Assembly (NCBI RefSeq): GCF_000429785.1
Contig: NZ_AUCN01000018.1
Location: forward strand, 1-64,000
Length of the DNA: 64,000 nt
From: Chitinibacter tainanensis DSM 15459
GTDB lineage: Bacteria > Pseudomonadota > Gammaproteobacteria > Burkholderiales > Chitinibacteraceae
Reading direction: 5' to 3'
Each line of letters starts with the position of its first letter. The stretch's first letter is position 1. Positions 1-64,000 of the stretch are shown here, piece by piece. The notes beneath the pieces are model-generated. The model was not told the DNA's origin. It searched no databases and was given only the letters and a program-made list of their open reading frames with translations. Both the position numbers and the translations under genes were made by a program.

Positions 1-3000
1 AGCAACTCAAAGCGGCTGCCACGCTCACAGATAGCATCACCGTCAGCAGTGCCGATGGCACCAGCCACACCATTACCGTTACGATCACCGGCAGCAACGA
101 CGCGCCGGTGCTGCAAGCACAAACGCAAGCCGTGACCGAAGACGGTGCGCAGCTCACCGGCCAGATGGTCGCGACCGATGTCGATACCGGCGATACGCAA
201 ACCTTCAGTCTCGCCAACGCGGTTGATGGTTTCACGCTGAATGCCGATGGCAGCTACAACTTCGATCCAAGCCACGCCAGTTATCAGCATCTGGCTGCCG
301 GGCAGACGCAGGATGTGATCATCCCGATCACGGTGACCGATAGTGCGGGTGCGACCAGCACGCAAAACCTCACCATCACCGTCACCGGCACCGCCGATGG
401 CCCGCAGGTGATGGCCGGCACGGCCGCGACGGCTGCGGATCTGGGCACTTTGGCGGAGGACACGCCACGCCTCTTTACCGAGGCGGAACTGCTGCAAGCC
501 GTTGGAGCTAGCGATGGCGGCGACGGCAGCAGTCTGCACATCGTTGCTGGCTCACTGAGTTCAGCACATGGCACGTTCAGTGGCGATGCCGCGCATGGCT
601 ACACCTTCACCCCGGCTGCCAACTTCAGCGGTCAGGATGTAGAGCTGCGCTTCGATGTGAGTAGCGGCGGCTTAACCCAGACGGCCTTCGGCCAGCTGGA
701 CATCACGCCGGTGGCCGATACGCCGATCTTCCAGACCGGCGCGACACAGACCGCCGATTTCCAGAGTATCCGCGTGGGTGGCCTTGGCCGATCCATGATT
801 GACCCCGTCAGCGAGGGCTGGCAGGCCGGACAAGCCGCGGGAGTAGAGCTGGGGCTTGATACCATGTACCAGGGGCTGGATCCCAACAACCAGGTGGTTC
901 AGCTGATGGCCGGCTCATCGGGTGTGCTGTACCGCGACATCACGACCACGGCCGGACAGCGCCTGCAGTTTGACTTTGATCTGGCTGGGCGTCCCGGCAT
1001 GGCGTCCGCAGCCTTGGAGTTGGTGTGGGAGGGCAAGGTGATCGATACCCTGACGCCTTCCAACGGGGTCTTCCATCTGGAACACCACAGCTACGATCTC
1101 CTGGCCAGTGGCGGCATTTCCCGGCTGGAGCTACGGGCCACTGGCGCAAGTAATGCATGCGCAATCTTAGACAATCTGGCTGTGGGGCCAGCACCGCTAA
1201 GCGCCTTGGTCGACCACGAACTACGTCTTGGGCTGCCCGAAATGGCCCACCTGACGGATACCGACGGCAGCGAGGTGCTGGCCTTTGTGGTGGGCGGCCT
1301 GCCGCTGGGCTTCACTCTGACCGACGGGGTACACAGCGTTACCATCAGCACGGCCGGTCAGCTGGTCGAGACGGCCGGTTGGAATCAGGATGTTTTGGCG
1401 GTGCGCCCACCGCAAGGCTTTGCTGGTGACCTGACGCTGCGCGTGTTGGCCTACGCCCAGGAAACCGCCAGCCAGCAGTGGTCCACGCCGGTTGAGCAGT
1501 CTTTGCGCCTGTCGTTCGAGCGCTTGGTCGTGCCTGAGGATACGCCGCAGACCTTCAGCGAAGCCAAGCTGCTGGCACTGTCTGGCGTTATGCCGGTCAC
1601 AGGCGAGAACCTGAGCCTCAGCGATGTGCAGGTCGATCCGACTTACGGCCACTTCAGCCACAACGCCGACGGCAGCTGGACCTTCACACCGGCGGCCAAT
1701 GTCAATGCCGACCAGGTGCCGTTCACCGTGACCGTCAGCGGTGGTAGCCAGCCGGTTAGTGCTGCGCTGCAACTGAGCATCACCCCGGTCAATGACGCGC
1801 CGGTGCTGGCGGCGGCGACGGCAGTTACCCATGACGGCGACCCTGTGTTCCACGGCCAGCTGCATGCCAGCGATGTGGATACCAGCGACACCCTCAGCTA
1901 CAGCCTGGCGCACCCTGTCGATGGTCTGACGCTGAATGCCGACGGCAGCTACAGCTTCGACCCGCGCCATCCCAGCTACCAGCATATCGCCGCAGGACAC
2001 ACCGAACACCTGGTTATTCCGGTGACGGTCACCGACAGCGCCGGGGCCACCAGCAGTGCCAATCTGACCATCATCCTTGGCGGCACCAATGACGGTGCGG
2101 TGATCGCCGGCCGCGATTACGGCGCGGTGATGGAGGACTTCCAGGTCAATGCGGCGGGTAGGCTGGAGTTTCAGGGAGCGCTGACCATTCATGATCCGGA
2201 TGATGGCCAAGCCAAGTTCCAGCCGGAAAATGCCGTGGCCACCGCCTATGGCCGCTACACCATCGACCAACAGGGGAATTGGCTCTACACGGCGGACAAC
2301 GCGCTGGAGGCGATCCAGAAACTCAAGAATGGCGAGCATCTGACCGACCGCTTCACCGTGCACAGTGCAGACGGCACCGCGCACGACATCGAAATCACCA
2401 TCCAGGGCGTGGACGATGCGCCTGTCTTCGTGCCCCATGCCGGCCCGGTGCGCTCGGACGATATGTTCGAGATGATCGGCCACGCCTTGTCGAACGCCGA
2501 TCCGTACTACCAGTACCTGTCGGACATGATCCTGACTGGCCGGGACCCGGCTCCCTTTGACCGGGCTCAGGTGCGCATCAACGGTGCCGGTGTGGCTCTG
2601 ATTGGCCCGGACGGTCACGTGGATAAACAGTACCTCACTTACGCGGGGCGCACGGATGTGCCGATCATGGACATCATCAACTGGCACGCCAAAGGCCCGG
2701 GCTACCAGGTGGTGTTCACCGACAATACGGCCTCAGCGGTGCTGGTCTCGGCTCACAACACCAACAACCCTGGTGGCTTGTCCGGGCACTACCCCTACAC
2801 CAGCCTGCTGCTGCATCCAGAGGAGAGGGCTTCGGCGCTCTATCCGGTGATGCATGAGGTGGCCGCCGCCAGTGGCGGCGCGGCGGTACAGGGGGCGGTG
2901 GCCATGCCGCCTGCGATGGCGCCCGAACTCTTCGACGGCGGCCATGTGGTGGAGGATAGCGGCCTGCTGGTCACCGGCTTTATCGAGGTCAAGGACGCCG

Positions 3001-6000
3001 ACGCCGGTCAGTCCAGCATGCAGCCGCAGACTGGCACCGCCACCCATTACGGCCGCTTCAGCATTGATGCCAACGGCGACTGGGTCTACCAGCTCGATAA
3101 CAGCCGTACCGAGGTGCAGCAGCTCACCGATGGCCAGACCTTGGTTGATACCATCACCGTGCACAGCGCGGACGGCACCGCGCATGAGGTGAACGTCACC
3201 ATCCACGGCCAGAACGACGGCGCGGTGATTGCCGGCACCGACAGCGGCACGGTGGTCGAGGACCATCACGTCACGTCGGCCGGCACCATTGTGGCCAAGG
3301 GCCAACTGACGGTGACGGATGCCGACGCTGGCCAGGCCGCCTTCGTGGCGCAGAACGATATCGCCACCCAGTACGGCCATTTCAGCCTGGCGGCGGACGG
3401 CCACTGGACCTATACGGTGGACAACAGTCGCGCTGATATCCAGGCGCTGCAGCCCGGTGGCACGCCCGGCGAGACGGCCGATGTGTCTCAGGCGCTGGCG
3501 CAGACCCTGGCGCAATCCCAGGAGGCTGGGTTCAAGGCCGTGGCCCAGGCGCTGTCACAGGGGCAGCCCGGTGCCGTGGCTGGCGTGCTGGACCTGAGCA
3601 TCCAGGGCGCGGCCATCGTGCTCAGCGGCCCGGCCGGTACCCAGCCGGTGGTCTATGCGATGGATGCCAATGGCCGTTCGACCATCGGTGTGGACGAATT
3701 GCTCAGTTGGCTGCACCAGGGCAAGGGCTATGAGCTGCATCTGCAGGGCATGCAGAGCGATGTGCAGGTGTTCGTGCATGACCGTGGCGATGCGGCCGAT
3801 CTGCATGCGCTACCGCAGAGTGCGGCCACGGATCTGGCCAACCCGGCGAACAGCGCCCAGCACCTGGCGCTGAGCTGGCATATCGCTCCGCTACCAGCGG
3901 AGCTCAGCGAAACCGTCACCGTGCGCAGTGTAGACGGTACCGAGCACACCATTAATCTGAGTATCTTCGGCACGGCGGAAAACGCGCTCATTGCCGGGGT
4001 CGATACCGGCAGCGTCACCGAGGATGCCCATGTCACCGGCGCCGGCATGATCCAGACCCATGGCAAACTCAGCATTCAGGATCCCAATGCCGGGCAATCC
4101 GCCTTCAGCGCGGTGCACCAGGTGGCGGGCCAGTACGGGCAGCTGTCGCTGGAAGCCGATGGTCAGTGGACCTACACCGCCAACAACAACAGCGCCGCGC
4201 TGAATGCGCTGAACAAAGGCCAGTCCGGGCTGGAGACCTTCGTCATCAAGAGCGTGGATGGCACGGCACACAGCATCAACATCACGGTTCACGGTGCGGA
4301 CGAGAAGCCCGACCTCTGGCCCGAGATAGCCCGCAACCTCCGGGCTCAGAGCGGCGGCGATACGCGCGGCTACCACGTTATTGCCGATCGTGTTGCGGCC
4401 GGCGATTCTGCGGGCTTGACCAACGTGGTCATGAATGTGTTCAACGGCAAGCCCACCCTGGTCGATGCCAGCGGCCATGTGCTGCATACCTTTGACCGCT
4501 ACAACAACTTCTGGGGTTACTACGTGCCCATGAATGAGCTGGCCAATCAGCTCAAGGCGCACCCAGGGGCCATGCTGGTGTTGCAGGGCCAGGTGGGTGG
4601 CAGCGCCAGCTACTACTTCCACGACGGCGATAACGAGATGCAGCTGAACTTCCAGGGCGCCTATCGCTACAAACCGGCAGACAGCCCGATGGGCAGTCTG
4701 CCGATTTGCGGCCTTCCTGTTGCTGGCGGTAGTTCGCAGGCCAACACGGCCGCCCAGCTTGGCGGCGCAGACAGTGGCAGCGTGCTGGCCGATGGCAATG
4801 CGCACTTGCAGACTCAGGGGCATTTGACGGTGCTAGATGCCGATGGTGGCCAGGCACACTTCAAGGCCGAGGGCCATCTGCAAGGGCGCTACGGGCATTT
4901 CTCTATCGACGAGCAGGGTAGCTGGCACTACCAGGCCGATGGCCACCAGTCCTCGCTGCAGGGGCTGTCCGCTGGCCAGCAGCTCGTGGACAGCGTCACG
5001 GTTCACAGTGCGGACGGCACGGCCCATCAGCTCAATGTGCACCTGTTCGGCGGTGGCGCGGTGGCGGTGATCGGCATGGCCGATGTGCATACTAATTTCG
5101 AAAGCCAAGCTGTGGCTGCTGCCGGTTACGAGTTTGTGAACCCGGGTCGCTGGGACTGGCAAAGCGACCGCAGCGGCGGCGTGGAGCTGGGCGCGGAGCG
5201 CCTCTATGGCGGCGCTAGCGGCAGCAGCAACCAGATTGTTGAGCTGGTGGCAACTGCCGGGCATCCGGATAATTTGTACCGCGTCGTCAGCACCGCGCCC
5301 GGCGAGAGCCTGCACTTTGCTTTCGATTTGGGCGGGCGCAATAACTATGCCGGCGCCACCGTCGAGGTGCTGTGGGACGGTAAGGTCATCGACACCATCA
5401 CCGCACCTGACAAGAGCTGGGGGCTGAGCCACCACAGTTATGATCTGATTGCCACTGGCACCGATTCGCGTCTGGAGCTGCGCACCCAGGCTGCTGATGG
5501 CAACCACCGTGTCATTCTTGATAACCTGGAACTGGTCAGCCAGCGGCTCAGTATGGTGAATCAGGACCTGCAGTTGCATGTGGATCGCAACTACCAGTTG
5601 GCCGATCCGCAGCCTGGTGAGCAATTGAGTTTGGATGTGAAGGGTTTGCCGGTGGGTTTTATCCTTACCGATGGCGTGCACAGCGCCACGGTGGCTACAG
5701 CCGGACAAGTGATCAACACTCAGGGCTGGGATCTACAAGCCCTGGCCGTGCGAGCGCCACAGGATTACACGGGCTCTCTGCAGATTCAACTCAGTGCACA
5801 TGCGGTGGATGCCGCCGGCCATGCCAGCGCCGCTGCTGGTGAGCAGGTGCTGCGCTTAGGTTTCGAGCGCCTAAGCGTGCAGGAGGATACCGCGCAAACC
5901 TTTAGCGCTGCCCGGTTGCTGGCCTTGTCCGGGCTGCAGTTGCCAGCAGGCGACAGTTATGCGCTGGCTGATGTTCAGGTGGACCCTGCTTTCGGGCACT

Positions 6001-7601
6001 TTAGCCACAATGCTGATAGCAGCTGGACTTTCACTCCGGCGGCCAATGTCTCAGCCGAGTCGGTGCCCATTACCCTGCAAATCAGCGGTGGCGCTCGGCC
6101 AGTAAATGCCAGCATGCAATTATCCATAACGCCGGCGAACGATGCGCCGGTCCTGTCAGCTCAGGCCCAGGCAATGATGGAGGATGCCCCGCTATTTAAT
6201 GGCCAGATGCAAGCGACGGACCCCGATGCTGGCGACATACTCAGCTTTGCCACCACGGCGAGCGTGGCCGGTTTTAGTCTGCAGGCTAACGGCCAATACA
6301 CGTTTAACCCTGGCGATGCGGCCTATCAGCATCTGGCAGCAGGGCAGACGCAGGATGTGGTGATTCCGGTGACTGTCACTGACAGGGATGGCTTGCATAG
6401 CACCCAGAACCTAACTATCCACCTGACGGGGCAAAACGATGCAGCCCAGATCACCGGTATCGATCACGGGCAATTGCAAGCTGGCGGCGCGATTAGCGCG
6501 GTAGGGCAGTTACAAATTAGCGACGCTGATAGCGGCCAGGCCGGATTTAAGGCCGAGCAGTTGGGCGGCAGCTACGGGCAGTTGGCCATCGACGCGCATG
6601 GGCAATGGAGCTATATGCTGGATGCCAGCAACACGCAGGTGCAGCAGCTGACGAACCAGCAGCAACTCACTGAGCAACTCAGCGTGCATGGGCTGGATGG
6701 TACGGCGCATAGCATCGAGATCGCGATTACCGGTCAGGCCGGGCAAAGCCCGCAAGTCAGTACCCCACAGCAAACGCCAAGTCAGTCTGCATTTGCCGGT
6801 GGCGATGTTTACAGCGGCATCGTTGCTTCGGTGCACGGCGCGGGTTATCAGTATCGTGAACTGGCCGCTGCGCTAGATCATGGCGATAACGCACCGTTTG
6901 CGAATCTGGAATTAAGTATTATGGGCTCGCATGTGCAAGTGCTTGATCAAGCTGGGCATGTCGTGCACAGCTTTGATCCGATTGGGGTTGATTACGCCGC
7001 CACCATGTCGATGAACGATGTGATGAGCTGGCACAAGCAAGGCTACGCCATTGTGGTGCACCAAGACAGCGGGCTAGCCACTACCGGCATGTGGTTACAC
7101 AATGCCGGTGATCCACACGCGATCAGTATCCATAATTCAGATGGTTCTGGCTCGAACGGCTGGGCCGATCAATGGACCTTTGGTCAGTTGCAATTACCCA
7201 CACCGGCGCCAGCGCCTGCTCCAGCACCTGCGCCCGATGCCTATGCCGCATTTGCCCAAGACACGCCCGATACGGATACATCGGCAGTCGATGTTCACGC
7301 TGGCGTAGATGTTTATCTGCAGCTAGCCAGTGCCGATCACAACACACCACCAGCCAATATCGAGGCAATACCACAAGGCGTGGGCGAATATTTGCAGCAT
7401 GCCGGGGTTGATATCCATACTGTAGCCATCAATCCAGTCGAGCCGATAGACATGCAACACGAGCATGCCGCAGCCATACCGCTCAGCGCGGATGACCAGC
7501 TTATGACCCCATTATCTGAAGACCATGCAACGTTGCTGGTGCCCAGTGATGATCATCAATACTTACCGCTGCCGGATGACCCGCAGCACCACGGAGTGTA
7601 A
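1..7601 (+). CDS. Giant VCBS-repeat adhesin-like protein, 3' part
   Basis: The reading frame is open from base 3 to the stop at 7599-7601, so the gene begins upstream; about 2,530 residues are visible. It is a mosaic of VCBS-type repeats: units with the pattern ADGSYxFDP then YQHLAAGQTQ then VTVTDSAGATS, and units with VxEDxxV, DADAGQA, YGHFS, DGxWTY and SADGTAH. Two beta-sandwich segments (about 755-1190 and 5090-5545) resemble DUF642/galactose-binding-like domains. Four copies of an unnamed module of about 100 residues are interspersed. The end is a Pro-Ala linker (about 7200-7235) and an Asp/His-rich tail. No RTX nonapeptide repeats (GGxGxDxxx) are seen. VCBS proteins are typically large exported adhesins, often type I secretion substrates, and the adjacent TolC-like gene supports that. 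The precise ligand and the retention mechanism are unknown. Confidence 0.85.
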   Translation, partial: QLKAAATLTDSITVSSADGTSHTITVTITGSNDAPVLQAQTQAVTEDGAQLTGQMVATDVDTGDTQTFSLANAVDGFTLNADGSYNFDPSHASYQHLAAGQTQDVIIPITVTDSAGATSTQNLTITVTGTADGPQVMAGTAATAADLGTLAEDTPRLFTEAELLQAVGASDGGDGSSLHIVAGSLSSAHGTFSGDAAHGYTFTPAANFSGQDVELRFDVSSGGLTQTAFGQLDITPVADTPIFQTGATQTADFQSIRVGGLGRSMIDPVSEGWQAGQAAGVELGLDTMYQGLDPNNQVVQLMAGSSGVLYRDITTTAGQRLQFDFDLAGRPGMASAALELVWEGKVIDTLTPSNGVFHLEHHSYDLLASGGISRLELRATGASNACAILDNLAVGPAPLSALVDHELRLGLPEMAHLTDTDGSEVLAFVVGGLPLGFTLTDGVHSVTISTAGQLVETAGWNQDVLAVRPPQGFAGDLTLRVLAYAQETASQQWSTPVEQSLRLSFERLVVPEDTPQTFSEAKLLALSGVMPVTGENLSLSDVQVDPTYGHFSHNADGSWTFTPAANVNADQVPFTVTVSGGSQPVSAALQLSITPVNDAPVLAAATAVTHDGDPVFHGQLHASDVDTSDTLSYSLAHPVDGLTLNADGSYSFDPRHPSYQHIAAGHTEHLVIPVTVTDSAGATSSANLTIILGGTNDGAVIAGRDYGAVMEDFQVNAAGRLEFQGALTIHDPDDGQAKFQPENAVATAYGRYTIDQQGNWLYTADNALEAIQKLKNGEHLTDRFTVHSADGTAHDIEITIQGVDDAPVFVPHAGPVRSDDMFEMIGHALSNADPYYQYLSDMILTGRDPAPFDRAQVRINGAGVALIGPDGHVDKQYLTYAGRTDVPIMDIINWHAKGPGYQVVFTDNTASAVLVSAHNTNNPGGLSGHYPYTSLLLHPEERASALYPVMHEVAAASGGAAVQGAVAMPPAMAPELFDGGHVVEDSGLLVTGFIEVKDADAGQSSMQPQTGTATHYGRFSIDANGDWVYQLDNSRTEVQQLTDGQTLVDTITVHSADGTAHEVNVTIHGQNDGAVIAGTDSGTVVEDHHVTSAGTIVAKGQLTVTDADAGQAAFVAQNDIATQYGHFSLAADGHWTYTVDNSRADIQALQPGGTPGETADVSQALAQTLAQSQEAGFKAVAQALSQGQPGAVAGVLDLSIQGAAIVLSGPAGTQPVVYAMDANGRSTIGVDELLSWLHQGKGYELHLQGMQSDVQVFVHDRGDAADLHALPQSAATDLANPANSAQHLALSWHIAPLPAELSETVTVRSVDGTEHTINLSIFGTAENALIAGVDTGSVTEDAHVTGAGMIQTHGKLSIQDPNAGQSAFSAVHQVAGQYGQLSLEADGQWTYTANNNSAALNALNKGQSGLETFVIKSVDGTAHSINITVHGADEKPDLWPEIARNLRAQSGGDTRGYHVIADRVAAGDSAGLTNVVMNVFNGKPTLVDASGHVLHTFDRYNNFWGYYVPMNELANQLKAHPGAMLVLQGQVGGSASYYFHDGDNEMQLNFQGAYRYKPADSPMGSLPICGLPVAGGSSQANTAAQLGGADSGSVLADGNAHLQTQGHLTVLDADGGQAHFKAEGHLQGRYGHFSIDEQGSWHYQADGHQSSLQGLSAGQQLVDSVTVHSADGTAHQLNVHLFGGGAVAVIGMADVHTNFESQAVAAAGYEFVNPGRWDWQSDRSGGVELGAERLYGGASGSSNQIVELVATAGHPDNLYRVVSTAPGESLHFAFDLGGRNNYAGATVEVLWDGKVIDTITAPDKSWGLSHHSYDLIATGTDSRLELRTQAADGNHRVILDNLELVSQRLSMVNQDLQLHVDRNYQLADPQPGEQLSLDVKGLPVGFILTDGVHSATVATAGQVINTQGWDLQALAVRAPQDYTGSLQIQLSAHAVDAAGHASAAAGEQVLRLGFERLSVQEDTAQTFSAARLLALSGLQLPAGDSYALADVQVDPAFGHFSHNADSSWTFTPAANVSAESVPITLQISGGARPVNASMQLSITPANDAPVLSAQAQAMMEDAPLFNGQMQATDPDAGDILSFATTASVAGFSLQANGQYTFNPGDAAYQHLAAGQTQDVVIPVTVTDRDGLHSTQNLTIHLTGQNDAAQITGIDHGQLQAGGAISAVGQLQISDADSGQAGFKAEQLGGSYGQLAIDAHGQWSYMLDASNTQVQQLTNQQQLTEQLSVHGLDGTAHSIEIAITGQAGQSPQVSTPQQTPSQSAFAGGDVYSGIVASVHGAGYQYRELAAALDHGDNAPFANLELSIMGSHVQVLDQAGHVVHSFDPIGVDYAATMSMNDVMSWHKQGYAIVVHQDSGLATTGMWLHNAGDPHAISIHNSDGSGSNGWADQWTFGQLQLPTPAPAPAPAPAPDAYAAFAQDTPDTDTSAVDVHAGVDVYLQLASADHNTPPANIEAIPQGVGEYLQHAGVDIHTVAINPVEPIDMQHEHAAAIPLSADDQLMTPLSEDHATLLVPSDDHQYLPLPDDPQHHGV
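755..2110 (+). repeat. Large intragenic repeat block, copy 1
   Basis: Order of segments: a DUF642-like sandwich, a segment with GLPLGFTLTDGVHS, a segment with EDTPQTFSEAKLLALSG, then a VCBS unit. The same order recurs at about 5090-6450. Boundaries are approximate and judged on the protein level. Confidence 0.75.
2448..2766 (+). repeat. Unnamed ~100-residue module, copy A
   Basis: It lies directly after a VCBS unit. Landmarks are APFDRAQVRINGAGVALIGP, then PIMDIINWHAKGPGYQVVF, then a terminal SAHN. It aligns by eye with copies B, C and D. I do not recognise the fold. Confidence 0.6.
3470..3795 (+). repeat. Unnamed ~100-residue module, copy B
   Basis: Landmarks are LDLSIQGAAIVLSGPAG, then GVDELLSWLHQGKGYEL, then VFVHDRGD. 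Here the module sits inside a VCBS unit, between its DNSRADIQAL segment and its VTVRSVDGTEH end, so it looks like an insertion into a repeat. Confidence 0.6.
4350..4640 (+). repeat. Unnamed ~100-residue module, copy C
   Basis: Landmarks are GYHVIADRVAAGDSAG, then LVDASGHVLHTFDRY, then VPMNELANQLKAHPGAMLVL, then YFHDGDN. It is the most diverged of the four copies. Confidence 0.55.
5090..6450 (+). repeat. Large intragenic repeat block, copy 2
   Basis: It has the same four-segment order as 755-2110, with GLPVGFILTDGVHS and EDTAQTFSAARLLALSG as the matching landmarks. The copies are clearly divergent, so the duplication is old or under diversifying change. Confidence 0.75.
6800..7115 (+). repeat. 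Unnamed ~100-residue module, copy D
   Basis: Landmarks are LELSIMGSHVQVLDQAGHVV, then SMNDVMSWHKQGYAIVV, then WLHNAGD. It is the last folded-looking unit before the Pro-Ala linker and C-terminal tail. Confidence 0.6.
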
Positions 7602-7604
7602 ATC

Positions 7605-8936
7605 ATGCGCAGAGCCACTTTAGGCATGCTGTTGCTGGTATTGAGTGGCTATCCGTCCTATGCCACGGCGCTGGATCTAAATGCAGCCTATCAGCTGGCC
7701 TTGCGCAATGACCCTGTGCTTGCGCAAGCACAGGCACGCCAAGAAGCGACGCAAACCAAACCGGCTCAGGCTCGCGCGGGTTTACTCCCTAATCTCAGCC
7801 TCTCTGGCGGGGCGTTTGCCAATCAGCAAAAGATTGAACAGCAAGGTAGTTTTGAGCGAGACCGGCATTTTGGCAGCTATTCATATGCACTCAATCTAAC
7901 CCAGCCCCTTGTACACGTCGGCAATTGGACTGCACTTGCGCAAAGTGAATTACAAGCCAATCAGGGTGATCTCACGCTGGCTGCAGCACGGCAAGATTTG
8001 ATCTTGCGTACCGCGCAGGCCTATTTTGAGCAACTACAGGCCCAAGAGCGGCTAGCCGCAGCCCAAGCCTATCTGCAAGCTGTGAATGGGCAACTCAACA
8101 CCACGCGGGAAGCTTTTCGCATCGGCACTGGCGTGAAAACCGATATGTTCGATGCCGAAACCCGCTCGCAGTTAGCGCAAACACAGCAAATTAGTAGCGA
8201 AAATGAGCTACAGCTTAAACAGCGCAAATTAGCCAACATCACCGGGCAATTCGAACCGCAGTTGTATGGCATTCGGCCCGGGTTTGAATGGCCACTGGAT
8301 AAGTTGCCGGGCTTGGAGCAATGGCTGGCAGCGGGGCAGGCTAATTTTCAATTACAAATCGATCAACTCAATCAGCAGATCGCCGAGTGGGAAATTCAGC
8401 GGCAACAGGCGCAACATTATCCCACGGTGGATCTGATCGCGACGGCAGGCCGTAATTCTGACCTCAGTAGCGGCCTCCGCGAGTGGACTGATAATCAACG
8501 CATCGGTATTCAAGTGTCGGTGCCGCTGTATCAAGGCGGTGAAGTGGCTGCCAAAACCACCGAAGCGGCAGCCAACGCGCGTGCGGCAACCCATGCGCTA
8601 GAAAACACCCGCCGCAGTGTAGAGTTAGAAATCCGTCAGGCCTATTGGCAGCTCACGCAGGGGGTGCGACAAATTGCTAGTTTGCGCCTAGCCCTGCGCG
8701 CTGCACGTGATGCCGAACAGACAACTCGCGATGCGTTTGCCATTGGTGTGCGCTTTAATCTTGATGTGCTCAACGCTCAAACCCAAGTCTTTAATACGCA
8801 GAGCGAGCTGATACGCATCAGTACAGACACCTTGCTCGCCTGGCTCAAGCTCAAGGCCATGACGGCGCAATTGTCTGAAGTGGATGTCCAAGCCATCAAT
8901 GCTTTTCTGCAACCCAGCACCACACTCAAACAATAA
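7605..8936 (+). CDS. TolC-family outer-membrane channel of a type I secretion system
   Basis: A 443-residue protein with an N-terminal signal peptide (hydrophobic stretch after MRRATLG, likely cleavage near ATA-LDL). Two outer-membrane efflux protein halves follow (about residues 25-220 and 235-430), rich in Gln/Ala helices. Landmarks are LPNLSLSG near the start, VPLYQGGEVAAKTTEAA in the second half, and FAIGVRFNLDVLNAQTQVFN near the end, all typical of the LapE/AggA/TolC group. It starts three bases after the VCBS gene stop, with GGAG upstream, so it is almost certainly co-transcribed. It probably forms the outer-membrane tunnel exporting the VCBS protein. The ABC transporter and membrane-fusion partners are not in this window and may lie upstream. 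Confidence 0.9.
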   Translation: MRRATLGMLLLVLSGYPSYATALDLNAAYQLALRNDPVLAQAQARQEATQTKPAQARAGLLPNLSLSGGAFANQQKIEQQGSFERDRHFGSYSYALNLTQPLVHVGNWTALAQSELQANQGDLTLAAARQDLILRTAQAYFEQLQAQERLAAAQAYLQAVNGQLNTTREAFRIGTGVKTDMFDAETRSQLAQTQQISSENELQLKQRKLANITGQFEPQLYGIRPGFEWPLDKLPGLEQWLAAGQANFQLQIDQLNQQIAEWEIQRQQAQHYPTVDLIATAGRNSDLSSGLREWTDNQRIGIQVSVPLYQGGEVAAKTTEAAANARAATHALENTRRSVELEIRQAYWQLTQGVRQIASLRLALRAARDAEQTTRDAFAIGVRFNLDVLNAQTQVFNTQSELIRISTDTLLAWLKLKAMTAQLSEVDVQAINAFLQPSTTLKQ

Positions 8937-9098
8937 AGTAGATGTGATTTGCTGCTGGGCTCATTTAAGCACGGTCAGCCTCACGGCTAAACAGATGTTC
9001 CTAAGCCCTAGCAAGTGATGCAAAGTCCGCAGCAGCCTAGTTCAACAGCTTCTGCTGCGCACCGAGGTCTACAGGCTTCAGCCAGATGCGTCGAGCGG

Positions 9099-10727
9099 CT
9101 AAACCTTGAAGCAGCTCAGTTTGGCTTTCAATCCTTTCGCAATTTCATCCACCTGGGCCGCATTGTTGGCGGTATGGCTGATCGAGGCCGTGGTTTCTTC
9201 GACCATTTGCGAGATATCCTCAATCCTTGCCGCGATATTATTGCTTGCCACGCCTTGCTCGCGTGTTGCATTGGCTACTTCATTTAGATGAATTAAGGTG
9301 CCGCTTGCCCCTGCATAGATCTGCTCTAGCGATTTGGTTGCTAGGCTACTGAGCTGTACCCCTTGCACAACTTGCGGTAAAGCGTTTTCCATCACGTTGA
9401 CGATTGAGACAGTTTCGCTCTGCACACTAGCCAACATCTGTTCAATATCAACGGTGGCGTGAGCCGTACGCTCGGCGAGTTTTCGCACTTCATCGGCGAC
9501 CACGGCAAATCCACGGCCTTGCTCACCAGCACGTGCAGCCTCAATGGCGGCATTGAGTGCTAAGAGATTGGTTTGTCCGGCGATATCTTTGATCACCGCC
9601 GCAATCCCGGAGATTTCTCTGGCTTTGCTATCCAGCTGACGAATCTGTGTAGTGGCGCCGGTGACGGTGTGTGCGATTTGTTCCATTGCCCGAGAAGCCG
9701 CCGATACCTGATTAACACCTGCATCGGCCAGCTCGGTGGCCTGCTTCGATGTGCACTGAGTTAATTGCGAATGATCGGAGATATGGTTGATGCTCACCGT
9801 GAGCTCTTCCATCGCCGCAGCCATTGATGTTGTGGCATCGGCCTGACTATGCGCTGCTTGTGCGATTTGCTGACTGGCGCCGGCAATATGTGCTGCTTGC
9901 CGGTAGAGCTCATCAGCATCCAGACGAATCTGGCTGATGATCTGTTGTAGTCCTCTGGCCATACCATCGAGGGTGGCCAACAAGCTCCCCGCTGGCGCGT
10001 GATTGACTCGCGCTTGTAAATCGCCAGCCGCAATTCGCTGCATAATCAGGATGGCTTGTTTAGGCTCACCACCGAGTTGCTGCACGATGCTATGCGTAAT
10101 TAGCCAAGCCAAGGCACTGATGAGTAGCGCCATCCCGATTAATTGGGCGATGCCCAACCAAAGACTTTGCTGAAAATCCTGTTCAATATCATCAATATAT
10201 ACTCCCGTGCCCAGCACCCAATTCCAGCCCTCAATTAAAACGGCATATGAGAGTTTGGGCTCTGGCTTAGTGGCGCCTGCTTTCGGGAAGAAATAATCAA
10301 CATAGCCGCCTCCTTGGCGGGCAACTTGATGCATTTCCCGAATCAAGTATTTGCCATTGGTATCTTGCAAATCACCCTTGTATTGCCCCTCGACCTCAGG
10401 TTTACTCGGCTGGAGCACATATACCAGTTGCGTATCAAAAATGAAGAAATAGTCAGACTGGTTATAGCGAACCTGCCGCAAGGCGGCTACGGCAGCTTGC
10501 TTGGCGGCTGTTTCGCTCAGTAGACCCTGTTGGCTTAGCTGCTGGTAGTGCTTAATCAGACTGCTGGCGGTTTCAACCTCATGCCTGATTTGTAGTTTTC
10601 GACTTTCTAATAGCTGTCTGTGTTGGGTATTTAGTTGCAAAATGCATAAGCTGGCCATTCCTAGTAAGGCCACAATGCTTAAGATTAATAAGCGAAATTT
10701 CACATCCAAATTCATAATCCACTGCAT
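9099..10727 (-). CDS. Methyl-accepting chemotaxis protein with single Cache sensor
   Basis: A 542-residue inner-membrane chemoreceptor. A membrane helix at about 10-30 is followed by a periplasmic sensor with the sCache_2 pattern ([10 protein letters not shown], then [11 protein letters not shown], then [14 protein letters not shown]). A second membrane helix lies at about 192-212, then a HAMP-like linker and a long coiled-coil signalling domain. The CheA/CheW-binding tip [20 protein letters not shown] is intact. sCache_2 receptors usually bind small organic acids; the ligand here is not predictable. An alternative start is the Met at 10715, four residues later. No chemotaxis kinase genes are nearby, so this is an orphan receptor gene. 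Confidence 0.93.
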
Positions 10728-11046
10728 TTTATTATTCCTATGTTTTGTTTTTTATTGCGCGGATTTAACTTACATAACATTGCCGCTTGCTGATATGACT
10801 TTGGCGCTCAGAAATATGACATTACCTAGACATGGGTGATTTGAATTACAGCTCAGTCGAGCTTAAAAGAAAGGATGCCTAACGTGCATAGGCTACTTCG
10901 CCGGCGACAGTGTGGTGCAGTTCTTAAGAGTAGGGGGCAGGCTGTGATCAGCGTCTTTATAAGGCAGACTCGCCGCATCGATTAAAAGACGTAAAAAAAC
11001 CCTTGCGCAATCAGCACTAGCTGATCGATCAAGGGCTTATAAAAAC
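10728..11046. other. Gene-free stretch between MCP and tRNA-Ser
   Basis: The stretch holds the promoter and leader of the chemoreceptor (reading left) and the tRNA terminator at 10993-11035. The 10740-10850 part is AT-rich relative to its surroundings. I looked for a flagellar sigma-28 type promoter and did not find a convincing one. No other gene is seen. Confidence 0.6.
10993..11035 (-). terminator. Rho-independent terminator of tRNA-Ser
   Basis: Read on the minus strand, the CCCTTG and CAAGGG arms (11030-11035 and 11000-11005) enclose a further GATCAGC/GCTGATT stem, and a T tract (10993-10999) follows. Confidence 0.85.
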
Positions 11047-11137
11047 TGGCGGAAAGAGGGGGATTCGAACCCCCGATAGGCTATTAACCTATACACGCTT
11101 TCCAGGCGTGCGACTTAAACCACTCATCCATCTTTCC
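11047..11137 (-). tRNA. tRNA-Ser, anticodon GGA
   Basis: A 91-base tRNA. The 5' acceptor strand GGAAAGA (11137-11131) pairs with TCTTTCC before the discriminator G and an encoded CCA (11049-11047). The anticodon loop CTGGAAA gives GGA (11103-11101), reading UCC/UCU. A long variable arm (AGGTTAATAGCCT region), the class II hallmark of serine tRNAs, is present, as is the GGTTCGAATCC T-arm. It stands alone and has its own terminator. Confidence 0.97.
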
Positions 11138-11272
11138 GCAATGGAAGTTGCGCATCATACGCAAAAGCCGCCGGACTGACAAGCGGGCGAGTGGTGACAT
11201 GGTTAGGTTGGTACTATTGCAAAAGCAATATACCCCGGCATGTATATCAAGCAATTCATCGAATTAATTGGG

Positions 11273-12931
11273 CTATAAAGCTATACCTACCAACTCCTGC
11301 TTGAGATATTGTTCTGCACTGGCTAAGGCTGCGTGTAAGTCGGGGCTAAGCCATTGCGCACCCAGCTGCTGCGTGAAACCCGAACGTTGCATCAGCGAGG
11401 CTGGCTGTGGCAGTACCCCGCAGCACAGCAGCTGGCAGCCTTGCTTGTGTAGTTGCCGCTGTAGATTTTGTAGCGCTTCCAGCCCACTGGTGTCGAGCTG
11501 AAACAGCTGAGAGAGATCAAGAATCAGCACCTTTTTTTGCGCCAGCCCAGGCTGGATCAGGGCTTCGATTTTGTTCACCGCGCCAAAAAACAGCGAGCCA
11601 GATAGCCGCCAGGCACTGATTTCGGGGCTAGCACTGCTTGGTAAGGTCAGCAGCTCAAGCCGGGTGAGATCGGCAATGCGATAGATAAACAGCAGGCAGG
11701 CCAGCACCATGCCGATCTCGACCGCAATGGTGAGATCAAACAGCACCGTGAGGATAAAAGTGCTGAGCAAAATACTGCGGTAATTCCACGAATAGCGGTG
11801 TAATTCGCGTAACGCCGCCCAATCGCCCATATGCAGCGCCACCGCCATCACAATCGCGGCCAGTACCGCCAACGGCACATGAGCGGCCAGTGGTGCGGCG
11901 ACTACAACTATCAGGAGTAGCACTACGGCATGCACGATACCGGCAATGGGGGTGCGGCCACCGCAGCGGATATTGGTCGACGTGCGGGCAATGGCGCCGG
12001 TTGCGGCAATCCCGCCAAATAGGGGTGCACATAGATTGGCCAGCCCTTGCGCGATCAACTCCTGATTGGGGTCATGCTGATCATCAATTTGCCCGTCGGC
12101 CACTCGGGCCGACAGCAGTGATTCAATCGCACCAAGCAGGGCAATAGTGATGGCGGGGGAAATCAGCGCACCGATGTGATGCAGGCTAATGCTGGGCAAG
12201 GCGGGGGCGGGGAGCTCGGCGCTGATCCCGCCAAAGCGGCTGCCGATGGTGGCGACCGGTAAATCGAGCACGATCGCCGCTAGCGTACCGAGCACGAGCG
12301 TTGTAAGTGGCCCCGGAATACGCGCCAGCCACGGTAGAAAAAGCGTAAGGCGATTGTAGAGCAGTAGAAAAACCAAACAGCCGCTGGCTAGCAAGGTAGT
12401 GACCAGATCAAACTGCGGTGCGGCCTGCAGCAAAACCTGCGCGCGCTGAAAAAACTCGGCTGGCACTTGCGCCACTGGCAAGCCGAAAAAGTCTTTAATC
12501 TGGGCTAGGAAAATCACTACGGCGATGCCATTGGTAAAACCAATAACCACCGTCACCGGGATAAAGCGAATCAGTTGCCCCAGCCGGCTCAGCCCCATCA
12601 GCAGCAAGATGGCGCCGGCTAGCATGGTGGCGGCCTGTAATTGCCCCATGCCATGCACGGTGACGATGCCGTACACAATCGGAATAAAAGCCCCGGTGGG
12701 CCCGCCGATTTGCACACGCGAGCCTCCCAGCAGCGAGATTAATAACCCGGCGACGATGGCCGTCCAGATGCCGCTACTGGGGCTGCAGCCACTGGCGATG
12801 GCAAAGGCCATGGCGAGCGGCAAAGCCAGCACACCCACAGTGAGGCCGGCGGCAAGATCCAGCCCGAATTGCTGGCGGCTATAGCCGCGCAGGCTAGATA
12901 AAAGTTTGGGCTGAAATAACTGGCTTAGCAT
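11273..12931 (-). CDS. SulP-family anion permease with C-terminal STAS domain
   Basis: A 552-residue inner-membrane transporter. The N-terminal signature DLAAGLTVGVLALPLAMAFA and the GGPTGAFIPIVYGIV segment are typical of SulP proteins. About 10-14 hydrophobic helices run to residue 420, and a cytoplasmic STAS domain (about 435-545, with KVLILDLSQLFQLDTSGLEAL) follows. SulP proteins carry sulfate, bicarbonate or dicarboxylates. No carbonic anhydrase or sulfur-assimilation gene is next to it, so the substrate cannot be assigned. It is transcribed alone toward the tRNA gene. Confidence 0.93.
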   Translation of the reverse strand: MLSQLFQPKLLSSLRGYSRQQFGLDLAAGLTVGVLALPLAMAFAIASGCSPSSGIWTAIVAGLLISLLGGSRVQIGGPTGAFIPIVYGIVTVHGMGQLQAATMLAGAILLLMGLSRLGQLIRFIPVTVVIGFTNGIAVVIFLAQIKDFFGLPVAQVPAEFFQRAQVLLQAAPQFDLVTTLLASGCLVFLLLYNRLTLFLPWLARIPGPLTTLVLGTLAAIVLDLPVATIGSRFGGISAELPAPALPSISLHHIGALISPAITIALLGAIESLLSARVADGQIDDQHDPNQELIAQGLANLCAPLFGGIAATGAIARTSTNIRCGGRTPIAGIVHAVVLLLIVVVAAPLAAHVPLAVLAAIVMAVALHMGDWAALRELHRYSWNYRSILLSTFILTVLFDLTIAVEIGMVLACLLFIYRIADLTRLELLTLPSSASPEISAWRLSGSLFFGAVNKIEALIQPGLAQKKVLILDLSQLFQLDTSGLEALQNLQRQLHKQGCQLLCCGVLPQPASLMQRSGFTQQLGAQWLSPDLHAALASAEQYLKQELVGIAL

Positions 12932-13096
12932 GCTGGGCTCCGGCGACTATCTCCAGCATAGCCAATCTCGCCCGCACAAAGCTTGCGCTAGATCGAAGAG
13001 CTTACAATTTGCGTTGGCAAAACTTCGTTAGCCTGCAATATCAGTGCCTTATGATGCTGCTGTTGAATGCTTGTTTGCCCTGAAACGGATTGCCCC

Positions 13097-13717
13097 ATGC
13101 ATCGCCAGCCTGAATATCTAGCCCGCATTTACAACAAAACCGCCGAAGGTCAGGCCGCCTTGCGCGAACGCAGCCAAGATCTACCGGCTCAGCTGCGGCA
13201 TTTGCTGATTCTGATCGATGGTGAGAAAAATGTGGCCTCCTTGATGCGCATGCTCAATAGCCCATCCGTCGGGCAACGGCTCAGCCAATTGGCCGAGCGG
13301 GGGCTGATTGTGCAGCTGAGCCAAACGGGGCAAGCGGTGCCCAAATATAGCGCCGAGCAACAAACCCAGTTGGCTGCGGCCGTCGCCGCTTGGCAAGCGC
13401 CGGCGAGCGTCGAAATTACGCCGAGCAATGTCACGATTGCAGAGCCAGTGGCGGAACCCGAAGCCAGCCCGCTCGAAGCCCCTCTAGAGGCAGCCCCCGA
13501 ACAGCTCGCGCAAGTCAAAACACTGATGATCAATAGCAGCAGCGCCTGCTTAGGACTGATGGCCAAACCGCTGATCCGCGAGATAGAAGCCATCAGCTGC
13601 CCGCGCGCATTACGCGCCACCATGGCGCGCTGGAATATGGCGCTGCGCGAATCGCGCCAAGCGGCGCAAGTGGCTGATTTGTACCTCGAGCAAGCCAAGG
13701 CCATGCTGGCGGGCTAG
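13097..13717 (+). CDS. Hypothetical protein
   Basis: A predicted soluble protein of 206 residues from the Met at 13097; a start at 13067 would add ten residues rich in Cys and Pro and seems less likely. The N-terminal half (about 1-85) is helical, with the stretch LPAQLRHLLILIDGEKN followed by a segment like a small winged helix (RLSQLAERGLIVQLSQTG). A Pro/Glu/Ala-rich linker at about 110-140 and a C-terminal helical segment with several Arg residues follow. There is no signal peptide or membrane segment. I do not recognise a named family. It is convergent with the HAD gene and flanked by ATACCC/GGGTAT motifs. Confidence 0.75.
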   Translation: MHRQPEYLARIYNKTAEGQAALRERSQDLPAQLRHLLILIDGEKNVASLMRMLNSPSVGQRLSQLAERGLIVQLSQTGQAVPKYSAEQQTQLAAAVAAWQAPASVEITPSNVTIAEPVAEPEASPLEAPLEAAPEQLAQVKTLMINSSSACLGLMAKPLIREIEAISCPRALRATMARWNMALRESRQAAQVADLYLEQAKAMLAG

Positions 13718-13777
13718 GGTATGGTCTTGAAGTTCAATTTAGGCAATACCCTCCGAGCAATACCCGTCTCGGTATCT

Positions 13778-14518
13778 TTAAACCGCGCTATTTAATAAAC
13801 CAAGGCTATCGATTTCAAGCTCCAGCCGTGCCAGGCTTGGCAGCTCAAGGGTATGACTCATGCGCGCACAGAGCTGCGCCGGGCTGCGAACGATTTGCTC
13901 GTCGGGAATCGCATATTTGCGATGCAGGCGCTGATAGTCTTCAAAACCATAACTGACGATCACTGGATTAAGCCCCGCCGCCAGAGCCGCCTGATAGTCT
14001 TTGTGCTCATCGCCGCAGACCCAGACCCGCGATGGATTGATGCCCAGGTCTTCACGCGCGCGGCGAAAATGCCAGGTTTTTTCCATTTTGAGCGGAATGC
14101 AGGCCAGAAAATCCAGCTGCTCCAGCGCCACGCCATGGCGGGCAAACAAGCGCTGCAAAGTGTATTCCGGCTGATGGGTGATATTGCGGGTCACCATGCC
14201 CACCCGTAAGCCCGGGGTGTCCAGCGCCTGTTGTAACAGCGCCGCTACGCCAGGGTAGAGCTGGGCGCTATCACGATAGACTTCAGTCAGGGTATTAATC
14301 AGCTCTTTGCGCTGCTGCGGGGTGCTTTGCCGCACCAGATTTTTGGGAAACTCTTTCAAGCCGCCAAAATACTTGAATAGATTACGACGCTTTTGAAACC
14401 GCGCCAGATCACCAATATCCATGCCGCGCAGGCGAAAAGTTTGGGCGATGGCATCAAAGGCGTCGATCAGCGTGCCATCGGCATCAAAGATCACCAATTT
14501 ATCGTGGCTGGCGTACAT
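13778..14518 (-). CDS. HAD-superfamily hydrolase
   Basis: A 246-residue phosphatase-like protein. Motif I is FDADGTL, with the nucleophile Asp and the +2 Asp present. Motif II lies in RVGMVTRN. A motif III lysine lies in PLKMEKTWHF. Motif IV is VWVCGDEHKD, giving the acidic metal ligands. The helical cap inserted after motif I (about residues 20-80) fits the phosphoglycolate-phosphatase-like C1 group. The substrate is not predictable; the neighbours give no pathway hint. Confidence 0.85.
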   Translation of the reverse strand: MYASHDKLVIFDADGTLIDAFDAIAQTFRLRGMDIGDLARFQKRRNLFKYFGGLKEFPKNLVRQSTPQQRKELINTLTEVYRDSAQLYPGVAALLQQALDTPGLRVGMVTRNITHQPEYTLQRLFARHGVALEQLDFLACIPLKMEKTWHFRRAREDLGINPSRVWVCGDEHKDYQAALAAGLNPVIVSYGFEDYQRLHRKYAIPDEQIVRSPAQLCARMSHTLELPSLARLELEIDSLGLLNSAV

Positions 14519-14748
14519 GGGCGTCCAAGGGCGGGCGTCATCAAAATTTAATTGTTGCCAGCAGCATAAACGGCAAATGCTGCAATTCGATGATGCTGTG
14601 ATTTTTGTCCTTTGATGCGTGTTTTTCTAGCCAAACACCCCATTAAAAATGGAGTTAATCGCCGTTTGTGGCACGATTTGAATGCCTCGCTAGCAAAACC
14701 CCGGTCAGCGGCTATGGTGGGAATGTAGCCAAACCGTAAGGCCGGTGT

Positions 14749-15717
14749 ATGCAACTTTCGCTCAGTACCATCCTTGATGCACTGGAAGCCCAGATCGCGG
14801 TGATTGATGCCGCGGGCCGCATTGTGTATGTCAATGCGGCATGGCAGCTGTTTGGCGAAGAAAACGGCATGCCGGCCGGATACAATTGGCTCGGCTGCAA
14901 TTACCTGCAAGTGTGTCAGCAAAGTGCTGATCCCGATGCTACGCAGGCCGCAGCTTTAATCATGGCCATGTTGCAAGGTCAGCAGGAGAGCGGGGAGATG
15001 GAGTATCCCTGCCACAGCCCCACGGTAGAGCGCTGGTTTATGATGCAGCTCAGTCGCAGTGGCGATGGGCAGCATGTGGTGATCTCACATCACAATATCA
15101 CTATGCGCAAACGGGCTGAGGCTGCGGTTGAGCATCTTTCTTTGCATGACCCACTCACGGGGCTGGGCAATCGCCGGCTACTCACGACTGAGCTGCCACG
15201 CCTATGGCAACAACATGCGCGGCACCATGCCTGCATGTCGTTGCTGCTGCTGGATATCGATCATTTCAAGCAATACAACGATCATTTTGGCCATCAAGTG
15301 GGCGATCAGTGTTTGCAGGCCGTGGCGCAGGTCTTGCGCACTTATGCGCAGCGGGCTGATGATGTGCTGATTCGCTATGGTGGTGAAGAGTTTCTGGTTT
15401 TGCTGGGCTTTACCCCGGCGCCGACGGCGATTCAAATCGCGCAGGCCATCCAGACTTCGCTGGGCCATTTGCCGCTGCGCAGCCCACAAGGCGGGCCGGT
15501 CACGGTCAGTATTGGCTATGCCTGCACTCAGCCTAACCCGTGGTTGCAGCCCGAAGGCATGTTGGCAATTGCCGATCAACATTTGTATGCGGCCAAGCTC
15601 GCCGGGCGCAATCGGGTCTGCGGCGAGCTGGCGGCCCGCCCCGCTAATTTAGCCACCCCATCAAGTCGAATTGGCAAATACCCAGCCACGTATTTGCAGC
15701 TAATCACTGAAAAATAA
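14749..15717 (+). CDS. PAS-GGDEF diguanylate cyclase
   Basis: A 322-residue cytoplasmic protein with no membrane segment. An N-terminal PAS domain (about 5-115; AQIAVIDAAGRIVYVNAAWQ) feeds a GGDEF domain (about 135-300; HDPLTGLGNRR, LDIDHFKQYND, RYGGEEF). The catalytic GGEEF is intact. An inhibitory I-site (RADD) lies nine residues before it, the normal spacing, so it should make cyclic di-GMP from two GTP and be product-inhibited. Start 14749 has an upstream AAGG. The PAS ligand is unknown. Confidence 0.93.
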   Translation: MQLSLSTILDALEAQIAVIDAAGRIVYVNAAWQLFGEENGMPAGYNWLGCNYLQVCQQSADPDATQAAALIMAMLQGQQESGEMEYPCHSPTVERWFMMQLSRSGDGQHVVISHHNITMRKRAEAAVEHLSLHDPLTGLGNRRLLTTELPRLWQQHARHHACMSLLLLDIDHFKQYNDHFGHQVGDQCLQAVAQVLRTYAQRADDVLIRYGGEEFLVLLGFTPAPTAIQIAQAIQTSLGHLPLRSPQGGPVTVSIGYACTQPNPWLQPEGMLAIADQHLYAAKLAGRNRVCGELAARPANLATPSSRIGKYPATYLQLITEK

Positions 15718-15737
15718 TGCATCCAGGGTAATACCCC

Positions 15738-18700
15738 TTAGGCTTGTAATTCGGCTAGCAGCTCTTTCACCCGCACCGCGCGCAACACGGCTTCCGGCCA
15801 GTTGCCTTCAATGCGCAATTTATCCTGCCCGGCCAATTTGTAGTTTTTCTTGCTTTGAATCAGCGAAATGATCTTCATCGGCTCAACTGGGGTTTTGGGC
15901 AAGAAATGAATAATGATCGCGGTATCGGCCGCATCAATTTTGCTAATCCCCAGCGGCCCGGCTAATAGCCGCAGGCGGTGGCAATCGAGCAAGACTTTGG
16001 TGGCATCGGGCAGCAGGCCAAAGCGGTCGATCAGCTCCTGATGAATATCGCTTAGCTCATCGGCGTTTTCCACGCTGGCTAGGCGCTTATACAGGCTCAG
16101 GCGCTCGTTCACATCCGGGCAATATTCATTCGGCAATAAGGCCGGCGCATGCAGATTAATCTCAGTCGTGACGCCCAATGGCTGCGATAAATCGGGTTCG
16201 CGACCCGCTTTTAAGGCTTTCACGGCTTCTTTAAGCATTTGTGAGTACAGCGCAAAGCCGATTTCCTGCATTTCGCCCGATTGCGAGTCACCCAGAACTT
16301 CACCGGCCCCGCGGATCTCCAGATCATGCATGGCCAGATAAAAGCCTGAGCCCAGCTCTTCCATCATCTGGATGGCTTCTAGGCGTTTTTTCGCATCGGT
16401 GGTGAGGCCTTCCGGATCGGGCACCAGCAAATAGGCATAGGCTTGATGGTGCGAACGGCCCACCCGCCCGCGCATCTGGTGCAGCTGCGCCAGGCCGAAT
16501 TTATCGGCGCGATTCATCACGATGGTATTGGCGTTCGGGATATCGATCCCGGTTTCGATAATGGTGGTACACAGCAGCACATTAAAGCGCTGCTGGTGAA
16601 AATCGCGCATTACATGCTCAAGTTCGCGCTCGCGCATTTGCCCGTGTGCAACGCCGATGCGCGCCTCCGGCAGCAAACTGGCCAGTTTTTCGCGCATATT
16701 GTCGATGGTGTCGACTTCATTGTGCAGGAAGAACACCTGCCCACCGCGTTTCAACTCGCGCAGTACCGCTTCGCGGATAATGCCGTCGCCATATTTGGCC
16801 ACAAAGGTCTTCACCGCCAGGCGTTTGCTTGGCGCCGTGGCAATCACCGAGAAATCGCGCAGGCCTTCTAGGCTCATCGCCAGCGTACGCGGGATCGGCG
16901 TGGCGGTGAGGGTGAGCACATCCACATTGGCGCGCAGGGCTTTCAGTTGCTCTTTCTGCCGCACGCCAAAGCGGTGCTCCTCGTCGATAATCACCAAGCC
17001 CAGCTTGGCAAATTCGATATCCGGCTGCACCAGTTTATGCGTGCCGATCACGATATCTACCGTGCCTTCGGCCAGGCCTTTGAGGGCGGCGGCGGTTTCT
17101 TTGCCTGAGCGGAAACGGCTGAGCTCGGCAATCTTGATTGGCCAATCGGCAAAGCGGTCGCTAAAGGTTTGAAAATGTTGCTCGGCCAGCAGGGTGGTTG
17201 GCACCAATACCGCGACTTGTTTGCCACCCGCCACTGCACAAAACGCTGCGCGTAGCGCCACTTCGGTTTTCCCAAAGCCCACATCGCCGCACACCAGCCG
17301 ATCCATCGGCTGTTTCACCCGCATATCCACCAGTACCGCCTCAATAGCCGCCGCCTGATCCGGGGTTTCATCAAAGCCAAAACCGGCCGCAAAGGCTTCG
17401 TAATCATGCGCTGTCCATTCAAAGGCATGGCCTTCGCGCGCGGCGCGGCGGGCGTAAAGATTGAGCAATTCGGCTGCGGTATCGCGCACCTGTTCGGCAG
17501 CTTTGCGTTTGGCTTTTTCCCAGTGGCCCGAGCCGAGTTTATGCACCTGAATGCTATCGGCGGCACCGCCGGAATAGCGTGAGATCACATGCAGCTGGCT
17601 TACCGGCACATACAGCTTATCGCCGCCGGCGTATTCGATCAGCAAGAGCTCGGTATCCCCATCGCCCAGATCCATGGAGGTGAGGCCCATATAGCGGCCG
17701 ATACCATGCGCTTCGTGCACGACCGGGTCGCCGATTTTCAGCTCGGATAGATCGCGCAGCATACTATCGGTATTGCTGCGTTTTTGCTGTTTTTTGCCGC
17801 GCGATTGCGCCACTGCGGGGTAGAGATCGGCTTCGGTAATCAGCGCAATGCCGTCGTCCTGCCAGATAAACCCACGATACAGCGGCGCCACGATCAGCTG
17901 CACGGCCGCGCCGCTCTGCAGCGCTGCAGCCCAGCTGTCGCCTAATTGTGCGCTGAGGCCATATTCGGCAAAAAACTGCGCCATGGTTTCGCGCCGGCCG
18001 AGGCTTTCGGCCACCAGGATCACTTTGCCGGCGTAGGTGCTCAGGTACTGCTGCAGTTTTTGCAGCGGGTTTTCGCTGCGGCGATCGACATCCAGCGCGG
18101 GCAGGGCGCTGGTCACAAGACTACTGCCAGCAGTGAGCTCTAGCCGGCGGTATTTTTTCAGCTGGCCAAAGAGTAAATCTGGCGCCAGAAACAGCTCGCG
18201 CGGCGGCAGTAAAGGGCGGTCTTTGTCGCCGATGTTCAGTTTGTGCCGCTCAGCGATATCTTGCCAGTATTGCTCGGCAGCCCCCGCCAAATCACCGTGC
18301 AGGGCCAATACCCCCTCGCTGGCGAAGTCCGTGCGCAGATAATCAAACAAGGTGGCCGTCTGCTCAAAAAATAGCGGCAGGTAGTATTCGATGCCGGCCG
18401 GAATGATGCCATTGCTAATGTCTTTGTACAGCCGGGCATTGCTGGGCGCACCTTCAAATACCTCGCGAAAGCGCTGGCGAAATTTGGTTTTGCCCGCATC
18501 ATCGGTCGGAAATTCGCGCGCTGGCAATAATCGGATTTCCGGTACCGGATATAAGCTACGCTGCGTATCGACATCGAAGGTGCGGATGGTTTCGATTTCG
18601 TTATCAAACAGATCAATCCGGTAGGGCAGCGGGCTGCCCATCGGGAACAAATCAATCAAGCCACCGCGGATCGAAAATTCGCCCGGGCTATACACCTGCG

Positions 18701-19148
18701 TCACATGGCTGTAGCCCGCCAGCGCCATATCGGCGCGCAGCTGCTCGGCATCGAGCTTCTCGCCTTTTTTAAGGAAAAAAGTCGTACCGGTCAGAAACTC
18801 GACCGGTGGCAGTACGCCCATCGCGGTTTGCAGTGGCACCACCAGTACGTCGGCCTGGCCCTGGCGCAGCTGCCACAGCGCTGCCAGCCGTTGGCTAATC
18901 AGATCGCTATGGGGCGAGAAATGATCGTAGGGCAGGGTTTCCCAATCGGGGAGCTGCACTACGTTTTTGCCCGGCAGGAAAAACGCCAGCTCATCGCGCA
19001 GGCGGCTCGCCTCTTGCGCGCTGGCGGTGATTACAACCAGCGTCGCCACTTGCTGTGCATATTCGGCCAGCAGGCGGGCATCGCCCGAGCCATGCGGCAG
19101 CGGCAATTGCAAACGTTCAGAGGCACGAGGCAGGGCAGGCAAAGTCAT
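15738..19148 (-). CDS. mfd: Transcription-repair coupling factor Mfd
   Basis: A protein of 1,136 residues from the chosen start; the frame extends upstream to 19244, but homology with Mfd begins at MTLPALPRASERL. Mfd removes RNA polymerase stalled at DNA lesions and recruits UvrA. Visible parts are the UvrB-like N-terminal region (DWETLPYDHFSPH), the RNA-polymerase-interacting segment (IGDPVVHEAHGIGRYMG), Walker A GDVGFGKTEVALRA near residue 620, the DEEH box (VIIDEEHRFGVRQ), TATPIPRTLAMSLEGLRDFS, helicase motif VI (QMRGRVGRS) and a C-terminal TRCF domain. Its length is close to the usual 1,150 residues. It is convergent with the PAS-GGDEF gene. Confidence 0.96.
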   Translation of the reverse strand: MTLPALPRASERLQLPLPHGSGDARLLAEYAQQVATLVVITASAQEASRLRDELAFFLPGKNVVQLPDWETLPYDHFSPHSDLISQRLAALWQLRQGQADVLVVPLQTAMGVLPPVEFLTGTTFFLKKGEKLDAEQLRADMALAGYSHVTQVYSPGEFSIRGGLIDLFPMGSPLPYRIDLFDNEIETIRTFDVDTQRSLYPVPEIRLLPAREFPTDDAGKTKFRQRFREVFEGAPSNARLYKDISNGIIPAGIEYYLPLFFEQTATLFDYLRTDFASEGVLALHGDLAGAAEQYWQDIAERHKLNIGDKDRPLLPPRELFLAPDLLFGQLKKYRRLELTAGSSLVTSALPALDVDRRSENPLQKLQQYLSTYAGKVILVAESLGRRETMAQFFAEYGLSAQLGDSWAAALQSGAAVQLIVAPLYRGFIWQDDGIALITEADLYPAVAQSRGKKQQKRSNTDSMLRDLSELKIGDPVVHEAHGIGRYMGLTSMDLGDGDTELLLIEYAGGDKLYVPVSQLHVISRYSGGAADSIQVHKLGSGHWEKAKRKAAEQVRDTAAELLNLYARRAAREGHAFEWTAHDYEAFAAGFGFDETPDQAAAIEAVLVDMRVKQPMDRLVCGDVGFGKTEVALRAAFCAVAGGKQVAVLVPTTLLAEQHFQTFSDRFADWPIKIAELSRFRSGKETAAALKGLAEGTVDIVIGTHKLVQPDIEFAKLGLVIIDEEHRFGVRQKEQLKALRANVDVLTLTATPIPRTLAMSLEGLRDFSVIATAPSKRLAVKTFVAKYGDGIIREAVLRELKRGGQVFFLHNEVDTIDNMREKLASLLPEARIGVAHGQMRERELEHVMRDFHQQRFNVLLCTTIIETGIDIPNANTIVMNRADKFGLAQLHQMRGRVGRSHHQAYAYLLVPDPEGLTTDAKKRLEAIQMMEELGSGFYLAMHDLEIRGAGEVLGDSQSGEMQEIGFALYSQMLKEAVKALKAGREPDLSQPLGVTTEINLHAPALLPNEYCPDVNERLSLYKRLASVENADELSDIHQELIDRFGLLPDATKVLLDCHRLRLLAGPLGISKIDAADTAIIIHFLPKTPVEPMKIISLIQSKKNYKLAGQDKLRIEGNWPEAVLRAVRVKELLAELQA

Positions 19149-19337
19149 AAGTTGATACAGCGCCGGACAAACAAAACGGCAATTATACCAGCGCCGGCGC
19201 ATCGGCTCAGTACTGCGCCGCACGGCTTGAGCGTGAAAATGCACTCATGGGTATCTGCAGTCAGCCCTTATCAAGCATGACTTAGCAGCTGATACGGCAA
19301 GGGGTATGTGAGGGTAAAGTCGCTACGCCTAGGTAGA

Positions 19338-19366
19338 TTGGGCTTGCCGACGGTTTGGGTTAGAAT
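19338..19366 (+). promoter_or_regulatory. Candidate sigma-70 promoter of tyrS
   Basis: A TTGGGC-like -35 (19338-19343), a 17-base spacer and TAGAAT at -10 (19361-19366). The -10 is one base from consensus and the -35 is weak. Confidence 0.45.
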
Positions 19367-19433
19367 AGTCAGCTTTGATTAGCCAGCTAAGCCTTCACGC
19401 AAGCTGGCTGTGTTTTCCCCTTTGGAGCCCCGT

Positions 19434-20708
19434 ATGCCCACGCCTCATCTGTTACAGGATTTGCAAGACCGCGGCCTGATCGCGCAATGCACCGATCAAG
19501 CGACCTTGACCGAACTCTTGGATAAAGAGGCTGTGACCTTGTATTGCGGCTTTGACCCCACCGCCGACAGCTTGCACATTGGCTCACTGGTACCGATTCT
19601 GGTGCTTAAGCGCTTCCAGCAGTTTGGCCACAAACCGATCGCCCTGGTGGGCGGCGCTACCGGCATGATTGGCGACCCCAGCTTTAAAGCCACCGAGCGT
19701 AAACTGAATACCCCTGATGTGATTGCCGGCTGGGTCGAAAAAATCCGCGCGCAAGTGTCGCCATTTTTAAGCTTTGAAGGCGACAACGCCGCCCTGATGG
19801 CGAATAACTACGACTGGTTTGGCGGCATGGGCGCGCTGGAATTCCTGCGCGACATTGGCAAGTATTTCTCCGTCAACCAGATGATCAAAAAAGAAGCCGT
19901 GCAGCAGCGCATTGCGCGGGAAGATCAAGGTATTTCGTATACCGAATTTTCCTACAGCCTGCTGCAAGGCTATGATTTCACCGAGCTGAATCGTCGCTAC
20001 GGTTGTGCGCTGCAAATTGGCGGCTCGGACCAATGGGGCAATATTACTGCCGGCACCGATCTCACCCGTCGCCTGAATCAGCAGCAAGTGTATGGCCTGA
20101 CTTTGCCACTGGTGACTAAATCGGACGGCACTAAATTCGGCAAAACCGAAACCGGCACCATCTGGCTGGACGCTAGCAAAACCTCGCCGTACGCCTTCTA
20201 CCAATTCTGGCTCAATACGGCCGATGCGGACGTGTATAAATTCCTGAAATACTTTACCTTCCTGTCGGTGGCTGAGATTGATGCGCTGGAAGAAAGTGAC
20301 AAAACCAGCGGGCAAAAACCACAGGCCCAGCGCGTACTTGCCGAGCAGGTGACGGCGATTGTGCACGGTCAGGCTGCCGTTGAAGCCGCGCAGCGGATTT
20401 CGCAAAACCTGTTTAGCGATTCGCTGGCTGCGCTGACCGAATCGGATTTTGCCCAGCTGGCGCAAGACGGTATGCCAAGTATTGAGCTGGACAGCGCTGT
20501 TAGTGGCTTGCTGGATGCCATGGTGGCTGGTGGCCTTGCCAAATCCAAATCTGAAGCCCGCACCTTTGTGCAAAGCGGAGCGGTGCTGATCAATGGCCAG
20601 AAAGTTGAAGCCGCCGATCACGCTCTGAGCGCGGCGGATCGCTTGTTTGGCCGCTATACGCTGCTGCGCCGGGGCAAGAAAAACTACGTGCTGATCTGCT
20701 GGAACTAA
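19434..20708 (+). CDS. tyrS: Tyrosyl-tRNA synthetase
   Basis: A 424-residue class I synthetase charging tRNA-Tyr, the same length as the E. coli enzyme. The HIGH-like element lies in [10 protein letters not shown], and the KMSKS-like loop is KFGKT ([13 protein letters not shown]). The tyrosine-binding region YDWFGGMG and NREDQ-like [13 protein letters not shown] are present. A C-terminal S4 domain ends in [15 protein letters not shown]. The start at 19434 matches the family N-terminus and has GGAG upstream; an ATG at 19410 would add eight residues without family support. A terminator follows at 20746. Confidence 0.97.
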
Positions 20709-20745
20709 TAGCTGGTGAGCTTAAGCTTAATCAGCGCAATAAAAA

Positions 20746-20767
20746 CCCGCCGATTGGCGGGTTTTTT
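20746..20767 (+). terminator. Terminator after tyrS
   Basis: The stem CCCGCC/GGCGGG with loop GATT is followed by six T; A residues before the stem mean it may also serve the efflux operon arriving on the minus strand. Confidence 0.88.
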
Positions 20768-20779
20768 ATTTTCAGCGAC

Positions 20780-22168
20780 TTATGATTTACTTGGCTTTTG
20801 CCAGCCACCACCCAGCGCCTTATACAGTTGTACCCGGCTAATTAGCAGATCACTTTGGGCCTGCGTGTAGTTAAGCTGACTGGTAAACAGGCTACGCTGC
20901 GCATCCAGCACTTCCAGATAGCTGGAAAAACCATTGTCGTAACGCAGGGTGGCCAGTTTCAATTGCCGCTCTAGCGCGGTCACTTGTTGCTGTTCGGCTT
21001 TAAGCTTATCGAGCGCCACTTGGTCGGCCACAATCGCTGCTCGTGTTTCGCTGAAGGCATTTTGCACCGCCAACTGGTATGCGGCGGCGGCTTGCTGCTC
21101 GCGTGCTTTGGCTTGATCTACTTGCGCGGCAGTCAGGCCATTGTCAAACAGCGGCATGGCCAGATTACCGGCAAACGACCAGGCTTTGGCGCTGCCCTGG
21201 AAGAGATTGCTTAGCTCCATGCTCTCCAGTCCTAAGAGGCCAGTGAGTGAAATACGAGGATAGTAGGCCGCGCGAGCCGCTTGAATGCTGGCGCGGCTGC
21301 CTAGCAAGACACTCTCGGCTTGGGCAATATCAGGTCGGCGTAGCAGTAGATCGCTATCGAGCGCCGCCGGCAGTGCCGCTGGCGCACTAAACTGGCCCAT
21401 GGCTGTGCCGCGCGCGATATTTTGCTCGATCAGCTGGCGCGGCGATGCGCCAGTCAGCACCGCCAAGGCGCCTTCGGCTTTGGCAATGGCCTTCACCAGC
21501 GCGGGGCGCGAAGCTTGCGCGGCCGCCAGCTCCACTTCGGCTTGGCGCACATCCAATTCCGAGGTCATGCCACCTTTAAAGCGTTTCTGGCGTAAATCCA
21601 GCGCTTCCTGTCGCGACTGGATGGTGGCATCGGTGATGGCCAATTGCCGATCCAGCGTGCGCAGGTTGAAATAGGTTTGCGCCACATCGGCTTGCAGCGC
21701 GAGCTGCACGGCATCGCGGTTGTATTGATTGGCGAGCAGGCTTTGCTGTGCCGCGGCCGCGGTATTGCGCACCCGGCCCCACAAATCCAGCTCCCAGCTC
21801 ACGCTGCCTGCCAGCTTGTAATAGTCGTAGGTTTGGCTTGGTTTACCGGTGCCTTCTTGGGAGGTACGCTGGCGAGCAGCGCCGCCACCCAGATCCACCC
21901 GCGGCAGTTGTTCTGCCGAGGCAATGCCCAGCACGGCCCGAGCTTCGGCTAGTTTGGCTGTCGCCATGGCCAGATTTTGGTTATTGGCCACGGCTGCTGC
22001 AATTAGCTGATCAAGGGTTGGATCGGCAAAGGTCTGCCACCATTGGGCATCCACCGCAGCACTACCCGTGGTAGCAGGGACATCTGTATTGGGCAGGGTA
22101 TAGTCCGGCATGTTCACACACGCCGAGAGTAGCGAGGCGATACCCAGTGCTAGTATCGTTTTACGCAT
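20780..22168 (-). CDS. RND efflux outer-membrane channel lipoprotein (NodT/OprM family)
   Basis: A 462-residue outer-membrane factor. The signal peptide ends in a lipobox (LLSAC near residue 17), so it should be lipid-anchored. The pattern WWQTFADPTLDQLIAAAVANN and two repeated helical halves (LRRPDIAQAESVLLGSRASI) are typical of OprM/MtrE/NodT channels. Its start overlaps the pump gene stop by eight bases (ATGCGTAA), so translation is probably coupled. It completes the three-part exporter. Confidence 0.94.
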   Translation of the reverse strand: MRKTILALGIASLLSACVNMPDYTLPNTDVPATTGSAAVDAQWWQTFADPTLDQLIAAAVANNQNLAMATAKLAEARAVLGIASAEQLPRVDLGGGAARQRTSQEGTGKPSQTYDYYKLAGSVSWELDLWGRVRNTAAAAQQSLLANQYNRDAVQLALQADVAQTYFNLRTLDRQLAITDATIQSRQEALDLRQKRFKGGMTSELDVRQAEVELAAAQASRPALVKAIAKAEGALAVLTGASPRQLIEQNIARGTAMGQFSAPAALPAALDSDLLLRRPDIAQAESVLLGSRASIQAARAAYYPRISLTGLLGLESMELSNLFQGSAKAWSFAGNLAMPLFDNGLTAAQVDQAKAREQQAAAAYQLAVQNAFSETRAAIVADQVALDKLKAEQQQVTALERQLKLATLRYDNGFSSYLEVLDAQRSLFTSQLNYTQAQSDLLISRVQLYKALGGGWQKPSKS

Positions 22169-25100
22169 GATGTTCTCCTTCAGCTGCCGCAGTGCTGGCA
22201 GCCTGTTTTTTCTTCATTTCATCGCGCTTCATAATCAAACGGAAGAACAGCGGAATAAAGAAAATCGCAATAAAGGTGGCCGCCAACATCCCGCCGATCA
22301 CCGGCATACCCAATGAGGCGCGGCTAGCGCGGCCTGCACCGCTGGAAATCACCAAAGGTACACAACCCAAGATAAAGGCCAGCGAGGTCATCACGATCGG
22401 GCGGAAGCGCAGGCGGGCGGCTTCAAGTGCGGAATCGAGCAGGCTCATGCCTTCTTCGTACTTCAGCACGGCAAATTCCACGATCAAAATCGCATTTTTC
22501 GCCGCCAGCGCCACCAGCGTCACCAGACCAATCTGGAAGTAGACGTTATTGGTCATCCCTGCCAACCATACCGCCAGCAATGCCCCAAACAGTGCAAATG
22601 GCACGGCAGTAATCACCGCGAACGGCAAGCTCCAGCGCTCGTACTGCGCCGCCAGAATCAGGAACACCATCACAATCCCGAACACAAAGGCCATTAACGC
22701 GGTGGAGCCGGCTTCTTTTTCCTGGAAGGCCGAGCCGGTCCATTCCAGTTTGAAGTCATTGCTCAGTACCTCATTGGCTACTTCTTCCATGGCTTTGATG
22801 GCCTGACCCGAGCTCACGCCCGGCGCCGGCTGGATCATCAGCTTGGCCGCCTGGAAAATATTGAAGCGTTCCGCCAGCTCTGGGCCGACCGAGCTTTTCA
22901 CTTTCACCAGACTGGTCAGTGGAATCATCGTGCCATTGGCCGAGCGCACATACACATTGGCAATATCTTCCGGCCGCGCCCGGTAATCGGCTTCCGATTG
23001 CAACTGCACGCGATAAGTACGACCAAACTGGTTAAAGTCATTCACATAGACCTGACCAAAAGTGGCCTGCATGGTGTCAAACACCGAGTTAATGCTCACA
23101 CCCAGCGCTTTGGCTTTTTCGCGATCCAGATCGACATAGATCTGTGGCACATTGGCGCGGAAGGTGGTGGAAACATTGGCAAACTCAGGGCGTTTTTTGG
23201 CTTCATCCACAAAGCGCTGTACTTCCGCCGCAAATTGCTTGGTGTCGCCCGAGCCGCGATTTTGCAGATAACCTTCCAAGCCACCAGTGGTTGACATCCC
23301 GGTAATCGCCGGTGGGTTGAAGCTCGCCGCAAAACCATCTTGCAGCTTCATATACGCCTGACCTTGCAGGATTTTGGTCAGCGCAAACGAGCTATCCATT
23401 CGGTCTGGACGTTCGCTCCAGTCTTTCAAGGTAATAAAGGCAATCCCGCTGTTGCTCATTACTGCCCCGGACAAAATATCAAAGCCAGTAAATGACACGA
23501 CGTTAGCAACGTTTTTGTTTTCCATCACTAACTGCTCGTATTGAGCAGAAACGGCCTCGGTGCGCTTGAGTGAAGCAGCATCAGGTAGCATCACCGCTGA
23601 GAGCAGGTAGCCTTGATCTTCATCGGGTACCAAGCCACCCGGCACGGCTTTCAGAAGGTAAACCAGCCCACCAATCATCAGCGCGAAAATCACAAAGGCA
23701 ATGCCAACGCGTCGATTGAGGAAAGCCACGCCATTTACATAGCCATTGGTCAGGCGATCGAAGCTATGGTTAAACCAAACGAAGAATTTGGCCGGTTGAT
23801 GGTGGCCACTCTTGAGCAAAATCGCGCACAGAGCTGGCGTGAGGGTCAGGGCCACCAAGCCAGAAATCGCCACCGATACGGCAATGGTGATCGCAAATTG
23901 CTTATACATCACCCCGGTCATGCCGCCCATAAAGGCCACTGGCAGGAATACCGCGCACAAGACCAAGACAATCGCGACCACGGGGCCGGCGACTTCTTCC
24001 ATTGCCAGAATCGCTGCTTCCTTGGCCGAGCATTTCTTCTCGGCCATGATCCGCTCGACGTTTTCAAGCACCACGATGGCGTCATCCACTACGATACCAA
24101 TCGCTAGTACCATCCCCAATAGGGTGAGCAAGTTGATTGAGAAGCCTAAGAGCAACATACCGGCAAAGGTACCAATCAGCGAAATCGGCACGGCAATACA
24201 CGGAATCAGGGTGGCGCGGAAATTCTGCAGGAACAGATAAACCACAATAAACACCAGCACAATCGCTTCAAATAGCGTGTGCACCACTTTTTCGATCGAG
24301 ACTTTTACGAAAACTGTAGTGTCGTATGGAATGTCATATGCAATACCTTGCGGGAAACGCGCCTTTAAGGTTTCCATTTTGGCTTTGACCGCGTCGGCGA
24401 CTGCGACTGCATTGGCGCCTGGCTGCAGATAAATACCCATTGCGACAGCTTTTTTTCCATTCAGGCTAGCGATCACATCATAATCTTTGCCACCAATTTC
24501 GATCCGAGCTACGTCTTTTAGACGAGTTTTGGCGCCATCAGCACTGGCTTTAATGATGATATTGCCAAAATCCTCAGGCGTTTTTAGGCGACCTTGGGTA
24601 TTGACCGTAAAGGTGAAATCGACCTGTTTACTGGTCGGCTGCGCACCGATTTTACCGGCAGCAAATTGGGCATTTTGTTCACGAATGGCCGAAATGATGT
24701 CAGAAGTCGTGATGCCCAGTTGCGCAATCCGGTCTGGCCGCAACCACACCCGCATGGCGTAATCGGTGCCCCCAAAGACCGTCAAGTCACCCACGCCAGG
24801 AATCCGCTTTAGCTCATCCACGATATTCAACAGCGCATAGTTGGATAGGTAAGTGGTGTCGTAGGTGTTATCCGGCGAGCTGAGGGTAATCACGTTCAAA
24901 ATCGAGGTGGATTTCTTTTTCACCGTCACGCCTTGGCGTTTTACCTCTTCGGGCAACTGCGCCATCGCCGCAGAAACGCGGTTATTGACATTAATCGTGG
25001 CCTGATCAGGGTCGGTGCCGATTTCAAAGTACACGTTCAACGACATCTGCCCATTCGAGGCGGAGCCGGACTGCACATAAATCATTTTTTCCACGCCATT

Positions 25101-25310
25101 GATCTGCTGCTCCAACGGGGCAGCGACCGTCTGGGCAATCACTTCTGGGGTGGCGCCAGGGTAAAACGCGGTAACCGAAACCACGGGTGGCGTAATGCCG
25201 GGGTATTGCTCCACCGGCAAAGAGCGCATCGCGGCCAAGCCGGCGAGCACAATAATGATCGAGATGACCGAGGCAAAGATCGGCCGTTCGATAAAGAATT
25301 TCGAAAACAT
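22161..25310 (-). CDS. RND multidrug efflux pump (HAE1, AcrB/MexB/MtrD type)
   Basis: A 1,049-residue inner-membrane proton antiporter, standard length. The N-terminus MFSKFFIERPIFASVISII and helices flanking two large periplasmic loops are conserved. The proton-relay acidic pair is visible in GIVVDDAIVVLENVERI (TM4), and the lysine-bearing helix in LVALAAKNAILIVEFA (TM10). GVGDLTVFGG and PGLVPDEDQGY are family markers. HAE1 pumps export hydrophobic and amphiphilic drugs, dyes and detergents. It lies 12 bases after the adaptor gene. Confidence 0.96.
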   Translation of the reverse strand: MFSKFFIERPIFASVISIIIVLAGLAAMRSLPVEQYPGITPPVVSVTAFYPGATPEVIAQTVAAPLEQQINGVEKMIYVQSGSASNGQMSLNVYFEIGTDPDQATINVNNRVSAAMAQLPEEVKRQGVTVKKKSTSILNVITLSSPDNTYDTTYLSNYALLNIVDELKRIPGVGDLTVFGGTDYAMRVWLRPDRIAQLGITTSDIISAIREQNAQFAAGKIGAQPTSKQVDFTFTVNTQGRLKTPEDFGNIIIKASADGAKTRLKDVARIEIGGKDYDVIASLNGKKAVAMGIYLQPGANAVAVADAVKAKMETLKARFPQGIAYDIPYDTTVFVKVSIEKVVHTLFEAIVLVFIVVYLFLQNFRATLIPCIAVPISLIGTFAGMLLLGFSINLLTLLGMVLAIGIVVDDAIVVLENVERIMAEKKCSAKEAAILAMEEVAGPVVAIVLVLCAVFLPVAFMGGMTGVMYKQFAITIAVSVAISGLVALTLTPALCAILLKSGHHQPAKFFVWFNHSFDRLTNGYVNGVAFLNRRVGIAFVIFALMIGGLVYLLKAVPGGLVPDEDQGYLLSAVMLPDAASLKRTEAVSAQYEQLVMENKNVANVVSFTGFDILSGAVMSNSGIAFITLKDWSERPDRMDSSFALTKILQGQAYMKLQDGFAASFNPPAITGMSTTGGLEGYLQNRGSGDTKQFAAEVQRFVDEAKKRPEFANVSTTFRANVPQIYVDLDREKAKALGVSINSVFDTMQATFGQVYVNDFNQFGRTYRVQLQSEADYRARPEDIANVYVRSANGTMIPLTSLVKVKSSVGPELAERFNIFQAAKLMIQPAPGVSSGQAIKAMEEVANEVLSNDFKLEWTGSAFQEKEAGSTALMAFVFGIVMVFLILAAQYERWSLPFAVITAVPFALFGALLAVWLAGMTNNVYFQIGLVTLVALAAKNAILIVEFAVLKYEEGMSLLDSALEAARLRFRPIVMTSLAFILGCVPLVISSGAGRASRASLGMPVIGGMLAATFIAIFFIPLFFRLIMKRDEMKKKQAASTAAAEGEHHA

Positions 25311-25322
25311 GGCGATCCTCGC

Positions 25323-26492
25323 TTAGGATTTGGCGACGGCTGAGGCGCTGCTGGCGGCGACGGGTTTCACCACTGAGCCCGGTTTGGCCTTGATCAGGCC
25401 TTCCACAATCACGGTGTCACCCACATTTAGGCCAGACTCCACCCGCACCATGCCGGCGGTGGTACTCGGCTGCACTTTCACTGGGCGCGGATTGACTTTG
25501 TTGTCTTTATCTACCGTCATCACCAGTTTGTCGGCTTGCGACTGCACAATCGCACGTTCCGGAATCAAGATCGCGTTCTGGTAGGTGCCAAAATCAAGAT
25601 GCAAGCGCACAAACTGGCCTGGCAGCAATTTGCCTTGCGGATTGCTAAAGATCGCCCGAGCGCGAATGGTGCCGGTTTTGGAATCCACCCGGTTATCCGA
25701 GAAATCCAGCTTGCCGCTGTGCTCATACGCGCTACCATCCGCAAGCCGAAGCGTAGTTTTGATATTGCGCTGATCGTTCAGATTCACCTGCTTGCTTTTG
25801 GCCATCTGCTCCAGGCGTTGGCGATCTTCTTCTGAATACGAGAAGGTGACATACAGCGGATCAAGCTGCGAAATGGTGGTCAGCCGGCCGGATTCACCCG
25901 ATGGCGAAATCAAGCTCCCCTCTGATTGCGCTACCGTGCTGGTCATGCCTGAAATCGGCGCCACCACTTTGGTGTATCCCAGATTTAGCTCGGCTTCGCG
26001 CACTTTGGCTTCGGCAGCTGAATTACTAGCCACCGCCGCGGCGTAGCTGGCCATTGCATCGTCGTAATCTTTGCGGCTAACCGCGTTTTCTTTAAACAGT
26101 GGAATAATCCGGTCGCGATCGGCGCGGGCTTTTTCCAGCTTGGCCACTTCAATGGCCAGATTACCTTTGGCCTGATCCAGTGCTGCTTTGTAGGGCTCGG
26201 GGTCGATTTCAAACAGCACCTGCCCGGCGGCAACATTCTGACCTTCCACATAGGTGCGCTTTTGCAAAATGCCGCTCACTCGCGAACGAACTTCCACATC
26301 CCGATAGCCCGCGGTTTCACCCAAGACTTCATAGCTCAGTGGCGCAGAGCCGCTGGTCACCTTAATCACGGTAACAGGGGCCGGTGGGATTTCCCGTTGT
26401 TGTGGCTTTTCACCGCAGGCGGTCAGTAAGCCAGCCAAGGCCAGCGAAGCCAGCAAAATGCGGCTGGATTGAGGTTTAAAAGCGTGGGTCAT
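25323..26492 (-). CDS. RND efflux periplasmic adaptor lipoprotein
   Basis: A protein of 389 residues from the Met at 26492, which has GGAG upstream and opens a lipoprotein signal peptide (lipobox LLTAC); an upstream Met at 26552 would place 20 unrelated residues before it. Domains in order are a barrel-sandwich lipoyl half, a coiled-coil hairpin (about 95-165), the second lipoyl half (GYTKVVAPISGMTS), a beta-barrel (LDPLYVTFSYSEEDRQRLE) and a membrane-proximal domain (PERAIVQSQADKLVMTV). It is the first gene of the operon. No TetR or MarR repressor gene adjoins it, but a perfect palindrome lies about 50 bases upstream of the start. Confidence 0.95.
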   Translation of the reverse strand: MTHAFKPQSSRILLASLALAGLLTACGEKPQQREIPPAPVTVIKVTSGSAPLSYEVLGETAGYRDVEVRSRVSGILQKRTYVEGQNVAAGQVLFEIDPEPYKAALDQAKGNLAIEVAKLEKARADRDRIIPLFKENAVSRKDYDDAMASYAAAVASNSAAEAKVREAELNLGYTKVVAPISGMTSTVAQSEGSLISPSGESGRLTTISQLDPLYVTFSYSEEDRQRLEQMAKSKQVNLNDQRNIKTTLRLADGSAYEHSGKLDFSDNRVDSKTGTIRARAIFSNPQGKLLPGQFVRLHLDFGTYQNAILIPERAIVQSQADKLVMTVDKDNKVNPRPVKVQPSTTAGMVRVESGLNVGDTVIVEGLIKAKPGSVVKPVAASSASAVAKS

Positions 26493-26542
26493 GGCCAGCT
26501 CCGTAGGGGGTATATAATGAAAAGTATTGCTAATTATGATTT

Positions 26543-26554
26543 GTATGCGCATAC
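26543..26554. promoter_or_regulatory. Perfect 12-bp palindrome, candidate efflux operator
   Basis: GTATGCGCATAC lies about 50 bases upstream of the adaptor start, in promoter range. A repressor operator is an inference from symmetry and place only. Confidence 0.4.
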
Positions 26555-26699
26555 CTGCCTGGGTATTCTTCTTTTGCGGGCAAGTTTACTAGATGATTTT
26601 CAGTGCATCGCTAGGGCGCACAATTATGCTTGAACAATATTACGCGACCGTATGTATTTATACCTAAAGCTAAGCGTTGATTCGTGTAATTTTTGCTAG

Positions 26700-26729
26700 A
26701 AAAAAGGGCTACCAATCTGGTAGCCCTTT
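26700..26729 (-). terminator. Terminator of phaB
   Basis: Perfect 11-base arms (AAAGGGCTACC and its complement) with loop AATCT, and a T run on the minus strand after the stem. Confidence 0.92.
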
Positions 26730-26751
26730 GTAAGTTGAATGCGCCTGGTAT

Positions 26752-27486
26752 TTAGCAGGTGTGCTGACCGCCGTTGATGGCCAGATTGGCGCCGGTCATA
26801 AAACCGGAAATATCGCTCGCCAGATAGCTGATCAAGCCCGCGATTTCTTCCGGTTTACCTAGGCGTGCCACCGGAATTTGCGCCACAATTTTCTCGCGCA
26901 CATCTTCGGGCACGGCCATCACCATTTCAGTAGCGATATAGCCGGGGGAAATCGTATTCACGGTTACGCCTTTGCGCGCCACTTCTTGCGCCAGCGCCAT
27001 GGTAAAGCCATGCATGCCGGCTTTCGCTGCCGAGTAATTGGTCTGACCAAACTGGCCTTTCTGGCCATTGATCGAAGAAATATTCACCACTCGGCCCCAG
27101 CCGCGCTCAACCATGCCATCCACAAATTGTTTCGACACGTTAAACACTGAATCGAGGTTGGTGCCAATTACCGCATCCCAATCAGTTTTGCCGAGCTTTT
27201 TGAATGTGGCATCGCGGGTAATGCCGGCGTTATTGACCAGCACATCAACCGGGCCAATCTGGGCGTCGACGGTGGATTTGAGCGCTACGCAGGCGTCAAA
27301 ATTGGTGACATCGCATTCAAACGCTGCAAAATCGTAGCCAGCCGCTTTGTTGTCGGCGAGCCAAGCATACTGTTTGCCTGGTTTGGAATAGGTGGTGATC
27401 ACTTTAAAACCGTCGTCGGCCAGTTTGCGGCAGATTGCCGTCCCGATGCCGCCCATACCACCTGTAACGAGAGCTACTTTTGCCAT
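26752..27486 (-). CDS. phaB: Acetoacetyl-CoA reductase
   Basis: A 244-residue short-chain dehydrogenase. It reduces acetoacetyl-CoA to (R)-3-hydroxybutyryl-CoA with NADPH, the second step of polyhydroxybutyrate synthesis. The cofactor loop GGMGGIG, NNAG, and the catalytic Ser/Tyr/Lys in NISSINGQKGQFG and NYSAAKAG are present. GQFGQTNYSAAKAGMHGFTM and the N-terminus MAKVALVTGG match PhaB closely, though FabG-like enzymes are related. The start at 27486 has AAGGA upstream; the open frame continues to 27579 without homology. No phaA or phaC is in the window. Confidence 0.88.
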   Translation of the reverse strand: MAKVALVTGGMGGIGTAICRKLADDGFKVITTYSKPGKQYAWLADNKAAGYDFAAFECDVTNFDACVALKSTVDAQIGPVDVLVNNAGITRDATFKKLGKTDWDAVIGTNLDSVFNVSKQFVDGMVERGWGRVVNISSINGQKGQFGQTNYSAAKAGMHGFTMALAQEVARKGVTVNTISPGYIATEMVMAVPEDVREKIVAQIPVARLGKPEEIAGLISYLASDISGFMTGANLAINGGQHTC

Positions 27487-27548
27487 ACTTCGTATATCCT
27501 TGATGTTTGAATGAATGCCTCTGCCGCTGGTGGGCAGAATATTGTTGT

Positions 27549-27560
27549 TCTTGCGCAAGA
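27549..27560. promoter_or_regulatory. Perfect 12-bp palindrome upstream of phaB
   Basis: TCTTGCGCAAGA lies in the phaB/SDR divergent spacer, 63 bases before the phaB start. It contains the TGC/GCA core seen in PhaR-type operators; that assignment is inference. Confidence 0.35.
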
Positions 27561-27647
27561 CCCTTGTGAGGCTGGGCAAGCGTAGCTAAGGGCTATCCCG
27601 TATGTAAATTGGAATATTGCCTTAAGTGACATAATGGATACACTTTC

Positions 27648-28523
27648 ATGAATAGTAATCAACCGGTGGTGCTCATTTCTGGCTGTTCGAGCGGTATTGG
27701 GCTATATGCTGCGCAATTTATGCAACAGCATGGCTGGCAAGTGATTGCCACAGCGAGAAAAAATGACCATGTCTTATATTTGCAATCGCTAGGGCTTACG
27801 GCCTTACAACTGGATGTCGCCGACAGCGAATCGATTGCTTTTTGTGTGGCGGCCACCTTGGCGCTCACTGGCGGGCGTTTGGATGCGGTGTTTAACAACG
27901 CCGGCTTTGGTGTCCCTGGCGCGGTGGAAGATTTAAGCCGCGCCGCAATGCGGCATCAATTTGAAACCAATGTGTTTGGCGCGATAGAACTCACCAATGC
28001 GGTATTGCCACTCTTTCGCCGCCAAGGCCACGGCCGGATTGTGTTTAATAGCTCGGTGCTGGGCTTTGCGGCGATGCCGTATCGGGGGGCTTATAACGCC
28101 AGTAAATTTGCGCTCGAGGGCTTTGCCGATACCTTGCGGCAGGAATTGATCGGTACCCAGATTAAAGTGAGCCTGATTGAGCCCGGCCCGATTGTGAGTC
28201 GCTTTCGCGCCAATGCGTATGAAGAATTTAAGCGCTGGATCAATAGTGAGGCGAGTTTTCACGCCCCGGCTTATGCCGCCATGGCGCGGCGCCTACTCAA
28301 AAGCGGGCCACCCGCGCCATTTACGCTACCAGAGAGCGCCGTGGCCGAGGTATTGCTCGCCGCGCTAACAAGTGCAAGGCCTCGCGCCCGATACCGGGTC
28401 ACCAAACCCACGCAGTGGTTCTGGTATTTGAAGCGCGTCTTGCCCAGCGCGTGGCTCGATCGTGTGTTACTGAAAGCTTCGGGTGATGAACCAGGCGTCG
28501 CCTACGGTCGCCGCAGCGAATAA
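27648..28523 (+). CDS. SDR-family oxidoreductase
   Basis: A 291-residue classical-type SDR. The cofactor loop is SGCSSGIG, with NNAGFG; the active site is FNSSVLGFAAMPYRGAYNASK, giving Ser, Tyr and Lys. The C-terminal part carries a basic segment (RPRARYRVTKPTQWFWYLKR) that often binds membranes in YbbO-like SDRs acting on lipophilic aldehydes or ketones. The substrate is unknown. It is divergent from phaB with a 161-base spacer. Confidence 0.9.
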   Translation: MNSNQPVVLISGCSSGIGLYAAQFMQQHGWQVIATARKNDHVLYLQSLGLTALQLDVADSESIAFCVAATLALTGGRLDAVFNNAGFGVPGAVEDLSRAAMRHQFETNVFGAIELTNAVLPLFRRQGHGRIVFNSSVLGFAAMPYRGAYNASKFALEGFADTLRQELIGTQIKVSLIEPGPIVSRFRANAYEEFKRWINSEASFHAPAYAAMARRLLKSGPPAPFTLPESAVAEVLLAALTSARPRARYRVTKPTQWFWYLKRVLPSAWLDRVLLKASGDEPGVAYGRRSE

Positions 28524-28580
28524 AGGCGGCTAAAGTCAGTGCAGAATGCGAAATGCACAATAATGGCCCCTTGTCCAGAA

Positions 28581-30291
<1,711 letters not shown>

Positions 30292-30301
30292 GCAATACTG
30301 C

Positions 30302-30352
30302 AGGATCTTTGATCCTGATCTACAGGGTATAGCCTGCAAAGCTATACCCTGT
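30302..30352 (+). promoter_or_regulatory. Two consecutive hairpins in the pyrG-kdsA spacer
   Basis: The first is AGGATC-TTT-GATCCT (30302-30316). The second has 12-base perfect arms ACAGGGTATAGC and GCTATACCCTGT (30322-30352) with a seven-base loop. No T run follows, so this is not a standard terminator; it may be an RNA-stability or processing element. Confidence 0.5.
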
Positions 30353-30387
30353 CTATTTCCCAAGGCAATACAAAGAAGGGGTATCTC

Positions 30388-31227
30388 ATGAAGCTGTGTG
30401 GCTTTGAAGTTGGATTGGATCAGCCATTTTTCCTGATTGCCGGTCCATGTGTCATCGAAAGCGAGCAACTGGCCATTGATACCGCTGGCCAACTGAAAGA
30501 GTTGACCAGCGCGCTGAATATCCCGTTCATCTACAAATCTAGCTTTGATAAAGCCAATCGCTCATCAGGCAAATCATTCCGCGGCTTGGGGATTGATGAA
30601 GGTCTGCGCATTCTGAGCGAAGTAAAAAAACAAATCGGTGTACCGGTGCTGACCGATGTGCATACCGAGGCGGAAGCGCCCATCGTGGCGCAAGTGGTTG
30701 ATGTGCTGCAAACCCCGGCCTTTCTGGCCCGCCAAACTGATTTTATCCACGCGGTCTGCGCCACTGGCAAACCGGTGAATATCAAAAAAGGTCAATTCAT
30801 GGCCCCGTGGGACATGAAACACGTGATTGCCAAAGGCAAAGAAGCCAATGGCGGCCTGGATAATCTGATGGTCTGCGATCGCGGTACCTCATTTGGTTAC
30901 AACACACTGATTAGCGATATGCGCGGCCTGATGGTGATGCGCGAAACCGGCTGCCCGGTGGTCTTTGATGCCACGCATTCGGTACAGCAGCCAGGCGGGC
31001 AGGGTGATCGCTCCGGTGGTCAACGCGAAATGGTGCCGGTCTTGGCGCGCGCAGCGGTTGCCTCGGGTATTGCGGGCCTCTTTATGGAAACCCATCCTAA
31101 TCCGTGCGAAGCGCTATCAGATGGCCCTAATGCCTTCCCATTGCCACGGATGCAGGAATTGCTGATTACGCTCAAGGAAATTGATCGTGCGGTTAAGGCA
31201 CACTCTTTCATTGAGCATACCTTGTAA
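30388..31227 (+). CDS. kdsA: 3-deoxy-8-phosphooctulonate synthase
   Basis: A 279-residue KDO-8-phosphate synthase. It condenses arabinose 5-phosphate with phosphoenolpyruvate in the lipopolysaccharide core pathway. [16 protein letters not shown] near the start, [24 protein letters not shown], and [14 protein letters not shown] are signature segments. The Cys of AGPCVIES has its family position, but I did not assign metal-dependent versus metal-independent class. The organism therefore makes a KDO-bearing LPS. AAGG precedes GGTATCTCATG at the start. Confidence 0.97.
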
Positions 31228-31311
31228 TTTCTTTGCGATATGCGGTGGGATTAATTCACCGCAGCTGTCATATTTATTGTATATATTCGTACCTATCTTC
31301 AAACCAACTGA

Positions 31312-32619
<1,308 letters not shown>

Positions 32620-32686
32620 GACGCGTTGTGTTATGGCTGCAGCGCTGATGTCAGCTCGACCTTGGCCGCGCAGCCATAGTAAGATC

Positions 32687-32714
32687 AAAACCGGAGTATG
32701 TACTCCGGTTTTTT
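32687..32714 (+). terminator. Terminator after eno
   Basis: CCGGAGTA/TACTCCGG with a TG turn, A residues before and six T after. It lies only about 30 bases before ftsB, so ftsB is expressed by read-through or its own promoter. Confidence 0.92.
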
Positions 32715-32742
32715 CTATGAATGGTCTGTTTCGGTTTCCTGA

Positions 32743-33066
32743 ATGCGTATTCTTGCTTTAGTTTTGGCTGTGCTAATTATTGCTTTGCAATGGCCGCTCT
32801 GGATTGGCAAAGGCAGCTGGATGCGCGTATGGCAACTGGATGAACAGCTGGTGCAACGCCAAGCTGAAAATGCCAAGCTCAAAGAGCGCAATGAAGCGCT
32901 AGATGCCGAGGTGAGCGACTTAAAAACTGGCTCGGAAGCTATCGAAGAGCGGGCCCGCAATGAGCTAGGCATGATTCGCCAAGATGAAGTGTTCTTCCAG
33001 GTGCTGGATCATAGCAAGCCGGCGATCATTAGTAGCAGTCCAACTAAAACTACATCACAAAAGTAA
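32743..33066 (+). CDS. ftsB: Cell division protein FtsB
   Basis: A 107-residue bitopic membrane protein of the divisome (FtsQLB complex). A short cytoplasmic start and one membrane helix (about 2-20) are followed by a periplasmic leucine-zipper-like coiled coil (about 28-70; [20 protein letters not shown]). The family ending [19 protein letters not shown] is clear. Its place after eno is conserved in proteobacteria. Confidence 0.94.
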
Positions 33067-33068
33067 AC

Positions 33069-33080
33069 TGTACCGGTACA
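33069..33080. promoter_or_regulatory. Perfect 12-bp palindrome before the MocR-type gene
   Basis: TGTACCGGTACA begins three bases after the ftsB stop. A second GGTAC half lies 14 bases downstream of the first (33089). A role as an autoregulatory operator is inference. Confidence 0.4.
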
Positions 33081-33162
33081 TTTTCCTGGGTACTGCACCC
33101 CAAGCCAATCTGTTATGCATTTGCGATATCGGCTATAGTACTCCTTACCCAAGGAGAGCCCG

Positions 33163-34632
33163 ATGAGCGAACAAATCACCCCACCTCGCAAAACCCTGTA
33201 TCTGCAATTGGCCGATGAAATGGCTGAGGCAATTAGTACGGGTGTGCTGCGCGTCGGGGAGAAAATGCCATCGATTCGCAAGCTCTCTGGGCAGCGCCAG
33301 CTGAGCTTATCCACGGTAATGGAAGCCTATCGGGAGCTGGAAGATCGTGGCTTGATTGAGGCGCGACCACAGTCGGGTTTTTATGTGCGCCAGCGGCTTA
33401 GTTTTGCCACACCCGAGCTCACTACGCCTCCTAAAAATCCATCGCATGTATTTATCGACCCTCTGCTTACCCCATCCGCAGTGAATCGCACCAATAAAGA
33501 AATTCGCGTCGATTTTGGCATGGCGATACTCTCGCCCAAATTATTCCCGAATGCGCAAATCCAGCGCATGCTCTCGCAAATCACCCGCCAATTCCCTGAT
33601 TTGGTGGCTGACTACGGCGAACCACAGGGCGATCTGGAATTGCGCCGGCAGATTTCTCGCCGCTCACTGATCTGGGGTGGCAAAGTTGAAGCGGATGAAA
33701 TCATTATCACGCAGGGCGGGATTGAGGCGCTGAATTTGTGCCTGCGCGCTGTAACCCAGCCGGGTGATGTGGTGGCGATTGAATCACCAGCCTATTTTGG
33801 CTTATTGCAGATTTTGGAGAGTTTTAAGCTCAAAGCCTTGGAAATCCCGACCCATGCTAAAACCGGTATTTCGATTGAAGCGCTGGAACTAGCCACGCGC
33901 AATGGCGAAGTCAAAGCTTGTGTGTTGCTGCCTAACTTTGCCAACCCATTAGGCAGCCTAATGCCCGATGAAAACAAGCAAAAATTGGTGCAGCTACTTG
34001 AAGAGCGCAATATCCCGCTAATTGAAGATGATATCTACGGCGAGTTTTGCTATCAGGGTGATCGGCCGATTCCGGCCAAAGCGTTTGATAAAACCGGCAA
34101 TGTCATGCTGATGTCCTCGTTTACCAAAATAGTGGCTCCGGGTTTTCGGATCGGCTGGGTGGTAGCCGGCAAATGGCAAAAGCAGATCGAGCAGCTGAAA
34201 TTTATTAATACCTACTCCACGCCATCGCTGTTACAGAGGGCCATGGCGCGGTTTCTGGAAACCGGTGGGTATGATCATCACTTGCGCCGTTTGCGCAAAA
34301 GCTGCGCCGAGCAAGTCAATCACGCAGTGAATGCAATTCAACGCTATTTCCCGGCAGACACCCGACTCAATGTACCACAGGGGGGGTATATCCTCTGGGT
34401 TGAGCTTAATAGCCGCATAGACACCATTACCCTGCTGCAAGACGCACTTGCCGAAGGGATTAGCTTCACGCCTGGCTCGCTATTTTCACCTAGCAATAGC
34501 TACCGCAACTGTTTGCGCATCTGCTGTGTTGAGGAATGGACCACACGGCACGAAAAAGCCATCGCCCGCTTGGGCGAATTAGCCCGCAAACAGCTGGGCG
34601 CACCGGAAAGCGTGCCGCTAGCAGCACACTAA
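33163..34632 (+). CDS. MocR-type GntR/aminotransferase transcription regulator
   Basis: A 489-residue fusion. The N-terminal GntR winged helix (about 10-78) has GEKMPSIRKLSGQRQLSLST and ends in GLIEARPQSGFYVR. The C-terminal fold-type I aminotransferase-like domain (about 105-475) has a putative PLP lysine in SSFTKIVAPGFRIGW, and NFANPLGS and IEDDIYGEF segments. MocR proteins use PLP or aldimine ligands to control target genes. No PLP, GABA or ectoine gene adjoins, so the regulon is unknown. A strong AAGGAG lies before the ATG. Confidence 0.93.
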   Translation: MSEQITPPRKTLYLQLADEMAEAISTGVLRVGEKMPSIRKLSGQRQLSLSTVMEAYRELEDRGLIEARPQSGFYVRQRLSFATPELTTPPKNPSHVFIDPLLTPSAVNRTNKEIRVDFGMAILSPKLFPNAQIQRMLSQITRQFPDLVADYGEPQGDLELRRQISRRSLIWGGKVEADEIIITQGGIEALNLCLRAVTQPGDVVAIESPAYFGLLQILESFKLKALEIPTHAKTGISIEALELATRNGEVKACVLLPNFANPLGSLMPDENKQKLVQLLEERNIPLIEDDIYGEFCYQGDRPIPAKAFDKTGNVMLMSSFTKIVAPGFRIGWVVAGKWQKQIEQLKFINTYSTPSLLQRAMARFLETGGYDHHLRRLRKSCAEQVNHAVNAIQRYFPADTRLNVPQGGYILWVELNSRIDTITLLQDALAEGISFTPGSLFSPSNSYRNCLRICCVEEWTTRHEKAIARLGELARKQLGAPESVPLAAH

Positions 34633-34703
34633 GCCCAACACGCGCCGCGAGTGTGTCTAGGGCTTGGACAGCTCAAGTCGAGCCCAAGCCGAACCTGCCA
34701 CCG

Positions 34704-34961
34704 CTATTCGCTGGCCACGCTGCGCATTACCGTCGAGCAGCTATATGGGCCAGCGGCTTGGGCTTCGACACAGGCCGCGGAATAAGACATCTGGCAGGGG
34801 GGATTGTCGCCTTTTTCATCCACCCACAGCACTTGCAGCCGCTCGCCGCAGCGCTGTTCGATCAGGGTGTTGATGTGCAATAGGTCTTCGACCAGCTCGC
34901 CAGCTTGCACGCTAGCGGCGCCAACGCACAAAGCGCCGGCCAGTAGGATAGAGCGCAGCAT
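34704..34961 (-). CDS. Small cysteine-containing exported protein
   Basis: An 85-residue protein from the Met at 34961, which has a perfect AGGAGG seven bases upstream and opens a signal peptide (MLRSILLAGALCVGAASVQA). The mature part of about 65 residues has four Cys (in EQRCGE, PPCQM, AACVE, YSCST), a number that could form two disulfides. I know no family for it. The frame runs upstream to 35009 but only the inner start makes sense. Confidence 0.72.
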   Translation of the reverse strand: MLRSILLAGALCVGAASVQAGELVEDLLHINTLIEQRCGERLQVLWVDEKGDNPPCQMSYSAACVEAQAAGPYSCSTVMRSVASE

Positions 34962-35112
34962 AGTGCCTCCTCGGCTAGCGAGGAGGATGCACCGTGCATC
35001 AAACGCCAACCTGTAATTGCACTATTGCTGCTCAGTCGGCGCTGGCAAGCGCTATTGCCTGAAAGGTTGAAACTTACAGACTAGCGGCAGAGCAACCTTA
35101 TTGATAGCAGGG

Positions 35113-35403
35113 TTAAGCGTGACGGGGCTGGCTACCTCCATGCAGCCATTGCTGTGCCCACTGCAGTAGTGGCTGCCAGCGCGAGGTGCTGGGTTGGCTT
35201 GCGCTAATGCGCAATTGGCTATCGCTCAAGGCCTCGACCAGCACAGCTTGCCAGCCTTGTACTTGCCAAGCTTCGCCGGCCTGCAGCACGACATCGTGGC
35301 CATCGTCGGTGAGCCAGATGGTGCCATGGTCACAGTGGATCCAGGCAAACTGTTGCTGATTCAGGCTGAGTAATTGTGAGCGGGTAAGGGTGGTCTGAGC
35401 CAT
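35113..35403 (-). CDS. DUF2917-family protein
   Basis: A 96-residue small protein with no signal peptide. The segment IHCDHGTIWLTDDGHDVVLQ and then GEAWQVQGWQAVLVEAL matches the DUF2917 pattern, a short cupin-like beta domain common in beta- and gammaproteobacteria. The function is unknown. It is transcribed alone, with 149 bases separating it from mnmC. Confidence 0.82.
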   Translation of the reverse strand: MAQTTLTRSQLLSLNQQQFAWIHCDHGTIWLTDDGHDVVLQAGEAWQVQGWQAVLVEALSDSQLRISASQPSTSRWQPLLQWAQQWLHGGSQPRHA

Positions 35404-35552
35404 GATCGTACTCCTGCGAGGTTTTAGCTAGAATACGCCGCCACCAGACTACGCTACAGGGGCACAACTGTACTGTATTTAGGTGTACAGGCAGGCTGAA
35501 TTGAGTAACTGTTATGCTGTTTTCGGGTCCACACTGTCTGCCGCTGACAGCT

Positions 35553-37454
35553 TTAGCCGGCTTTGCGCAATTGCCGCAACTTAAATCGCGCTGGATCAAT
35601 CGCGTTCAATAAGCTTTTTTCGATGGGCTGTGGCTCAGCATTGAGCTGGCAAGCCAAGACTTCCGCCGCCAGTGCATGCCAAGTAATGCCGCGCGAGCCA
35701 AAACCAACGCAGCAATACAGCCCAGATTGACGGGGCATTTGAAACAGTTGATGTACTGGTTCGTGGATTTCTCCTGCTACGTGCAGCTGCCCGACCAAGG
35801 GCAGGCGATCAAGCGAGTTGGGGCGCGCGCAGGTGCGTGTGCTGGCCTCGGGGCTGTTAATTTCATGCCCTAGCAAATCGGCCGCGCCCGCCAGATTGCT
35901 GGCCGTGAGCTCGGCAAGGCTGGCCCCACCTACCTCGGCCGCGCCGGTGCAGCGCCAGCCTGCTAGCGCAGGGGTAAGGTAGCGGGCCGCGGAGAGGCTG
36001 GGTACATGCTCAGATACGGCAGCGGCGGGGATTTTCGTAACCGAACGCCAACTTTCACTCAGCGGTAACTCGCCTGCGGCCCACAGATGTTGAACTGAGT
36101 GTGCATTGGCGAGGATAAGTACTTCGGTGCGGGCAAGTAGCGCATTGTCCGCGCCAAAAATGTGCCATGTTTGCTCTTGTTGCTCGATACAGCTAACAGG
36201 TGTATTGACCTGTATGCTAATTAGATCAATATCCGTAGCGATATACCCCTGACACAAACTATAAGGGTTCACCCACAGCGACTTTTCCAGCCACCACGCA
36301 CCATAGCTAACTGGATAGCCTAACTGTGCGGTACAGGTGGCGGCATCCAGATATTGCAACACGTCAGGTGGAAATTGCAGGGTTGCGACGGTGCTCGCTA
36401 GCAGGGCGTCTTGTTCGGCGTCTTTGGCCAATTGCAGATGGGGGCCGCAGCCCGCAAGTACAGTTGAGCCCAGCTGCCCAATCCGCTGCCGGCTCAGCGC
36501 CAAGCCGGCCCGGCTCAGGCGAGCGAGGGCATTATCATCCTTGCTAAAGGTCGCGTGGCACAGGCCCACATGATTGCCCGAGGCGCGTTGGGCTACATCC
36601 GCTTCGGCCTCAAAGATTTCAACCTGCCAGCCACGCTGCGCCAATGCCGCAGCCGTCGCGCAACCAGCCATACCGGCGCCAATAATCACTGCACGTTTTG
36701 GGTGTGGTCGCACGGCATGAGGACGAAACACGCGAGGTGGCTTGGGGATGCGCGCACAGCGCCCCACCAGCATTTGTCGTTTACTGGCAAAGCCCGCGAC
36801 TTTTTCAACAGCAAAGCCCGCTTCGGTCAGCCCACGACGAACTGCACCGGCCACCGTATATGTGGCGAGCGTGGTTTCGGCGTGGGCCAGTCGCCACAGC
36901 ACTTTGAACACGGGCAGGCACCACATCTCGGGGTTTTTGCTCGGAGCAAAGCCATCGAGGTAGATCGCATCCACCTTGGCCTGCAGCTCGTGCAGCATGC
37001 TTTGCACCTCACCCAACAGCAAGGTGAGAATGACCCGTCCACCCGCCAGCTCCAGCCGATGAAAGCCCGGAGTGAGCGCTGGCCAGATAGCCAACAGCTC
37101 GCTGGTGAAGGTGCTCAGCTCAGGGTAGCGCTGATACAGCTGGCTTAAATCGGCGCGACTAAACGGATGTTGCTCTACCGAGATAAAATGCAAGCGCGCC
37201 GAGCGGTGCGGATCATTGGACCAGGCCTGCCAGGTGGCTAAAAAACTTAAACCCTGCCCAAAACCAGTTTCAAGAATGGTGAAGCATTCGCGCTGCTGCC
37301 AGCGAGCCGGTAAGCCGTTGCCCGCCATAAACACGGCTTGCGCCTGCGCCAAGGCGCCATGGGCGGAATGGTAAACATCGGCATAGCGGCTGGAATACAA
37401 CGTACCATCAGCGGCGAAATCAAGCGTAGCGGCTTGCAGCGGGGTATAGGCCAT
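35553..37454 (-). CDS. mnmC: Bifunctional tRNA wobble-uridine modification protein MnmC
   Basis: A 633-residue two-domain enzyme finishing mnm5s2U34 in tRNAs for Lys, Glu and Gln. The N-terminal methyltransferase (about 1-230) has ILETGFGQGLSFLATWQAW and YLDGFAPSKNPEMW. The C-terminal FAD oxidoreductase (about 250-630) has the dinucleotide fold AVIIGAGMAGCATAAALAQR and SGNHVGLCH. The length is close to the E. coli enzyme. It follows the MFS gene by 15 bases on the same strand, so both may be one transcript. Confidence 0.95.
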   Translation of the reverse strand: MAYTPLQAATLDFAADGTLYSSRYADVYHSAHGALAQAQAVFMAGNGLPARWQQRECFTILETGFGQGLSFLATWQAWSNDPHRSARLHFISVEQHPFSRADLSQLYQRYPELSTFTSELLAIWPALTPGFHRLELAGGRVILTLLLGEVQSMLHELQAKVDAIYLDGFAPSKNPEMWCLPVFKVLWRLAHAETTLATYTVAGAVRRGLTEAGFAVEKVAGFASKRQMLVGRCARIPKPPRVFRPHAVRPHPKRAVIIGAGMAGCATAAALAQRGWQVEIFEAEADVAQRASGNHVGLCHATFSKDDNALARLSRAGLALSRQRIGQLGSTVLAGCGPHLQLAKDAEQDALLASTVATLQFPPDVLQYLDAATCTAQLGYPVSYGAWWLEKSLWVNPYSLCQGYIATDIDLISIQVNTPVSCIEQQEQTWHIFGADNALLARTEVLILANAHSVQHLWAAGELPLSESWRSVTKIPAAAVSEHVPSLSAARYLTPALAGWRCTGAAEVGGASLAELTASNLAGAADLLGHEINSPEASTRTCARPNSLDRLPLVGQLHVAGEIHEPVHQLFQMPRQSGLYCCVGFGSRGITWHALAAEVLACQLNAEPQPIEKSLLNAIDPARFKLRQLRKAG

Positions 37455-37469
37455 GGCAAAACAGCAGGT

Positions 37470-38705
37470 TTAGGCGGACGCAACGGGTGGATGCAGTGGT
37501 TCCCCGCGCAAAAAGGCTCGTCGTGCGGCAATGCCAAGGCTAATTGCCAGCACGCACAGCACCACAAAACTACGATTGCCCCACTGGGCATGGCCCCATT
37601 TTAACAGCTCGATGCCACCAGCAAACACCGCCATATTCAGCATGCCGAGCGCCGCAGCCACTACGCCTTTGGCTTGTTCGCTACTAAATAAGGTCAGGCG
37701 ATACAGTGCCGCATTGATCATGCCCATGCCAAACGCCGCAACGGCCAGCGACCAGGCCAGCCAGCGCCAAGCGGTGGGCTCGGCCAGCAGATACAAGCCC
37801 GCCAGCGCCCCAGCCAGCAAAGGGATAGAGCCGATGGTAATCAGCCGCTGTATCGGCAATTGGCTAATCAATTTGGCCAAAGCGATATTGCCGAGGATCA
37901 GCCCACCAAATACAGGGAATTGCCACCAGCCGTATTCCAGCGTGCTAAGCCCGGCATCCTGCATCAAAATCACCGGCGCCAGCGCAATCCAGCCCAGCAA
38001 GGGCACCGCATTCAGGCTAAGCGCCACGGCGCCCAGTACAAAGCGGCGATTGGTGTAGATTTGGCGATAATCTTGCCAGAGTTGGCGTGGATGCAATGGC
38101 TCGGCGAGTTTGGGCGAGGTTTCCGGCATTTTGTACCACAGGCCCAGGCAAGAAATCGCCGACACCACGGCCACTACGCCAAAAATCCAGCGCCAATCAC
38201 CCAGCTGTAACACTGCAGCACCGGCTACCGGGCCAACTAGAGGCGCAATTAGTGCCACATTGGCCATCAGCGCCATCACCCGCACGGCCATGGTTTCAGT
38301 GAAGCTTTCCTGGATGGTCGCATAGCCCACGGCGCCGATAAAACACAGGCCAATCCCCTGCAGAAAGCGGAAAGTGAGAAACAGCCAGAAACTATGTACC
38401 CAGATAATGCCAATACAACTCAGGGTGAAAAACACGGCACCGGCCAACATCACCGGCCGCCGGCCAAGCCGATCAGATAAAGGCCCGAGCAGCCATTGCA
38501 GGCTAGCGCCACCCAGCAGGCACAAAGTCATCGCCGTCGGAATCCAGGCCGGGTCGGCGGCAAACTCGCGCACCACGGCCGGCATGCCGGGCAAGATCAT
38601 GTCATTGGAAATGTAGGTGGCAAACTCAAAGAGCACCAGCGCCAGCGGGAACAATAAAGTCGCCCAGCTCAGCTGGCTAATTGGGGCAGGGCGTGCAACA
38701 GACAT
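37470..38705 (-). CDS. MFS multidrug exporter (MdfA/Bcr type)
   Basis: A protein of 411 residues from the Met at 38705 (MSVARPAPISQLSWATL); the upstream 26 residues in frame look non-coding. There are twelve predicted helices. FATYISNDMILPGMPAVV carries the acidic residue in TM1 seen in MdfA-like drug/proton antiporters. Motif A is GPLSDRLGRRPVML, and motif C-like APLVGPVAGAAVLQL follows. Substrate range is not predictable from sequence. Confidence 0.92.
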   Translation of the reverse strand: MSVARPAPISQLSWATLLFPLALVLFEFATYISNDMILPGMPAVVREFAADPAWIPTAMTLCLLGGASLQWLLGPLSDRLGRRPVMLAGAVFFTLSCIGIIWVHSFWLFLTFRFLQGIGLCFIGAVGYATIQESFTETMAVRVMALMANVALIAPLVGPVAGAAVLQLGDWRWIFGVVAVVSAISCLGLWYKMPETSPKLAEPLHPRQLWQDYRQIYTNRRFVLGAVALSLNAVPLLGWIALAPVILMQDAGLSTLEYGWWQFPVFGGLILGNIALAKLISQLPIQRLITIGSIPLLAGALAGLYLLAEPTAWRWLAWSLAVAAFGMGMINAALYRLTLFSSEQAKGVVAAALGMLNMAVFAGGIELLKWGHAQWGNRSFVVLCVLAISLGIAARRAFLRGEPLHPPVASA

Positions 38706-38865
38706 GCAGTATTCGCTCGCAAAACCTGTATTGTCGCAGGCTGGCGGGCAGAAAGATTGGTAAAAATACACTGGCATGCGCATTTGCGCAGGCTAGAGCC
38801 AAGATTTATCCCCGTGCCAGCCTCACTGCGGCATAATGAAAGCATTCTTCCATGGGGGTCGTACA

Positions 38866-39165
38866 ATGACAAAAACCGAATTGATTGCCATCATCCATAA
38901 CCTAGCCAGCATCGAGCACCCGGATCTCAACAAAAAGACCGTCGCGGCTTTGCTCGATACCCTGTCGGAAGTGATTACCGCCACGGTAAGCGGCGGCGGC
39001 GAAGTAACCCTACCGAATGTCGGTAAAATTGCGTTGAAATCGCGCGATGCCCGCGTGGGCCGTAACCCACGAACCGGTGAAGCAGTGCAAATCCCAGCCA
39101 AGAAAGTGCTGAAGTTTACTGCGGCCAAAGCGCTGAAAGATGCGGTAGCAGGCGAGCAGAAATAA
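38866..39165 (+). CDS. HU-family DNA-binding protein
   Basis: A protein of 99 residues from the ATG at 38866; the frame extends back to 38836 without family support. The helical dimer half is followed by the DNA-binding arm with the HU signature RNPRTGEAVQIPAKK. It is slightly longer than E. coli HU (90) because of an extension after the first helix (IEHPDLNKKT). It acts as a nucleoid protein. It is convergent with lysS across a shared terminator. Confidence 0.93.
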   Translation: MTKTELIAIIHNLASIEHPDLNKKTVAALLDTLSEVITATVSGGGEVTLPNVGKIALKSRDARVGRNPRTGEAVQIPAKKVLKFTAAKALKDAVAGEQK

Positions 39166-39190
39166 GCAGCACACTGCACGCATTGCGCAG

Positions 39191-39227
39191 CCAATAAAAA
39201 ACCGGCTTTAAGCCGGTTTTTTATTGG
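39191..39227. terminator. Bidirectional terminator between hup-like gene and lysS
   Basis: Perfect 18-base arms around a single central T, with core ACCGGCTT/AAGCCGGT flanked by A and T runs on both sides. Confidence 0.92.
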
Positions 39228-39297
39228 TGATACCTACTGCTGGTATAGGGCTCTAGCGCAGATAAAACATAGCCTACAGCCCGATACAGCCGCCCAA

Positions 39298-40800
39298 TCA
39301 GTCTTCGCGACGCATTTGTGGGAACAAAATCACGTCACGAATACTTGGCGCGTCGGTCAGCAGCATCACCAAGCGATCGATACCGATACCGCAGCCGCCA
39401 GTTGGTGCCAGACCGTATTCCAGTGCGCGGATATAGTCAGCATCGAAGTGCATAGCTTCATCGTCGCCGGCTTCTTTCAGATCCACCTGCGCTTGGAAAC
39501 GCGCGGCTTGATCTTCCGGATCATTCAACTCGGAATAGCCATTGGCGTGCTCACGGCCCACGATAAACAACTCGAAGCGCTCGGTAATGCCCGCTTGCGT
39601 ATCAGATGCGCGCGCCAGCGGTGATACCTCCGCCGGGTAATCGATGATGAAAGTCGGTTCCCACAATTTCGCCTCGGTGTTTTCTTCAAACAGGCTCAGC
39701 TGCAGGCCGCCGATACCATCGGTCAGCACGGGTTTACCACCCAGACGCGCGATTTCGGCTTTCAGGAAGGCGCGGTCGTGCAGTTGCTCGTCGGTATATT
39801 CCGGGTTGTAGTGCTTGATGGCATCCACAATGGTGAAGCGGGCAAAGGGCTTGGACAGATCCACCGTTTTGCCTTGATATTCAACGACTGCATGGCCGGT
39901 GGCTTCGATCGCGCAGGCACGGATAATGCCTTCGGTCATTTCCATCATGCGCTGGTAATCGGCATAGGCCTCGTAGAATTCCACCATGGTGAATTCTGGA
40001 TTGTGGCGAGTACTCATGCCTTCGTTTCGGAAGTTGCGGTTGACTTCAAACACCCGCTCCAGACCGCCCACGACCAGGCGTTTCAGATACAGCTCAGGGG
40101 CAATCCGCAGGTACAGTGGCATATCCAGCGCATTGTGGTGCGTCTGGAATGGCTTGGCCGAAGCACCGCCCGGGATCGGGTGCATCATCGGAGTTTCCAC
40201 TTCCAGATAACCTTCGCCAGTCATAAATTCGCGCAGGCGTTGCACGATTTTGCTGCGTTTAATGAAGGTGTTACGGCTGTTTTCGTTGGTGATCAGATCC
40301 ACATAGCGCTGGCGGTATTTGGTTTCCTGATCGGTCAGGCCGTGGAATTTCTCTGGCAGTGGGCGCAGCGATTTGGTCAGCAGACGCAGCTCGGTCACAT
40401 GGACGGACAATTCACCGGTTTTGGTTTTCATCAGCGTGCCGCGCGCAGCGACGATATCGCCCAAATCCCAGGTTTTAAAGTCGCTGTATACGTCTTCACC
40501 CACGGCTTGGCCGCTGATGTAGAACTGAATGCGGCCAGAGCCATCTTGAATCGTGATAAAGCTGGCTTTCCCCATGACCCGCTTGAGCATAATCCGGCCA
40601 GCCACACTAACGGCAATGGCTTGCGCTTCCAGTGGCTCTTTCTCGAAGTGACCATATTCAGCGGCCAGATCGGCAGCCAGGTGTTCACGTTTGAAGTCGT
40701 TCGGGAAAGCAACGCCTTTGCTGCGGATCGCGGCCAGTTTGGCGCGACGCTCGGCAATGATCTGATTTTCGTCTTGCGGGAGGATTTGTTCTTCTGACAT
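39298..40800 (-). CDS. lysS: Lysyl-tRNA synthetase, class II
   Basis: A 500-residue class II synthetase. The N-terminal OB-fold anticodon-binding domain (about 60-175) includes [14 protein letters not shown]. Motif 2 is [20 protein letters not shown], and motif 3 is [14 protein letters not shown] near the C-terminus. It follows prfB on the same strand with a 71-base spacer holding a perfect hairpin, the prfB-lysS order known from E. coli. Confidence 0.97.
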
Positions 40801-40839
40801 GGGTATGTGCCTGCAGTTTAGATCTGGGTTTTGTTTAGG

Positions 40840-40863
40840 GCAGATACCCCTGAGGGTATCTGC
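40840..40863. promoter_or_regulatory. Perfect hairpin in the prfB-lysS spacer
   Basis: Ten-base arms GCAGATACCC and GGGTATCTGC around four bases, with no T run on either side. It probably affects processing or read-through from prfB into lysS; this is inference. Confidence 0.5.
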
Positions 40864-40871
40864 ATAATCAC

Positions 40872-41975
40872 TTATACGCCCTGTTTCAGGCTGGCCTCGA
40901 TAAAGCCTTCAAGGTCGCCATCCATGACCGCCTTGATATTGCCAACCTCGTAGTTGGTGCGCAAATCTTTGATCCGGCTCTGGTCGAAGACATACGAGCG
41001 AATCTGATGCCCCCAGCCGATGTCGGATTTGCTGGCTTCCAGCGATTGCTGGGCTTCCATCCGTTTGCGCAATTCCAGCTCGTACAATTTCGCGCGCAGC
41101 ATTTTCCAGGCTTCGTCGCGGTTTTTGTGCTGCGAGCGGTCGTTCTGACATTGCACCACGGTATTGGTCGGGATGTGGGTTAGACGCACGGCAGAATCGG
41201 TTTTATTAATGTGCTGACCACCCGCACCCGAGGCGCGATAGGTGTCGGTACGTACATCCGCCGGGTTGATTTCAATCTCGAAGCTGTCATCCACCTCAGG
41301 GTAAACGAAGACCGAGGCAAACGAAGTATGGCGGCGGTTGTTCGAATCATAAGGAGAGCAGCGCACCAGTCGGTGCACGCCGGTTTCAGTGCGCAAGAAA
41401 CCATAGGCATAGTCGCCGGTCAGCTTGATGGTGGCCTGGCTGATACCTACGATATCGCCATCGGATTGCTCCATCACTTCGACGCTAAAGCCTTTGCGCT
41501 CGCCGTAACGCACGTACATGCGCAGCAGCATGCCGGCCCAATCTTGCGCCTCAGTACCACCCGCGCCCGATTGAATATCGATAAAGCATGGGCTTGGATC
41601 CATCGGATTATTAAACATCCGGCGAAATTCCAGCTTGGCCACTTCGGCTTCCAGCGTGGTGTAATCGTCGTTAATGGCGCCGATGGTGTCGAAATCGTCT
41701 TCCAGCTTGGCCATCTCGAAGAGTTCCAGCGCGTCAGTCACCGCGCCACTGACTCGGTCTAGCACATGCACCACGTCTTCCAGTGATTTGCGTTCGCGGC
41801 CGATTTCTTGGGCTTTTTTCGGGTCGTTCCAGATTTCCGGATCTTCCGATAGGCGCACGACTTCTTCCAGGCGATCGACTTTGCCGGGGTAATCGAGGTA
41901 ACGTTTCAGTTCATCAGCGCGCTGGCCGAGTTCTTTAAGCTGGTTTTCAATCTGGTTGAGCTGTTCGCTTTCCAT
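40872..41975 (-). CDS. prfB: Peptide chain release factor 2, no programmed frameshift
   Basis: RF2 of 367 residues from the Met at 41975 ([11 protein letters not shown]); a start at 41993 is possible. It releases peptides at UGA and UAA. The GGQ catalytic motif is in [19 protein letters not shown], with Ala rather than Thr at the site equal to E. coli 246. The stop-recognition tripeptide reads SPY where SPF is usual ([15 protein letters not shown]). The frame runs unbroken through KRYLDYPGK, where many bacteria have an in-frame UGA after CUU; neither is here, so the autoregulatory +1 frameshift is absent. Confidence 0.95.
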
Positions 41976-42057
41976 GCGATGTTCCGCGTCCATGCTGATG
42001 CAAAACATCAAATTATATCAGTCCGCCCCCGCTTTGGGGGCGGAATTTCAGCGCCAC

Positions 42058-45000
42058 TCAGACGTTCAGCCGCTGGCGTAGCTCGCGGATCGCCGCCGAA
42101 ATCATTGCTAGGTCAGCAGGGCAGGCGCGTAACTCGGCAAACATATGCTGCACACGGCCAATGGCCGCTTGTTCGCTCGCCAGCCACTCGCCCAGTGCAT
42201 CACTGCGCTGTTCGCGCTCGGCCCACACGCGGCGGGTAAGGGCGATTTGTACGGCGCTCAAATCATCGCGCACCGCCATGCGTGCCAGTGTTTGCCAGCG
42301 ATTATCGCGCGGCAGCTGCTCGATCAGACTATGCAACCACGGCAGATCCAGTGCTTCGCCCACGGCCAGATGCAGCTGCAATTGCTCGGCCAGCTGGCCG
42401 CTGTCGTTGGCCGCCAGTGCCAGCTCCAGCAAGGCTTGGATTTCTTGCAGCACCAACACCTGCATGGCAAGTCCCGCCGGAACTTTGGCCGCCAGCCATT
42501 GGGCTTTTTGCTCGGCGTGGCGCTCGCTGGAGGCCAGCCATTCAGGCGCTTTGGGCAGGGCCAGCGCGGCGCAAGTGCGCAAATGATCATGCTGCGCAGT
42601 GGTGAGCGGGGTTTGGATCAGCCAGCGTGCCACACGCTCGGTGTAGCGGCGAATGTGCAGCAAGAGCTCGCCCTGCGTTTCGGCATCCACACTGCCATCG
42701 GTGGCTTCAATCGCCCGTGCTAGCGTTTCCGCATCGAGCAGTGTTTCGGCCAACAGCAACGCGGCCACCACTTCGCTGGCACTGTGCTCGGTTTCTTCCT
42801 GCAGGCGATAGGCCACGGTCATGCCATAGCGATTAATCACATGATTAGTGAGGACGGTGGCAACGATTTCGCGGCGCAGCGGATGTTCGGCAATTGCACT
42901 GGCATAGCGCTCAGCCAATACCCCAGGGAAGTATTTGCCTAGCAGGCCGTTCCATTGGGGATTATCGATCAATACCTCCGCGAGCAAGGCTTGCTTGAGT
43001 ACAATCTTGGCATAGGCTAGCAAGACCGCAAGCTCAGGGCGATACAAACCCAGCCCGGCTTGCTGCCGTTCCAGTAGCTGGCTATCGCTGGGCAGATATT
43101 CGATCCGCCGCGAGAGTTTGCCCGCGGCTTCCAGCGCCTGCATCATCCGGCCATGCACGCTCAGTAGTGAACGCGCTTGGCGATGTTCCAGCGAAATGGC
43201 CAGCGTTTGCAGGCTATTGTCGCGCAACACCAGCTGGCCCACTTCGTCGGTCATGCTGGCGAGCAGCTCATTACGCTGCTTGAGGGTGAGATCGCCCGCG
43301 GCAATCAGCCGGCCGAGCAGGATTTTGATATTCACCTCGTGATCCGAGCAATCTACGCCCGCCGAGTTATCAATGGCATCGGTGTGTATGCGCCCACCCT
43401 TGGCCGCGTATTCAATCCTCCCCAACTGGGTAAAGCCCAGATTGCCGCCTTCGGCCACCACTTTGCAGCGCAAATCACGGCCATCAATGCGTACCGCATC
43501 GTTGCTGCGATCATTGGCTTCGGCGTGAGTTTGGCTGCTGGCCTTCACATAGGTACCGATGCCACCGTTGTAAACCAGATCGACCGGCGCCTGCAAAATC
43601 GCCTGAATCAAGGCGTTCGGTTCCAATTCAGTCGCCTCGATCGCGAGCAGGGCTTGCACCTGTGGGCTAAGGCGGATGGTTTTGGCATTGCGCGACCAAA
43701 TCCCGCCTCCAGCCGAAATTAGCTCGGCCGTGTAATCAGCCCATGATGAGCGTGGCAGGGCAAAAAGGCGCTCACGCTCGGCGAAACTGGCGACCGGATC
43801 TGGATTGGGGTCAAAGAAAATATGCCGGTGATCAAATGCGGCCACCAGTCGGGTATGTGGCGAGCGCAGCAAACCGTTACCAAATACGTCACCCGACATA
43901 TCGCCAATCCCCACCACCGTAAACGCTTCACGGCGGGTATCCAGCCCTTGCTCCATAAAGGCGCGCTCGACTGAAACCCAAGCTCCGCGGGCGGTAATGC
44001 CCATTTTTTTATGGTCGTAGCCTACCGAGCCACCACTGGCAAAGGCATCATCCAGCCAGAAGCCATATTCTTGCGAAATCTGATTGGCGATATCCGAGAA
44101 GGTGGCTGTGCCTTTATCGGCGGCCACCACCAGATAGGGGTCATCTTCATCGCGACGCAAAACATCGAGCGGCGGCACAATCTGCCCATTGACGAGGTTG
44201 TCGGTTAAATCCAGCAGCCCACGGATAAAGGTCTGGTAGCAGGCGATACCGCTGGCGAGCCAGGCTTCGCGCTCGGTCGGTGGGTTTTTAACGATAAAAC
44301 CGCCTTTTGAGCCTACCGGCACAATCACGGTGTTTTTCACCATTTGCGCTTTCACCAGGCCCAGCACCTCGGTGCGGAAATCCTCACGCCGATCCGACCA
44401 GCGCAGCCCACCGCGCGCGACTTTGCCGCCGCGCAAATGCACGCCCTCCATCGCGGGTGAATACACAAAAATCTCGTACAGCGGCACCGGCTGCGGCATA
44501 AAGCTGATCCGGCCCGAGGCGATTTTGAAAGAGAGATAGCCCTTGGGTTGGCCATGCTGCCGCTGGTAATGGTTGGTACGCAGCGTGGCGCGTATCGCCT
44601 GTACATAGGCAGTCAGAATGCGCTCTTCATCCAGATTGGGCAGCGCTTTGGCCGCTTGCTCGACTTCTTCGAGCACAATATCGGCCACGGCCGGCTGGGC
44701 GTTGGCAGGGTTGAGCAGGTGATCAAAGGCGTTCACCAGCTGTTTGCTCACTAAAGGATATTTGAGCAGGCAATCGCCGATGGATTCCATCGCAAATTTC
44801 AGCGCAACTTGCTTCAGATAGCGCGCATAGGCGCGCAGCAATAATACTTCGCGCCACACGAGGCCGGCTTGCAATATCAGCCGGTTGAAATGGTCATTCT
44901 CGGCTAAACCTGCAAACAGTGCCAAAAACGCCTCGACCACCCGCGCCCGCTCTTCCGGTTTTTCTAGCGAGGTATTGGCCGGCAAGCGCACGCCGATATC

Positions 45001-46776
45001 CATGATGCAAAAACTACTGTCATCAGGGAGTTGCAGCAGATACGGCCGCTCATCCAATACGCGCAAGCCCAGATTTTCCAGCAAGGGCAGGCAATCCGAG
45101 AGCTCGATCGCCTGACTGCGAAAGAGCTTAATCCGCCAAATATCCGCCCGCAGCGGGTCGCCGGCTTGCAAGGTCACCACCAGACGGTTTTCCAGTCGGC
45201 ACTGCTCTAGCGCTTCAATATCATGGGTGGCCACCCGCGGGCTAAAGTCGGCGCAATAGGCGCTGCCAAAGGCATTTTGATAGCGCTGAAAAAGCTCGGC
45301 CGCACGCTCTTCGCCATTGGCCAGAATCAGCTCGCGTTGAAGACTATCTGGCCAGCGCTGGGCTAATTCGGCAATCTGCGTTTCAATTGCTTGGCCATCA
45401 TAAAGGCCGCGCTGTTCGGCCGGCCGGCGCACAATAAACTGAATCCGAGCGAGGCTTGCATCGCCCAGCAATACCGTGTACTCGACGCTACTGCCACCCA
45501 AGCGCTGCAATAGCAGCTTTTCAATTTTGACGCGCACCTCGGTGCTGTAATTATCACGTGGCACAAACACCATCACCGACACATAGCGCTGGTAAATGTC
45601 ATCACGGAAAAACGCCCGTACCCTTGAACGCTCGTGCAGCGAAACAATGCCCAGCGCAATGCGCTGTAGCTCGGGCACTTCGATTTCGATTAGCTCATCC
45701 CGCGGGTAGGTATCCAGCGTATTCAGTAGCGCCTTGCCGCGGTAACCGCTTAAATCGGCCTTGCTCAACTGCAGCACGGCATCAATTTTTTGCCGTAGGA
45801 GCGGGATTTTGCGCGGCTGTAGCATATAGGCGCTGGCGGAATACAGCCCCACAATCCGCGTTTCGCCGCACAGTACGCCATTGGCGTCAAATTGGCGCAC
45901 CAAAATCGTATCCAGATACACCGGCCGGTGGATGCTGGAGCGGCGATCCGATTTCGTGAGCATCAGCAGGCGATCTGGCGCATACGCAATGGCGCGTAAT
46001 TCGGGGCTAAGGCTGCGCCAGATTTTGGATGGCGTAGTTTCGCCCGCATCGCGCAAAATACCAAGGCCGCTATTAGCTTGTAGCGTAAGTTCGTCGCCAA
46101 CAAACTGATATTGCCGCGTCCCCAGAAACACAAAATGCCCAGCCAGCAACCATTCGAGAAAAGCCACGCTTTCTTTGACGGCGGGGGCGGGCAAGGGCGG
46201 CGGCTGATGGCGCAATACTTCCAACAGGTCAACGACGTGCTCGGCCATGCGGCTCCAATCCGCGACGCAAGCCGTGATTTGCGCTAATACATTTTCGATG
46301 CGCTGCTGCAGCTCGGCTAACCTAGCTGGCTGACTAATGCGGGTGATCTCAAAGTGCATCCATGATTCTTTACACACCAGCGCATCATCTTGCTCGGTAA
46401 AGTGACCTTGTTCGTCTCGATGTACGGTAATTACCGGGTGTATCACCATGGAGGCCTGATATTTCAAAGCGTTCAGCGCCATACCCACCGAATCGACGAG
46501 AAATGGCATGTCATTGATCACGATTTCGACAATCGTATGCATGCTTTGCCAGCCATGCTCGGCCTGATTGGGGTTGTAGATGCGGACTACGGCTTGACCC
46601 GCTGGGCGCTGCTGAGCCAAGCGCCAATGCGCCAAAAGTGCGCCCCCCCAATCGCTGATTTGCCGCTGTGGCCAATCTTCGTCCGGCAGGTCGGCAAAAT
46701 AGCGCTCAGCAAACCGCTGCTGTTCAGTTTGACCATGCTGGGCTAACCAGCTGCTTAATTCGTGCGGTAGGGGCAT
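42058..46776 (-). CDS. Large NAD-specific glutamate dehydrogenase (GdhB/GDH-180 class)
   Basis: A 1,572-residue protein, near the usual 1,600. It converts glutamate to 2-oxoglutarate and ammonium with NAD, mainly in catabolism. A long N-terminal regulatory part (ACT-like segments) precedes the catalytic core, which has RGGLRWSDRREDFRTEVLGL, the lysine region NTVIVPVGSKGGFIVKNPP and DKGTATFSDIANQIS. VGIGDMSGDVFGNGLL and NPDPVASFAERERLF lie in the NAD domain. A GGAG site precedes the ATG. It is a single gene, divergent from the DUF1631 gene. Confidence 0.96.
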   Translation of the reverse strand: MPLPHELSSWLAQHGQTEQQRFAERYFADLPDEDWPQRQISDWGGALLAHWRLAQQRPAGQAVVRIYNPNQAEHGWQSMHTIVEIVINDMPFLVDSVGMALNALKYQASMVIHPVITVHRDEQGHFTEQDDALVCKESWMHFEITRISQPARLAELQQRIENVLAQITACVADWSRMAEHVVDLLEVLRHQPPPLPAPAVKESVAFLEWLLAGHFVFLGTRQYQFVGDELTLQANSGLGILRDAGETTPSKIWRSLSPELRAIAYAPDRLLMLTKSDRRSSIHRPVYLDTILVRQFDANGVLCGETRIVGLYSASAYMLQPRKIPLLRQKIDAVLQLSKADLSGYRGKALLNTLDTYPRDELIEIEVPELQRIALGIVSLHERSRVRAFFRDDIYQRYVSVMVFVPRDNYSTEVRVKIEKLLLQRLGGSSVEYTVLLGDASLARIQFIVRRPAEQRGLYDGQAIETQIAELAQRWPDSLQRELILANGEERAAELFQRYQNAFGSAYCADFSPRVATHDIEALEQCRLENRLVVTLQAGDPLRADIWRIKLFRSQAIELSDCLPLLENLGLRVLDERPYLLQLPDDSSFCIMDIGVRLPANTSLEKPEERARVVEAFLALFAGLAENDHFNRLILQAGLVWREVLLLRAYARYLKQVALKFAMESIGDCLLKYPLVSKQLVNAFDHLLNPANAQPAVADIVLEEVEQAAKALPNLDEERILTAYVQAIRATLRTNHYQRQHGQPKGYLSFKIASGRISFMPQPVPLYEIFVYSPAMEGVHLRGGKVARGGLRWSDRREDFRTEVLGLVKAQMVKNTVIVPVGSKGGFIVKNPPTEREAWLASGIACYQTFIRGLLDLTDNLVNGQIVPPLDVLRRDEDDPYLVVAADKGTATFSDIANQISQEYGFWLDDAFASGGSVGYDHKKMGITARGAWVSVERAFMEQGLDTRREAFTVVGIGDMSGDVFGNGLLRSPHTRLVAAFDHRHIFFDPNPDPVASFAERERLFALPRSSWADYTAELISAGGGIWSRNAKTIRLSPQVQALLAIEATELEPNALIQAILQAPVDLVYNGGIGTYVKASSQTHAEANDRSNDAVRIDGRDLRCKVVAEGGNLGFTQLGRIEYAAKGGRIHTDAIDNSAGVDCSDHEVNIKILLGRLIAAGDLTLKQRNELLASMTDEVGQLVLRDNSLQTLAISLEHRQARSLLSVHGRMMQALEAAGKLSRRIEYLPSDSQLLERQQAGLGLYRPELAVLLAYAKIVLKQALLAEVLIDNPQWNGLLGKYFPGVLAERYASAIAEHPLRREIVATVLTNHVINRYGMTVAYRLQEETEHSASEVVAALLLAETLLDAETLARAIEATDGSVDAETQGELLLHIRRYTERVARWLIQTPLTTAQHDHLRTCAALALPKAPEWLASSERHAEQKAQWLAAKVPAGLAMQVLVLQEIQALLELALAANDSGQLAEQLQLHLAVGEALDLPWLHSLIEQLPRDNRWQTLARMAVRDDLSAVQIALTRRVWAEREQRSDALGEWLASEQAAIGRVQHMFAELRACPADLAMISAAIRELRQRLNV

Positions 46777-46989
46777 GACCGGCTCCGGGGTGAACTGATC
46801 TTTGCACTGTAGAACGCCGGCGCGGCTTTCTCTAGCTGGGGGAAGGCTTTACGTTTGACGGCTCAGATGTGGGATTTGCCACAATCAGCAAGCTGGATGC
46901 AGTAAATTGAATGACCAACGGTGTTGGCTTGTATATTATGGAATGCTAATATGGTCAAGTGAAGCAGTGCCATTTAAACAGGTGAGATC

Positions 46990-49278
46990 ATGAGCCAGCC
47001 GCATATCCAGCGCCCCAGCGCCGCACCATCGAGTAGTGCGCATGATCCCATGCTGCGCGCCTGTCGCGATATCGCCGTAAAAATGCTCACCGAGTCACTC
47101 GAGCAATTTTTTGTTCGGCTTGAAGAAACTTACTTCCAGCTAGCCGACACCAGTTTTGATCGCCGCCTGCGCGATGATTTTTTTGCCGCCCGCATCGAAA
47201 CACACAATAAACGCCAGCAATTAGCCAGCCAGTTTAAAACCCTGATAACAGAGGCATTTGAGCAGCGGGTGAGCAATCCGGCCACTCAGCCCGAGCAAAA
47301 ATTCTATTTCGTGAATGCCAACCTCGATCAGCTTAGCCTCGTCGCCAATGAAGAGTACGAAGAAAGCATTGCCGCGGATCAGGTCGTCAAAAGCATTAAA
47401 CATCAAGGCGGCGAAGAGCTAGATCAGCTGGAGCAGCGCTTTGCTCGCCTGCTCGCCGACAAAAACCCCGATTTTGCCAACCCAATGGCGCCCGAAGCGA
47501 TTTGCGATGCGTTTTTACAGGCCTGCAAACAGCTTGAAACCGGCGTAGAAGCGCGTATGGTGGCGATGAAAGCCTTTGAAAAAGAGCTTTCTAGCCAGGT
47601 GGCAAATGTGTATCACCAGGTTAACCAGTATCTAATTAAGCAGAACGTGCAACCGTTGGTGGTACGCAGCGCGCCACGTCGCAGCCCTAGCCGCCAAGGT
47701 GAAGCCGGGGAAACCAGCGAACGCACGGTGAAACCAGTGAATCACAGCCCCAGCGCGCTGGCCGATCACCTTAGCGAACTCACTTTGCCGGCTAGCTCAC
47801 CCGCCCTGCAAGCGCCGGTCGCGCAGAATGTGGCTGAATTGGGCGCAAACTTTGTCGCACCAACCTCCACAGCACTGAGTCTGGAAGGACAGCCCCCCGA
47901 GTGGAAAACCTTTCTTGATTTGTTGCAACACAAAGGCAGCAGCGAGTTGGCACAGCTCAGCCAAGATCCGCTAGAGCAGGGCATTAATCTGATCGCGATG
48001 CTGCGCGAAAGTGGCTGGGCCAAACAGCTGCCCCAACTCAATGCCATGACGCTGGAACTGGTGGCGATGCTCTTCGAGCATATCTTTGATGACCCGCGCC
48101 TTAATTCAGTGATGAAAAGCTTGATCGGTCGTTTGCAGATCCCGATCTTAAAAGTCGCGATGCTCGACGCGAGCTTTTTTGCGCAAAAAAACCACCCGGC
48201 ACGGCTGCTTGTAGATCAGCTCGCACTGTGTGCGATGGATGATGAAACCCTGCAGCCAGGGCAACCGCATTACGAAAAGCTAGCGGAGATTGTGCAACAT
48301 CTGATCAAGCATTTTGATCAGGATGTGGATGTATTTGCGCAGAGCTATCAAGCGCTACAAGACTACTTGCAAAGCTTGGAAGCGGCGGCAATTGCCACTT
48401 TGAGCGAAGAGCTGGATCACTTGGCAGCGAATGAACGGGCCGAGTTGGCGCAAGTTACCGCTGAGCAGTTGATTCAAGCTCGCCTGCAGGGGTATAGCGA
48501 TCTAGCCCAAGTCATTCAAGACTTTCTGGCCAATAGCTGGCAAGAGGCGTTACGCCTGGCCTATGGTACCGAAGCAGAAAACACCCCATTGTTTGTTACC
48601 CGTCTACAGGCAATGGATGATTTACTCTGGAGTGTGCAGCCCAAAGCCACGCCGGAAGAACGATTCAAAATGGTGAATCTACTCACCCCCATGTTGAAAA
48701 CCCTGGAGGAGGGGGCATTGGCCGCGGGGCTGGATAAGACCGCCGCCAATGCGTTTTTTGCTGAGCTGGTGCAATGTCATGCCGCAGCAATCCGCAATGG
48801 CATCAAACCCGCCGTTAAAGTTGAAGTGCACGCGCCGGTTGAGTCCACATCGAGTAACGTTGTGCCAGTCAGCGCCAGCACTTCGCCAGCCGTTCCAGCG
48901 CAACCAGTTGCTGCAGTTTCTCAGCCTGAAGTCACAACAACTGCCAACAATGAGCTAGTAGGGAAGCTCGGTAGTGAGCTGGATAGCGGCAGCGATGAAG
49001 AAGTAAGCCCCGATATCACCCCAGAATCCACCTTGCCCCGCAAAGGCGAATGGGTCGATTGGCAAACGCCAGAGGGGCATTTCATCCGCTTGCGGCTCTC
49101 TTGGATTAGCCCTCAAGGCACTCGCTACGTGTTTACCAATCGCACCGAAAAAGGCCGTGCCTTTTTGCAGGCTGAATTATTAAATGAACTCTATAGCGGT
49201 CGGATGCAACGGCTGGATCAGCAAGCGACACTGACCGACCGGGCAATGCAGGAGCTGATGAGTGATCTTCGGGCTTGA
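46990..49278 (+). CDS. DUF1631-family protein
   Basis: A 762-residue, mostly helical cytoplasmic protein. The N-terminus RDIAVKMLTESLEQFFVRLE and the central SGWAKQLPQLNAMTLELVAM and IGRLQIPILKVAMLDASFF segments match the DUF1631 family. A Pro/Ser/Thr-rich linker (about 610-680) precedes a small beta domain (WVDWQTPEGHFIRLRLSWIS to YVFTNRTEKG) that looks PilZ-like. A link with cyclic di-GMP is only a suggestion from that resemblance and from the neighbours. AGGTGA precedes the ATG. Confidence 0.88.
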   Translation: MSQPHIQRPSAAPSSSAHDPMLRACRDIAVKMLTESLEQFFVRLEETYFQLADTSFDRRLRDDFFAARIETHNKRQQLASQFKTLITEAFEQRVSNPATQPEQKFYFVNANLDQLSLVANEEYEESIAADQVVKSIKHQGGEELDQLEQRFARLLADKNPDFANPMAPEAICDAFLQACKQLETGVEARMVAMKAFEKELSSQVANVYHQVNQYLIKQNVQPLVVRSAPRRSPSRQGEAGETSERTVKPVNHSPSALADHLSELTLPASSPALQAPVAQNVAELGANFVAPTSTALSLEGQPPEWKTFLDLLQHKGSSELAQLSQDPLEQGINLIAMLRESGWAKQLPQLNAMTLELVAMLFEHIFDDPRLNSVMKSLIGRLQIPILKVAMLDASFFAQKNHPARLLVDQLALCAMDDETLQPGQPHYEKLAEIVQHLIKHFDQDVDVFAQSYQALQDYLQSLEAAAIATLSEELDHLAANERAELAQVTAEQLIQARLQGYSDLAQVIQDFLANSWQEALRLAYGTEAENTPLFVTRLQAMDDLLWSVQPKATPEERFKMVNLLTPMLKTLEEGALAAGLDKTAANAFFAELVQCHAAAIRNGIKPAVKVEVHAPVESTSSNVVPVSASTSPAVPAQPVAAVSQPEVTTTANNELVGKLGSELDSGSDEEVSPDITPESTLPRKGEWVDWQTPEGHFIRLRLSWISPQGTRYVFTNRTEKGRAFLQAELLNELYSGRMQRLDQQATLTDRAMQELMSDLRA

Positions 49279-49305
49279 GTGAATATAAGTACGGCAATCG
49301 ATAAT

Positions 49306-49334
49306 AAAAAACCCGCTGTGAAAGCGGGTTTTTT
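49306..49334. terminator. Bidirectional terminator between DUF1631 gene and rph
   Basis: CCCGCT/AGCGGG stem with A and T runs on both sides; it serves both convergent genes. Confidence 0.9.
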
Positions 49335-49353
49335 ATACGCACAGTGCGCAGGA

Positions 49354-50076
49354 TTAGGCGGCATCGGCCAGTGCTTGTGCCTGCTTTTGCAGCAGTTGCC
49401 CAATACCGTGCTCGGCCAAATCCAAGAGCTGATTCATTTCTTGGCGGCTAAAGGCCTTGCCCTCGGCAGTGCCCTGAATTTCGATAAATGCCCCACCTGC
49501 CGTCATGACCACATTCATGTCGGTTTCGCAGGCGGAGTCTTCCAGATAATCCAGATCAAGCACGGGCGTATCGCCATATACGCCAACCGAAATCGCGGCC
49601 ACTGCTTCACGAATCGGGTTCTGGCTCAATTTACCGGCAGCAATTAGTGATTGAATCGCGTCTTGCAGTGCCACATAGGCACCGGTAATGCTGGCAGTAC
49701 GGGTGCCACCATCAGCCTGTATCACATCGCAATCGATGGTAATTTGCCGCTCGCCCAAGGCCGCGAGATCAACCACGGCGCGCAGGCTACGCCCAATCAG
49801 GCGCTGAATTTCTTGAGTACGGCCACTTTGCTTGCCGGCCGCAGCTTCGCGTTTCATGCGGCTACCGGTCGAGCGGGGTAGCATGCCATATTCGGCAGTA
49901 ACCCAGCCTTCACCTTTGCCTTTTAAAAAAGGCGGTACTTTTTCTTCGACGCTAGCGGTACAGATGACTTTGGTATTGCCAAATTCGACCAATACGCTAC
50001 CTTCGGCGTGGCAGGTATAGTGGCGGGTAAGGGTAACCTGGCGCAGCTCATTGGGCTGGCGTTGAGAAGGGCGCAT
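49354..50076 (-). CDS. rph: Ribonuclease PH
   Basis: A 240-residue phosphorolytic 3'-5' exoribonuclease trimming tRNA 3' ends. [19 protein letters not shown] at the start, [37 protein letters not shown] and [20 protein letters not shown] are family signatures. It is full length, unlike the frameshifted K-12 allele. It is the last gene of the minus-strand run from hslR. Confidence 0.97.
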
Positions 50077-50119
50077 GGCATGTATCCGAAAGCGAAAAGT
50101 TAAGCCGCAGTATACCGCG

Positions 50120-52261
50120 CTAGCGGGCTTGCTGGCTCATGTTTGGCATGGCGGTGAGGTTTAGCAGCGGTAATTGTTCTTGCTGCCAAGCAAAGAGTGC
50201 CTCGGCGGCCATCGGCTTGGCGATGAAATAACCCTGCACCTCATCACAGCCCATGACTGACAGGGCTTGCCAGCAGCTCAAGGTTTCAACCCCCTCGGCC
50301 ACCACGGTTAAGCCCAAAATATGACCAAGCTCGATCATTGAGCGCACGATCGAGATGCTCTCAAAAGTATGACTCATTGACATCACAAAACTCTGGTCGA
50401 TCTTGAGCTCATTAATTGGCATTTTGGCCAGATATGCAAACGAAGAATAACCGGTACCGAAATCATCCATTGAAATCTTTACCCCCAGCTGGCGCAGGCG
50501 CAGTAGATTTTGCAGCAGCTGATCGGCATGGCGCATAACCCCGGTTTCGGTGATCTCTAGGCACAGATTAACCGGCGCAGGGCAATAGCGAATTTGTGTC
50601 TCGATGAAATCGATAAATAGCGGGTCTTCCACATCCGCCACCCCCACATTTACCGATATACACCAATCTAGGCCTTGCGCCTGCCAGGCTACTTGTTGCG
50701 CCAGCGCAGCTTTAATCACCCATTCAGTAATCAGCCGCAGCTTGCCCGATTGCTCGGCAAAGGCAATAAACGCACCGGGAGGAATCCAGCCGCGTTGTGG
50801 ATGTTGCCAGCGAACCAGCGCCTCTACCGAGTGTACTTGTGTGCTTTGCATATTCAGCTTGGGTTGAAAGTGCAGTACAAGCTGATTGTTATCGATGGCT
50901 TCGCGCAAATCACCCATCAGCCGGAACTGGTTTTGCCGATCCACTTCACGGCTGGGGTCATAACACACGCACAGTTGGCAATGCTCTTTGGCGCTAAACA
51001 GCGCAATTTCGGCCTGACGTAGCAAGGCTTCGGCATCGGTCGCATGCAATGGATGACAGCTTAGGCCAAAACGCATGGCAAGATTGAGGCGATGTTCATC
51101 GATGGCGATCGCTGCAGAAATGCTCTGCTCGATATACACAATCATTTCATTCAGCTGAATGCTATTGGTGAAAGGGATTTGCAGTAGAAAATCATTCCCA
51201 GACACCCGGCCAATATGGCGCACAACATTAGGCTGCATTTGCTGCAGCCGATCAGCCACCGTGCGCAGCACATTGTCACCCTCGGCAAAGCCAAAGCAAT
51301 CGTTCACATAATGAAAATCGGCAAGATTCAGTAGTACTACCGCAAAACTACCTTTGCCATGGCGGATATCGGCGTCGATTTCTTCAACAAAGCGGGTGCG
51401 ATTGGCCAGCCCGGTAATGCGATCAACAAACGCCAGCTGCTTGAGTAAGTGCTCCCGCGCGTGGATGGCGTCGCCCATCGCATTAAAGGCAGTCGCCAGA
51501 TTACCCAGCTCATCGTACGAATGGACCGGCATCCGGATATCGAACTCGCCAAGGGTGAAACGCTGCACCGCATGGCTAAAATGCCGCAACGGGGCGGTTA
51601 GCCTTGAGGCCAGCAACCAGCTTAAAGCACTGCCGATCATCAGCAAGGCCAAGCCAAGCCCAATGGTTTTTGCGCCTACCCACCACAGCTGGGATTGCAC
51701 CTGCTGCTGCTCCATGTCGGCCCCCAGCAGATAGGGAGTGCCATCGGCAGCCGTTCGAAACAAAAGAATGGAGCGAAAATCACCATAGGCATCATGCAAT
51801 ACCCCACGATAATTTTCTCGACTCAGCAGCGTATTGCGCACCCGACCATCATGATCGGCGTACGGCTGCATAAAGTGACCAAATTTCCCGGCTGCCAGCT
51901 CGATTTCAGGGGCCGAATCCGCCAGATAGACTACCCGGCCATTAATCAGCGCCAAAAGGTAGACATAACGTAAGCCGCTTTGCTGGGCAAATTGGGCCAT
52001 TTGCCGGGCATGGCCGACATAATCGCCTAATAGTACGGGAGGCTTGGCCAAAGCCTGATCGATATAAGCCGGTGGCAGGATATAAGGAATGGCCGCGGCC
52101 GCAGTTTGCAAACGGCCATCTAGCTCGGCAAATAATGCTTCGCTTAGCTGTTTGTAAATACTGAAGGTAAGAACGACGCTAATCAGCAGATTAAGCGATA
52201 GCAGCACCAATAAAACCTTGGCACGGGCACTGCGTAAACGTTCGAGCGTGAATGCAGCCAT
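50120..52261 (-). CDS. Membrane HAMP-GGDEF-EAL protein, predicted c-di-GMP phosphodiesterase
   Basis: A 713-residue protein. A membrane helix at about 15-35 and a periplasmic sensor segment of about 150 residues are followed by a second helix near 195-215, then HAMP (ending [14 protein letters not shown]), a GGDEF domain and an EAL domain. The GGDEF site reads SGNDF, so cyclase activity is unlikely. The EAL domain is intact: Glu480 in [30 protein letters not shown] and AEGVET. It should hydrolyse cyclic di-GMP in response to a periplasmic signal. It lies 43 bases before rph. Confidence 0.93.
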
Positions 52262-52325
52262 GCGGGCAACAGGGGCTAGAAATTGAAAACTGCTTTGTTC
52301 TAGCCCAATCTGCTGCGCTGCGCAA

Positions 52326-54146
52326 TTACTTAATTACAAAGGTATTGCGATTTATTTCCTCAGCTTGACCCACCTCTGATTTCAATCTAAAGCCCCAAGT
52401 ATCACAACGGGCTTTTTGCGGCAGCAAGGTCAATTGCAGCAATTCATCCCGCCGAAAAGCATGAATCTGCACCGGGGTGTTGGCGGTAAAGGCCTGCTGC
52501 AAACCATCAAATTGCGCCGCATTCACCCGTAGGTGATCAACGGCCACAATCACATCCCCAGCCGCCAAGCCTGCCGTGGCGGCGGCTTCGCCGCGCAAAA
52601 CGTGGGTGAGTTTGACCCCAGCTGGATCGGCGCTGTAGCGCACGCCCCAGCTCAGTTTTTCGATGAGGCCATCCTGCCAGCCGCCCTTATCCTGCGCATT
52701 AAGCGCCGGACGGCATTGGCTGTCGATCCCCAGATAAGCAAGGCTTTCGGCTAATGGCAAGGGCTGCGTAGAGCGCAGGGCACGCTCGAAAAATGCGCTT
52801 AAATCAAGCCCGCTGGCCTCGCAAGCCAGCGCTTCCCACTGTGCTTCGCCAACGCCGACACCAGCGTGCTCAAAGTCGCGGCCAAAGCGAGCCCACAAGA
52901 GTTGCATCACATCATCCAGCGAGCGCTGATTGTGGGTGTGCTGGCGAATATGCATATCTAGACAGAACGCCACCAGCGCGCCTTTGGTGTAATAGCTCAC
53001 CAGCTCATTGGGCGCATTTTCATCTTGCCGATAATACTTCACCCATGTATCTAGGCTGGAGTCTTCCAACGTCTGGCGTTGCGCCCCATACCCCCGCTCA
53101 ACCTGTGTTGACGTTTGTGCCAGCAATTGCAAATACTGTGGCCAGTCGATCAGCCCGGTGCGAAGTAGCGTTAAATCGTCGTAGTAGGAGGTGATGCCCT
53201 CGAAGGCCCATAGTAAGCGCGTATAGTTTTCCTGCTGCAAATCATACGGGGCAAATGCCGCGGGCTTAATGCGTTTGACATTCCAACTATGAAAATATTC
53301 ATGGCTGCACAAGCCCAAAAACTGCCGATAACCGGTGCTTTGTTCGGTCTCGCCCATTGTGGGCAAATCGCCGCGCGAGCAAATCAAGGCGGTAGAATTT
53401 CGGTGCTCTAAGCCACCGTAGCCATCCCCAACGGCCACCGTCATAAAGGTGTAGTCGTTAAACGGTGCGGGCTCACCGAAAAGACGAATCTGATACTCGC
53501 AGATGGCTTGCAGGTCTTTCGCCAAACGCTCTAGATCGGCCTGATGGCGGCCGCTGATCACCAAGCGATGTGGCACCCCGCAAGCGCTGAACCGCACCTC
53601 ACTAAATGGGGCAATCTCGACCGGGCAATCAATCAGTTCGTCATAGTTGGCCGCCTGATAGCAGCCAAAACCTTGTTCATCCACGGTGATGGCGGCTAAG
53701 CCAGTGGCCACCTGCCAATCGTCCGCAGGCCAGCTGGCAGCGGCGAGGCTTAGCTGATGCGCTTGCTGCTCTGCACCGAGCACTTGCAAGCAAACACTGG
53801 TGCCGTTAAAAAACGCCCGCGTCTGATCCAGATATGCACCACGTACCGATAAATCAAAGGCATACACTTCGTAATTAATCTGAATGGCCCCAGAAAATGG
53901 CGCCACTTGCCAGCTCGATTTGTTCAGCTTTTGCACGGTCAGTGGCACCAACTGCCCATTGGGCAGCATACCCTGAGCCTGAATCTGCACCACATTGCGG
54001 GCGAATTCACGGATGAGATAACTGCCAGGAATCCAAACGGGGAGTTGCAGCTGCTGGCCAGCGGGGTCTGGCTGTGTAATCTCGAGTCGAACGGCAAACA
54101 CATGCGCGCCGATGTCTTGCGGGCGCACTTGATAATGAATAGTCAT
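52326..54146 (-). CDS. M61 glycyl-aminopeptidase family protein with PDZ domain
   Basis: A 606-residue metallopeptidase. The zinc motif HEYFH lies near residue 281 in SHEYFHSWNVKRIKP, followed by a downstream Glu in WAFEGITSYYDDL. The N-terminal beta domain has PVWIPGSYLIREFARNV, typical of M61. A PDZ domain (about 495-575; GVKLTHVLRGEAAATAGLAAGD) closes the protein. No signal peptide is visible, so it is probably cytoplasmic. The physiological substrate is unknown. Confidence 0.93.
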   Translation of the reverse strand: MTIHYQVRPQDIGAHVFAVRLEITQPDPAGQQLQLPVWIPGSYLIREFARNVVQIQAQGMLPNGQLVPLTVQKLNKSSWQVAPFSGAIQINYEVYAFDLSVRGAYLDQTRAFFNGTSVCLQVLGAEQQAHQLSLAAASWPADDWQVATGLAAITVDEQGFGCYQAANYDELIDCPVEIAPFSEVRFSACGVPHRLVISGRHQADLERLAKDLQAICEYQIRLFGEPAPFNDYTFMTVAVGDGYGGLEHRNSTALICSRGDLPTMGETEQSTGYRQFLGLCSHEYFHSWNVKRIKPAAFAPYDLQQENYTRLLWAFEGITSYYDDLTLLRTGLIDWPQYLQLLAQTSTQVERGYGAQRQTLEDSSLDTWVKYYRQDENAPNELVSYYTKGALVAFCLDMHIRQHTHNQRSLDDVMQLLWARFGRDFEHAGVGVGEAQWEALACEASGLDLSAFFERALRSTQPLPLAESLAYLGIDSQCRPALNAQDKGGWQDGLIEKLSWGVRYSADPAGVKLTHVLRGEAAATAGLAAGDVIVAVDHLRVNAAQFDGLQQAFTANTPVQIHAFRRDELLQLTLLPQKARCDTWGFRLKSEVGQAEEINRNTFVIK

Positions 54147-54161
54147 GCAAATTCCTGAAAA

Positions 54162-55418
54162 CTAGCGTTTGGCGAGGCCAACTTGATTGCGGCCTGCGGC
54201 TTTGGCTTCATACAATGCCTGATCGGCGGCATCGATGAGATTTTGTGCACTCATACCATCAACCAGCTGGGCTACGCCGGCGCTGAGCGAGGCCACAAAC
54301 TGTGCATCATGGCCGCACTGGAGCAGAGCGTTAAAGCGCTCGCGCAATTCATCCGTGCGCTGGGCGGCTTTGATTAGCGTGTGATCGCGCCAAATGACAG
54401 CAAATTCTTCGCCGCCATAACGGCCAACCAGCTCAGCATTGGGGCTAAATTCTTTCAGCAAGCGCGACAAACTCTTGATCACCAGGTCACCCACCGAGTG
54501 GCCATACTGATCGTTAATGCGCTTGAAATGATCAATATCGATCATGGAATAAGAGAGCTGGCGCGATTCTTTACTGGCCCGCGCGACTTCCCGCCCTAAC
54601 GCGTCAATCAGATTGGTGTGATTCAGTAAACCGGTAAGGCTATCTCGGGTCATCCAGCGGCGCAGAGTGCGGTAACGCTCAACCGTGATGCTGACGGCGG
54701 CGATGAGCTCGTCGGGCTCCATATTCTTGACGAGAAAATCATCACCCCCCATGCTGCGCGCCATCAATTGGCGGCCCCGGTGGGTTTCGGTCGAAAGAAA
54801 CACAATTGGAATCGAATCAAACTGCGGGTGCTGACGAATCACCTTGGCAATTTCATCGCCATGGCACTGCGGCATATAGACATCGAGTAGCAAAATATCC
54901 GGCTGATCGGCTTCCAGCCGCTTCAAAATCTGCAAGGGATCGGCCAGATGCTTCACCACCATCCCCGCGCCATGTAGCACCGATTGCGCCCACTTGGCCA
55001 CCATTTCCGAATCATCAACCAGCAAAATACGGTAGGGCGGTGGGTTGCGCTGCTCATCATGATGATCCAGCCGATCAATCAGCGCCTGAATATTGAGTGG
55101 ATACTCAAAAAAATCAGTGACCCCCGCGCGCAGAAACTCCAGCTGTTTGACGATATCCAGCGCAAACGAGGCGAGGAAAATCGGCCCCTCAAACAAGCGG
55201 CGGATTAAGGGCAGGCACTGCAGGGCGCTAAAATCGTTTAGCCCATGCTCATCCAGCACCACGGCGAAGGGTTGCGCACTGTGCATCGCAGCCAGCAGGG
55301 CGCTATTGCGATCAAACACCCGGTAATCAAAGCCGAAAAATGCCAGCTGGGCGCCAATTTTGGCCAGCGTGTCTTGATTCGGCGCCACAAAATAAATCAG
55401 GCGAGGGGTGGCAGACAT
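54162..55418 (-). CDS. PleD-like response regulator diguanylate cyclase
   Basis: A 418-residue protein with two receiver-like domains and a GGDEF domain. The first (about 5-120) has an Asp at the end of strand 3 (VVLDEHG) but lacks the acidic pair and has Ala and Tyr where Thr and Lys belong, so it is a pseudo-receiver. The second (about 130-250) is complete: LLVDDSE, LLLDVYMP, FLSTET, FLVKN. The GGDEF site RYGGEEF is intact, but the I-site position reads PNAE, not RxxD, so product inhibition may be lost. The gene starts 15 bases after hslR. Confidence 0.93.
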   Translation of the reverse strand: MSATPRLIYFVAPNQDTLAKIGAQLAFFGFDYRVFDRNSALLAAMHSAQPFAVVLDEHGLNDFSALQCLPLIRRLFEGPIFLASFALDIVKQLEFLRAGVTDFFEYPLNIQALIDRLDHHDEQRNPPPYRILLVDDSEMVAKWAQSVLHGAGMVVKHLADPLQILKRLEADQPDILLLDVYMPQCHGDEIAKVIRQHPQFDSIPIVFLSTETHRGRQLMARSMGGDDFLVKNMEPDELIAAVSITVERYRTLRRWMTRDSLTGLLNHTNLIDALGREVARASKESRQLSYSMIDIDHFKRINDQYGHSVGDLVIKSLSRLLKEFSPNAELVGRYGGEEFAVIWRDHTLIKAAQRTDELRERFNALLQCGHDAQFVASLSAGVAQLVDGMSAQNLIDAADQALYEAKAAGRNQVGLAKR

Positions 55419-55433
55419 GAACAGGTCTCGGTC

Positions 55434-55853
55434 TTATTCTTGTTGGTAAAGTTGATTGAGTTCGCGGCGCATTTTTTTAGTGGGCCGACCTTTGATATGG
55501 GCGTGATCAAACTGCGGTTGCATCGCGCGCATAAATTGCTCACGTTCACGCTGCGCAATACTCTCCGCGGTTTCTGCATACAAAGTGCGGGCCAGCTCGG
55601 CTGCGCGACGCTGTTCGCTCAGCGCCAGCACTTGCACCACAAAGCGCCCATGCTCGGTGCGTATTTCGAGGGTTTCCGCTGCTTTCAGGCTACGCGATGG
55701 TTTTGCCCGTTCGCCATTCACGTTAACATGCCCGGCAGCAATCGCTTGCACCGCCAAATAGCGGGTTTTAAAAAAACGTGCGGCCCACAGCCATTTGTCC
55801 AGACGGACTTTATCCTGCGTCAATTTCGGCTTTCTCCCAAATCGATGCTTCAA
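55434..55853 (-). CDS. hslR: Heat-shock protein 15, S4-domain RNA-binding protein
   Basis: A 139-residue ribosome-rescue factor that binds free 50S subunits carrying nascent chains. The S4 domain near the N-terminus reads VRLDKWLWAARFFKTRYLAV, then AIAAGHVNVNGERAKPSRSL. A Lys/Arg-rich C-terminal tail includes GRPTKKMRRELNQLYQQ, as in E. coli HslR. It heads the tight minus-strand run to rph and is divergent from smr, with 26 bases between the starts. Confidence 0.93.
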   Translation of the reverse strand: MKHRFGRKPKLTQDKVRLDKWLWAARFFKTRYLAVQAIAAGHVNVNGERAKPSRSLKAAETLEIRTEHGRFVVQVLALSEQRRAAELARTLYAETAESIAQREREQFMRAMQPQFDHAHIKGRPTKKMRRELNQLYQQE

Positions 55854-55879
55854 TTATATCGTTCAGTTGGCCACTAGCC

Positions 55880-56485
55880 ATGGATAAAAAAACAATCGAG
55901 CAATTAAAACAACTGCGCAAAAATCTGCGCAGTGCCAAAGCCACCCCCATTAGCCCGCCCAAACCAAGCGAGGCCGAATTATTTGCCCGCGCTATGCAGG
56001 GGGTGCAACCATTAGCGCAGCAGTATATTCAGCATGCGCCGCGGCATCCTAGCCCCTGGCCACGGCAACAAGCGGCTGGGCTTACTGAAGTCATCGCTGA
56101 CATGAGTGATTTCTGGCCTTGGGATGAGCTAGAGCCGGGCGAAAGCCTGCATTTTGTTCGCCCCGGCTTGCGCGTAGAAACGATCCGAAAACTGCGGCGT
56201 GGCGATTGGCCGGTGGAGAGTGAATTGGATCTGCATGGTGAAAACATTGATAGCGCTCGCCCCAAGGTCGCGCAGTTTCTGAGCCAGAGCGTGGCTCGGC
56301 GTTTGAAATGTGTGCGCATTATTCATGGCAAAGGTCTGAGCTCTCCTGCCGGCCAACCCATTTTGAAACTGAAGCTCAAAAACTGGCTCGCGCAGCGCGA
56401 TGAAGTGCTGGCCTACACTCAAGCCAGCCCCCAGCTAGGCAGCGCCGGAGCGGTGCTTATTTTGCTGCGCAGCGCCAAAAAATAA
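55880..56485 (+). CDS. Smr-domain protein
   Basis: A protein of 201 residues from the ATG at 55880 (MDKKTIEQLKQ); the upstream in-frame residues overlap hslR antisense and are not supported. The Smr domain (about 120-200) shows ELDLHGENIDSARPKVAQFL and VRIIHGKGLSSPAG. Smr domains nick DNA or cleave RNA; stand-alone E. coli SmrA/SmrB act as endonucleases, SmrB at collided ribosomes. Which one this resembles is not settled here. Confidence 0.9.
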   Translation: MDKKTIEQLKQLRKNLRSAKATPISPPKPSEAELFARAMQGVQPLAQQYIQHAPRHPSPWPRQQAAGLTEVIADMSDFWPWDELEPGESLHFVRPGLRVETIRKLRRGDWPVESELDLHGENIDSARPKVAQFLSQSVARRLKCVRIIHGKGLSSPAGQPILKLKLKNWLAQRDEVLAYTQASPQLGSAGAVLILLRSAKK

Positions 56486-56495
56486 GGTGAAGTAC

Positions 56496-56852
56496 ATGCA
56501 AGCATTGTGGTGGTATTGGCAACATCCGCGCACGAAACAGAGCCTATTTGCACTGTGGACACTGGCCATTTGGGTAGGATCATTAGGGCCGGCCGCGCCG
56601 CAAGTGGTGGATCAGGGGGACAAAATCCAGCACTTCATAGGGTATGCCACGCTAGCCATTCTGGCATATAGGCTCTGGCCATATACCCTTAGGGTGTGGC
56701 TATTTGCGGCAACGATGGGGGTTTTGGTCGAGATCACACAATCGTTCACCCCCAATCGCAGTTTTGATCCGCACGATATGCTTGCCAACGCGCTTGGTGC
56801 CGCGCTGGGCTTGCTGTTCATCCGCTGCTACTCGCGCTGGCGTCAAAGTTGA
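56496..56852 (+). CDS. VanZ-family membrane protein
   Basis: A protein of 118 residues from the ATG at 56496; a GTG at 56487 is possible, but AAGGTGAAG sits at SD distance from the ATG. Four hydrophobic helices are predicted. DKIQHFIGYATLAILAYRLW and LVEITQSFTPNRSFDPHDML are the two VanZ signatures, with the acidic residues kept. Biochemical role is unknown outside glycopeptide resistance clusters. It begins 10 bases after smr. Confidence 0.88.
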   Translation: MQALWWYWQHPRTKQSLFALWTLAIWVGSLGPAAPQVVDQGDKIQHFIGYATLAILAYRLWPYTLRVWLFAATMGVLVEITQSFTPNRSFDPHDMLANALGAALGLLFIRCYSRWRQS

Positions 56853-56887
56853 CTAGGCTGGGGTAAACCAATCAGGAGGAATACCCC

Positions 56888-57046
56888 ATGTCTATGCCCC
56901 GCAGCAGTGTCATTAGCGCTATCAGCGCCCAGCTAGAACAGCTTAGCCCCGCCGAATTAGAAGCACTGTATAACCGGTTATACCCGCAAACGCCCATCGT
57001 GCAAGTGGGCCCCGCCTTATTCGAACATCAAGATATGGATGATTGA
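56888..57046 (+). CDS. Small unknown protein, 52 residues
   Basis: A short frame with a perfect AGGAGG seven bases before its ATG, 35 bases after vanZ. It begins MSMPRSSVISAISAQLEQLS, then PAELEALYNRLYPQTP, and ends FEHQDMDD. The middle part should form an amphipathic helix; there is no signal peptide, membrane segment or Cys. The strong ribosome site and coding-like composition argue for a real gene. I do not recognise a family. Confidence 0.62.
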   Translation: MSMPRSSVISAISAQLEQLSPAELEALYNRLYPQTPIVQVGPALFEHQDMDD

Positions 57047-57400
57047 TTTAACGCAAAAAACCCCGGCATCGACCGCTAATCTGCGCTGTAAATATTAACC
57101 GGCCAAAATGCCAAAAATGAATATCCGCTCGTGCGCGAAAGGCATAGAATATTTTCATGCATTCGGAATACCAAAACCCGAATGTCAGTCAGTAATCGAG
57201 TATGTAGCAAGCAAATCATTACAACACCGGCTAGAAACTGATCCAGATCAATTTTTTCCGCTGGCGTGGTGATTAGCATAATTGGATGTAATTTTTTTGT
57301 ATCGGCCGATGCCTGAACGACGTTTGCCGAACAGCGGTAGAACAGCCAAAAGCGGTTTTGGCACAGGATGTCCAGCCGACATCGCCACAAGGAGATACTC
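57047..57400 (+). promoter_or_regulatory. pflB upstream region with FNR-type promoter
   Basis: This 354-base gene-free stretch is AT-rich toward its end. CTGATCCAGATCAA at 57238-57251 matches the FNR consensus TTGAT-N4-ATCAA in nine of ten positions. TAGCAT at 57274-57279 could be the -10, putting the transcript start near 57286 and the FNR site centre at -41.5, the class II position. AAGGAG precedes the pflB ATG. I see no other gene. Confidence 0.65.
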
Positions 57401-59746
57401 ATGAACGCCCCAATCGATAAAGCTCTGGATCAATCACAACTGGACGCCTGGCGCGGTTTTACCGCCGGCGAGTGGCAACAGCAAGTTGCTGTACGTGATT
57501 TCATTCAGGCTAACTACACCCCATACGAAGGGGATGATCAATTCTTGGCGGGGCCGACTGAACGTACGACCCAATTGTGGAATGAGCTGTCAGCTTTGCT
57601 GAAAGAAGAGCGCAAACGCGGCGTGCTGGAAGTATCCGCCCAGTTTGGCTCAACCATCACCGCCCACGATGCCGGTTATATCAATAAAGACCTGGAAACC
57701 ATCGTTGGTCTGCAAACCGACGCGCCACTACGCCGCGCGATTATGCCTAATGGCGGTTTACGCATGGTGCAAAACGGCCTGAAAGCGTATCACTTCGAAA
57801 TGAACCCGCAAATCGAAGAGATTTACACCAACTACCGCAAAGACCATAACAACGCTGTATTTGATGCCTACACTCCCGAAATCATGGCCTGCCGTAGCTC
57901 AGGTGTGATTACCGGTTTGCCAGATTCATATGGTCGCGGCCGGATTATCGGTGACTATCGCCGCGTGGCGCTGTATGGCGTAGATTTTCTGATTGCCGAC
58001 AAAAAACGCGAAAAAGCTGAGCTCGATGACGTTGCATTCAGCGAAAACGTGATTCGCCTGCGGGAAGAATTGGCCGAGCAAATCAAAGCGCTGAATGAAT
58101 TGAAAGTCATGGCCAAAAAATATGGCTTTGATCTGAGCCGCCCAGCCGCCACTGCGCAAGAAGCGGTGCAATGGCTGTACTTTGGTTACCTTGCTGCAGT
58201 AAAAGAGCAAAACGGTGCGGCAATGTCGATCGGCCGGATTTCGACTTTCCTCGATATCTACTTCGAACGCGATATCAAAGAAGGGCGCATTACCGAATCG
58301 CAAGCTCAGGAATACATCGACCATCTGGTAATGAAGCTGCGGATCGTACGTTTCCTGCGCACCCCAGAATACGATGATCTCTTCTCCGGCGACCCAACTT
58401 GGGTGACTGAATCGATCGGCGGCATGAGCGAAGATGGCCGTACTTTGGTCACCAAATCAAGCTTCCGTGTGCTCAACACCCTCTATAACCTCGGCCCAGC
58501 GCCAGAGCCTAATCTGACCGTACTGTGGTCAACGTCATTCCCACAAGGCTTTAAAGAATTCTGCGCGAAAGTATCGATCGATACTTCGGCGATTCAGTAC
58601 GAAAACGATGATTTGATGCGGCCAAAATGGGGTGATGACTACGCCATCGCCTGCTGCGTATCCGCGATGCGCGTGGGTAAACAAATGCAGTTCTTTGGCG
58701 CTCGGGTCAATCTGGCCAAAGCCATGCTGTACGCGATCAACGGCGGTGTAGACGAGAAAACCGGCAAGCTGGTAGCCAAAGGTTTTGAGCCAATTAAAGG
58801 CGACGTGCTCAATTACGACGAGCTGATGGCCAAATACGACAAGATGCTCGATTGGCTGGCCAAAACCTACGTCACTGCACTCAATTGCATTCACTATATG
58901 CACGACAAATACGCTTACGAGCGGATCGAAATGGCGCTGCACGACCGCGATATCCTGCGCACAATGGCTTGTGGGATTGCCGGCCTGTCAGTGGCGGCCG
59001 ATTCGCTGTCAGCCGTGAAACACGCCAAAGTGCATATCAAACGTAACGAATCCGGTCTGGCGGTTGATTATGTGATCGAAGGCGAATACCCAGCCTACGG
59101 TAACAACGACGATCGCGCTGATGATATTGCGGTGTGGCTGTCGACCACGTTCATGGACAAAATCAAAGCCCAGCCGGTGTTCTACCGTGACTCGATGCCA
59201 ACGCAATCGGTACTGACCATCACTTCAAACGTGGTCTACGGCAAGAAAACCGGTAACACGCCAGATGGCCGTCGTGCTGGCGCGCCTTTCTCACCAGGTG
59301 CAAACCCGATGAATGGCCGCGATAAAAACGGCTTTGTGGCTGCGGGCTTCTCCGTGTCGAAAATCCCGTACGAATCAGCACTGGATGGGGTGTCTTGGAC
59401 AGCGTCTATGACGCCAGATGCGCTGGGTCACAATGCCAGCGATCGCGTCAAAACCCTGGCTGCGTCGATCGATGGTCTGTTTGGCCCGCACGGCGATGAG
59501 TGCCCAACTTGCCAAAGCGCGGAACGCGTAGACCAAGCACTGGCCGAGCTGGAAGAAGGCCCGGATCAGTTGTTCCACCTGAATATGAACGTGCTGAATA
59601 AAGACACGCTCCTGGATGCGATGGAACACCCAGAGAACTATCCGCAGCTGACTATCCGCGTTTCAGGCTATGCCGTGAACTTTGTCAAACTGACCCGCGA
59701 ACAGCAGCTGGACGTGATTAACCGGACCTTCCACGCGAAGTGCTAA
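57401..59746 (+). CDS. pflB: Pyruvate formate-lyase (formate C-acetyltransferase)
   Basis: A 781-residue glycyl-radical enzyme converting pyruvate and CoA to acetyl-CoA and formate without oxygen. The two active-site cysteines are Cys418-Cys419 in [14 protein letters not shown], the same numbers as in E. coli. The radical glycine is Gly756 in RVSGYAVNF. An insertion of about 20 residues relative to E. coli, holding CPTC at 701-704, lies just before the glycyl-radical segment. The start at 57401 fits the family N-terminus ([20 protein letters not shown]). It is first in the pflB-grcA-pflA locus. Confidence 0.97.
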
Positions 59747-60019
59747 ACCCAGCTTGGCGATACACCACCCGTGTATCGCCAGCTCAGCAAAGCGGATCAA
59801 AGCTTTGTAGCCCATACCCCACAAGGAGAAATCATGGCCCAGTTATTTCATCTGAATATGAACGTGCTGAACAAAGAAACCCTGCTCGATGCGATGGAAA
59901 ACCCGGATAAATATCCGCAGCTCACTATCCGCGTTTCAGGCTATGCCGTGAATTTTGTGAAACTGACTCGCGAGCAACAGCTGGATGTCATCAACCGGAC
60001 ATTCCACGAGCAGTGTTAA
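59569..60019 (+). repeat. Tandem copy of the pflB 3' end
   Basis: The pflB 3' end (59569-59746) and grcA (59840-60019) are near-duplicate DNA, offset by 273 bases. Most differences are at third codon positions. Confidence 0.9.
59834..60019 (+). CDS. grcA: Minimal autonomous glycyl radical cofactor
   Basis: A 61-residue protein that is a free-standing copy of the PflB C-terminus: from [12 protein letters not shown] to the end, 53 of 59 residues match PflB by my count. The radical glycine is Gly36 in [10 protein letters not shown]. coli GrcA (YfiD) has 127 residues with an extra N-terminal half, which is absent here. The known role of GrcA is to replace the radical domain of oxygen-cleaved PFL. 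AAGGAG precedes the ATG, in a setting very like the pflB ribosome site. PflA should install the radical. Confidence 0.9.
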
Positions 60020-60041
60020 GCTACAATCCGGAGTAACCCCC

Positions 60042-60072
60042 AACGGATCGCCGGGCGCGATCCGTTTTTTTT
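60042..60072 (+). terminator. Terminator between grcA and pflA
   Basis: Arms AACGGATCGC and GCGATCCGTT with a five-base loop and an eight-T run. It should cut most transcripts before pflA. Confidence 0.9.
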
Positions 60073-60099
60073 GCATCATTTTTTGCCGCGAGTACCCAT

Positions 60100-60900
60100 A
60101 TGGAAGCCAATAAACCCCTAGGTGAAATTATCGCACCGGCCTTCGATGCCGAAGGGCGGCAATATGGCTATGTTCATTCCATCGAAACCGGCGCCGCGGT
60201 TGATGGCCCCGGCATGCGCTTTGCGCTGTTTGTATCGGGCTGTCAGTTTCGCTGCCTGTATTGCCACAACCCTGATACCTGGAAGCTGCATACCGGCAAG
60301 CAATGGACGGTGGATGACATCGTGGCCGAGATTGGCAAATACGCGAGTTTTTTGCGAGTAGCCGGTGGCCTGACGATTTCAGGTGGCGAGCCGCTGATGC
60401 AGGCGCATTTTATCGGCGAGATTTTCCGCCGCGCCAAACAAGATTTACGCATCCATACCGCACTGGATACCCAAGGCTTTCTGGCGGCGCATTTGCCAGA
60501 TGACTATTTCGACAATATCGATTTGGTCTTGCTCGACATCAAGCAAATGAATCCAGAGAAATACGAGGCCCTTACGGGTAAGCCACTGCAACCCACGATC
60601 GATTTTGCCCAGCGCCTATTTAAAATGGGCAAAAAAATCTGGCTCCGTTATGTGTTGGTGCCGGGGTGGTCGGATGATGAAGCGGATGTGCAAGCCTTGG
60701 CCGATTATCTTGGTGACATGTCACGCCAATACCCAAATGTGCTGGAGCGAGTCGAAGTACTGCCATTTCACAAAATGGGTGAAAACAAATGGGCCGAGCT
60801 GGGGCTGAAATATGAATTGGCCGACACCCAGCCACCGAGCCAAGCTGTGGTGCATCGGGTCCGTGAGCAGTTTCGCGCGCAGGGTATATTTTGCTGTTAA
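60100..60900 (+). CDS. pflA: Pyruvate formate-lyase activating enzyme
   Basis: A 266-residue radical SAM enzyme that makes the glycyl radical on PflB. The iron-sulfur motif CxxxCxxC is in CQFRCLYCHNPDTW. GGEPLMQ and the SAM-contact segment DTQGF are present. It is about 20 residues longer than E. coli PflA at the N-terminus; VHSIETGAAVDGPGMRFALF marks the family start. It lies after a strong terminator, so it is probably expressed at a low level, fitting its catalytic role. Confidence 0.95.
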   Translation: MEANKPLGEIIAPAFDAEGRQYGYVHSIETGAAVDGPGMRFALFVSGCQFRCLYCHNPDTWKLHTGKQWTVDDIVAEIGKYASFLRVAGGLTISGGEPLMQAHFIGEIFRRAKQDLRIHTALDTQGFLAAHLPDDYFDNIDLVLLDIKQMNPEKYEALTGKPLQPTIDFAQRLFKMGKKIWLRYVLVPGWSDDEADVQALADYLGDMSRQYPNVLERVEVLPFHKMGENKWAELGLKYELADTQPPSQAVVHRVREQFRAQGIFCC

Positions 60901-60987
60901 GGGGGTATCAGCCCCTGGAGCATAATTAATAAGCGCTACAGAAACATACCTATGTCTCAATATTCAGCTTCAAAATGCAATGCCAAT

Positions 60988-61014
60988 AAAAAACCTCGCC
61001 GCAGCGAGGTTTTT
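60988..61014. terminator. Bidirectional terminator between pflA and pgk
   Basis: ACCTCGC/GCGAGGT with loop CGCA and A and T runs on both sides. Confidence 0.88.
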
Positions 61015-61042
61015 AATTGCGCGAGCAACAGCCTGGGATGGC

Positions 61043-62275
61043 TTATTTTTCGCTCAGTGCTTCTACGCCTGGCAGCGCCTTGCCTTCCAGGAATTCGAGC
61101 GATGCACCACCACCGGTTGATACGTGCGACACTTTGTCTTCCAGACCTGCTTTTTCAACTGCCGCAACAGAATCACCACCACCTACGACAGTGATCGCGC
61201 CATTGGCCGTTGCATCCACTAGCGCGTGCGCGACGGCGAAAGTACCTGCCGCAGATGCGTCGATTTCGAATACGCCCATTGGGCCGTTCCACAGGACAGT
61301 TTTGGCTGATTTGATAATGTCAGCGTACGCAGCGCGCGTAGCAGAGCCAATATCCACGCCTTCTTGGTCGGCAGGAATCGCAGTAGACGGAACTTCTACC
61401 AGACCATCTAAGGTGCGTGCATCAAAATTCAGCGCACGTGTCACCATGGTATCGCTTGGCAATACTAATTTGTCACCCGCTTGCGCCATCAAATCTCGTG
61501 CCAGATCCACTTTGTCGTTTTCACACAGTGATTTGCCGATTTCTAGGCCTTGAGCTTTAAGGAAGGTAAAGGCCATACCGCCGCCGATGATCAGCTTGTC
61601 CACTTTAGGCAGCAGCGCTTGAATTACATCGATTTTGCCCGAGATTTTCGAGCCGCCGATGATGGCCACCAGTGGGCGCACCGGGTTGTTCACGGCTTCG
61701 CCGAGGAAATCCAGCTCTTTTTTCAGCAGGTAGCCGGCCGCGCGAGGCAGCTCAACGCCCACCATCGACGAATGCGCGCGGTGGGCAGTACCAAACGCAT
61801 CATTAATAAATACATCGCCCAGTTTTGACAGGCTGGCGCGGAAGGCCGCAACTTGCGCAGGCTCAGCTTTCACGCTGTTGCCATCGGCATCTTTGGCTTT
61901 GCCTTCTTCGGCGATATGGAAACGCACGTTTTCCAGCAATACCACGCTGCCCGCAGCCAGTGTCGCGCAAGCAGCTTCCACTTCTGGGCCGACGCAATCA
62001 GCGAGGAACTGAACTGGCTTGCCCAGCAGCTCTTCCAGGCGTTTGGCTACAGGCGCCAAGCTGTATTTTTCGACTTTCTGACCGTTTGGACGCCCCAGAT
62101 GCGACATCAGCACAACCGAAGCGCCTTGTTCCAGTGCGTAACGGATGGTTGGCAGCGCGGCGCGGATACGCTTATCGCTTTCCACTACACCATTTTTCAC
62201 TGGCACGTTAAAGTCCACGCGCATCAGCACGCGCTTGCCGGCAAGATCCAAGTCTTCGATAAACAGTTTGGCCAT
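61043..62275 (-). CDS. pgk: Phosphoglycerate kinase
   Basis: A 410-residue glycolytic enzyme moving phosphate from 1,3-bisphosphoglycerate to ADP. RVLMRVDFNVPVKNG near the start, MSHLGRPNGQ, FGTAHRAHSSMVG and the nucleotide-binding GGGDSVAAVEKAG and STGGGASLEFLEG are all present. It is slightly longer than E. coli (387) because of short internal insertions. AGGAAG precedes the ATG. Confidence 0.97.
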   Translation of the reverse strand: MAKLFIEDLDLAGKRVLMRVDFNVPVKNGVVESDKRIRAALPTIRYALEQGASVVLMSHLGRPNGQKVEKYSLAPVAKRLEELLGKPVQFLADCVGPEVEAACATLAAGSVVLLENVRFHIAEEGKAKDADGNSVKAEPAQVAAFRASLSKLGDVFINDAFGTAHRAHSSMVGVELPRAAGYLLKKELDFLGEAVNNPVRPLVAIIGGSKISGKIDVIQALLPKVDKLIIGGGMAFTFLKAQGLEIGKSLCENDKVDLARDLMAQAGDKLVLPSDTMVTRALNFDARTLDGLVEVPSTAIPADQEGVDIGSATRAAYADIIKSAKTVLWNGPMGVFEIDASAAGTFAVAHALVDATANGAITVVGGGDSVAAVEKAGLEDKVSHVSTGGGASLEFLEGKALPGVEALSEK

Positions 62276-62438
62276 AGCTTCCTCAGAAACAGGGGTAGTG
62301 AAAAAAGCTTATTGTAGCAAGAGTGGCTGCCTTGAAGCTGACGACGGTTAAAGTTTCTGCTGCTAGTTAGGGTAAAAATGCAGGAAAAGCTGGCCTTGGG
62401 TAGAATGAGGGCACTTTCATTGCACCCAAAGCTCGGTT

Positions 62439-63545
62439 ATGTCCCGCTATTTGCCTGAACCTGAATTTGCCCACCGCAATCCATCCAAGATCGGCGTTTT
62501 GCTGGTGAATCTGGGCTCCCCGGATGCGCCTACGGCCAAAGCTGTTCGCCCATACCTGAAGCAGTTTTTATCTGATCCGCGCGTGGTCGAAATCCCCCGA
62601 CCGATCTGGTGGTTGATTCTCAACGGCATTATTTTAAATATTCGCCCGGCCAAAAGCGCGGCCAAATACGCCAGCATCTGGCAAAAAGAAGGCTCACCCC
62701 TGCGGGTGTGGACTGAACGTCAGGCACAACTCGTGAAAGGCCTGCTGGGCGAGCGTCACCGCGGGCAGCTGGTGGTCGACTACGCTATGCGCTACGGTAA
62801 TCCGTCGATTGCGAGCCAAATTCAAGCCTTGAAAGCGCAAAACTGCCAGCATCTGCTGGTGGTGCCCCTGTATCCGCAGTATGCCGCCAGCACGACCGCC
62901 AGTGTGTTCGATGAGGTGAGTAGGGTACTGCAACAAACCCGCTTTATGCCCACGCTGAAAATGCTGGCGCCGTTTTACGATGAAGCGGCCTACATCAATG
63001 CGCTGGCCCAACGCGTACGGGAACACTGGCAGCAAAATGGCCGCGGCGAGCATCTATTGATGAGTTTTCATGGCGTGCCACGCTACACGCTCGACAAAGG
63101 TGATCCGTATTTCTGCCACGCCCAGAAAACCGGGCGCTTACTTGCCGAAGCGCTGCAATTGGATAAAACCCAATACACAATCGCGTTTCAATCACGCTTT
63201 GGGAAAGCTGAATGGCTTAAACCCTACACCACCGACGAGCTCACCCGACTGGCCACAGCCAAAACCGGCAAGCTCGATGTCATTTGCCCCGGTTTTGTGG
63301 CTGATTGCCTGGAAACACTGGAAGAAATTGCCATGGAAGGCAAGGCCGATTTTCTACAGCACGGCGGTGGTGAATACCGGTTTATCCCGTGTTTGAACGA
63401 TCATCCAGTCTGGATTAGTGGCCTTTCTGAGCTGATAGAGCGCGAGCTGACAAGCTGGCTGACAAACGGTCATTTTGCCAAAAATGAAAAAAATGCACTA
63501 GAACAAAGAGATAGATTAAGTAAGGATTTATTCTTACAAAAATGA
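62439..63545 (+). CDS. hemH: Ferrochelatase
   Basis: A 368-residue enzyme inserting Fe(II) into protoporphyrin IX, the last step of protoheme synthesis. GVLLVNLGSPDAPTAKAVRP opens the family match. The metal-site His is in LLMSFHGVPRYTL, and CHAQKTGRLLAEAL, IAFQSRFGKAEWLKPYT and VICPGFVADCLETLEE follow. The last 25 or so residues (after ELTSWL) are Lys/Asn-rich and poorly conserved in look; their codons include a 19-base repeat shared with the next leader. Confidence 0.95.
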   Translation: MSRYLPEPEFAHRNPSKIGVLLVNLGSPDAPTAKAVRPYLKQFLSDPRVVEIPRPIWWLILNGIILNIRPAKSAAKYASIWQKEGSPLRVWTERQAQLVKGLLGERHRGQLVVDYAMRYGNPSIASQIQALKAQNCQHLLVVPLYPQYAASTTASVFDEVSRVLQQTRFMPTLKMLAPFYDEAAYINALAQRVREHWQQNGRGEHLLMSFHGVPRYTLDKGDPYFCHAQKTGRLLAEALQLDKTQYTIAFQSRFGKAEWLKPYTTDELTRLATAKTGKLDVICPGFVADCLETLEEIAMEGKADFLQHGGGEYRFIPCLNDHPVWISGLSELIERELTSWLTNGHFAKNEKNALEQRDRLSKDLFLQK

Positions 63546-63605
63546 TCTTGGGCTTTGGCGAAATAACCGCTAAACTCTGCGGTAAGTTTATTCTTACAAA
63601 AATGA
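63520..63605. repeat. Pair of 19-bp direct repeats before the response regulator
   Basis: TTTATTCTTACAAAAATGA occurs at 63527-63545 (end of hemH) and 63587-63605 (just before the regulator's ribosome site), 60 bases apart. Each makes an inverted repeat: GTAAG-N8-CTTAC (63520-63537) and GTAAG-N6-CTTAC (63582-63597). Confidence 0.85.
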
Positions 63606-63615
63606 GGAAGCTGAA

Positions 63616-64000
63616 ATGGCGACTCGACTGTTCCTGGCTGAAGATGATCTGATTCTGGCCGACGCGCTGAAAACTAGCTTGTCGCAAGCTGAATTCCAAT
63701 GTGATTGTGTCAACGATGGCGCGCTGGCGCTGCAAATCTTGCTGCACAATGACTACGACGCGGTAGTGCTGGATATCGGTCTGCCCAATATGGATGGCCT
63801 GACGGTACTGAAAAACGTTCGCCAGCACAAGCCATCGCTGCCTATCCTGATTCTGACTGCGCTGGATGGCCTGGATGAGCGCGTAGCCGGTCTGGATGCC
63901 GGTGCCGACGACTACCTGACCAAGCCATTTGAATTCTCTGAGCTGGAAGCCCGCCTGCGCGCCTTGCTGCGCCGCAGCCAAATCCTGCCGCAATCTGTGC
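63616..64000 (+). CDS. OmpR-family response regulator, 5' part
   Basis: The first 128 residues are visible; the gene runs out of the window. The receiver domain is complete: acidic pair in LAEDD, phosphorylation Asp in VVLDIGLPNMDG, Thr in LILTALDG, Lys in DYLTKPFEFSEL. The linker LEARLRALLRR is typical of QseB/PmrA-like OmpR regulators, so a winged-helix output domain and a histidine kinase are expected downstream. GAGG precedes the ATG. A pair of 19-base repeats lies just upstream. Confidence 0.9.
   Translation, partial: MATRLFLAEDDLILADALKTSLSQAEFQCDCVNDGALALQILLHNDYDAVVLDIGLPNMDGLTVLKNVRQHKPSLPILILTALDGLDERVAGLDAGADDYLTKPFEFSELEARLRALLRRSQILPQSV

Follow-up and report, generated by a model that had tools for sequence, protein, structure and literature searches.

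The 64,000-nucleotide stretch of contig NZ_AUCN01000018.1 of Chitinibacter tainanensis DSM 15459 that was analysed (the window) carries a pyruvate formate-lyase (PFL) locus in which a small gene, here called mini-grcA, is placed between pflB and pflA (Table 1). It is separated from pflB by 87 nt and from pflA by 80 nt, and its frame is complete, with 61 codons and a stop. The preliminary description had seen in it an independent gene encoding the glycyl-radical segment of PflB, and this is confirmed: the last 59 residues of mini-GrcA align without gaps to the PflB C-terminus, with 53 identities and 6 replacements. Over 62 codons, 157 of 186 bases are identical to the 3' end of pflB, the differences being 19 synonymous and 8 non-synonymous codons (two of the 8 are the unaligned first codons). 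The product scores 61.5 bits against the Pfam domain Gly_radical (PF01228, cut-off 22.2), and by alignment its radical glycine is G36.

Table 1. Coordinates of the features at the pfl locus, numbered within the window
Feature	Position	Strand	Remarks
FNR-like box CTGATCCAGATCAA, upstream of pflB	57238..57251	+	pattern scan without chance control
pflB, pyruvate formate-lyase	57401..59746	+	781 aa, complete; own radical glycine G756 by alignment
PflB linker	59474..59575	+	residues 692-725 (34 aa), immediately ahead of strand beta10
PflB glycyl-radical tail	59567..59743	+	segment duplicated in mini-grcA
Hairpin in the gap between pflB and mini-grcA	59754..59782	+	without U-tract
Ribosome-binding site AAGGAGA	59823..59829	+	ends 4 nt from the mini-grcA ATG
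mini-grcA	59834..60019	+	61 aa; a strand region is followed by the radical loop (G36, 59939-59941) and a C-terminal helix
Intrinsic-terminator-like site	60042..60074	+	after mini-grcA, before pflA
pflA, PFL-activating radical SAM enzyme	60100..60900	+	266 aa; TIGR02493 301.4 bits (cut-off 231.75)

When mini-GrcA is modelled alone, its first 8 residues have a pLDDT below 50, and helices are predicted at 14-22 and 46-57 with strands at 31-34 and 37-40 between them. The part of PflB that matches its start forms strand beta10 in the PflB model, and only five residues stand ahead of H6 of this strand in mini-GrcA. Judged from the genomes compared, the ATG at 59834 is the correct start. All 26 genomes with the gene have a frame beginning M/V-A-Q (25 with ATG, one with GTG) and AAGG or AGGA upstream, and in one of them (G401) a stop codon immediately 5' of the ATG excludes any longer frame. 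A GTG at 59771, giving 82 aa, was considered as a general start and rejected, both for this stop and because the open frame ahead of the ATG differs in length between genomes, with anything from 0 to 99 codons.

PflB is recognised by TIGR01255 over residues 16-780 (1160.4 bits, cut-off 994.2), and its model resembles E. coli PFL (2pfl, TMq 0.93). Downstream, pflA is present in the window and at all 42 other loci of the family. A pattern scan without chance control found FNR-like boxes at 22 of the 43 family loci, using what we take to be the FNR consensus, and the box upstream of pflB makes anaerobic control possible. No sigma-70-like promoter was detected between 57000 and 60200, pflB included, where shuffled sequences averaged 2.7. 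A 52-aa ORF (MSMPRSSVISAISAQLEQLSPAELEALYNRLYPQ..., 56888-57046 of the window) lies between the upstream ORF and pflB.

The best 45-nt stretch of the gap between pflB and mini-grcA has a folding energy of at most -14.5 kcal/mol in all 26 genomes, and perfect stems give a hairpin in 22 of them (both counts without shuffled control); a terminator-like site occurs in this gap in two. Behind mini-grcA such a site is present in 26 of 26 genomes if T-runs inside the stem are allowed (15 of 26 with a scan that misses these), against 6 of 43 for a control stretch inside pflB, and of the 17 family genomes lacking mini-grcA 12 have one no more than 300 nt behind pflB. The few terminators in the gap, together with the site behind the small gene, indicate that mini-grcA is probably carried on the pflB transcript, which would end at the terminator before pflA; pflA may be transcribed apart from the other two. 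At one locus (L141, genome G353) similar repeat-like insertions, sharing GAAGCCTCATGTAC and more, stand behind both pflB and mini-grcA.

The arrangement is not peculiar to the window. Each of the 43 Chitinibacteraceae genomes searched encodes a PflB whose radical tail is complete and conserved; 26 of them have a second match immediately behind pflB, and 17 have none. The 26 genomes belong to four genera (6, 7, 9 and 4 genomes), and in all four the gene has the same place between pflB and pflA. One genome has a product of 63 residues and the other 25 have one of 61, the radical motif RVSGYAV is invariant, and so are 43 of the 59 columns of the alignment. Four residues (N23, D25, K26 and E59) mostly tell mini-GrcA from PflB, and the window copy, converted as it is (see below), has kept them too. 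Between genera, pN and pS are 0.076 and 0.828 (uncorrected Nei-Gojobori proportions, near saturation). Conservation in four genera and the low pN/pS show that the observation is beyond chance, and on these comparisons mini-grcA is a maintained gene that evolves under purifying selection.

The preliminary description had proposed to look for GrcA proteins of 55-70 residues beside pflB. Outside the family, 399 sampled genomes of the order and 398 of the phylum gave no match in a frame below 100 residues, and the separate GrcAs there were in frames of about 127-176 residues. A conserved long GrcA elsewhere in the genome, which had been named as an argument against the proposal, was looked for and not found, as PflB and mini-GrcA account for every match in the 43 family genomes (E <= 0.001). 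The other Gly_radical match of the window's own genome (contig C2) reads by inspection as NrdD, followed by an NrdG-like gene. Among the best matches in the openly licensed literature, compared by titles and abstract openings, we found no report of a 61-residue GrcA adjoining pflB.

A feature absent from the preliminary description is an insertion in PflB itself. Counted between D691 and H726, two positions that are near-universal in the alignment and of which the second opens the H-x-N of beta10, the linker has 27-37 residues in the 27 PflBs of the insertion clade, among them all 26 with mini-grcA, and 8 residues in the other 16 PFLs of the family. At 129 other PFL loci, three of which are family members again, 108 linkers have 8 residues, 20 have 13-18 and one has 31. 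The AlphaFold model of the window PflB has a pLDDT below 50 at 698-718, ahead of beta10 at 726-731. In a quick tree of the PflB core the 27 long-linker rows form one branch (SH-aLRT 100), and G399, with a 28-residue linker and no mini-grcA, is placed among the g7 rows. By parsimony, linker and gene would have arisen once, on one branch, with a single later loss of the gene. Because both originate once on the same branch, a functional tie between them is only suggested. The single 31-residue linker, from another family of the order (G117, locus L024), has two cysteines before beta10 and comes without a second match; this joint has apparently been lengthened there independently.

Outside the family (loci L015-L034 and L183-L211), 15 PFLs from genomes with a YfiD-type GrcA have linkers of 13-18 residues, and of 31 PFLs from genomes without GrcA 25 have 8, three have 14, two have 13 and one has 31. 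This comparison covers the subset of GrcA genomes found, with the three family rows dropped and GrcA presence read from frame lists, and linker length is confounded with PFL lineage, so that we regard the relation as a lead. The matches listed for 299 genomes from the phylum of a Clostridium included too few GrcA cases to test such a rule.

Mini-GrcA falls outside the models of the GrcA types as curated, scoring 87.9 bits against TIGR04365 (YfiD type, cut-off 170), 118.8 against NF008341 (GrcA2, cut-off 145) and 104.2 against NF038360 (GrcA3, cut-off 158). By inference it works like a GrcA, being a standalone Gly_radical domain with the motif in a genome whose PFL is complete and keeps its radical tail. 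It is not the subunit of a split PFL, where the core has no radical domain, as the window PflB retains tail and G756, and it has no N-terminal half of about 60 residues as in the YfiD type. E. coli GrcA/YfiD (127 aa, PDB 6owr), which mini-GrcA matches over residues 72-125 (phmmer), likewise coexists with an intact PFL; mini-GrcA differs in that the disordered 60-residue N-terminal half is missing and the gene lies directly behind pflB. Phage GrcA (PHROG 1209; three annotated genes of 120-122 aa among 1532 matching records) has the same module in a standalone gene, but with a long N-terminal part and in a phage genome. GrcA2 and GrcA3 (83 aa) resemble mini-GrcA as short glycyl-radical proteins encoded behind a pfl core, and at two GrcA2 loci (L135 and L062) an activase-like ORF follows by inspection; however, at the GrcA2/GrcA3 loci compared the core lacks the radical motif and the small protein is the only source found, whereas the window PflB is complete. 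A further counterpart is a laboratory construct, truncYfiD (residues 61-127), which in the available text of PMC8683613 comprises the same minimal unit of strand, radical loop and helix. That construct is man-made and has 67 residues, whereas mini-GrcA is natural, maintained, 61 residues long and partnered by a long-linker PFL.

In E. coli, PFL is cut by oxygen at its radical glycine, and YfiD, which has the same tail, replaces the lost one and receives a radical from PflA, as described in the available part of PMC8683613. By analogy, we think it likely that mini-GrcA is a GrcA/YfiD without N-terminus that replaces the tail of oxygen-cut PFL, and the sequence comparison supports the earlier view that the 3' end of pflB was partially duplicated and that the copy resembles a spare part. 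Oxygen would cut PflB at the glycyl radical, expectedly between S755 and G756 (S733-G734 in E. coli), and the cut stub would swing out, aided by the long disordered linker. Mini-GrcA would then dock where the stub had been, and PflA would place a radical on G36, bringing PFL activity back. In the available text on E. coli, residues 696-733 of the cut PFL must shift aside and are needed for binding (PMC8683613), and in vivo about half of the formate is restored to PflB G734A by E. coli GrcA (PMC12338860).

Three observations count against this proposal. The product stays below the cut-offs of all three NCBIfam GrcA models. According to the part of PMC8683613 available to us, residues 1-60 of YfiD are disordered, and YfiD without them gave a nearly fourfold lower radical yield (4.1 instead of 15.9 uM) and bound cut PFL too weakly for ITC; once activated, its turnover was not lowered, with a KM for CoA of 40 vs 13 uM (wide errors). 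Lacking this half, mini-GrcA should also bind cut PFL weakly. Finally, linker and gene are not strictly coupled, as G399 and G117 have the linker without the gene. A doubtful but possible extension is that the recognition element has changed sides, from the disordered N-terminal half of the spare part in E. coli to the disordered linker of 27-37 residues in PflB, such that the bare 61-residue module suffices. If this were true, a linker longer than 8 residues would let a PFL accept a replacement tail.

Loci in other phyla have to be considered with respect to a different role. In Corynebacterium sp. TAE3-ERU16 (L135:1766-4183) and Dermabacter hominis (L062:1652-4183) the PFL core ends before beta10 and is followed by an 83-residue GrcA2 with its own start and then by the activase-like ORF; Pfam scans of both genomes gave two Gly_radical pieces only, those of these loci. 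Among 296 genomes of the phylum of Dermabacter, which we take to be the Actinomycetota, a radical domain of PFL type 1 (at least 79 bits) is present in 18, fused in four and in a separate short frame in 14, Dermabacter included, and in all 14 split loci (L231-L244) a core without radical motif precedes the small frame. Two split-PFL examples exceed the GrcA3 cut-off. At least four short radical frames behind cores without radical domain (L245-L248) were found among the 299 genomes from the phylum of a Clostridium; one is a type-1 split PFL and three look PFL2-like by inspection. GrcA2 exceeded its cut-off in one of 101 genomes of the order of G794, namely G794 itself. Several of the small frames, including the ones at L135 and L062, share the reading frame of the core, so that individual cases may be due to a read error, but the pattern of stop, gap and new start is seen repeatedly. 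The 'autonomous cofactors' GrcA2 and GrcA3 look, from these loci, like obligate subunits. We found no papers on GrcA2 or GrcA3 in the openly licensed literature, nor a report of split PFL among its best matches by titles and abstract openings. Cysteines recur before the radical module, as a CxxC pair in 21 of the 27 linkers of the insertion clade (698-718 in the window PflB; absent from those of g7, G399 and G353) and as CC/CxC tails in many split cores (L232-L243); such junction cysteines could possibly bind metal or act as a redox switch.

These loci lend some weight to the view that mini-GrcA is a routine alternative tail, for which even uncut PflB would swap its own, and an intermediate on the way to a split PFL. 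A separate 83-aa radical-domain gene is the commoner state in the sampled Actinomycetota with this PFL type (14 of 18), a split PFL is also present in one of the 299 genomes mentioned above, full-length PflB G734A regains activity with E. coli GrcA in the available text of PMC12338860, and mini-grcA is seemingly on the pflB transcript. Nevertheless we consider this unlikely, as the radical tail of PflB itself is complete and conserved throughout the 43 family genomes. It is even less probable that mini-GrcA is a decoy which titrates PflA and so tunes PFL activation without any repair. The radical loop it would need is there, and a feedback of this kind would suit co-expression with pflB, but the regions of beta10 and the C-terminal helix, beyond the loop, are also largely invariant, and free YfiD is a poor substrate of PflA (Km about 100 uM vs 1.4 uM for PFL, in the part of PMC8683613 at hand).

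The duplication has a long history, as opposed to the 'young' duplication of the preliminary description. A tree was calculated from the 26 mini-grcA copies and 43 pflB 3' ends (177 columns, many weak branches). As regards the earlier question whether copies cluster by gene or by genome, 25 of the 26 copies form one clade (93/98), and the window copy alone stands outside it, next to its own pflB at a base that is weakly resolved. Forcing all 26 to be monophyletic costs 3.3 log-likelihood units and is not rejected (AU p 0.438). The 25-copy clade groups with the pflB ends of g162, g7 and g159 (97/99) and is distant from those of g1 and g2, an odd placement that could result from conversion, from saturation, or from spread after the gene had arisen in one branch; its constant position between pflB and pflA in four genera favours descent over spread.

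Gene conversion, suspected earlier as the cause of the similarity, is borne out by the own pairs of mini-grcA and pflB, which total 970 differences against 1008.5 (sd 11.2) with pflB partners shuffled within genera. Values as low as observed arose in 4 of 20000 shuffles (14 of 20000 with the window genome left out). The window copy has 25 differences to its own pflB, whereas the pflBs of its genus differ from it by 37.8 on average, and conversion is strongest in the window genome, G421 and G426. As read from these alignments, mini-grcA is an old duplication with later partial gene conversion, and it is because of this conversion that the likeness in the window genome reaches 53/59. The identical leader before both ATGs (CCACAAGGAGA, 11 nt) is real in the window; it fails as evidence for an internal deletion in a duplicated pflB, since at least 10 nt are shared in one of 26 genomes only, and little can be concluded from it about the origin.

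A young duplication in the lineage of the window, not yet under selection, would explain the 53 of 59 residues shared with its own PflB, yet this likeness is accounted for by conversion; the shared position in four genera, the single clade of 25 copies and the within-genome synonymous difference to pflB (mean 0.70, window 0.485) make it highly improbable. A functionless, decaying duplicate, to which the missing gene in one of the five insertion-clade genera (a single genome, G399) might point, is extremely improbable, as frames are intact behind AAGG/AGGA in 26 of 26 genomes, pN/pS is below 0.1 between genera, and none of the 26 copies is broken.

The work on E. coli left open how the disordered half of YfiD aids binding to cut PFL. 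In these Chitinibacteraceae a maintained gene without this half meets a partner with a longer hinge, a ready-made pair in which recognition could be set against catalysis. The names GrcA2 and GrcA3 may, as the split loci suggest, hide an obligate subunit. Taken with these, the family's locus suggests a series that leads from a fused PFL, via a fused PFL with a spare module, to a PFL with a permanently separate radical subunit.
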